Shown here: piece by piece, positions 1 through 36,080 of the stretch
How positions within the stretch are numbered: position 1 is the stretch's first letter
Layout: every line of letters begins with the position of its first letter
Origin: Bdellovibrionota bacterium
Lineage (GTDB): Bacteria; Bdellovibrionota; Bdellovibrionia; Bdellovibrionales; JAMPXM01
NCBI GenBank assembly: GCA_963170185.1
Contig: CAUJGS010000012.1
Location: 1-36,080 of the forward strand
DNA: 36,080 nt
Direction: 5' to 3'
Notes under the pieces: generated by a model
What the model was told of the DNA's origin: nothing
Databases searched by the model: none
What the model saw: only the letters and a program-made list of their open reading frames with translations
Program-made: the position numbers and the translations under genes

Positions 1-219
1 GGGAGCCACCGAATATGGCGGGCTGAGCCCCGTCTGTCAACGCTCTCCATGTCCGGATACCGTCTTTTCCATCATCAGCTCGAAATTAAGGCAGTTTCGC
101 AGATCAAACGGCTCTCCTGCTTGAGCCTCAGGCGGCTCTTATAGCTCCTCAAAAAACATATGAAGCGAAAACAGCTCGTCCTTGCTAACCGCGCAGGCCC
201 TCGCTCGGGTCTTAGAGGC

Positions 220-246
220 AAGAACCAAGCAAGGATGCTGGTTCTT
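220..246 (+). promoter_or_regulatory. Perfect 8-bp hairpin ahead of a small operon
   Basis: AAGAACCA (220-227) and TGGTTCTT (239-246) are exact reverse complements around an 11-base loop. The loop contains GCAAGGATGC, and the same ten bases recur at 255-264, where they include the likely start codon of the next gene. The hairpin could act on translation of that gene. It has no T-run, so it is unlikely to be a terminator. The structure is seen; the role is inference. Confidence 0.4.
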
Positions 247-260
247 AAAGGTTGGCAAGG

Positions 261-491
261 ATGCAGTGGGGTTGGCTAAAGAAGATTGGCAGAGGGCCGC
301 AAGGCTCGACAAGCCGGTCCGAGCTAAGGGATCTCGCGGAACTCGCGAAGCTTCTCGAAGGCGAAACGGATCGGTGGTCGCGAAGAGTGATTCTCGAGGA
401 AGTCGCAAGGCAGCTCTCGGCTCTTCAAAACCAGTCACATGAGGGTAAGCCGGAGACGGCGGTACACCGAATGGTCCGGAGGGCCTCATGA
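261..491 (+). CDS. Small hypothetical protein, first gene of a coupled pair
   Basis: I do not recognise this 76-residue protein. It begins MQWGWLKKIG and is rich in charged and leucine residues, with a predicted helical stretch (ELAKLLEGE, then RRVILEEVARQLSAL). It has no signal peptide or membrane segment. I chose ATG 261, with AAAGG about ten bases upstream as a weak ribosome site; TTG 252 is an in-frame alternative adding three residues. Its stop overlaps the start of the following membrane protein as ATGA, which supports it being translated and coupled. A product partnering with the small membrane protein is plausible but unproven. Reading frames on the opposite strand here look like shadows. 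Confidence 0.5.
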   Translation: MQWGWLKKIGRGPQGSTSRSELRDLAELAKLLEGETDRWSRRVILEEVARQLSALQNQSHEGKPETAVHRMVRRAS

Positions 492-643
492 GTGAACTAG
501 TTCTGCTGTTCCTGGTGAGCGCGTTGTATCTGGCGCTGGGCGTGTGGGTGATTCGCCGAACAAGCGAATCGAGTACGGGGAAGGCTCAGCCCGTCAGATA
601 CAGGTCTGGGATTGAACAGTTTCCCGGACGACGTGATCGCTGA
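488..643 (+). CDS. 51-residue single-pass membrane protein, hypothetical
   Basis: This is a short gene encoding 51 residues. The N-terminal half is one hydrophobic segment, about residues 3-23 (LVLLFLVSALYLALGVWVI), followed by a basic, polar tail ending GRRDR. The topology is probably N-out or N-in single pass with a short cytoplasmic tail. The ATG overlaps the upstream stop codon by four bases (ATGA at 488-491), so the two genes are probably translated together. The ribosome site would lie inside the upstream gene (CGGAGGGCCTC, with GGAGG at 479-483). I do not recognise the family. Small size and the coupling suggest an accessory subunit or a regulator of an envelope function; that is speculation. 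Confidence 0.55.
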   Translation: MSELVLLFLVSALYLALGVWVIRRTSESSTGKAQPVRYRSGIEQFPGRRDR

Positions 644-659
644 TTAAAATTTAGAATAC

Positions 660-741
660 GTGTGGGTGGTTCCCCGTATTGTTCGTGGTTGGTTCCTGGT
701 TTGTTTCCCTTTGGTGTGTTTGGTGTGGTGGTTGGCGCCGC
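660..741 (+). other. G/T-rich, almost A-free intergenic stretch
   Basis: Over these 82 bases the plus strand has a single A and is dominated by G and T. It lies between the small membrane-protein gene and a strong terminator. A frame can be read through it, but the translation is a hydrophobic/aromatic run that continues out of frame into queA, and I do not believe it is a gene. It could be the body of a short untranslated RNA ending at the 736-771 terminator, or simply a 3' untranslated region. Confidence 0.35.
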
Positions 742-771
742 AGTTTGAGAGATCAGGCTGCGGCGTTTTTT
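736..771 (+). terminator. Rho-independent terminator
   Basis: CGCCGCAG (736-743) pairs perfectly with CTGCGGCG (758-765) around a 14-base loop and is followed at once by six T (766-771). It ends the transcript of the small two-gene operon and isolates it from queA, which starts about 20-40 bases downstream. Confidence 0.85.
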
Positions 772-792
772 ATTTGAGTCGCGCGCATTCCC

Positions 793-2055
793 GTGTCATG
801 TCCCTTAGGCGTGACGACAACAGCGAACGGCCTGCAACTAAAAGATCTCGACTTCTCTTACCCGGAAGAACTGGTGGCTACGGAGCGTGCGCTCTTTAGT
901 CGCATCCTTTACGAAGACCCTTCGCTCGGTCCAATTGAAATCCGTCGCGATGAGCTTCTCAGTTTCGTGCGCCCAGGTGATGTGTGGGTGGTAAATGAGA
1001 CCAAGGTGCTTCGTCGGCGCGTGTTCACGCAAGAAGGTCTCGAGATTCTCTTCATCCGTGCGCTGAACAGCGAACGAACCGAGTGGGAAGTGCTCTGTCC
1101 TTCGAGTCGCTGGGCAGAAGGCACAGAGCAGACGGCCTCAATCGTCACGGGAGATTCGTCAGGCGATCGCATCATGCGGTTTTCGATCATTCAGCGCGGG
1201 CGTCCGCAAGTGGTGCGGACGTCGGAGCCATTTACCGAAGAGCTCTTTGATGCGATGGGGGAGCTTCCGCTTCCACCCTACATTCAAAAAGCGCGTAAGC
1301 AGCGCCACACAAGATGGGCCGATGAGACGCAGTACCAGTCGATTTGGGCGAAAAACGGTGGAAGCCTTGCGGCTCCGACGGCGAGCTTTCACTTTGACCA
1401 AGACTTTGAAGAGGGCTTGCGGTCCCGCGGTGTCGAGATCGTGAAGCTCACACTTCATGTAGGTCTTGGAACGTTCCTTCCGGTCACGGTGGACAATCTC
1501 TCGGAGCACGTGATGCATGCCGAGACGGTTTCGATTCCCCAAGCGACAATCGAAGCGGTGGCAAGGGCGCGGGCGCAAGGTGGAAGAGTCATTGCGATTG
1601 GAACCACGGTGGCTCGCGCACTGGAGTCGATGGGTCGTGGGTATTTTCAAGAGACGCCGGATGGTTCTTTAAGTGGCGAGACGACTCTTTTGATTCAGCC
1701 AGGTCACGAGTGGCGTTTCGTCGATATTTTGGCCACAAACTTTCACCAACCGAAGTCGACGCTCTTAGCTTTGGTCGCAAGCTTCTCCTCTTTGGACAAG
1801 GTGCTTTCGGCTTATCAGTGGGCGATTGAGCGCGAGTTTCGTCTTTTTAGCTACGGTGATCTGACGCTTTGGACGAAGGTTTCTCTTTTGCCAGATGCCA
1901 AAGCCCTCGCGGCTATCGATGGACGTGACTCTTTGGAGGAATCACTAGATGAATCGTCAGACGAATCACTAGACGACGCGTCGGATGATTCGGCGTCCGA
2001 CGACCCCATGGCAGATCTCGACGATCTCACACCTCGCCGCCGCTCCGATGACTAG
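793..2055 (+). CDS. queA: S-adenosylmethionine:tRNA ribosyltransferase-isomerase QueA
   Basis: QueA moves the ribosyl part of S-adenosylmethionine onto 7-aminomethyl-7-deazaguanine in tRNA, giving epoxyqueuosine; it acts in the cytoplasm. Family marks seen here are PEELVA near the N-terminus, GDVWVVNETKVLRRR, ELPLPPYI, the stretch AAPTASFHF, LHVGLGTFLPV, IAIGTTVARALES, and ATNFHQPKSTLL near the end. The family core ends about residue 356 (LFSYGDLTL). After it comes an unusual tail of some 64 residues, very rich in Asp, Glu and Ser with short repeats, making the protein about 414-420 residues against a usual 340-360. The start is uncertain: GTG 793 is used here, and GTG 811 is an equally possible start six codons in. 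Neither has a good ribosome site. tgt lies 6 kb downstream rather than adjacent. Confidence 0.95.
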   Translation: MSCPLGVTTTANGLQLKDLDFSYPEELVATERALFSRILYEDPSLGPIEIRRDELLSFVRPGDVWVVNETKVLRRRVFTQEGLEILFIRALNSERTEWEVLCPSSRWAEGTEQTASIVTGDSSGDRIMRFSIIQRGRPQVVRTSEPFTEELFDAMGELPLPPYIQKARKQRHTRWADETQYQSIWAKNGGSLAAPTASFHFDQDFEEGLRSRGVEIVKLTLHVGLGTFLPVTVDNLSEHVMHAETVSIPQATIEAVARARAQGGRVIAIGTTVARALESMGRGYFQETPDGSLSGETTLLIQPGHEWRFVDILATNFHQPKSTLLALVASFSSLDKVLSAYQWAIEREFRLFSYGDLTLWTKVSLLPDAKALAAIDGRDSLEESLDESSDESLDDASDDSASDDPMADLDDLTPRRRSDD

Positions 2056-2061
2056 CCGAGC

Positions 2062-2151
2062 CGGGCCCCAGCTGTAGCGTCACACGGAAATCTTTCGGTG
2101 CCCCTGCACCGAAAGCAGCGAAGGCTGGGTCGGGCCCCAGCTGTAGCGTCA
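2062..2151. repeat. 21-bp direct repeat pair bracketing a hairpin
   Basis: An identical 21-base unit beginning CGGGCCCCAGCTG occurs at 2062-2082 and again at 2131-2151. Each copy contains two adjacent palindromes, GGGCCC and CAGCTG. The copies are separated by 48 bases that include a perfect 10-bp stem. The second copy touches the stop codon of the minus-strand barrel gene. The arrangement resembles a small repeat unit or the scar of an insertion at the junction of queA with the cytochrome block. Confidence 0.8.
2092..2115. terminator. Perfect 10-bp hairpin between convergent genes
   Basis: CTTTCGGTGC (2092-2101) pairs exactly with GCACCGAAAG (2106-2115) around a four-base CCCT loop. It sits between queA (plus) and the barrel gene (minus), which converge here, so a two-way terminator role is possible. 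There is no T-run on either strand, so a repeat-element hairpin is equally likely. Confidence 0.45.
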
Positions 2152-3315
2152 TAGATAATAATGTAAAAGCAGGTAGGCTTCGTCGCTCCAGTCGGAGCCG
2201 CGTGAGACGCGGTTCCAGATTCCGAAGAACTCAAAGTGCGGCCGCGGGAAGAAATTGACGCCGATTCCGTACTTATTGGACTCGCTAGAATTCAAGCTCA
2301 CATCGCCACGTTCGTGTTGGTACTGAAGAAGCGGCCAGACGCCCTGAACAGGCTCGTAGTTCAAGCGCAAATAACCGTACTGCGACTGAACAAGTGATGT
2401 ACCCGTCCGTTCGGACCTGTCGATCTCGGCGCTGAGAAACCATTCTTTGGAAAGATTGGCGATGCCGTGAACGCCAAACATCCAACGATCAAACCCGGCG
2501 GCCGCGTCGTGGTCGCCACCGGAACCTTGCCAGAAACTTGCGCCAACGCGGGAGTTGGAATTGATGATGCGTTCATAGCGAACAATGGAAGCCCGCTCTT
2601 TGTCGGTCGAAGCGGTACTTTCGGCCGACTGTGTGATCGTGGCGAAGAACTGATTTTGTTCGCCAATCCACGAGAACTCGAGATTGTCGCGTTCGACATC
2701 CGGCCCCAGGCCAAGTGCTCGGCGAACAGAGAGCGTGTGGTCGGCTAGATGAAGACCATATGCTGGCGCAAAGCGTCCGGCTCGTAGAGCGCCGGCTTCG
2801 GCAAAGCGCACGAGGCCGTAGTACTTCGGCGAAACGAGGCGGAATTCTTTTTTACCGCGAGGGTCTTCGAGCTTTCCGATGGCGGCCGCGATGGCCCAGG
2901 GGCCCTCGTCCCATGCGAACTCCGCTTGAGCCTGCATGGTAAAAAACTGGCCTGAGCGAACAGCGGCATTTTCCCTGTGAGTTTGCACCCAGCGGACATC
3001 GCCCCCGAGACGAAGTTTGGAATTCTCCAAAGCGTCCGACCACTCTTTGGGCAAGATGCCATGGCCGACCTCGGCTTCGCGTGCGCCACCCCAGGTGCTT
3101 AAGAGTTCACGCGAAAGTCCGCGCCCGTAAGGTGTCATCGCACCGCCGCCGTTTGGAGAAACGTGGCAGGCCGTGCAACTGACATAACCGTGGCGCGTGA
3201 GCTCTGGAAACGCTTCGGCCGACGGGCTTAGGAGGCTTGTGAAAACAAAACTCGCCAAAAACGAGAGTCCGCCAATGAAAGAGATGGTGTGGTCTTGCTG
3301 CTTTGGATGCTGCAT
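2149..3315 (-). CDS. Outer-membrane beta-barrel-like protein with one CXXCH haem motif
   Basis: The 388-residue protein starts with a basic stretch and a hydrophobic signal segment (about residues 11-30), then PSAEAF. A single c-type haem motif, C47-T-A-C50-H51, follows in the context CHVSPNGGG and TPYGRGLSREL, a pattern I know from haem-tagged outer-membrane proteins of uncertain role. The remainder alternates polar and aromatic or hydrophobic residues typical of beta strands and ends LLLHYYL, a barrel-like aromatic terminus. The start is supported by AGGAGA just upstream of the ATG. It is the last gene of a minus-strand set with a YceI protein and two cytochrome lipoproteins, so a role in moving electrons or a ligand at the outer membrane is a reasonable inference. 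I cannot name a substrate. Confidence 0.75.
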   Translation of the reverse strand: MQHPKQQDHTISFIGGLSFLASFVFTSLLSPSAEAFPELTRHGYVSCTACHVSPNGGGAMTPYGRGLSRELLSTWGGAREAEVGHGILPKEWSDALENSKLRLGGDVRWVQTHRENAAVRSGQFFTMQAQAEFAWDEGPWAIAAAIGKLEDPRGKKEFRLVSPKYYGLVRFAEAGALRAGRFAPAYGLHLADHTLSVRRALGLGPDVERDNLEFSWIGEQNQFFATITQSAESTASTDKERASIVRYERIINSNSRVGASFWQGSGGDHDAAAGFDRWMFGVHGIANLSKEWFLSAEIDRSERTGTSLVQSQYGYLRLNYEPVQGVWPLLQYQHERGDVSLNSSESNKYGIGVNFFPRPHFEFFGIWNRVSRGSDWSDEAYLLLHYYL

Positions 3316-3385
3316 CTTTTAAGTTCTCCTGCTGACGGACTCGTAGTTGGCGGACTCTTAGTTGACGGGCGTAGCGTGAAACGTC

Positions 3386-4012
3386 TTACTTCTTCAGCGT
3401 CGATTCGATTGTGACCGAAACTTCGTCGGCGATCGTGATTCCGAGGTGAGTCGGGATCTCGATCTGGTAGTCGGTGAGCTTAAACTTGAAGTTCGCGGTT
3501 GCGACTTTCTTGTCGCCCTCTGGCTTCAGAGTCGCTTCAAGCGTGACGGGTTTTTTGACTCCGTGGAGTTCCATTTCCGCCGGGATCGTTTGCTTGGAGC
3601 CTTCTTTTGCCGAAGCGTCTTTGAAGCGAATTGTCGCAGTTGGATGTTTACCGACTTCGAGGTACTTGTCCTTCATATGCTCGTTGCGAAGAGCGATGCC
3701 GGTGTCGAGTGTGCTGAGGTCGAAGGTGAATTCGCCAGAGGCTTTGTCGCCTTCGATCGTGAGGCTGCCTTTGGGTGCGGTACCAGTGCCTTTCACTTTT
3801 AAGAACGACGGCTTTCCGATCGCAAGGAATTCAACTTTGCCGGATTCTACTCCTAGTGCAGGGGCTGCTACCTTTGCCGCCTCTTCTTTTGGGGGAGTCG
3901 CGGCTGAGGCCGTATTCTTCCCGTGTGAAGAGACAGGGATGATCGCAAGAGCGGCGATGAGTCCAAGCGCGAAACTGGTGAACGTTTGATGTGTTTGAGT
4001 TTGCTTAGTCAT
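3386..4012 (-). CDS. YceI family periplasmic protein
   Basis: This 208-residue protein has a signal sequence (about residues 11-30, ALGLIAALAIIPVSSHG) and then a YceI lipocalin-like domain from about residue 50 to the end. YceI hallmarks are visible: FTFDLSTLDTGIALRNEHMKDKYLEV, cut here as FTFDLSTLDTGIALRNEHM plus KYLEV; the following HPTATIRFKD; and the L-H-G-V-K-K-P-V motif. The family binds isoprenoid or amide lipids, such as quinone-like molecules, in a barrel cavity, and is often found beside cytochromes. An in-frame ATG lies 18 codons upstream. I prefer the ATG at 4012 because GAGG lies at proper spacing before it and the signal peptide then begins normally. It lies 23 bases after the cytochrome lipoprotein gene and is probably co-transcribed with it. 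Confidence 0.88.
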   Translation of the reverse strand: MTKQTQTHQTFTSFALGLIAALAIIPVSSHGKNTASAATPPKEEAAKVAAPALGVESGKVEFLAIGKPSFLKVKGTGTAPKGSLTIEGDKASGEFTFDLSTLDTGIALRNEHMKDKYLEVGKHPTATIRFKDASAKEGSKQTIPAEMELHGVKKPVTLEATLKPEGDKKVATANFKFKLTDYQIEIPTHLGITIADEVSVTIESTLKK

Positions 4013-4035
4013 AATGGGCCTCACTTCCTTAAGGT

Positions 4036-4884
4036 TCAATTTTCCGGTGTTCCGCCATCGATCCATGCGTAGACAATGGCTTTTAGCTCGGGTGGCAATG
4101 CTGGCGCCCGTCTCGGCATGTCGTCGGTGTCGAGAGTGAACGCGATCTCACTGGCATAACTTTTCGCCGACGCGAAGTCTTCGAGGTTAACCCCACCTTT
4201 TGCGCCATCATGGCCATGGCACTTCACGCAGTGAGGAACAAAAACCTTGGCGCTGACTTCGGCAAACGTCGGTACATTCGTCACTGGTGGCGGTTCCGTT
4301 GGCTGCGCCACGGGAGGTGGCTCCGTCGCAGGAGGTGGGACGACGACGACCGGATGATTGTTGTCGTCATCGTTATCGTTGTTGTCATCACCACCGCGAG
4401 GCGGTCGAGTGGGCTCGCTTGGGTTCGTCGGTTGGCCTGGGGTGGTGTCGCCACCAGGTGGAGTTACCACAGTGGTTTCCGGAGCACCGCTGTCGACCCA
4501 AGCCAATACCAGGGCCTTTTGTTCGGGGCTAAGGCCAGGCGCTCGCGGGGGCATCGCGCCCGTATCGACCTGCACCCGCAGGCTATCGCGAATTTCAAAA
4601 ACCTGCTGGTAGGTTTCCAGGCGAACGCCGCCACGAGGGTTGGCTCCCGAGTGGCAACGCACGCAAGCCGCATCGAGAACTTTTGTTTTCACGGTCGCGT
4701 AGTCGACAATGAGATCGGGGTTGGGCCCGCCAGTTTTACCGGCTGGAGTAGGAGTGTTTTTGAGATCGTTGTAGTTACAGGAGGTGAGAGTGGCGATCAC
4801 CAGACTCGCGACCGCTATGCTTGCAACCAAGGCAAGCTTCGCGGGTTTTGGATTGACCGACTTTTCCGTCTCTGAAATGTGCAT
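4036..4884 (-). CDS. Lipoprotein with two c-type cytochrome domains
   Basis: The protein has 282 residues. A hydrophobic signal ends in the lipobox LTSC with Cys36, so it should be lipid-anchored in the envelope. Domain 1 has the haem motif C74-V-R-C77-H78 and a candidate axial Met111 in MPPRAPGL. Domain 2 has C219-V-K-C222-H223 and Met256 in MPRRAPAL. Both share the pattern GGVxLE and end in AW(V/I)D(S/G)G, so the protein arose by duplication. The domains resemble the short cytochrome c module of planctomycete-type proteins. A linker of about 65 residues, rich in Pro, Asp and Asn, joins them. The start has a strong GGAGGGGG ribosome site. The next upstream gene encodes a single-domain paralogue. 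Likely role: electron transfer in the periplasm; the partner is unknown. Confidence 0.85.
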   Translation of the reverse strand: MHISETEKSVNPKPAKLALVASIAVASLVIATLTSCNYNDLKNTPTPAGKTGGPNPDLIVDYATVKTKVLDAACVRCHSGANPRGGVRLETYQQVFEIRDSLRVQVDTGAMPPRAPGLSPEQKALVLAWVDSGAPETTVVTPPGGDTTPGQPTNPSEPTRPPRGGDDNNDNDDDNNHPVVVVPPPATEPPPVAQPTEPPPVTNVPTFAEVSAKVFVPHCVKCHGHDGAKGGVNLEDFASAKSYASEIAFTLDTDDMPRRAPALPPELKAIVYAWIDGGTPEN

Positions 4885-5077
4885 CTTTCCCCCTCCGGAA
4901 GGCTGGCGTAGAACTCGTCTTTCAACTCGTCACGCGCGCCGACTTTCTCTACAACACAGGTTTCCTATTTGGCGAATCAGTTCCTCTAATACTCGAGATT
5001 ACGAAAACCAAACTCGTCGAAGTTTCCACACTCGGCACCGAAAAGAGAGTTTCTTTCAGGCGCTCTTTCCAAGCCGT

Positions 5078-5500
5078 TCACAACTCTCTGGCGCCGTTGT
5101 CAATCCACGAGAACAATAGCTCTTTGAGCTCGGGAGAAAGTGGAGGTGCCCGACGTGGCATACGGTCGGCGGCGACCTCGGCACGAATCTCTCGGCGCAA
5201 TTGAAAGGCAGTTGAATATTCCTCGAGGTTCACATCCCCGCGCTGCACGTCGCTTGCGTGGCACTTCAAGCAGTGCGGAGTGAAGACCTTGTCTTTGATG
5301 AATTGAAAGTTGGCCGCTGCAATCTCCTCCGGAGTAAACGCCGAAGTGAGATCGATTGCGACTTCTTGGGAGTTGGCTTCCAGCGAGTGTTCGATCTCGC
5401 CGGGGCTGAGGTGCGGTCCGCACCCGACCAGATTCGCAAGTGCGATGGCAAGAGGAAGAAACTGGCGGACTGGCTTGGCTTGGTGTGGTCTAGCTTTCAT
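5078..5500 (-). CDS. Single-domain c-type cytochrome lipoprotein
   Basis: The protein has 140 residues with a signal ending in LVGC (Cys27), so it is probably a lipoprotein. The one cytochrome domain has C77-L-K-C80-H81, and a candidate axial ligand Met114 in MPRRAPPLSPELK. The sequence from VFTPHC to SWIDNG is closely similar to the second domain of the neighbouring 282-residue lipoprotein. AAGGAGG lies eight bases or less before the ATG. It is the first gene of the minus-strand set, 193 bases before the next one; that gap shows no gene and no clear terminator. A divergent regulator-like gene starts only 67 bases away on the other strand and could control the set, by position only. Confidence 0.85.
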   Translation of the reverse strand: MKARPHQAKPVRQFLPLAIALANLVGCGPHLSPGEIEHSLEANSQEVAIDLTSAFTPEEIAAANFQFIKDKVFTPHCLKCHASDVQRGDVNLEEYSTAFQLRREIRAEVAADRMPRRAPPLSPELKELLFSWIDNGAREL

Positions 5501-5567
5501 GGCGACCTCCTTGAATTGAAAATTCGCGGATTTCGCTTCATTTCTCCAGGCGGAACTTGTTACAAAA

Positions 5568-7514
5568 ATGAAGCGTAATGATGCGAAATGGACAACGCCG
5601 CGAATTCTTGAGACAAACTCTTCTTCAGTGAAACGCGATGAACTCTTTCAACTTTTCACACAAGGCCAGGTCGACGGGATTCTCGCCCTCGATCGTCGGG
5701 CGGTTTTAAAGGCCGGCTCGCAAGACCTGCTTGCGGCGTCGCTCGTTTTGCGCGGCGAGCTTGAGGAGGCGTTGGCGCTCGCCGCGAATATTGAGAAACG
5801 CGACGAATCCGGTCTCGTTAGTTTTTTCTTGGGACTTGGACTCGCGCGTTCGGGAAGCCTTGAGGACGCCCATCGCCGTCTTGAGCGCATTAAAAGTCTC
5901 AAATCTCGTCGGGAAAATCTCGTCGGATTTTTTGGTTTTCAGCTTGAAGGCTTCATTCGCTATTTGCAGGGCGAGTCCACGACCGAGCTTTCGCGAAAGG
6001 CCTTGGCCGAAGCGCAGCAGTCGACAAGCCGCCTTGAGCCACTGGCGCGGATATTGGCTCTGGATCTGCTGGGACATTCCTACGTGCGAACGGGAGAGGT
6101 TCGTTTAGGGCTTAAAACTCTGCGTCTTGCCAAGCGAGCCGCAGAGACGGCGAGGCATCGAAGTTTTCCGACGGCCATTGCGATTTCGCTTTTGAAATAC
6201 GAAGCGGCTTTTGGACTCGAGCCCGAGCGAGTGATGGCTCGTCTCATGCGAGCCTTGGTGGAACTTGATCCCAAAGACTCGTACTCGCGTTCGGAGCTAA
6301 GATTGGAGTTGGCCCGTCAGGCGATTTTGCGCGGACAGCTTCGAACAGCTAGGCGCGTTTTGGATTCGGCGTCGCCGGATATCTTGGGTTCGAAGAACTG
6401 GTTACAGACGGCGTGGCTGCATCTGCGCTTGGCGTGGATGGCAAAACTTGAGGGACGTCCGCTTGAGGTTCTCTTTAGCCTTCAGAGCGCGGAATCAGCG
6501 CTTCGCGACGGCAAGGAGCAGAGTCTGGAAAAGGACCTTCTACTTAAGATCTATAGTTTTCGTGTAGCGACACTTCGCGATCTGCGCAGTGAGCTTGAGG
6601 GAGCGGCCGCCATCGATGATCTGAAGTATCGGATCGCGAAAGCGGAACAGGACCATAAGTCGTTGGCCAGTTTGCAACCGGCAAAATATGGAATTGAACG
6701 TCGCATCTTCGCGCGTCGCGAGAACTCTGCAGTGGGGTTTCAAGAGGGAGAAGATCCGTTTGGTGATCTGATGGATCGTTTGGCGTTAGAAGGCCAGGCG
6801 CCATCGCTGGGACTGACCAAAGAGCTGCTAACGCGAGGGTATTTGGGGATTTTGCTCTCGACGATGGGCCTTCGTTTTGGTCGCAATCTTTTGCTCTTAG
6901 GCCTGCCCAATGAAGCTATTTTGGTGATTGAAGGCGGGGAAGCGAAGATCGTTCGCGAAGGACTTGGCGGACTTCTCGGGCGACTTTTGCTGCATCTTTC
7001 GCCGGGGCCGAGCACCAAGGCGGCGGCAATCGAGGCGGTTTGGGGGTATCGGTACGACTCTGAACGGCATGATCGCCTCTTGGCCGTCGCGGTCACGCGG
7101 TTAAGAAAGCTATTGGGCGGCGGGTTACCGTGGGTTTCGATTTCGGGGGAGCGAGTTTTTCTCCATCCCGAAGCCAGTTTAAGGACGTGGTCCGAGTTTG
7201 CGCCAGCGTCGGCTCAGGCCCCGCAAGGGGTTTCGTGGATGGTGAAATCGCGTGAAGACTGGCCACAGAGGCTACCGCGGCCCTCGCTCAGTCCTTCACT
7301 GAATCAACAGGAAACGGGCCGATTGAGAATCCGTCAGTTGCAGGTCCTAGAGGACCTTGCTACACGAGGGGATGTCGGGGTGCAGGATCTGGTTTCAAGA
7401 TTTGGCATATCGCGAGCAAGCGCTTTGCGTGATCTCGGTGAGATGGTGTCGCTAGGACTCTTGATCCGAACAGGATCGACCCGAGCGACCCGGTATATTT
7501 TAAAGCAGGCTTAA
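5568..7514 (+). CDS. Large regulator-like protein with helical repeats and two winged-helix regions
   Basis: The protein has 648 residues and no signal peptide. Residues from about 20 to 380 are almost wholly helical, with Ala/Leu-rich paired helices that look like TPR-type repeats. At about 465-543 there is a segment like the OmpR/SARP winged helix, including IEAVWGYRYDSERHDRLL cut here to its key parts: AVWGYRYD, then VTRLRKLLG and a final strand SISGERVFLHP. At about 585-648 a second winged helix of DeoR/MarR flavour is visible (VQDLVSRFGISRASALRDL, GLLIRTG). Such a combination points to a transcription factor that senses a partner through its helical part. The family is not one I can name. 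It is divergent from the cytochrome set, and a secreted-protein gene follows 12 bases later. The ribosome site is weak. Confidence 0.75.
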   Translation: MKRNDAKWTTPRILETNSSSVKRDELFQLFTQGQVDGILALDRRAVLKAGSQDLLAASLVLRGELEEALALAANIEKRDESGLVSFFLGLGLARSGSLEDAHRRLERIKSLKSRRENLVGFFGFQLEGFIRYLQGESTTELSRKALAEAQQSTSRLEPLARILALDLLGHSYVRTGEVRLGLKTLRLAKRAAETARHRSFPTAIAISLLKYEAAFGLEPERVMARLMRALVELDPKDSYSRSELRLELARQAILRGQLRTARRVLDSASPDILGSKNWLQTAWLHLRLAWMAKLEGRPLEVLFSLQSAESALRDGKEQSLEKDLLLKIYSFRVATLRDLRSELEGAAAIDDLKYRIAKAEQDHKSLASLQPAKYGIERRIFARRENSAVGFQEGEDPFGDLMDRLALEGQAPSLGLTKELLTRGYLGILLSTMGLRFGRNLLLLGLPNEAILVIEGGEAKIVREGLGGLLGRLLLHLSPGPSTKAAAIEAVWGYRYDSERHDRLLAVAVTRLRKLLGGGLPWVSISGERVFLHPEASLRTWSEFAPASAQAPQGVSWMVKSREDWPQRLPRPSLSPSLNQQETGRLRIRQLQVLEDLATRGDVGVQDLVSRFGISRASALRDLGEMVSLGLLIRTGSTRATRYILKQA

Positions 7515-7526
7515 AAGAGGGGGGAT

Positions 7527-9202
<1,676 letters not shown>

Positions 9203-9283
9203 GGCGTCGCTTCAGCTTGCCAAGTCTTCGCTTTTAGAGTGATTCTTGATCCGATTCGCACGAATTGTAGATCAGGAGTAGAG

Positions 9284-9715
9284 ATGATCGGTTTTACGAA
9301 ATTCCCATTCTCAAAAACACCAGCCTTGATGGCAGCGGCTGTCGGATTGATGACAGCACTTGTTCCGGCTTTGGCGATGGCTGAAGCGGCGGCTGGTCAG
9401 GCACAACCACCAGCTTGGGTTCAAATGGTCCCGCTGATTGCGATGGTAGGGATCTTTTATTTCCTTATCCTTCGCCCTCAACAAAAGCGCGAAAAGCAAA
9501 GACAGGGCTTTATCTCGGCGTTGAAGCGCGGTGATGAAGTGGTGCTCTCGTCTGGAATTCTTGGACGAGTGGAAGGTATGACGGATCAGGTGATCACGCT
9601 GGAAATCGCGGACGGAGTTCGCGTGAAGGTTCTGCGCACGGCGATTGCGTCGTCGGTTCAGGCGATGACTCAAGGTGCGGCGGCGGCAGCTGAAGCTAAG
9701 GGAGGCAAGGCGTGA
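9284..9715 (+). CDS. yajC: Sec translocon accessory protein YajC
   Basis: YajC is a small inner-membrane protein that associates with SecD-SecF and the SecYEG channel. The diagnostic part is the membrane segment MVPLIAMVGIFYFLILRPQQKREK followed by a cytoplasmic KOW-like domain: LKRGDEVVLSSGILGRVEG and IADGVRVKVLRTAI; the first of these is given only as landmarks (IFYFLILRPQQK). The start chosen is ATG 9284 with AGGAG seven bases upstream; an in-frame TTG 45 bases earlier lacks a ribosome site. The protein has an extra N-terminal part of about 45 residues with its own hydrophobic segment ending ALAMAEA, like a signal peptide, which classical YajC lacks. Its stop overlaps the secD start as GTGA, indicating coupled translation. 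Confidence 0.93.
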   Translation: MIGFTKFPFSKTPALMAAAVGLMTALVPALAMAEAAAGQAQPPAWVQMVPLIAMVGIFYFLILRPQQKREKQRQGFISALKRGDEVVLSSGILGRVEGMTDQVITLEIADGVRVKVLRTAIASSVQAMTQGAAAAAEAKGGKA

Positions 9716-11436
9716 AACCACAAGCTATTGGATGGCGCTTGGCCGTAACGGCCGCTGTGGCAATTATGGGAATCATTTGGATGGTTCCAAACTTCGTCGA
9801 CACCTCGAAAATGTGGTGGCCGACGAAGGACAAGATGACGCTGGGTCTGGATATCCAAGGTGGACTGCACCTGGTTCTGCGCGCTGACATCGAAGGTGCG
9901 CTGAAGCAAGAGGCTGGTCGAATCGCCGCAGGTCTGGCGGAAGAACTTCGTCGCTCCAACATCGCGTTCAGCGGGATCAAGCAAGGTGACGCGGCTCGCG
10001 GCGAGATGGAAATCTCGACAGCGAACGAAACCGACGCTGAGGCCGTAAAGAAAAAGATCGAAGAGATGTACGGCCCAATGTTTAGCCTTGCGACTTCGGC
10101 GACTGGAGTGAAGGCCACGTTTGGTGAGCTTCACGTCCGTGAATTTGGCAAGGGCACGGTTGAGCGTGCGATTGAAACGATCCGCAACCGGATCGATGAG
10201 TTCGGTGTTGCGGAACCGTCGATCACGGCTCAGGGCGACGACCGTATTCTTGTTCAGCTTCCCGGGATTCAGGACTCGGCCAGTGCAAAGGAGCTGATCA
10301 ACAAGACGGCTCGTTTGGACTTCTATATCGTCAATCCTGAATTTGATAATCAGATGGATGCTGGCCAAGGTGGATTTAGCAAGCTCTTGGCGATGATCGA
10401 AGAGGCGGAAAAGGCGGGCGGATTCAAGCTCGGGCCGGACCTGAAGTACTCGGCCTACGTCGAAAAACTCAATGCGGCCTTGAAGGGAAAACTTCCGGAA
10501 GGTTCGTTGGTCCTATTTGAAAAGCCAGACAATGCCGAGACCATGGAAGCAGGCCGTATTCCCTACGTGCTGATGCAATCGGAAACGGTTCCTGGCGATC
10601 TTTTGACGGACGCGTTTGTTGCGCCAGGTGAAACCGGTGCACCCGAAGTGAACTTCCGTCTGGATGCAGCTGGTGGTCGCGCGATGGGCACGATGACCGA
10701 AAAGCACACGGGCCGCCGAATGGCGATCGTGCTCGATCGCATCGTCAAAACAGCACCCGTGATCAATAGCAAGATCACAAACTCGGGTCGTATCACGCTA
10801 GGTCGAACGGGTGGGTATGATGCGACTTTGAAAGAAGCGAAGAATATTTCGATCACATTGAAATCGGGCGCGTTGCCTGCGGCTCTCGAGCAGTTGGAAG
10901 AGCGCACGGTTGGTCCGACAGTTGGAGCGGACGCAATCGAAAAAGGTCAGCTCGGCGCTTTGGTCGGAATCGGTCTGATCTTCATTTTCAATATGGTCTA
11001 CTATCGTTCGTTTGGTCTGATGGCAAACCTCTCGCTTGTGTTGAACCTTGTGCTCACGATGGCGGTGCTCTCGGCTCTTGGCGCGACGCTGACACTTCCG
11101 GGTGTTGCGGGTCTCGCGCTGGGTCTTGGTATGGCAGTCGACGCTTCGGTCATCATCTTTGAGCGGATCAAAGAGGAGATGCGAGCAGGGAAGACGCTTG
11201 CGATGTCAGTGGGACTTGGTTTTGACAAGGCCTTCTCGGCGATCATGGATTCCAACATCACGTCGATCATGGTTTGCGTGGTGCTGATGTACTACGGAAC
11301 TGGTCCAATTCGTGGATTCGCGGTGACGCTGATGACAGGTCTCTTTGTCACGCTCTTCACTGGGGTCTTTGCGTCGCGTGTGCTTCTCGACTTGATCGTG
11401 AGCAAGTGGAAACTCAACCCTTCGATTAAATGGTAA
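9712..11436 (+). CDS. secD: Protein translocase subunit SecD
   Basis: SecD works with SecF as an RND-type membrane protein that uses the proton gradient to pull exported proteins through SecYEG. The 574 residues contain the first membrane helix (about 7-24), the motif LGLDIQGGLHLVL (about 44-56), a large periplasmic region with ETIRNRIDEFGV and ILVQLPGI, and then five membrane helices at the C-terminus including GLALGLGMAVDASVIIFERI. The start is a GTG overlapping the yajC stop, with GGAGG ten bases upstream. The stop falls 20 bases before the preferred secF ATG. Length is close to that of many SecD proteins outside the enterobacteria. Confidence 0.97.
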   Translation: MKPQAIGWRLAVTAAVAIMGIIWMVPNFVDTSKMWWPTKDKMTLGLDIQGGLHLVLRADIEGALKQEAGRIAAGLAEELRRSNIAFSGIKQGDAARGEMEISTANETDAEAVKKKIEEMYGPMFSLATSATGVKATFGELHVREFGKGTVERAIETIRNRIDEFGVAEPSITAQGDDRILVQLPGIQDSASAKELINKTARLDFYIVNPEFDNQMDAGQGGFSKLLAMIEEAEKAGGFKLGPDLKYSAYVEKLNAALKGKLPEGSLVLFEKPDNAETMEAGRIPYVLMQSETVPGDLLTDAFVAPGETGAPEVNFRLDAAGGRAMGTMTEKHTGRRMAIVLDRIVKTAPVINSKITNSGRITLGRTGGYDATLKEAKNISITLKSGALPAALEQLEERTVGPTVGADAIEKGQLGALVGIGLIFIFNMVYYRSFGLMANLSLVLNLVLTMAVLSALGATLTLPGVAGLALGLGMAVDASVIIFERIKEEMRAGKTLAMSVGLGFDKAFSAIMDSNITSIMVCVVLMYYGTGPIRGFAVTLMTGLFVTLFTGVFASRVLLDLIVSKWKLNPSIKW

Positions 11437-11456
11437 GCGGGAAGACGGAGAATAAA

Positions 11457-12443
11457 ATGACGACAGCAAAACAAAAATTCTCAGTAGCCGGCGAAAAGAT
11501 GGAAGGGATTGATTTTATCCGATTGGCCAAGCCAATGGGTGGACTCTCTCTTTTGCTCGTTGTGATCTCGCTAGCTTTGATTCTGACAAAGGGCTTTAAC
11601 TACGGTATCGACTTCACCGGCGGTACAGAGATGCAGGTCAAGTTTGGCTCGGCGGTTTCTGTTGAACAGGTTCGTGCCGTGCTGACAGAAGTTGGCGCAG
11701 GCAGCGCTTCGGTTCAAACCTTTGGCGAAGCCAACGAGTTCTTGATTCGCATCGGAACACCTGAGCTGGCGGATGCCAACGCTCAGAACCGCGAACTCAA
11801 CGCACTCTTGGAAAAGGTCAAAACGGGCCTCAGTTCAAAGCTTGGGATGAAAGCGGAAGAACTTCTGCGCGTCGACACGGTAGGACCGCAGGTCGGAAGC
11901 GAACTGAAGAAAAACGGCCTCCTGGCGGCGTTCTACAGTCTTTTGGTTCTTCTCATCTATATCTCGGTTCGATTTGACTACGCTTACGCGCCAGGTGCGA
12001 TCATCTGTCTTGTTCACGACTCGCTCATCACACTGGGTGTGTTTGCGATCATGGGCCGCGAAGTAAACGTACAAATCATCGCGTCGATTCTCACTCTCAT
12101 TGGTTATTCGCTGAACGACACCATCGTGACGTTTGACCGGATTCGTGAAATGGCACCGCTCAACCGTGACAAGTCGCTCGCGTTCATTTTGAACAAAGGG
12201 ATCAACGAAACGCTTGGTCGTACGATTTTGACGGCGGTTTCGACTTTGTTTGCGTGTTTGGGGCTTTACTTCTTGTCGGGCGGTGTGATCGCGGAGATCG
12301 CGTTTACCTTGATCATCGGTATCGTTGTCGGTGCTTACTCAACGATTTACGTTGCGGCTCCAATGATCATGCTGATGGACAAACTCACTCCTGGATCGAC
12401 AGCGGCGATTCCTCACGCAACGTCTGCGGTAAAACCAGCGTAA
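11457..12443 (+). CDS. secF: Protein translocase subunit SecF
   Basis: SecF is the partner of SecD in the inner membrane. Visible marks are the first membrane helix (GGLSLLLVVISLALIL), the motif YGIDFTGGTEMQV, a periplasmic domain, then helices with AIICLVHDSLITLGVF and LIGYSLNDTIVTFDRIRE, the latter carrying the conserved polar residues of the proton path. It has 328 residues from ATG 11457, chosen because GGAG lies six bases upstream. An earlier in-frame ATG at 11430 overlaps the secD stop and would add nine residues. The protein ends with a short flexible Ala-rich tail. Confidence 0.97.
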   Translation: MTTAKQKFSVAGEKMEGIDFIRLAKPMGGLSLLLVVISLALILTKGFNYGIDFTGGTEMQVKFGSAVSVEQVRAVLTEVGAGSASVQTFGEANEFLIRIGTPELADANAQNRELNALLEKVKTGLSSKLGMKAEELLRVDTVGPQVGSELKKNGLLAAFYSLLVLLIYISVRFDYAYAPGAIICLVHDSLITLGVFAIMGREVNVQIIASILTLIGYSLNDTIVTFDRIREMAPLNRDKSLAFILNKGINETLGRTILTAVSTLFACLGLYFLSGGVIAEIAFTLIIGIVVGAYSTIYVAAPMIMLMDKLTPGSTAAIPHATSAVKPA

Positions 12444-12458
12444 CAGAGAGGCGGTAGG

Positions 12459-14393
12459 TTGGCAGACTCGCAGATCGAGCCCCTATCTCCAAACAGGCCC
12501 CCGATGAATACCTCGCAAGAGGGCTCGTCGGGGCTTGTTTTTGATACCAAGGCCACAACTCCTGGCAGGATCTGGCGCAAGCGCGCAGCTTCTTCGGAGC
12601 CAGGTTTTGAGCGAGGCGAAAACGACGAAGCTTCGGGCTCGCAGGCCGCACAGTTAGCGTCTGGCGTTCCTCGCGCATTGAAAGAGGTGCTCACGCACCG
12701 AGGGCTTAAGACCGATTCGGACCTTGCATGGTGGTTTCGTCCGAGCCTTAAATCGCTTCGAGATCCGCTTTTACTAAAGGACTTGGACCAGGCGATTCGC
12801 CGCTTGGTAGAGGCTCGGCGAAAACAAGAACATGTTCTTCTTTATGCGGATTACGATCTCGACGGCACAAGTGGCCTGGCTCTGGCGCTTGAGGCTTTCG
12901 AACTTCTGGGTTTCCAAAATGTTTCAGGCTATCAGCCGCAGCGACTGACCGAAGGCTACGGACTTCACTCCGCGGCGATCGAAAAGCTTCATGCCGAGCG
13001 TGGGGTTCAGGTTCTGGTTTCTATCGATCTTGGAATCACGGCGATGGAAGAGGCGGCTTTCGCCAAGGGTCTTGGAATCGACGTGATCATCACGGACCAC
13101 CATTTACCAAAAACGGATGACACTGGTGCGGTTGTGCTGCCGCAGGCGGCGGCGGTTGTAAATCCAAACCGTGGTGACTGCGAATCAGACCTTGGTCATC
13201 TTTGCGGAACGGGTGTGATCTTTTATCTCGTGCTTGCGCTTCGCCGGGCTCTCTTGGAAGAGGGGCTTGTTCAAACCGACGAGCAGGCGGCGTTTGATCC
13301 GAAACGGCTCTTGGATTGTTTTGCGATTGGAACGATCACGGACCTTGTTCCGCTTCAGGCGGAAAACCGCATTCTCGTGAAGCACGGACTTGTGCGTTTG
13401 GCTGAAACCGAACGCCCGGGACTTAGCGAACTTTTAAAAGCTCTCGATCTTTGGGGGCGCCCGCTGACGGCGCAAGATGTGGCGATTCGTTTTGCACCCA
13501 AGTTAAACGCGCTCTCGCGTATGGGGTCTGGCATTCAGCCAATCGATCTCTATCTGGAGACCGACAAGGAAAAAGCTCGCGAGATGGTGGCCCGAGTCTT
13601 GGCAAACAACCAAGATCGTCAGGCCTCACAAAAACTTGCCGATGACGAAGCTGATAGGATTTTAAAAGAGACGCCGCCCAATGGTGTGATTGCGATTTCG
13701 AGCGAAAAGTTTCATCGCGGCGTTGTCGGTCTCGTGGCGACCAAGCTTAGCCAGCGTTACGGGGTTCCTGCGTTCATCGGAGCGGTTGAAGGCGAGTCGG
13801 GTTCGATTGTTGGAAGTGCTCGCGTTCCGACGGGCCTTCGCGCGAATCTTTTGGAGGCGATGGCTCACGCTTCTAATCACTTGGACCAATTCGGTGGCCA
13901 CGCCATGGCGGCCGGTTTTGAAGCCAAGCGCTCGGAGTTTGGCGAGTTTCGCGAGGCCTTGGAAGTCTGGGCTAAGACCCTGGTCTCAGAGGATGAGCTG
14001 GGTGGGCATGTTGTGGAGTTTGACGCTGCGTGCATGTTGAGCGAGCTGACGCCGAGCTTCATGAACTGGTACGAGCACATGGGGCCATTTGGCTCGCAAG
14101 CACCTGTGCCGATGTTCCTTTTCAGCGACTGTTTGGTTTCTCAAGTGAAAGCGTTAAAGGGCGGCCATTTGCGACTTCGTTTGGCGCAAGTCGGAGCGCC
14201 TCCCATTCAGGCGATTTGGTTTAGCCCACCGAAAATAGATGGGATCGAAGACCTGGGGCTTTTGCAGGGTCAGCGTGTGGATGTCATAGGCGAAGTGCAA
14301 TGGAATCACTATCAGGGTTCACGCACGATTCAGCTTCTTGTGAGCGATATAAAGATCGCTTCATCGGGTATTGCGACGGGCCAGAATGCGTGA
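12459..14393 (+). CDS. recJ: Single-stranded-DNA-specific exonuclease RecJ
   Basis: RecJ digests single-stranded DNA 5' to 3' in recombination and mismatch or base-excision repair. The DHH phosphoesterase motifs are visible: motif I as ADYDLDG (Asp131 and Asp133), motif II near SIDLGIT (Asp190), and DHH at 213-215 in IITDHHLP. Further marks are VVNPNR, LCGTGVIFYL, a DHHA1-domain HRGVVGLVA, and GGHAMAAGF. The OB-like C-terminal region follows. It has 644 residues, about 65 more than the E. coli enzyme, mostly as a polar N-terminal extension. The TTG start at 12459 has AGAGGCGG five bases upstream; ATG 12504 is an alternative that would shorten this extension. Position after secF is common in this group. 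Confidence 0.95.
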   Translation: MADSQIEPLSPNRPPMNTSQEGSSGLVFDTKATTPGRIWRKRAASSEPGFERGENDEASGSQAAQLASGVPRALKEVLTHRGLKTDSDLAWWFRPSLKSLRDPLLLKDLDQAIRRLVEARRKQEHVLLYADYDLDGTSGLALALEAFELLGFQNVSGYQPQRLTEGYGLHSAAIEKLHAERGVQVLVSIDLGITAMEEAAFAKGLGIDVIITDHHLPKTDDTGAVVLPQAAAVVNPNRGDCESDLGHLCGTGVIFYLVLALRRALLEEGLVQTDEQAAFDPKRLLDCFAIGTITDLVPLQAENRILVKHGLVRLAETERPGLSELLKALDLWGRPLTAQDVAIRFAPKLNALSRMGSGIQPIDLYLETDKEKAREMVARVLANNQDRQASQKLADDEADRILKETPPNGVIAISSEKFHRGVVGLVATKLSQRYGVPAFIGAVEGESGSIVGSARVPTGLRANLLEAMAHASNHLDQFGGHAMAAGFEAKRSEFGEFREALEVWAKTLVSEDELGGHVVEFDAACMLSELTPSFMNWYEHMGPFGSQAPVPMFLFSDCLVSQVKALKGGHLRLRLAQVGAPPIQAIWFSPPKIDGIEDLGLLQGQRVDVIGEVQWNHYQGSRTIQLLVSDIKIASSGIATGQNA

Positions 14394-14395
14394 TA

Positions 14396-14417
14396 GCCCT
14401 CCAGTCGGCTGGGGGGC
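14396..14417 (+). promoter_or_regulatory. Hairpin that hides a ribosome-binding site
   Basis: Nine bases, GCCCTCCAG (14396-14404), pair with CTGGGGGGC (14409-14417) with one G-T pair and a TCGG loop. The run GGGGGG (14411-14416) is the only good ribosome-binding candidate for the ATG at 14423. The hairpin begins two bases after the recJ stop. Folded, it would block translation of the next gene; read-through by ribosomes finishing recJ might open it. No T-run follows, so it is not a typical terminator. Confidence 0.5.
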
Positions 14418-14422
14418 TAAAC

Positions 14423-14884
14423 ATGGGCGTTCACACAAAGCTTCAGAATCAAATTCAGACCGAGATTCAAAACCGCATCCAACAAACAAAACAAGTGATC
14501 AAGTCGACGGTTCCTCCAAAACTCATGGAGCGCGCCGACCAGGTTCTTTTGGAGCTTTCGCACACCGGCCAGACTATTCCGAATCTGCTCAAGCAGACCT
14601 TTAAAAAAATCGAAGGCAATCCGCATGATGTGATTGGACGCTTGGGGCGCACGGTGATCGAGCGCGCCGAAAGCGTGCGTGCGACTTTGACTAGGCCGAT
14701 GGTGAACAGGGCGGCCGCAGAAGCGACCCCAGAAGCGGTCGCAGTCGAAACAGCCGAGCCTGTCGCCGCACAAGCCTCTGAACTCTCTGCGCCCAAGAAA
14801 AAACCTGTACGCAAAAAAGTGGCGACCAAGGCCAAGACCGAGGCCAAGACCGAGGCACCGACACGGAAAGCTAAAAAAAAGTAG
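14423..14884 (+). CDS. Helical protein with a lysine/alanine-rich tail, unknown function
   Basis: I do not recognise this 153-residue protein. The first 95 residues look helical and amphipathic, with Gln-rich heptad-like spacing (LQNQIQTEIQNRIQQTKQ) and no signal peptide. Residues 96-125 are Ala, Glu and Val rich. The last 30 are strongly basic (KKKPVRKKVATKAK), ending in KAKKK, like histone H1 or phasin-like tails, so nucleic-acid or polymer binding is possible. ATG 14423 is chosen because upstream in-frame starts would overlap recJ. Its ribosome site lies in the hairpin at 14396-14417. The stop precedes queC by ten bases, suggesting shared transcription. Confidence 0.7.
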   Translation: MGVHTKLQNQIQTEIQNRIQQTKQVIKSTVPPKLMERADQVLLELSHTGQTIPNLLKQTFKKIEGNPHDVIGRLGRTVIERAESVRATLTRPMVNRAAAEATPEAVAVETAEPVAAQASELSAPKKKPVRKKVATKAKTEAKTEAPTRKAKKK

Positions 14885-14894
14885 GGAGAAGCTC

Positions 14895-15545
14895 GTGAAC
14901 TCCGTCGTTTTGCTCTCAAGTGGATTAGATTCGACGGTGAATCTCTACGAAGCTCTTGAAAAGTCGGAAGTTCGACTTGCGATCACGTTTGACTACGGTC
15001 AGCGCGCGGCCGCACGTGAAGTCGCTCGCGCAAGAGAGATGACCTCGCGTTTGAATATTCCCCACAAGGTGATCGAGCTTGCGTGGTTTCGCGACTTCAC
15101 GAAGACTTCTTTGGTCGACCGCTCGCAAGACGTTCCGACTTCGGCGGTCGAAATCGACAATCTTAAAGCCAGTTTTGAAACGGCAAAAGCGGTTTGGGTT
15201 CCTAATCGCAACGGGATCTTTCTCAATATCGGGGCGGCATTCGCAGAAAGCCTTGGAGCCAAGTGGTTGGTTCCGGGATTCAATGCCGAGGAGGCCGCCA
15301 CGTTTCCCGATAATTCGCAAGCCTATCTGGAAGTGGCGACCAAGGCGTTTGGCTTTTCGACGGGGAACCAAGTCGAAGTGAAATGCTTCACCACGGCGAT
15401 GGATAAGACCCAGATCGTGGCACGCGGCAAAGAGCTGGGTGTCCCGTTTGAGTTAATTTGGACATGTTATTTCGGAGAAGAAAAACCGTGTGGACAGTGC
15501 GAGTCGTGTCGACGGTTTCAACGCGCACTTCAAGCGAACGGGTGA
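14895..15545 (+). CDS. queC: 7-cyano-7-deazaguanine synthase QueC
   Basis: QueC turns 7-carboxy-7-deazaguanine into preQ0 with ATP and ammonia, an early queuosine step. The PP-loop reads LSSGLDST (residues 7-14), with Ser in place of the first Gly of the usual SGGxDS. Zinc ligands are C191, C199, C202 and C205 (TCYFGEEKPCGQCESC). The stretch NAEEAATFPDNSQAYLEV replaces the D..GYPDCR stretch seen in well-studied QueC, so it belongs to a distinct subgroup. It has 216 residues. The GTG start has AGGGAGAA eight bases upstream. A DUF366 gene follows six bases after its stop. queD, queE and folE are not in the window. Confidence 0.92.
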   Translation: MNSVVLLSSGLDSTVNLYEALEKSEVRLAITFDYGQRAAAREVARAREMTSRLNIPHKVIELAWFRDFTKTSLVDRSQDVPTSAVEIDNLKASFETAKAVWVPNRNGIFLNIGAAFAESLGAKWLVPGFNAEEAATFPDNSQAYLEVATKAFGFSTGNQVEVKCFTTAMDKTQIVARGKELGVPFELIWTCYFGEEKPCGQCESCRRFQRALQANG

Positions 15546-15551
15546 TCCTAA

Positions 15552-16133
15552 GTGGGAAGTTTTCAGTCGAAGTTTATTGAAATGAACGAAAAACGATCGC
15601 GTTACGATGGCACCCAATTGCGTTCGCTCTATGCGTATCTCGAGCACGGCGTGCCGGGTGATTCGGTTGTGGCGTGGATCGGGGCATGCGATGTGAGCTT
15701 TGAGCACATGGTCGATGGCGAGGACCTTCGCGAAGAGGCCGCGATTCGTGGTTCGAAGATGCTTCATCTCATCATCGAAAAGTTCGAGGCCCGTTTGCCT
15801 GAGATGGTGGCTCTTCAACGATTGACCAGCGCGATCGCCAAAGATCTGCTTGAGAGTTTTAAAACAGCGAAGGGTTCGCTTCGTCGCGAAGGAGACGATC
15901 TCTATTGGAATGCAGACGGAAAGCTTTCGATTTCGATCGCGACGGTTTCGCCGGTTTCTGGTCTCGTTCACTTTGCGATCAATGTCTCCAATGAAGGCAC
16001 GCCGGTCAAAACCGCTTCTTTGGAGGATTTAGGTATCGAGCCGAAGGCCTTTGCTCAAGAGCTCTTGCAAAGACTCCGCAGTGAATTGGACTCGATCGGC
16101 GTGGCGACTCGTAAAGTTAAATGGGTGAATTAG
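15552..16133 (+). CDS. DUF366 family protein, queC neighbour
   Basis: The 193-residue protein matches the pattern I know for the DUF366 family: RYDGTQLRSLYAY, GDSVVAWIGACDVSFEHM, VDGEDLRE, MLHLIIEKF, then SISIATVSPVSGLVHFAIN and EGTPVKTASLEDLGI. The family is uncharacterised; it occurs in archaea and some bacteria. Conserved Cys, His, Asp and Glu residues in the CDVSFEHMVDGEDL region would suit a metal site or catalysis, but I cannot say which. The GTG at 15552 is six bases after the queC stop, and the gene is almost certainly co-transcribed with queC, so a role in deazaguanine chemistry is my inference. There is no signal peptide, so it should be cytoplasmic. Confidence 0.85.
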   Translation: MGSFQSKFIEMNEKRSRYDGTQLRSLYAYLEHGVPGDSVVAWIGACDVSFEHMVDGEDLREEAAIRGSKMLHLIIEKFEARLPEMVALQRLTSAIAKDLLESFKTAKGSLRREGDDLYWNADGKLSISIATVSPVSGLVHFAINVSNEGTPVKTASLEDLGIEPKAFAQELLQRLRSELDSIGVATRKVKWVN

Positions 16134-16147
16134 CTGGGGTATTCACC
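16124..16147 (+). terminator. Weak hairpin over the DUF366 stop codon
   Basis: GGTGAAT (16124-16130) pairs exactly with ATTCACC (16141-16147); the loop contains the stop codon. Only short T groups follow, so termination would be weak. The gap from here to 16305 has no gene I can support. Confidence 0.35.
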
Positions 16148-16305
16148 ATTTCTCGAAAAAGTGTCGTGGCCTCCTCACAATCTGTGTAGCTGTTTGGCGC
16201 GTTGGCCGCGTTAGACAGCCGTTTAGGATTAAGTCGAAAATACGAAACCTCCATACGGTTTTTTAAGGCCCATGCCTTGCTCTACTCCTACTTCAGGAGG
16301 CGGGT

Positions 16306-16980
16306 ATGAATATGCCAAAATATATGATCCTTGCGCTCGGCTTGGTGTTGGTTGTCGCATTTCAAAACTGCGGTAACGACATGAGGTTTGAACAAGAGGG
16401 TTCTCTCGTTGCAAAAGCGGACGAGGATACGGATGGCGACGGGATCCCAGATGATCCATCGAGTGATGATGACTCCGATGACGGAGGGTCAGGTGGCGGT
16501 GGAGGCGGCGGTGGAGGCGGCGGAGGGATGAATCCTGGCGACGGTCAACCACCTCGCGCGACTCCGACACCTTCTCCGACTCCACGAAACGGCGGCGGTA
16601 CGAATCCGCGCAATCCACCATCTAGTGGTGGCAAGGATTGTAAGGACAAGGACAAAGACTGCGAAGAGTGTAAGGACCGAGGTGGAGACCATTCGGACGA
16701 CGATACATCTCAGTCGAATTACCTCTGTGTCTTGGATGGTCCGGGGAAATCCGTGAAGCTCAACTACGTATCCGGTTCTGGGGCGTTTGCCGATAACTCG
16801 GCTTCGGACGCCGCCTGTATGTCGAAGAATGCGTGTCTGAATGTCGCGAGCAAGGCGTTCCGAGTGAAACTCGCCGAAGAACGTGGCTTCTGTCGGAACG
16901 CGCGTGTGCGGCTTTCCGATCGACAAGTGGAAGAAGCTGCCAGCAAGGCGAAGCTCCTGCAACTGGTTCACGGCGAGTAA
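16306..16980 (+). CDS. Lipoprotein-like protein with Gly/Asp-rich linker and four-Cys C-terminal domain (paralogue 1)
   Basis: The 224-residue protein opens with a hydrophobic signal ending LVVAFQNCGN, where Cys22 is the likely lipidated residue although Asn at -1 departs from the usual lipobox. Then come NDMRFEQ and LVAKADED, an Asp-rich run (DTDGDGIPDD, similar to a calcium-binding thrombospondin-type repeat), a run of 12 Gly, a Pro/Thr/Asn stretch, and a Lys/Asp/Cys stretch (DCKDKDKDCEEC). The C-terminal domain, about residues 138-224, has CVLDGPGKSVKL, ACMSKNAC, AFRVKLAEERGFC and LSDRQVEEA. The same domain recurs in the next gene, so the pair is a tandem duplication. AGGAGG precedes the ATG. 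I do not know the family. Probable location: outer membrane, facing the periplasm or outside. Confidence 0.75.
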   Translation: MNMPKYMILALGLVLVVAFQNCGNDMRFEQEGSLVAKADEDTDGDGIPDDPSSDDDSDDGGSGGGGGGGGGGGGMNPGDGQPPRATPTPSPTPRNGGGTNPRNPPSSGGKDCKDKDKDCEECKDRGGDHSDDDTSQSNYLCVLDGPGKSVKLNYVSGSGAFADNSASDAACMSKNACLNVASKAFRVKLAEERGFCRNARVRLSDRQVEEAASKAKLLQLVHGE

Positions 16981-17020
16981 GGAAACTCCTAGGTTGCTCT
17001 TTCGTCCGATTGTCCTGAAC

Positions 17021-17060
17021 GAGAACGCGCCCACCTTAAAAGGGGGCGCGTTCTCATTTT
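17021..17060 (+). terminator. Rho-independent terminator between paralogues
   Basis: GAGAACGCGCCC (17021-17032) pairs perfectly over 12 bp with GGGCGCGTTCTC (17044-17055), followed by ATTTT. The T-run is short but the stem is very strong. It separates the two paralogous genes into two transcripts, so the second must have its own promoter in 17061-17235, where I see no other clear feature. Confidence 0.78.
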
Positions 17061-17235
17061 GAGACGTCGTGCGATGGTACGACGAACGACTAGGCAGATA
17101 GGGTGGGTTAGACAGGTTTTTGCGCTCCAACGCCAATCCAATCGTAGCCTGGTTGGAACGCCGGTTGCTCTAACTCTTAGGCACGTGGGTAAGAAGTCAG
17201 CACGTGTTCGCAAGTGAGACAGCAGGGGGTAAGTG

Positions 17236-17892
17236 ATGAACAAATTCTTCGTACTGGTCGCCATGGTGACGATGATGGTGAGCTACCAGAACTGTTCGAA
17301 TTCCATGTCTTTTGATGCCAGTGAACAATTGGTGGCAAAAGTCGGCGAAGAAGATGATTCAAATACTTATGACGGCGTCATCGACGAGATCGCCGACAGC
17401 ATGCCGACTCCAGCTCAACCATCGCCGGAAGGGCCAGTTGCGCAACCGCCGCGTGTGCCGGATACGCGTTATCCTCCAATTGCCCGCGACCCAGATCACG
17501 ATGACGACGACCATGATCACGACCGTGATGGCCGTCACGATCATGACGACAAAGACTGCGATAAGAAGAAAGACAAAGATAAAGACTATGCGGATGACGA
17601 TGAGAAATCATCTAACGCCAAGTACGTCTGTGTGCTTGACGGACCAGGGAAGTCGATTCGCTTGGGCTTGAGCTCGGCAGGTCTTAGTGACAATACTTCG
17701 ACCGTCAACGACATCTGTATGTCAAAACGGGCTTGTGAAGAGGTGGTTTCCAAGGCTTATACCGTGAAGTCGGCCGAGAAGCGTGGTTACTGTGGAGACA
17801 GCAATCGAGCGGACATCGTGCAGATGTCCGACGCTCAGGTGGATGAAGCGATCGCGCAAGAGCTTCTCAAGCGCATGATGTCTTCAAATTGA
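17236..17892 (+). CDS. Lipoprotein-like protein with Asp/His-rich linker and four-Cys C-terminal domain (paralogue 2)
   Basis: This 218-residue protein is built like the one at 16306. A hydrophobic signal ends MMVSYQNCSN (Cys20), and NSMSFDASEQLVAK follows in the same position as in its neighbour. The linker differs: a Pro-rich part and then a very Asp/His-rich stretch (DHDDDDHDHDRDGRHDHDD), which could bind divalent metals. The C-terminal domain repeats the shared motifs CVLDGPGKSIRL, ICMSKRAC, AYTVKSAEKRGYC and MSDAQVDEA. ATG 17236 is chosen with GGGGG about eight bases upstream; an overlapping in-frame GTG at 17233 is possible. The stop overlaps the end of the convergent nfu gene by nine bases. 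Confidence 0.75.
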   Translation: MNKFFVLVAMVTMMVSYQNCSNSMSFDASEQLVAKVGEEDDSNTYDGVIDEIADSMPTPAQPSPEGPVAQPPRVPDTRYPPIARDPDHDDDDHDHDRDGRHDHDDKDCDKKKDKDKDYADDDEKSSNAKYVCVLDGPGKSIRLGLSSAGLSDNTSTVNDICMSKRACEEVVSKAYTVKSAEKRGYCGDSNRADIVQMSDAQVDEAIAQELLKRMMSSN

Positions 17893-18486
17893 AACGACTT
17901 CGCGAATCTCGGGGACCGCGTCTTTTAGGCGGGTCTCGATTCCCATCTTAAGAGTCATTGTGGAGCTTGGGCACCCTGCGCAAGCTCCGCGCATGTGAAG
18001 GAAGACCACTTGGTCTTCGTACTTTTCAAATACCACATCGCCACCGTCTTGAGCCACCATGGGGCGAATCTCTTCGTCTAACACACGCTTAATCATCGCA
18101 ACGGCCGGCGTGTCGTCAGGATGAGCGGCGTGAGCCGAGCCGGCCTCGTCTTGTTTTCCTGAGGCGGCCGGTTTGGCGCTGGCTGATCCCAAGATCGGAG
18201 CACCGCTTTCTAGGTGTTCTTCGATGAGTCCCGCCAGAGGTTCTGCGATCATGTCCCAATCGACCCAGTCTTGCTTGGTGATCGTGATGAAATCGGGGGC
18301 AACGTAAACGCCAGCCGCCCAAGGGAATCCAAAAATGCGCTTTGGCAGAGGTGAAAACTGCGCTTCCACCGCCGACTGAAAGGCCTGCGGAGTCGAAGTG
18401 AACTCGGCTCCTGCATCGACACGCGAGAAGCGAAAAGTTTGTGGGTTCGGAGTGCTTTCGAAGCGGATTTTAGGAGATGTTGCCAT
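17884..18486 (-). CDS. Nfu-type iron-sulfur cluster scaffold or carrier
   Basis: The protein has 200 residues in two parts. Residues 8-90 match the Nfu N-terminal domain (FESTPNPQTFRF, FGFPWAAGVYVAPDFITIT). After a 40-residue Ala/Ser linker, residues 128-200 match the NifU C-terminal domain (IKRVLDEEIRPMVAQDGGDV) with the cluster-binding C169-A-G-C172 in GACAGCPSSTMTLK. Proteins of this layout carry Fe-S clusters to target enzymes in the cytoplasm. I chose the ATG at 18486 because the family starts close to it; an upstream in-frame TTG would add 12 residues. Its ribosome site is not clear. The gene converges with the second lipoprotein gene, overlapping by nine bases at their ends. Confidence 0.9.
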   Translation of the reverse strand: MATSPKIRFESTPNPQTFRFSRVDAGAEFTSTPQAFQSAVEAQFSPLPKRIFGFPWAAGVYVAPDFITITKQDWVDWDMIAEPLAGLIEEHLESGAPILGSASAKPAASGKQDEAGSAHAAHPDDTPAVAMIKRVLDEEIRPMVAQDGGDVVFEKYEDQVVFLHMRGACAGCPSSTMTLKMGIETRLKDAVPEIREVVSI

Positions 18487-18629
18487 GCGGCTTAAAATGC
18501 AGGCTTCTTTAGTCGCGGTCAAGGCCTCGTCGGCTAAAGCGACATGGCAATTCCAGACTGATTCTCAATTGATTTCATAGCGGCTCTGTAGGAGATTTGG
18601 GGCCCATCACCTGCCTTTAGGAGAGCACT

Positions 18630-19553
18630 ATGACACCGCGAGTTCGCGAAATTTTGAGCTGGTACGGCTCGGACAACCCTGGAACCCTCACTAACCTCGC
18701 ACGCCTGATGAATCACGGCCGCCTGGCAGGAACGGGCAAGATGGTGATTTTGCCAGTCGACCAAGGTTTCGAACACGGGCCTGCTAGAAGCTTTGCGAAA
18801 AACCCAGAAGGCTACGACCCGCACTACCACTTCAACCTCGCCATCGAATCGGGTTGCAACGCATATGCAGCTCCACTTGGTTTCATCGAAGCCGGTGCTC
18901 GCGAATACGCCGGCGAAATTCCATTGATCTTAAAAATCAACAACAGCGACACACTTTGGTCGAACAAGTCGCCGATCTCGGCACTGACTTCGGGAATCGA
19001 CGATGCGCTTCGCCTTGGTTGCGCAGCGATCGGCTTTACCATCTACCCAGGATCTTCGGATCGCAAAATGATGTACGAAGAAATCGCGATGGCGGCCCAG
19101 GACGCGAAAAAAGCAGGTCTTGCAGTTGTCATGTGGTCATACCCGCGCGGTGAGCAGCTTTCAAAGGCTGGCGAAACAGCGATCGACGTTATCGCGTACG
19201 CGGCACAAATCGCAGCACAGCTTGGCGCGCACATCATCAAGGTAAAACCGCCAACCGCGCACATCGAACAAGATGCGGCCAAGAAGGTTTACGAAGCGCA
19301 AGGCATTCCGGTTGGAACAATGGCCGAGCGTGCAAAACACATTTGTGATTCCTCGTTTGCTGGAAAGCGCATCGTGATCTTCTCGGGTGGCGAAGCGAAG
19401 TCGACTCCGGAACTTCTCGAAGAAGTAAAAGGTTTGGCGCAAGGCGGAGCGTTTGGTTCGATCATGGGCCGCAACGCTTTCCAACGTCCAAAGAAAGAAG
19501 CGATCGAGCTTCTTAAACAGGTTCAAGATACATTCGCAGGAAAAGCGCTTTAA
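18630..19553 (+). CDS. fbaB: Class I fructose-bisphosphate aldolase (DhnA/FbaB type)
   Basis: The enzyme cleaves fructose 1,6-bisphosphate to dihydroxyacetone phosphate and glyceraldehyde 3-phosphate through a lysine Schiff base, in glycolysis and gluconeogenesis. The 307 residues show the archaeal/DhnA pattern: ILPVDQGFEHGP near the N-terminus, PLILKINNSD, FTIYPGSS, VVMWSYPRG, then AHIIKVKPP, where Lys204 is the probable Schiff-base residue, and IVIFSGGEAK and GSIMGRNAFQRP for phosphate binding. The ATG is preceded by TAGGAGAG. The stop codon overlaps the lysS start by one base (TAATG), so the two are translationally coupled. The aldolase is probably transcribed from a promoter in 18487-18629. 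Confidence 0.92.
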   Translation: MTPRVREILSWYGSDNPGTLTNLARLMNHGRLAGTGKMVILPVDQGFEHGPARSFAKNPEGYDPHYHFNLAIESGCNAYAAPLGFIEAGAREYAGEIPLILKINNSDTLWSNKSPISALTSGIDDALRLGCAAIGFTIYPGSSDRKMMYEEIAMAAQDAKKAGLAVVMWSYPRGEQLSKAGETAIDVIAYAAQIAAQLGAHIIKVKPPTAHIEQDAAKKVYEAQGIPVGTMAERAKHICDSSFAGKRIVIFSGGEAKSTPELLEEVKGLAQGGAFGSIMGRNAFQRPKKEAIELLKQVQDTFAGKAL

Positions 19554-21070
19554 TGGAAAATCAGACACATCCCGCTTCAGCAGGTCACGAAAACCCACTT
19601 CGCGCAGAGAAGCGTCGTAAGCTTCACGATATGCGTAAAGCGGGGATCGATCCGTTTCCGCACAACTTTGATCGCACTTCGTCGATCACTGCGATCATCG
19701 AAAAGTTTGGTGCGGTTTTGCAAGCCGGTGATGTGAAAGAGGGCGATCGTTTCCGCATCGCAGGTCGTTTGATGACCAAGCGTCCGATGGGAAAAGCGGC
19801 GTTCTTCAACGTGCAAGATCAATCTGGAAGCATCCAAGTGTATCTTCGCGGCGAAGAATTGCCAGAAGTCGATCGCCAAGCGTTTGATCTCATCGACATC
19901 GGCGACATCGTCGGTGTCGACGGTTTCGTATTTAAAACTAAAAAAGGTGAGCTTTCGCTTCACGCTAAGGAGTTCAAAGTCCTTTGCAAAACTCTTGAGC
20001 CACTGCCAGAGAAATATCACGGAATTCAAGACGTGGAGATCAAGTATCGCCACCGTCACTTGGACCTGATCTCAGACCCTGAATCGCGCGAAGTCTTTAT
20101 CAAACGTTCGAAGATCATCGCCGAAGTTCGTGCTTGGCTAAACGCGCGCGGCTTCTTGGAAGTTGAGACGCCTGTCTTGCAGCCGATCTACGGTGGGGCG
20201 GCAGCGTATCCGTTTTCAACTCACCATCGCGCCCTCGACATGAAGCTTTTTATGAAGATTTCGCCCGAACTTTACTTAAAGCGCCTCGTGGTAGGCGGCT
20301 TTGAAAAGGTTTATGAAATCGGAAAGAACTTCCGCAACGAAGGTATCGACCGCTCACACAACCCTGAGTTCACGATGCTCGAGTGGTACGAGGCCTACAC
20401 CGATTACAACTATCAGATGAAGCAGTTTGAAGATCTGATTTCGCATCTGGCCCTTAAGATCACGGGATCGATGAAGGTGACTTACCAGGGTAAAGAAATC
20501 GACTTCACACCACCTTGGCGAAGGCTCACGGTTTACGACGGTATTCGCGAGTACGCGAAGATCGATCCCGACACGGCGTCGATGGACGAGCTGATGAAAA
20601 AGGCTCGCGAGCTTGGTGCGGACATCGAAACTCGCAAAGCTGGTGAGCCTGAGTACACGCGCGCCGAGCTTGCGATGGAAATCTTCGATGCTGCTGTCGA
20701 GCCGGCACTTTGGCAGCCGACATTTGTTATGGATCATCCGATCGAAATTTCGCCACTCACGAAAAAGCACCGTTCAAAGCCAGGCTTTGTCGAGCGCTTT
20801 GAGCCCGTGTGTGCGCACATGGAAATCGGAAACTCGTACACCGAGCTCAACGATCCAGAAGATCAATTGGCTCGTTTGCAAGAACAAGAAGCCAAGCGCA
20901 CGGTCGATGAAGAAGCCCAGCCCATGGATGCGGACTTTGTTCACGCCATCGACACCGGTATGCCTCCGACAGGTGGTGTGGGGGTAGGTATCGAGCGCAT
21001 CGTGATGCTTCTTACGGATCGGCCTTCGATTCGCGACATCATCTTGTTTCCGACGATGAAGTTTAAGTGA
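19553..21070 (+). CDS. lysS: Class II lysyl-tRNA synthetase
   Basis: It charges tRNA-Lys with lysine in the cytoplasm. The N-terminal OB-fold tRNA-binding domain is seen in FRIAGRLMTKRPMGKAAFF and IQVYLRGE, given as landmarks only. Class II motif 2 is FRNEGIDRSHNPEFTMLEWY (about residue 260), and motif 3 is GVGIERIVMLLTDRPSIRD (about residue 477). EVETPVLQPIYGGAAAYPF (motif 1 zone) and PVCAHMEIGNSYTELNDP are typical of LysRS. The length of 505 is normal. The start ATG overlaps the aldolase stop. The next gene, a rhodanese-like lipoprotein, starts 24 bases after the lysS stop with its own ribosome site. Confidence 0.97.
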   Translation: MENQTHPASAGHENPLRAEKRRKLHDMRKAGIDPFPHNFDRTSSITAIIEKFGAVLQAGDVKEGDRFRIAGRLMTKRPMGKAAFFNVQDQSGSIQVYLRGEELPEVDRQAFDLIDIGDIVGVDGFVFKTKKGELSLHAKEFKVLCKTLEPLPEKYHGIQDVEIKYRHRHLDLISDPESREVFIKRSKIIAEVRAWLNARGFLEVETPVLQPIYGGAAAYPFSTHHRALDMKLFMKISPELYLKRLVVGGFEKVYEIGKNFRNEGIDRSHNPEFTMLEWYEAYTDYNYQMKQFEDLISHLALKITGSMKVTYQGKEIDFTPPWRRLTVYDGIREYAKIDPDTASMDELMKKARELGADIETRKAGEPEYTRAELAMEIFDAAVEPALWQPTFVMDHPIEISPLTKKHRSKPGFVERFEPVCAHMEIGNSYTELNDPEDQLARLQEQEAKRTVDEEAQPMDADFVHAIDTGMPPTGGVGVGIERIVMLLTDRPSIRDIILFPTMKFK

Positions 21071-21093
21071 TCTTGCAGGCGGAGGTTTTGAGC

Positions 21094-22113
21094 ATGAAAC
21101 GAAACAGCTATGCAAAGTGGTTCACCCGGGTAACTCTTGGTGGTCTTTTGTGTGGACTGATCGGATGCGTGTCAAAACCGACGCTGGTAACCGAAACACC
21201 CACTCGTGGGTTCGGGGCGGCTCCGCAGCTTCTTGGCCCAATTCAGCTTGACGAAAAAACCGTCATTCTAGATGCACGCGCGGCCTTTGATTATTCGATG
21301 GCGCGTATTCCTCGTTCACAAAACATCAATTGGATCGACTTTTCCGAGCGAGAGCCTAGGTCACGTGGATGGCCGCAAAAAGACTCGTTTGCATCGGCAA
21401 GAAAGCTCGCGCGCATGGGGATTTCGCCAGATACAAAAGTGGTGGTGTTTGGCTTAGGGCCAAATGGCCAAGGTGAAGAGGGCCGAGTCGCTTGGCTTTT
21501 GGCGTACTTGGGAGTCGAAAACGTTCAGTTTGCTCGATTTGGTTCGGTAAGATCTCGCATCACGACCGAGGCGATGCCCGAAGAAGCTCGAGCTTCGATT
21601 TTGGAAGAATCGGCTTCAACGGGATCCGTTAAAGCAACAGGGGGAAATGTCGCACTTGGTTCGCCCGAGGCTCCGATCGAGCCTTCGCCGATTTGGAAAC
21701 CCAATCTCGAAGGGACTTTGATTGCGACCAAGAAGGAAATCGTCGGCGCTTTTCAAAACCGCGCGATGGAAAAACCTTGGAGCTTTGAGGGGCGAAAAGC
21801 AAGGCGCTACCGCATTCTCGATGTTCGCCCGTCGCGGGAGTATCTAGGGAAAAGCGGGGGCTTAAGGGCGCGAGCGATCCCAAACTTCGATGCGATGAAT
21901 GTGCCGTGGAAAGAGTTTTTCGACTCGGATTTCCGAGTGCTTCCTGAAATCGGTGAGCGCCTGATCTCGATTGGTTTTAGCAAAGACGATCGCATCTTGG
22001 TGATCGATAACGATGGGCTTGCAAGTGCCGCGGTCACAATGGCGCTTCGGGCGATGGGCTTTAAAGACGCCGGTCTCTACGCCGGCGGCTACAACGACCT
22101 CATGGAAAAGTAA
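21094..22113 (+). CDS. Lipoprotein with two rhodanese-like domains lacking catalytic Cys
   Basis: The 339-residue protein has a signal ending in LIGC (Cys25), a good lipobox, so it is an envelope lipoprotein. Two rhodanese-fold domains follow. The first (about 45-150) has VILDARAAFDYSMARIPRSQNI and then VVVFGLGPNGQG where the catalytic Cys loop should be. The second (about 205-339) has ILDVRPSREYLG, AIPNFDAMNVPWKEFF, and ILVIDNDG at the Cys position. Both lack Cys, so sulfur transfer is unlikely; a binding or structural role is more probable. Only short landmarks are given. ATG 21094 has GGAGG eight bases upstream; an earlier in-frame GTG overlapping the lysS stop is less likely. Confidence 0.85.
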   Translation: MKRNSYAKWFTRVTLGGLLCGLIGCVSKPTLVTETPTRGFGAAPQLLGPIQLDEKTVILDARAAFDYSMARIPRSQNINWIDFSEREPRSRGWPQKDSFASARKLARMGISPDTKVVVFGLGPNGQGEEGRVAWLLAYLGVENVQFARFGSVRSRITTEAMPEEARASILEESASTGSVKATGGNVALGSPEAPIEPSPIWKPNLEGTLIATKKEIVGAFQNRAMEKPWSFEGRKARRYRILDVRPSREYLGKSGGLRARAIPNFDAMNVPWKEFFDSDFRVLPEIGERLISIGFSKDDRILVIDNDGLASAAVTMALRAMGFKDAGLYAGGYNDLMEK

Positions 22114-22126
22114 TCGGCCAACTGGC

Positions 22127-22190
22127 CGCGCGAATCTTGTCGTCAGCTTGGCTCGCGCGAATCTTGTCGTCAGCTTGCTGCGCGAATCTT
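22127..22190. repeat. Tandem copies of a gene's 3' end
   Basis: A 24-base unit beginning CGCGCGAATCTTGTCG is present at 22127-22150 and 22154-22177, followed by a shortened copy GCGCGAATCTT at 22180-22190. Read on the minus strand, the last copy is the coding end (KIRAAS, stop) of the HD-GYP gene and the others are degenerate repeats of it placed beyond the stop. The imperfect inverted sequence CGGCCAACTGGCCG (22115-22128) lies next to them. Confidence 0.75.
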
Positions 22191-23195
22191 AAAGAGAATC
22201 GAGTTCAGCGCCTTGATCATGTCGGGATCGTATTTGGCGGCAAGTTTCGTGGACATGAATTCCACGGCCGAGATCGGCGACATGGGCTCGTTGTAAGACC
22301 GTTTCGTGGTGAGAGCGTCGTAGGTGTCGGTGATCGCCACGATGCGCGCCATCGGGTGGATTTCGTTACCGGGCAGTTGTTGCGGGTAACCGTTTCCTAA
22401 GAAGCTTTCATGATGTTCAAAGCAGCAAGCCTTCATGGCTTCGCTGACACCGTACTCATTTAAGATCTTAAGGCCATATTGCGGATGTTTTTGCATCTGG
22501 GCCCATTCGACATCGTCGAGTGGACCTTGCTTGCAGATGATCTCGGCTTTGACGTGACGTTTGCCGATGTCGTGAAAAAGGGCGCCGCGCCCAAGTTCCT
22601 GCAGCTCATCGCCGGAATAACCCAAGACTTTGCCAAGGCCTAGCGAGTAGATCGCGACATCCAGCGAATGGTTATACGTGTAAAAGTCGTGCGACGAGAG
22701 GCCGACTAGGTGAGCCATGGCTGTTGGCTCTTTTTCCATGAAGTCGACGAAGTTGGTGATCAGCTCGCGTGAGTCTGCGAGAGCCTCTTCGACGTCTTCT
22801 TTTTCGAAGATCTCTTCGGCCAACGTCATGCTCGATTCGCGAAGAATGTTGGCCTTCGTTTTCATGTCCAGCTGGTCTTCGTTCATTCGATCGAAGATAT
22901 AGCCCTTAAAGAAGCTTCGCTGCTCGTCGGGAACATAAAAGACATCGGCTTTTTCGAGATGCTGAATTTTGCGCGCGGTGAGTGAATCTCCGGCACGTAG
23001 ATACAGGATCATTTTGCCGTTGATCATGATGTAGGTATCAAATGTCGTCGCTCGGTCCGGGATCAGCGAGTTCACGCGAATTTTGAATTTTCCCTTGGCC
23101 GAAGGCGCGGTGCCTAGGGCTTGAGAAAGTGCGCTCTCTGTTTCAAGCTGAGACAATGCGGCATCGGGTGTTTTTGAAGAGGCGTCATTTGACAT
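22170..23195 (-). CDS. HD-GYP domain protein, candidate c-di-GMP phosphodiesterase
   Basis: The protein has 341 residues. After a polar N-terminus there is a small domain (about 36-105) of the type often found ahead of HD-GYP in this group. The HD-GYP domain runs from about residue 165 to the end: H176 in NHSLDVAIY, the HD pair at 208-209 in LFHDIGK, H237 in QKHPQYG, HHE at 261-263, GYP at 269-271, and ITDTYDALTTKRSYNEP. The usual Asp after HHE-(R/K)-x is replaced by a Leu (HHESFLGNGYP), but the metal ligands appear intact. Such proteins hydrolyse cyclic di-GMP, so a signalling role is likely. No membrane segment is seen. It is divergent from recG with a 112-base gap. The 3' end is partly duplicated beyond the stop. 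Confidence 0.88.
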   Translation of the reverse strand: MSNDASSKTPDAALSQLETESALSQALGTAPSAKGKFKIRVNSLIPDRATTFDTYIMINGKMILYLRAGDSLTARKIQHLEKADVFYVPDEQRSFFKGYIFDRMNEDQLDMKTKANILRESSMTLAEEIFEKEDVEEALADSRELITNFVDFMEKEPTAMAHLVGLSSHDFYTYNHSLDVAIYSLGLGKVLGYSGDELQELGRGALFHDIGKRHVKAEIICKQGPLDDVEWAQMQKHPQYGLKILNEYGVSEAMKACCFEHHESFLGNGYPQQLPGNEIHPMARIVAITDTYDALTTKRSYNEPMSPISAVEFMSTKLAAKYDPDMIKALNSILFKIRAAS

Positions 23196-23307
23196 ACCTC
23201 TCTAGTGTGCCAAGCAAACCTTGACTCTCCAAGCCTAGCTTGCAGAGATTGTCTCGACATCGACCACGCTGGACCAGGTTGATCGTGCAAAGAAGGGGAG
23301 GGCGAAT

Positions 23308-25446
23308 ATGGCAGTCATAAAGTTCGACACTCCTCTTCAATTTATCAAAGGGGTCGGACCAAAGTTGGGCGAGCGCTTCAAGGATCTCGGCCTGTTCACG
23401 GTTCAAGATCTTCTCGACTGGTATCCACGGGCCTATGAAGACCGGCGTGCCGCAAGAAGTATTGCGAGTTTAAAACCCGACGAATTGGTCAGTCTTCGTG
23501 CGGAAGTCGTGAACGTGAAGTCTTTCATATTAGGTAGAAGCCGTCGCAAAGTTTATGACCTGACGGTTCGCGACGAGACCGGCAAGATTCACTGCAAGTT
23601 CTTTCGCGTGCCCTACAAGGGGTACTTCGAACGTTTTCAGCCGCTGCAAAAAGTGCGAGTGATTGGCAAGGTCACTCATTATCGTGGCCAGATCGAGTTT
23701 CATCACCCCGATGTTCAAGACGACACACCAGATCTGGTGGCCGACGACGATGTCGTGGTGCCGATCTATCCGGAAACCGAAGGTCTCACCAACAGACAGC
23801 TTCGAAAGCTGATCGGCTTTGTTTTGGACGAGTTGAAAGCTTCTCAGCGTGAGCTCGACCCTCGCGTAAAGGGCTATGTTCCCTCTGATCGTTTGCCGAA
23901 GTGGTTAAAAGAAAAATACGATCTCGTTGATCGTTTCGAGGCGCTCGAGAAAGTGCACCGCCCGCCCAAGGATGCCACCAAGGATTTTACCGATCTCAAG
24001 TCGCCGTATCATCGACGTCTGATTTTTGAAGAGTTCTTTTGGCTTGAGCTTTGGCTTGCGAGCCGCAAAGAAGGGGTCGCGCGAGAGCCTGGGCTGCCGT
24101 TTGAAAGCCGAACGGAACTCGTAAAAAAACTTCGAGCGTCGCTTCCGTTTGAACTCACCGGTGCCCAGCTTCGCACGTTTGAAGAGATTCTGAAGGACCT
24201 CACCGGGTTTAAGCCTCCGCATCCGATGCATCGTCTGGTGCAAGGTGATGTGGGAAGCGGAAAAACTTTGGTGGCGTTGATGGCGGCCTTGGTGGCGATT
24301 GAAAATGGCTACCAGGCGACGCTGATGGTGCCGACGGAAATCCTGGCTGAGCAGCACTTCCGCACGGCCGAGAAGCTTTTGAGCCCGCTTGGTGTGCAGG
24401 TGGGGCTTTTTACCGGCTCGTTGAAAACGTCCGAACGTGCGCAAGCGCAAAGTCTACTTGCGCAAGGGGCGATTCAGCTTGCAGTGGGAACCCACGCCCT
24501 GATCGAGGACGCGGTCGGCTTTAAGAATCTGGGGCTTGTGATTATCGACGAGCAACATCGCTTCGGCGTGCACCAAAGAGCGCGGTTAAAGGAAAAGGGC
24601 GTGTCTCCGCACTTTCTCGTGATGACGGCAACTCCCATTCCGCGCACTTTGGCGATGACCGTGTATGGCGACCTCGATGTTTCGCAGATCGACGAGCTGC
24701 CTAAAGGACGATCACCAATTCAAACGCGCGCGGGTTATGAGTCTCATCGTCCGAAAATGATCGAGTTCGTGCGTTCGCATCTGAAAGCGGGACGCCAAGC
24801 CTACTTTGTCTATCCGCTTGTCGAAGAGAGCGAGAAAATCGACTTAAAAAATGCGATGACAGAGTTTGAGAACCTGAAACAGAAGTTTCCGGAATATGAA
24901 CTTGGGCTTCTGCACGGCCGCATGAAGCCGGATGAAAAAGAGCATGTGATGCGCGAGTTCCGCGATGGTCGCTATCAGATCTTGGTGGCGACCACGGTGA
25001 TCGAGGTCGGTGTCGACGTGCCAAACGCCAATGTCATGGTGATCGAGCATGCCGAACGCTTTGGTCTTTCTCAGCTGCACCAGCTGCGTGGTCGTGTGGG
25101 GCGGGGAAGTCACAAGAGCTTTTGTCTTTTGATGATGGGGCACGCGGTTTCAGATGAGGCCCGCACGCGGCTTAAAGTGATGGAAGAGACGACAGATGGA
25201 TTCTTGATTTCCGAGCGCGATCTCGAGATTCGCGGCCCCGGCGAGTTTTTAGGAACTCGGCAATCGGGTCTTCCGGGATTCAAGCTCGCCAACATCGTTC
25301 GCGATGTGCGCATTCTTCAGGAGTCGCGCGACGCCGCGATGGAGGTTTTCCGTCGCGACTCGAGTCTCGTGACTTCGGAACATAAGTGGTTACGTCTTCA
25401 GCTTTTAGATAAACACGGCCCGGCATCTCTCGCCGGAATTGGCTAA
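23308..25446 (+). CDS. recG: ATP-dependent DNA helicase RecG
   Basis: RecG remodels stalled replication forks and Holliday junctions in the cytoplasm. The N-terminal wedge region begins FIKGVGPKLGERFKDLG, and an OB-fold with TVRDETGKIHCKFF follows. Helicase motifs are Walker A GDVGSGKT (313-320), DEQHRFG (414-420) with MTATPIPRTLAMT after it, LLHGRMKPDEKE, VGVDVPNANVMVIEHAERFG and QLRGRVGRG. The end carries ERDLEIRGPGEFLGTRQSG. The length of 712 residues is close to the usual 690. GGGAGGGCG precedes the ATG. Transcription probably starts in the 112 bases shared with the divergent HD-GYP gene. Confidence 0.97.
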   Translation: MAVIKFDTPLQFIKGVGPKLGERFKDLGLFTVQDLLDWYPRAYEDRRAARSIASLKPDELVSLRAEVVNVKSFILGRSRRKVYDLTVRDETGKIHCKFFRVPYKGYFERFQPLQKVRVIGKVTHYRGQIEFHHPDVQDDTPDLVADDDVVVPIYPETEGLTNRQLRKLIGFVLDELKASQRELDPRVKGYVPSDRLPKWLKEKYDLVDRFEALEKVHRPPKDATKDFTDLKSPYHRRLIFEEFFWLELWLASRKEGVAREPGLPFESRTELVKKLRASLPFELTGAQLRTFEEILKDLTGFKPPHPMHRLVQGDVGSGKTLVALMAALVAIENGYQATLMVPTEILAEQHFRTAEKLLSPLGVQVGLFTGSLKTSERAQAQSLLAQGAIQLAVGTHALIEDAVGFKNLGLVIIDEQHRFGVHQRARLKEKGVSPHFLVMTATPIPRTLAMTVYGDLDVSQIDELPKGRSPIQTRAGYESHRPKMIEFVRSHLKAGRQAYFVYPLVEESEKIDLKNAMTEFENLKQKFPEYELGLLHGRMKPDEKEHVMREFRDGRYQILVATTVIEVGVDVPNANVMVIEHAERFGLSQLHQLRGRVGRGSHKSFCLLMMGHAVSDEARTRLKVMEETTDGFLISERDLEIRGPGEFLGTRQSGLPGFKLANIVRDVRILQESRDAAMEVFRRDSSLVTSEHKWLRLQLLDKHGPASLAGIG

Positions 25447-25504
25447 GCTCTTCACGAATAGCAGGACGAGCGCTGCGTCAAGAAATCTGATTCAAATTTG
25501 GCTT

Positions 25505-25527
25505 TGCTCATGATTTCGTCATGAGCA
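25505..25527 (+). promoter_or_regulatory. Inverted repeat covering the start codon of a protease gene
   Basis: TGCTCATGA (25505-25513) and TCATGAGCA (25519-25527) are a perfect 9-bp inverted repeat with a five-base loop. The ATG at 25521 lies inside the right arm, and the ATG at 25527 touches its end. No good ribosome site precedes either ATG. The repeat could fold in the mRNA and restrict translation, or be a DNA operator site. Confidence 0.55.
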
Positions 25528-27833
25528 TGACAAACATCCAGATCTTGCAACCCTTGCTACCAGTGAAGTCGGCGACCTTGCGTCGTCCATCGATCCATCG
25601 TGCTTTTGGTGCCCTGGCTTTGGCAGCCTGCGCCCTCACGCTCCTTGGTTATGCACGAAATGCCGAGGCGGGAGAGCGTTTGCTCCTTCGTTCGGGAACG
25701 GTTGACCTCGCAAACCCTTCGCAGGCAATCGATCTCCTCAAGCTTCCGGACTTCGAGTCGGGCGAGCGAATTGAGGCGGGCATCATCGGCGGCCGTCCGG
25801 CCTGGGTGGGGACTCGTGAAAAGCGCCCAAAGGCGAAGGTCGACTCAAAGACCAAGCGCCACTTCGTTGTGCAAATGCGCGATGCGATCACCAAGGCTGA
25901 TCTCATCAATTTTGAATCCTTGAAAATCAAAGTCGTTCGCTATCTTCCGGAAGATACGGTCGTTATGTCGGGAACGCATCGTCAGGCGACGGTCTTGGCG
26001 AAATCGTCCAACCGCATCCGCGCGATCACGACGTTTCGTCCGCAGTGGAAGCTTTCTCCAGAGCTTGGCGCTTCGTCGATCTTCTCGGGCGATCCAGATG
26101 TGAAGGTGGTTGTTCGTCTCTTCCCATCGGCATCGGAAACATCGGTCGCCAACAAGGCGAAGACCGATATCGAAAAAACGATTCGTAAGTCGAAAGTAAA
26201 AATCCTTTCGACAGCCAACCGTACGTTGATCCTCGAAGGCAAACGCTCGAACGTGGCGGCTCTTGCTCAGGTCGATGCGGTGGAGTGGATCGAACCGGTC
26301 GCGGATATTCAGCTTCCATGGTTCAACGACGAAACACTTCGCCTTCACATGATGGCGGGTACAGGAAACTACTCGGACCTCACGGGGTATGAGAGCGGTA
26401 CCAAGCTCATGAAGTTTGATGGCGTTTGGTCGCGTGGGCTTAAGGGCAAAGGTCAGATCGTGGCATTTGCCGACACAGGCATGGACACAGGCGACGCAAA
26501 AAACATCCACCAGGATTTCCAAGGTCGCGTTCCCCAGGGTTTCATCCACGGTCTTTTCTCGAAGAGCTGGGAAGATCCGATGGGCCACGGAACTCACGTC
26601 GGTGGTTCGGTTGCGGCAGATGGCGCAGCTAGCGGTGGAAAAGTTCCCGGCGGCGCGCCGCTTGCGGATGTGGTCCCACAATCGATGTGGAGTCCGATGC
26701 TCGATAACTTGAGCGTTCCCTCGAAGCTCAAAGATATGTTTGGAAAAGCGCACTCGGCAGGTGCCAAGATCCACACGAACTCGTGGGGAGCGGCGGCTGG
26801 CTTTGGCGTGTACGACAGCATGGCTCAACAAGTGGACGAGTTCATGTACTCCAACCCAGATTTCTTGATCCTCTTTGCCGCTGGCAACAACGGCGAAGAT
26901 GCGGACAAAGATGGGCGCATCGACGGTGGCTCGATCTCCACACCTGGTACGGCGAAAAACGCTCTCACAGTTGGTGCGAGCAAGAACCTTGTCGCAAACG
27001 GCGGGATTCAAGCAAAGCTGATCGAACTCAAGATCGGAAAAGACAAGTGGGGTGTTGAACCACTTGCGAGCTCGCGTCTTTCGGAAAATGAAAAGGGGCT
27101 TGCGCCGTTCTCAAGCCGTGGACCGACGCAAGACGGTCGCTTGAAACCAGAAGTCGTAGCGCCTGGAACAAACATTCTTTCGACTCGCTCTCGTCATCCT
27201 AAGGCGGATCAGCTTTGGGGGGCTTATAACCAAGACTATGTTTGGTCGGGTGGTACATCGATGTCGACGCCACTGGTTGCCGGAGCGGCTGCCGTGATTC
27301 GTGAGTACTTGGTCACGGATCGCAAACTTGCCGATCCATCGGCAGCTTTGGTGAAGGCGGCGCTCATGCATTCATCAGAAGACTTGTTCCCTGGTCAATT
27401 TGGTTCGGTGGGAGCGTCGCGTGGGCAAGAGCTTCTCACGACACGTCCCAACCAAGATCAAGGCTTCGGTCGCGTCGATGTTGAAAGGGCGACAGCGCTT
27501 TCTTCGTCGCTGATCATCGATGAAAAAACGGGTTTGGGACCTGGTGACACGCATGTGTATCCGGTGAACGTGGCGAAATCGACGAAGCTCGAAGCGACGC
27601 TTGTCTACACGGATGCGCCAGGTTCGGCCGCGGCTAGTAAAGCGCTGGTGAACGATCTGGATATTGCCGTGATCAACGCAAAAGGTGAGCGTTTCGAACT
27701 TAAGGACCGTGTGAACAACCACGAACACTTGTCGATCGCTCTCACGCCAGGCACGTACCAAATCGAAGTTCGCGGCGCGAACGTTCCGATGGGTAAGCAA
27801 GGCTATGCATTGATCGTTTCGGCGGATCGCTAA
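25521..27833 (+). CDS. Subtilisin-like S8 serine protease, exported
   Basis: The 770-residue protein has a long basic N-terminus and hydrophobic signal (about 27-46, LALAACALTLLGYARNAEA). Residues 50-290 look like a prodomain. The S8 domain has catalytic Asp318 (FADTGMDTG), His356 (MGHGTHVGG), oxyanion Asn456 (FAAGNNGED) and Ser580 (GGTSMSTPLVAG), with FSSRGPTQDGRLKPEVVAPG between. The C-terminus (about 670-770) is a beta-rich jelly-roll domain (VNDLDIAVI, NHEHLSIALTPGTYQIEV), as in KP-43 type and related proteases. It is probably secreted. Such proteases are abundant in predatory bacteria, where they degrade host or prey protein; the lineage link is inference. A perfect hairpin covers the start codon, so translation may be regulated. 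ATG 25521 is kept; ATG 25527 is possible. Confidence 0.92.
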   Translation: MSMTNIQILQPLLPVKSATLRRPSIHRAFGALALAACALTLLGYARNAEAGERLLLRSGTVDLANPSQAIDLLKLPDFESGERIEAGIIGGRPAWVGTREKRPKAKVDSKTKRHFVVQMRDAITKADLINFESLKIKVVRYLPEDTVVMSGTHRQATVLAKSSNRIRAITTFRPQWKLSPELGASSIFSGDPDVKVVVRLFPSASETSVANKAKTDIEKTIRKSKVKILSTANRTLILEGKRSNVAALAQVDAVEWIEPVADIQLPWFNDETLRLHMMAGTGNYSDLTGYESGTKLMKFDGVWSRGLKGKGQIVAFADTGMDTGDAKNIHQDFQGRVPQGFIHGLFSKSWEDPMGHGTHVGGSVAADGAASGGKVPGGAPLADVVPQSMWSPMLDNLSVPSKLKDMFGKAHSAGAKIHTNSWGAAAGFGVYDSMAQQVDEFMYSNPDFLILFAAGNNGEDADKDGRIDGGSISTPGTAKNALTVGASKNLVANGGIQAKLIELKIGKDKWGVEPLASSRLSENEKGLAPFSSRGPTQDGRLKPEVVAPGTNILSTRSRHPKADQLWGAYNQDYVWSGGTSMSTPLVAGAAAVIREYLVTDRKLADPSAALVKAALMHSSEDLFPGQFGSVGASRGQELLTTRPNQDQGFGRVDVERATALSSSLIIDEKTGLGPGDTHVYPVNVAKSTKLEATLVYTDAPGSAAASKALVNDLDIAVINAKGERFELKDRVNNHEHLSIALTPGTYQIEVRGANVPMGKQGYALIVSADR

Positions 27834-27853
27834 CCAAGTCGGAGACTTTGGTT
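27832..27853. terminator. Hairpin between convergent protease genes
   Basis: AACCAAGT (27832-27839) pairs with ACTTTGGTT (27845-27853) with one bulged T, and a short T group follows. It overlaps the stop of the first protease gene and lies between two convergent genes, so it may end transcripts in both directions. The signal is weak. Confidence 0.35.
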
Positions 27854-27864
27854 TCGGCTAGCCT

Positions 27865-29880
27865 CTATCGGCTGGTTGTTTTTGGAAGATATTTTTCGAA
27901 GGCTGTCCCTCTGACGGCCTCAGTAGTCTCGTCTATCCAGGGGTGCTTCTTGGAGTCGAAGGCCATAATTGCGCCAAACACCTGCACGACGGATCGCGGA
28001 TCATTGTAATCTTCACTGGCTTTTATGAGATGAGAAATGACAGGTAGACTGCGTGGACCAAGGGAGAGCCCGCGCGAGATCGCTCCCTCTCTCTCTTCCT
28101 CTGAACTCGAACGAGCCTCCTTGGATATCTGCTCAACGGCCTTTCGTGAGAACTCATGATCTCTTGGCAAAAGTGACGCGAGCGAGAGCGCGTAAGCTCC
28201 TCGCACCTTGAGGTCGGTCCTCGACCCTGCGAAGTAGCGATGTTCACTGAGAGATGGCTCGGCCAAGAGGGCGTCGAAATGGCGAGATTGATCAGCCTGA
28301 GACCCCATGCTTGCCGCGAGAGTTCGGTACCATCTACCATCTCCGGGAAAACCAAGGTTTTCGTGTATCTTGGCTAGTTGGAGTGCGGTTGATAGTGAAG
28401 GCGCAAGTAGAAATGAAGCTCGAAGCGCTTTCAGGCCATCGCGCTGATCGACGCAAGAGAGTTTGTTTTGGAATTTGCGATTCGCTTGCTCGAAAAATTT
28501 TTTTGAAAGTGCGGTTTGGTCCATGCAGGGGTGTACTCTAAGTGCCTCCCTGCCGACTGGGATCAGTTTCTTTTCAGAGCTTTTCGCGAGGCAGTCTGAC
28601 ACGATGGCAAGTTTGAAGGAGTTTAGAATTCCGGGTCCATACCCGGTCGCGTTTTGTGCGAATGATGGCAGGGCGGTGGCTTCTAGCAATGTTTCGACGT
28701 CAGTCTGCGAAGCGTGGGGCAATAGAGCCAAGACATTTCCGAGGCTCCCAGAAACCAACGGCGTTGCGCCACTGGTGCCGCCAAAATTCTGATTTGGGCC
28801 GCTGAGTTGAAGACCATCAGCGGGGGCGTAGATTTTTACAGGTTCTTGCGAAAACGGAGAGCGAAGTCCATTGGGACCGACGCTTCCGACCAGGATGTGC
28901 CCCGTCTTGACGGGGGTACCAGACGAACTGGGCACCGGGTAGTCATTGCCCGCCGATTGAATCAGGAGTTTCCCTGTTTCTAGAAAGCGATCGATTGCAA
29001 GTTTTGGCGTATGCCCAGAGTATCCGACAGAGGCTGTCACGATCTGGCTGGTGGACCGAGTGAGAGACTCTAGGCCTTCAATGATGTTTGAACTCCAGGC
29101 CGCGCTCCCCAGGCCTCGTTTGTCTGCGAGATTGATTCGTGCGGCCCAGCTGACGGCGGGACTCGTGCCGAAGACGGGGTGATCGACAAGGTCTCCGGCC
29201 GAATCGCCGTGCAAGGGAGGTGCGCCTTCTTTATAAGCCACTAGGTTGGTTTGAATGCTGTTGCGGGCAAGAGGACCTTGCGTGGGGCGGTCGGACAAAA
29301 TATCCATGTTGGCGATTGCCACTCGAGAGGCTTCGTTCTTCTGAAGCTTTTCTTTCATGAAGCTAAAGGCGAGATCCGCGCCGATGGCTTGCTGACCCCA
29401 CAAGGGACTCACTTGCCAGTGGCCATCTCGACCAGACTTGTCCGCACGTTGTGCTGATCCGAGACCTATTGTCGGTAGGATCTCGCAGTGCTGACTGCGT
29501 GTTGTGCGATCGATTTCGTGCATCTCTGCGGCCGTCGATAGAAGTGGATCCACCATCGTTGGAGGGCAGGCTTCATTGGGAAAGTTGAGAGGGGCGTTGT
29601 CTTCGCAATGTTGAACATTGGCGTGTTTTCGGTAATTCCAGCAAGCGTCGCCGGTGCCGATGACAGTGATGAGGTCGGTGTTGATAGAAGCAAAGTGTTT
29701 CTGATGAGTCGCTCCCATCTCTTTATGAATCTTGAGTCTTTCTTGGTGGGATGTCTGACTCTTGAACGTCACAAGAACATGAGAAGTCTTGTCGGAAGCA
29801 AAACCTGAAGTCCCCAAAATGAGAAGTATAGGGACGATTGCTGCCGCTAGGATGTCGTAACGACTGGTCGAGAACCGCAT
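27865..29880 (-). CDS. Divergent S8-like protease with altered catalytic triad
   Basis: The 671-residue protein has a signal (IVPILLILGTSGFA) and a prodomain-like region (VLVTFKSQTSHQERLKIH). The S8 domain is recognisable from ILVGSVGPNG and FGGTSGATPLVSG (Ser370), QSAGNDYP (oxyanion Asn312), and LHGDSAGD (candidate His224). The site expected to hold the catalytic Asp reads VAIANMDILSD, with Asn191 where Asp should align and an Asp two residues on. The protease may be inactive or use a shifted Asp. Residues 80-132 carry four Cys (C80, C92, C105, C132). The C-terminal 280 residues are helical, without a known domain that I see. The gene converges with the canonical protease. The start has only a weak ribosome site, and a pentanucleotide repeat lies 45-69 bases upstream of it. 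Confidence 0.8.
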   Translation of the reverse strand: MRFSTSRYDILAAAIVPILLILGTSGFASDKTSHVLVTFKSQTSHQERLKIHKEMGATHQKHFASINTDLITVIGTGDACWNYRKHANVQHCEDNAPLNFPNEACPPTMVDPLLSTAAEMHEIDRTTRSQHCEILPTIGLGSAQRADKSGRDGHWQVSPLWGQQAIGADLAFSFMKEKLQKNEASRVAIANMDILSDRPTQGPLARNSIQTNLVAYKEGAPPLHGDSAGDLVDHPVFGTSPAVSWAARINLADKRGLGSAAWSSNIIEGLESLTRSTSQIVTASVGYSGHTPKLAIDRFLETGKLLIQSAGNDYPVPSSSGTPVKTGHILVGSVGPNGLRSPFSQEPVKIYAPADGLQLSGPNQNFGGTSGATPLVSGSLGNVLALLPHASQTDVETLLEATALPSFAQNATGYGPGILNSFKLAIVSDCLAKSSEKKLIPVGREALRVHPCMDQTALSKKFFEQANRKFQNKLSCVDQRDGLKALRASFLLAPSLSTALQLAKIHENLGFPGDGRWYRTLAASMGSQADQSRHFDALLAEPSLSEHRYFAGSRTDLKVRGAYALSLASLLPRDHEFSRKAVEQISKEARSSSEEEREGAISRGLSLGPRSLPVISHLIKASEDYNDPRSVVQVFGAIMAFDSKKHPWIDETTEAVRGTAFEKYLPKTTSR

Positions 29881-29924
29881 TTCTCGATTCTGACATAGGT
29901 TCCCAGCCTTTGTCCTGAAGGAGC

Positions 29925-29949
29925 GGTCTGGTCTGGTCTGGTCTGGTCC
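29925..29949. repeat. Pentanucleotide repeat (GGTCT)4 plus GGTCC
   Basis: Four perfect GGTCT copies are followed by a fifth differing in one base. It lies 45-69 bases upstream of the start of the divergent protease gene (minus strand), in a likely promoter or leader region. Copy-number change of such a short repeat could alter promoter spacing. Confidence 0.85.
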
Positions 29950-30328
29950 GGTGCCGTTACCCGTAACTCTTGAGTTGAAAGTCTTTCATGTGGATTTTGA
30001 AGGGCGGGCTGTGCCTGCTCTTTAAGCGTTTTGATGTGGAGGGTCATGAATGGATGACTCATGTAATCTTAAACGGTCTGAAATTCTTGCGACCTGGTGC
30101 CGTTAATGGGCCACCTTTGTTGATGGATAGTGTCAAGAATGGTAAACATGGCGCTCGTTCAATGGCTGATAGTGAAAGCAGGATCAGCCACACATCGTCT
30201 CTGGATACGAGAGTTTTTTGAGCGGCAGGGGGCTGCGGTTTGAGAATTCTCGGGAGACCTCGGAATTCTTGGGTGTGTGAACGGCTTTAGGGGAAAGCTG
30301 CTTAGCGTTAACTTTGGAGGAAGACGTG
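29950..30328. other. Gene-poor gap ahead of carD
   Basis: I see no convincing gene here on either strand. GGTGCCGTTA occurs twice (29950-29959 and 30096-30105). The palindrome GAGAATTCTC lies at about 30242, and a second GAATTC lies about 25 bases further on. TTTTTT after a short stem near 30212 is too weak to call a terminator. The last bases hold GGAGG, the ribosome site of carD. The promoter of carD should be in this gap, but I cannot fix it. Confidence 0.4.
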
Positions 30329-31177
30329 ATGTCAAAACCCTCGGGAAAAGCTTCTCAAGCTCGTGCTGGCGCAAAGACGAAAGTCGCTGTCGCCAAATCG
30401 GCGGCGAAGCCGGCTACGAAATCGGCTGCAAAGTCGGCCGTGAAGTCTGAGCCAACGAAGGTTGCATCGAAGGCGCCGGTGGCGCCTGTTGCTGTTAAGC
30501 GTGTTGCTGCGACTCCGGCACCAGTGGTTTCTGCTGTGTCGGAACCTGCGGTTTCTGTGTCGTCGGTTTCGGCGGCCGATGCAGCGTTGCTCGCGCCTAA
30601 GACACCAGTGCGTTCCAACCGCGGCTACCGTCCAGGTGCTGTTGAGGCGACAAAGACGCTAGCGGAACTCAGCAATCAGCCGATCGAGTTCAAGGTTGGC
30701 GACAACGCGGTTTATCCAGGTCACGGTGTTGGCCGTGTGAATGCGATCGAAACCAAAGAGATCGCGGGCACGAAGCTGACCTTTTACAGCATTCAGATCC
30801 TCGACAGCGGCATGAAGATCATGGTTCCGCAGGCGAACGTGAAGAACGTGGGCCTTCGTCCTATCATTTCGCGTGAAGAGGCGTACTCGGTCATTGGGAT
30901 CTTGAAAGAGACCAATGTGAAGATCGACAACCAGACTTGGAACCGTCGATACCGTGAGTACATGGAAAAGATCAAAACGGGCGGCGTTCGTGAGATCGCG
31001 GAAGTTTTGCGCGACCTTTTCCTTTTGAAAGTCGACAAAGAATTGAGCTTTGGCGAGCGCAAGATGCTCGACACCGCTCGAAGCCTTCTCATCAAGGAAC
31101 TCATTCTGGCGACAGGGCGAGACGAGCTGATGAAAGAGGCTGATGTGAAGGCCATCTTGGACCTCACCGAAAGCTGA
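30329..31177 (+). CDS. CarD/CdnL family RNA polymerase-binding regulator with basic N-terminal tail
   Basis: The CarD/CdnL module fills about residues 118-282: FKVGDNAVYPGHGVGRVNAIE with the RNA polymerase-binding beta domain, ending near VPQANVKNVGLRP, then the helical DNA-contact part (REIAEVLRDL, SFGERKMLDTARSLL). Only short landmarks are given. In front lies a tail of about 115 residues, rich in Lys, Ala, Pro and Val (AAKPATKSAAKSAVKS), like histone H1 or HMGA tails, which may bind DNA. In myxobacterial CarD the order is the reverse: the CarD module first and an HMGA-like tail last. ATG 30329 is chosen because GGAGG lies about ten bases upstream. The module stabilises the open promoter complex, often at ribosomal RNA promoters. 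A terminator follows at 31254. Confidence 0.9.
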   Translation: MSKPSGKASQARAGAKTKVAVAKSAAKPATKSAAKSAVKSEPTKVASKAPVAPVAVKRVAATPAPVVSAVSEPAVSVSSVSAADAALLAPKTPVRSNRGYRPGAVEATKTLAELSNQPIEFKVGDNAVYPGHGVGRVNAIETKEIAGTKLTFYSIQILDSGMKIMVPQANVKNVGLRPIISREEAYSVIGILKETNVKIDNQTWNRRYREYMEKIKTGGVREIAEVLRDLFLLKVDKELSFGERKMLDTARSLLIKELILATGRDELMKEADVKAILDLTES

Positions 31178-31253
31178 TTCACCACTGGGCCTATGCGCAG
31201 TGCGTGATACCGCTCAAAGGGTAATATCGTTTGGGGAAAGTGATCTAGGGGAG

Positions 31254-31285
31254 AGCCCGGTTGTGAAAACAACCGGGTTCGTTTT
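31254..31285 (+). terminator. Rho-independent terminator after carD
   Basis: CCCGGTTGT (31256-31264) pairs with ACAACCGGG (31269-31277) around a GAAA loop; two more pairs extend the base (31254-31255 with 31278-31279). CGTTTTATTA follows. It ends the carD transcript and lies upstream of the gltX start. Confidence 0.88.
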
Positions 31286-31343
31286 ATTATGGCCTCTTAT
31301 AGCTTGGGTTTTAAGTGCCCAAAAGTTCTATTCGGAGGCTCCT

Positions 31344-32819
31344 TTGTCCGCATCTACTACTAAGAATGTTCGAGTTCGTTTTGCTCCAAGCCCGACGGGT
31401 TATCTTCACGTCGGTGGCGCACGTACGGCTCTCTATAACTTCCTCTATGCAAAACGTTTTGGCGGACAGTTCATTCTTCGCGTCGAAGACACCGATCTCG
31501 AGCGCTCGACGGAAGAGTCGATGCGTATGCAGATCGAAGATTTGAAGTGGTTGGATCTTGGTTGGGATGAAGGACCAAATCCTGCGGATTATTCTGATAT
31601 GGGACCTTACGGTCCTTATCGTCAGAGTCGTCGCAAAGAGATCTACATGGATTACGCCAATCGTCTTTTAGAGGCCGGGCACGCGTACTATGATTTCCGC
31701 ACCGATGCCGAGCTTGATGCGATCAAAGATGCTTTGGTGAAAGCGGGAAAACCACCGCAAATCGATGCGCCAAAAGACATGGTACCACTAGCGGAGGCGC
31801 GTAAGCGTGTGGCGGCTGGCGAACAAGCGGCGATTCGGTTTCACGTTAAAGAAAAGCGCGACTACGTTGTGCAAGACCTTGTACGCGGCGATGTGCGTTT
31901 TCCTTCGGACATGGTTGGCGACTTTGTCTGCATTCGTTCAAATGGAATGCCTGTCTACAATTTCTGCTGCGCCATTGACGATGCGTTGATGAAGATCACG
32001 CACGTGTTTCGCGCCGAAGAGCATCTTTCCAATACACTTCGCCAGATGATGATCTTTGAAGCGCTTGGTTTGGAGTCGCCACGCTTTGGTCACTTGTCGT
32101 TTATCTTAGGCTCGGACAAGCAGAAGCTTTCAAAGCGTCACGGCGCGACTTCGTGCCATGACTTTAAGGTGAAAGGGTATCTGCCCGAAGCGCTCAATAA
32201 CTTTATCTTGCTCTCTGGTTGGTCTTCGCCCGACGGTCGCGAGATCTTGTCTCGTGAAGAACAGATCAGTCTTTTCACGCACGAGCGATTCAACTCGGCA
32301 CCGGCGGTGTTTGATGAAACCAAGCTCTTGTGGATGAACTCGATGTACTTGCGTGCGCTTCCACATGACGAACTTTGGAAACGTATCGAGCCGTTTTTGA
32401 AAGAAGCGGGCCTTTCGATTCCGCAGGCCCAAGACGCCCAGTGGCGCGATCACGCTTTAACGGCGTTTAAGACATCGATGCAGACTTTGGCAGATGCGCC
32501 AAAACTTTTTGAGGCGTTGGATGATTCGAAGTTTGCTGTAAAGCCGGAAGCAGCCGAAGTAAAAGGCTGGCCAGAGTCGCAAAAAGTTTGGGCCGCATGG
32601 AAGGCCGAGCTTTCGAGCCACGCGGCAAACAAAATTTCGGAAACAGAATTCGCAGCGATGCAAGATCGCGTAAAAGAACAAGCCGGCGTAAAAGGGAAAC
32701 ATCTTTTTATGCCGATTCGCGTGGCCGTGATCGGGCAGCCGCACGGAACCGAGCTTAAGATCTTGGTTCCGTTACTAGATAAATCGTCGCTTCTTAAGCG
32801 CGTCGAGATGTGTCTGTAA
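31344..32819 (+). CDS. gltX: Glutamyl-tRNA synthetase GltX
   Basis: It charges tRNA-Glu, and in many bacteria without GlnRS also tRNA-Gln. Class I signature HVGG (22-25) lies in RFAPSPTGYLHVGGARTALY, and the KMSKS-like KLSKR is at 261-265. FILRVEDTDLERS, YNFCCAIDDALMKITHVFRAEEHLSN (landmarks FCCAIDDALMKITHV) and LGSDKQKLSKRHGA all match. The protein is 491 residues from TTG 31344, chosen because GGAGG sits five bases upstream and the conserved sequence begins eight residues later. A longer in-frame version starting at 31200 would run through the carD terminator and is not credible. cysS begins 20 bases after the stop. Confidence 0.95.
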   Translation: MSASTTKNVRVRFAPSPTGYLHVGGARTALYNFLYAKRFGGQFILRVEDTDLERSTEESMRMQIEDLKWLDLGWDEGPNPADYSDMGPYGPYRQSRRKEIYMDYANRLLEAGHAYYDFRTDAELDAIKDALVKAGKPPQIDAPKDMVPLAEARKRVAAGEQAAIRFHVKEKRDYVVQDLVRGDVRFPSDMVGDFVCIRSNGMPVYNFCCAIDDALMKITHVFRAEEHLSNTLRQMMIFEALGLESPRFGHLSFILGSDKQKLSKRHGATSCHDFKVKGYLPEALNNFILLSGWSSPDGREILSREEQISLFTHERFNSAPAVFDETKLLWMNSMYLRALPHDELWKRIEPFLKEAGLSIPQAQDAQWRDHALTAFKTSMQTLADAPKLFEALDDSKFAVKPEAAEVKGWPESQKVWAAWKAELSSHAANKISETEFAAMQDRVKEQAGVKGKHLFMPIRVAVIGQPHGTELKILVPLLDKSSLLKRVEMCL

Positions 32820-32839
32820 GTGTTGCCAAGGAGTAGGTA

Positions 32840-34297
32840 GTGGGACTGCAGATTTATAATACGTTGGTGAAGGACAAGGTCGAGTTTAAGCCTCTGAAAG
32901 AGGGTGAGGTCTCGATTTATGTGTGTGGTCCCACGGTTTACGATTTCCTTCACGTTGGAAACTTTCGTGGGCCTGTGTTCTTTAACCTTGTTCGCAATTG
33001 GTTAGAGAAAAAAGGCTACAAGGTAAAATACGTTTCTAACTTCACCGATATCGACGACAAGATTTTGGCGAGAAGTCTGAAAGAAAACGTCGATTCGCTG
33101 GTGATTAGCGAGCGCTACATCGGTGAGTATAAAACGGACTTTCAGAACCTTGGGCTTCGCGCGCATGACATGAACCCGAAGGTGACCGAGCATTTGGCGG
33201 ATATCGAGACGATGATCGCGAGACTTATCGAGAACGGAAAGGCCTACGAAGTCGACGGCGAAGTTTTGTACGCTGTTCGTAGCTTTGCCGAATACGGAAA
33301 GCTTTCTCGCCGAGACATCGACGACATGCGCACGGGAACGCGGGTCGAGCCGGGCGAAAAAAAGCGCGATGTTTTGGATTTTGCACTTTGGAAGCCGGCC
33401 AAGCCCGGCGAACAGTCGTGGCCATCTCGCTGGGGCGCAGGGCGCCCAGGGTGGCACATCGAGTGTTCGGCGATGGTGAAGGCGATCTTCGGCGACACGA
33501 TCGACATTCATGGTGGCGGAATGGATCTCATATTCCCGCACCACGAAAACGAAGTGGCACAGAGCGAAGGTGCTAGCGGGAAGCCATTTGTTAATAATTG
33601 GATGCATTGGAACATGATCAACTTTGGCGATCGCAAAATGTCGAAGTCGGTTGGCAATGTGCGCACGGCGCGCGAGTTCCTAAAGCAGTACAATGCCGAG
33701 ATCTACAAGTTCATGATTCTCTCGGTTCACTATCGAAGCATCAGCGATTTTTCGGATCAAGGTATCGAGCGAGCGATTGCGGGCCTAGCACGCGCGTACT
33801 CGGCGATGGCGCACGCCGAACGCCTGATGGCAGGCACGGTGATCGAGGGTGGAAAAGTAGCGACTTCGCTTTTAGACACCATGACAAAGGGAGCAGAGAA
33901 GCTGGGTTTGGCATTGGATGACGACTTCAATACGCCCGAGGCGTTCGCGGAAGTGTTCAATGTGATCCGTGCTTACAACGCGACAGTGAAGCCTGGAAAA
34001 CCAAACGCAGATTCTTTTGCGAACGCAAAAGCATTCTTGGTTTGGATGCGTGAGACGGGTTCGCTCTTTTCGCTCTATCAGCAGCCGGCAGTTCAGTTTT
34101 TGACAACGCTGGATGATATGTTGCTTTCACAAAAGGGCCTTCAGCGTCTTGAGATCGATACGAAGGTGCAAGCGCGTTGGGCTGCGAAGCAAGCCAAAGA
34201 TTTTGCGACAAGCGATAAGCTTCGCGATGAACTTGCGGCACTCGGTATTTCGATTTCGGACACGGCCGAAGGCACACGCTGGGAAGTGGCAAAGTAA
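32840..34297 (+). CDS. cysS: Cysteinyl-tRNA synthetase CysS
   Basis: It charges tRNA-Cys. The zinc-binding Cys29 and class I motif appear in [17 protein letters not shown] (HVGN at 38-41). [37 protein letters not shown] (the His and Glu that complete the zinc site) and KMSKS at 266-270 are all intact. The length of 485 is normal. The GTG start has AAGGAG nine bases upstream. The stop codon overlaps the uvrB start by one base (TAATG), so the two genes are coupled. gltX, cysS and uvrB probably form one transcript. Confidence 0.96.
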
Positions 34298-36080
34298 TGA
34301 GTTTACCTGGTGGGCGTCGGGCGCGTACACCCGTCGGGAATTTTAAGCTTAAAACCGAGATGAAGCCGGCTGGGGACCAGCCGCGCGCGATCAAAGAGAT
34401 GATCGATCATATCCAAGCGGGCACAAAACATCAGGTGCTCTTGGGCGCGACGGGTACGGGAAAGACGTTTGCCATGGCGAACGTCATTCAGCAGACAAAC
34501 CTTCCGACATTGATTCTAGCTCCCAACAAGACGCTTGCAGCGCAGCTCTATGCCGAGTTTAAAGAACTCTTCCCGGAAAACGCGGTCGAGTACTTTGTTT
34601 CTTACTACGATTACTACCAGCCAGAAGCCTATATTCCTTCGACTGATACCTTTATCGAAAAGGATTCGGCTATCAACGAGCAGATTGATCGCATGCGCCA
34701 CTCCGCCACGCGTTCGCTCTTTGATCGTCGTGACGTCATCATCGTGAGTTCGGTCTCGTGTATCTACGGTCTTGGTTCGCCGGAGGCGTACGAGGGCATG
34801 ATGATCCACATCGTGGTGGGAAGCGAAATGCGCCGCGATCATTTTCTTAGGGAACTCGTTCGCATTCAGTACGCGAGAAACGACATCGACTTTCATCGCG
34901 GAAAATTTCGAGTTCGCGGTGACATCATCGACATTCATCCGCCCTACGAAGAAGACCGCGTGATTCGTGTCGAGTTCTTTGGTGACTTCATCGAAAAGGT
35001 CTCGTGGATCGATCCATTGCGCGGAGAGGTTTTGGAAGATCTCGACCAAGTCGCGATTTATCCGGGTAGCCACTATGTGACCGATGAAGACCGCGCCAAA
35101 CAGGCGATCAAGACGATTCAAACCGAGCTTCTTGAGCGCCTCACGGAGATGAAGGCTCAGATGAAGCTTCTTGAGGCACAGCGCCTTGAGCAGCGCACGT
35201 ATTATGATATCGAGATGATGGAAGAGCTTGGTTTTTGCCAAGGGATCGAGAACTACTCTCGCCATCTAACGGGCCGGCAGCCAGGTGAACCGCCGCCGAC
35301 TCTTTTAGAGTACTTTCCGCCAGAGTTCTTGTGTTTTATCGACGAGAGCCACGTTACGGTTCCTCAGATCGGCGGGATGTATCGTGGCGACCGCGCCCGC
35401 AAGATGACGCTTGTGGATCATGGTTTCCGTCTGCCAAGTGCGCTTGATAACCGACCTTTGAACTTTCAAGAGTTTGAAAAACTCATGGACAATGTCGTCT
35501 ATGTTTCGGCGACGCCAGGACCCTACGAGCTTCAAAAGTCCGAGGGTTTGATCGTCGAACAGATTATTCGCCCGACGGGTCTTTTGGACCCCAATGTGGA
35601 AGTTCGCCCCGCCAAACACCAGGTTGACGATCTTTTAAAAGAGATCCGAGCGCGGATCGCAAAGAATGAACGTGTTCTGATCACGACGCTGACAAAACGT
35701 TCGTCGGAAGATTTGACCGAGTACTATGAGGGACTTGGGCTAAAGGTGAAGTACCTGCACAGCGATGTAAAGACGGTCGAGCGAACGGAGATCATTCGCG
35801 ATCTTCGCTTAGGGGTGTTTGATGTGTTGATCGGGATCAATCTTCTTCGTGAGGGTCTTGATATCCCGGAAGTGTCGCTGGTTGCGATCACGGATGCGGA
35901 TAAAGAAGGTTTCTTGCGAAGCGAACGAAGCTTGATTCAGACGATCGGGCGCGCGGCGAGAAACGCCGAAGGCTATGTGATTCTTTACGCCGACAATATG
36001 ACCGACTCCATGAAAAAGGCGATCGGCGAGACTCAGCGTCGTCGCGGGATTCAGGAAGCCTACAACAAAGAGCATGGGAT
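34297..36080 (+). CDS. uvrB: UvrABC excinuclease subunit UvrB, cut by the window end
   Basis: UvrB is the damage-verifying helicase-like subunit of nucleotide excision repair. The first 594 codons are present and the usual protein has about 670 residues, so the C-terminal UvrC-binding end is missing only because the window stops. Visible marks are Walker A GATGTGKT (50-57), the damage-binding beta-hairpin zone [20 protein letters not shown] (20 residues), [10 protein letters not shown], the helicase motif [18 protein letters not shown], and [13 protein letters not shown] with [10 protein letters not shown]. The start ATG overlaps the cysS stop. The reading is open on the plus strand to the last base. 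Confidence 0.97.

Follow-up and report, generated by a model that had tools for sequence, protein, structure and literature searches.

A tandem pair of putative envelope lipoproteins carrying an undescribed four-cysteine domain in Bdellovibrionota

The window, i.e., the whole 36,080-nucleotide stretch of Bdellovibrionota DNA analyzed here, contains two neighboring genes, W1 and W2, that encode putative lipoproteins of the same overall layout (Table 1). Both are preceded by a purine-rich ribosome-binding site, and W2 starts with the ATG at 17236, an in-frame GTG also being present at 17233. The original prediction took the two for adjacent paralogs, which is borne out by a BLASTP alignment over their whole length (E = 2e-26) and by shuffle tests. 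The Smith-Waterman score is 183 for the domain alone, against a maximum of 58 among 2000 shuffles (z = 29), and 90 for the N-terminal leader, against a shuffle maximum of 43. The LVAK segment and the domain motifs that had been listed as common to both genes (CVLDGPGKS, CMSK.AC, AE.RG[FY]C, and SD.QV.EA) could all be verified. The domain measures 87-90 aa, and the hydrophilic, low-complexity linker of ~110 aa before it has a Gly/Pro composition in W1 and an Asp/His/Pro composition in W2. To say, as had been done, that these middle parts differ completely goes too far: a weak K/D-rich segment (KDC.. / DKDC) upstream of the domain is common to both, and the linker alignment score is equalled by just 0.1% of composition-preserving shuffles. 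The W1 tether starts with DTDGDGIPDD (16420-16460), which resembles a thrombospondin type 3 Ca2+-binding repeat and is kept in the ortholog of a sister species (G004).

Table 1. Positions of the features at the W1-W2 locus, in window numbering, and of the module loci in relatives
Feature	Position	Strand	Remarks
W1, putative lipoprotein gene	16306..16980	+	224 aa
W1 layout: lipobox VAFQNC, LVAK, TSP3-like DTDGDGIPDD, Gly/Pro linker, C-terminal domain	16306..16980	+	
W1 signal sequence and putative lipobox, FQNC at end	16306..16371	+	pattern match 16360-16371
W1 low-complexity tether	16372..16716	+	
W1 four-Cys C-terminal domain	16717..16977	+	
Hairpin between W1 and W2, ATTTT tail, terminator-like	17021..17060	+	
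W2, paralogous putative lipoprotein gene	17236..17892	+	218 aa
W2 layout: lipobox VSYQNC, LVAK, Asp/His/Lys-rich linker, C-terminal domain	17236..17892	+	
W2 signal sequence and putative lipobox, YQNC at end	17236..17295	+	pattern match 17284-17295
W2 low-complexity tether	17296..17619	+	
W2 four-Cys C-terminal domain	17620..17889	+	AlphaFold model pLDDT 86.6, pTM 0.76
Module loci with the lipoprotein gene	L047:2670-6258, L082:3040-6924, L085:771-5142, L092:2454-6305		
Further module loci	L139-L158		

The terminator proposed between the two genes exists as a hairpin, with a stem of about 15 bp (17021-17056) and a regional fold z of -5.2. Its standing as a terminator is less certain, for the tail is a short ATTTT and a consensus terminator scan did not pick it up. 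In the sister species, a canonical hairpin followed by T7 occupies the position equivalent to this gap, and the two structures together make it plausible that W1 and W2 are separate transcription units.

Both proteins begin with the features of a lipoprotein signal, namely a charged start, a hydrophobic core, and a Cys near residue 20, with Cys22 in W1 and Cys20 in W2 following hydrophobic stretches. The classical lipobox carries a small residue (A/G/S) at -1; W1 and W2 do not conform to it, having Asn at -1 and Gln at -2. Since Asn at this position falls outside the classical pattern, lipidation is inferred. The Q-N-C signal end is indeed present in both genes, as originally noted, but it is no mark of this family. 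The genome holds 38 matches to [FY]QNC and 16 to the pattern in reverse, used as a control; of the 30 loci fetched (L159-L188), at least 15 are unrelated ORFs that look like lipoproteins but have very different C-terminal parts. Because it recurs behind hydrophobic starts in these other ORFs, [FY]QNC, with its Asn at -1, is read as a lineage-wide variant of the lipobox. As such it would be a signature of lipoproteins throughout the lineage, and standard lipobox patterns may overlook the proteins that carry it.

The tandem arrangement is not peculiar to the source genome. The sister species keeps the block recJ - (14300 ORF) - queC - (15552 ORF) - W1 - W2 - NifU-like - aldolase - lysS, in which the flanking genes are named by what we take them to be from their sequences. 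In the tree, W1 pairs with copy 1 of the sister species (94/83) and W2 with copy 2 (97/94); each copy thus groups with its own ortholog, so the duplication predates this species, and both copies were retained. Two neighboring copies of the domain are also found in G001, at a different genomic site.

Homologs outside the source genome, on which the original prediction had been staked beforehand, are indeed present. A first domain search gave matches in 11 genomes among the 99 relatives searched, and iterated profiles converged on 30 loci in 20 of the 369 genomes of the phylum, spread over five families (f1, f4, f8, f9, and f11). In nearly all of these loci the domain forms the terminal part of a putative lipoprotein, and copies can be multiplied within one genome (four in G087, three in G271). 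The named genomes that carry it are Bdellovibrionales or Bdellovibrionaceae MAGs. Outside these groups, a pattern scan of 84,980 species genomes, by a method that reaches close relatives only, gave no convincing match, and in the genus labelled g20 the complete genomes hold no credible copy. As far as searched, the family is so far confined to Bdellovibrionota. Matches in G051, G232, and G006 were discarded as chance, showing stops or poor frames, and so was L049 (Oscillospiraceae), whose E-value of 4e-4 is relative to candidate stretches only and which covers half of the domain.

The four cysteines are invariant in all 27 aligned members. The cysteine spacing of the domain is C-x28-C-x5-C-x18-C. 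W1 and W2 show the features that define the family, namely the C-terminal position of the domain, the four invariant cysteines, and CMS..AC. One sub-clade (tree support 100/100) has two more cysteines in an inserted loop (HNCSL...CT.IFPGSKGTC); that these were gained together fits disulfides in an oxidizing envelope. The proteins inspected follow a recurrent layout, in which a [FY]QNC leader or close variant is followed by a tether of ~80-130 residues and then by the domain. The tethers are hydrophilic and of varied composition, ranging from Asn/Asp repeats in G066 and Glu/Lys in G085 to Pro in G001 and Gly/Asn in G087. A distant member, G087:C9 (L096:6287-6835), is secreted with what looks like an ordinary cleavable signal; its N-terminal part is helical and lacks both lipobox and tether.

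The domain is one compact alpha/beta unit of ~80-100 residues with the four invariant cysteines, and AlphaFold gave confident models for two different members (pLDDT 86.6 and 85.1, pTM 0.76 and 0.71). The order of elements is the same in both models: N-terminal strands, a strand with the CMS motif at its end, a helix with the AC cysteine, a further strand, a short helix ahead of the final cysteine, and, on SD.(E/Q)V, a helix at the C-terminus. Fold searches with these two models matched no solved fold (the best Foldseek E-values were 2.7 and 1.8, and no VIA match reached a Z of 2), which does not amount to proof of a new one. No match above the curated cut-off in Pfam, NCBIfam, or PHROGs was obtained with W1, W2, or the 27 members, and PDB sequences did not place the domain either. 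A viral library search returned nothing (best E 0.51), no match pointing to a phage or plasmid origin was found, and among open papers we found no description of the family. The claim that the domain fits no described family thus stands: the family is undescribed in the libraries searched. Several candidates had to be set aside along the way. YxzE, EbpS, and Qn_am matched only the low-complexity tether of W1 and W2, below cut-off, and the PDB sequence match 5cwd, a designed repeat (E 0.003), spans the helical half only. GPGKS is no P-loop, as the upstream Gly is absent, distant members keep the motif only in degraded form (GPYQKI, SPSVKI), and the protein would be exported.

In short, the four-cysteine domain family is real, a conclusion we regard as well supported, and the initial reading of a candidate undescribed lipoprotein family has found support. 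W1 and W2 are tandem paralogs and belong to a family of putative envelope lipoproteins that is undescribed and, as far as searched, restricted to Bdellovibrionota. As a kind of object, the tethered lipoprotein specific to one lineage is already familiar; what is gained is a compact, testable domain family from a phylum that comprises bacterial predators and relatives of theirs and in which the annotation of envelope proteins is poor.

A first functional handle on the family, which matters mainly as a lead, comes from its repeated placement beside a gene module with an extracytoplasmic function (ECF) sigma factor. The module encodes a protein of about 470-520 aa that combines TPRs (by Pfam) with a C-terminal half predicted to be barrel-like, the ECF sigma factor (matching Sigma70_r2 and r4 of Pfam), directly downstream of it a single-TM, anti-sigma-like protein of about 190 aa with no Pfam match, and a small secreted protein carrying [AM]TSEDxxxFD. 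Its marker, a profile of the anti-sigma-like protein, is found in 27 of the 369 genomes, with nearly always the same gene set. In G087 (L047), G070 (L082), G245 (L085), and G048 (L092), which represent four genera and both subfamilies, the lipoprotein gene lies right next to the module and on the same strand. Where only about 0.012 adjacencies are expected by chance (assuming about 3000 genes per genome), four are observed. The gene lies downstream of the module in f4 and upstream in f9, so that the four cases may go back to two ancestral arrangements only; counted as two events, the chance of adjacency is still below 1e-4. The adjacency also lends weight to the weak member in G048, found by profile at a time when its neighborhood was not yet known. 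As a standard component of the module the lipoprotein nonetheless fails, being adjacent at 4 of ~25 module loci (in only four of the 27 genomes with a module, while ten genomes carry both); it is an optional partner.

As to function, we infer an envelope lipoprotein that acts as a binding or sensing component and that, in part of the lineage, is coupled to envelope-sensing ECF regulation, and we give this reading a probability of roughly 0.4. The protein would be exported and lipidated at the QNC cysteine and, because the +2 residue is Gly or Ser and not Asp, sent to the outer membrane. In the oxidizing envelope its four cysteines would form two disulfides, with a third in the six-cysteine subfamily, and the flexible tether, free to drift in sequence, would keep the domain off the membrane for binding something. 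In the four module-linked genera, where its gene directly adjoins the module, the lipoprotein would most likely be part or output of the ECF circuit. Known envelope-sensing circuits of ECF sigma and membrane anti-sigma factors (PMC8103513) offer a likeness, in that a Pfam ECF sigma factor is directly followed by a single-TM protein encoded along with it. A difference is that we could match the module of anti-sigma-like protein, TPR-barrel protein, and small ATSED protein to no described ECF group, and that the lipoprotein is an optional neighbor. The window's own genus is a case apart. A profile search did not detect the module there, and the module link therefore cannot explain W1 and W2, which must either do without it or respond to something different; they are conserved orphans outside the ECF circuit. 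A bolder proposal makes the domain an extracytoplasmic sensor of a ligand or of damage in an undescribed trans-envelope signaling system, in which the outer-membrane TPR/beta-barrel protein and the tethered lipoprotein would act on the single-TM anti-sigma factor and so free the ECF sigma factor, with W1 and W2 under other control; this we consider unlikely.

The main rival to ECF coupling is a tethered surface adhesin or binding domain, pushed past the outer membrane and binding prey, a polysaccharide, or another cell, with the ECF module, in some species, simply controlling one surface protein among several. We hold this possible, with the odds well against it. A long acidic or Pro-rich tether ending in a domain would suit such a role, as would the multiplied copies in G087 and G271, and other lipobox proteins of Bdellovibrio are surface adhesins. 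Bd0875 shares with W1 and W2 the phylum, the N-terminal lipobox anchor, and a folded C-terminal part away from the membrane, but it has a MIDAS/vWA fold (PMC11003981), whereas Pfam reports no common domain for W1 and W2 and the fold searches with our two models revealed no resemblance to a known adhesin fold. The earlier framing in terms of prey attack is unsupported, since nothing here marks the organism as a predator. Quite unlikely, too, is an envelope lipoprotein for metal or Ca2+, whose His/Asp-rich tether and DTDGDGIPDD hold a divalent metal while the cysteine domain is structural. Asp/His runs do occur in the tethers of W2, G004, G001, and G040, and both W1 and its ortholog keep DTDGDGIPDD, yet tether composition varies (G066 has Asn/Asp repeats, G087_C90 Gly/Asn, and G044 no His), so the members cannot have metal binding as their common function.

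It is also tempting to think of the TPR/beta-barrel protein of the module as a Slam-like surface exporter with the lipoprotein as its cargo. Slam (DUF560) and Slam-dependent surface lipoproteins are known (PMC5449769), four relatives here likewise encode a TPR plus predicted beta-barrel outer-membrane protein beside the lipoprotein gene, and there are weak, sub-threshold TPR_Slam matches (E 0.0027 to 0.06). Generic TPR models outscore TPR_Slam by far, however, the barrel has no match to the DUF560/SlipAM model, and the neighbors include an ECF sigma factor. Slam cargo, moreover, is a TbpB-like eight-stranded barrel, in contrast to the small alpha/beta four-cysteine model with short strands and a central and a C-terminal helix. 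As most modules lack the lipoprotein and the window genus has lipoproteins and no detectable barrel, we regard cargo status as very unlikely. Hardly credible, finally, is an iron-sulfur or redox domain with cysteines ligating a cofactor: Fer4_13 is touched by two of the 27 members (best E 0.0023), but most score far below significance, the cysteine spacing is no ferredoxin pattern, the extra cysteines arrive as a pair, and an extracytoplasmic signal is present.

One further protein deserves mention. The C39 match (L003) was rejected as a family member, as it has only the leader and the start of the tether (QNCSNSMSFD) in common with the family and a different C-terminal part. This putative lipoprotein (L003:1486-2385, G000:C39) has a leader that is almost that of W2 (YQNCSNSMSFDA), joined to an unrelated, repetitive C-terminal part, which suggests that leader and tether may be swapped among lipoproteins.
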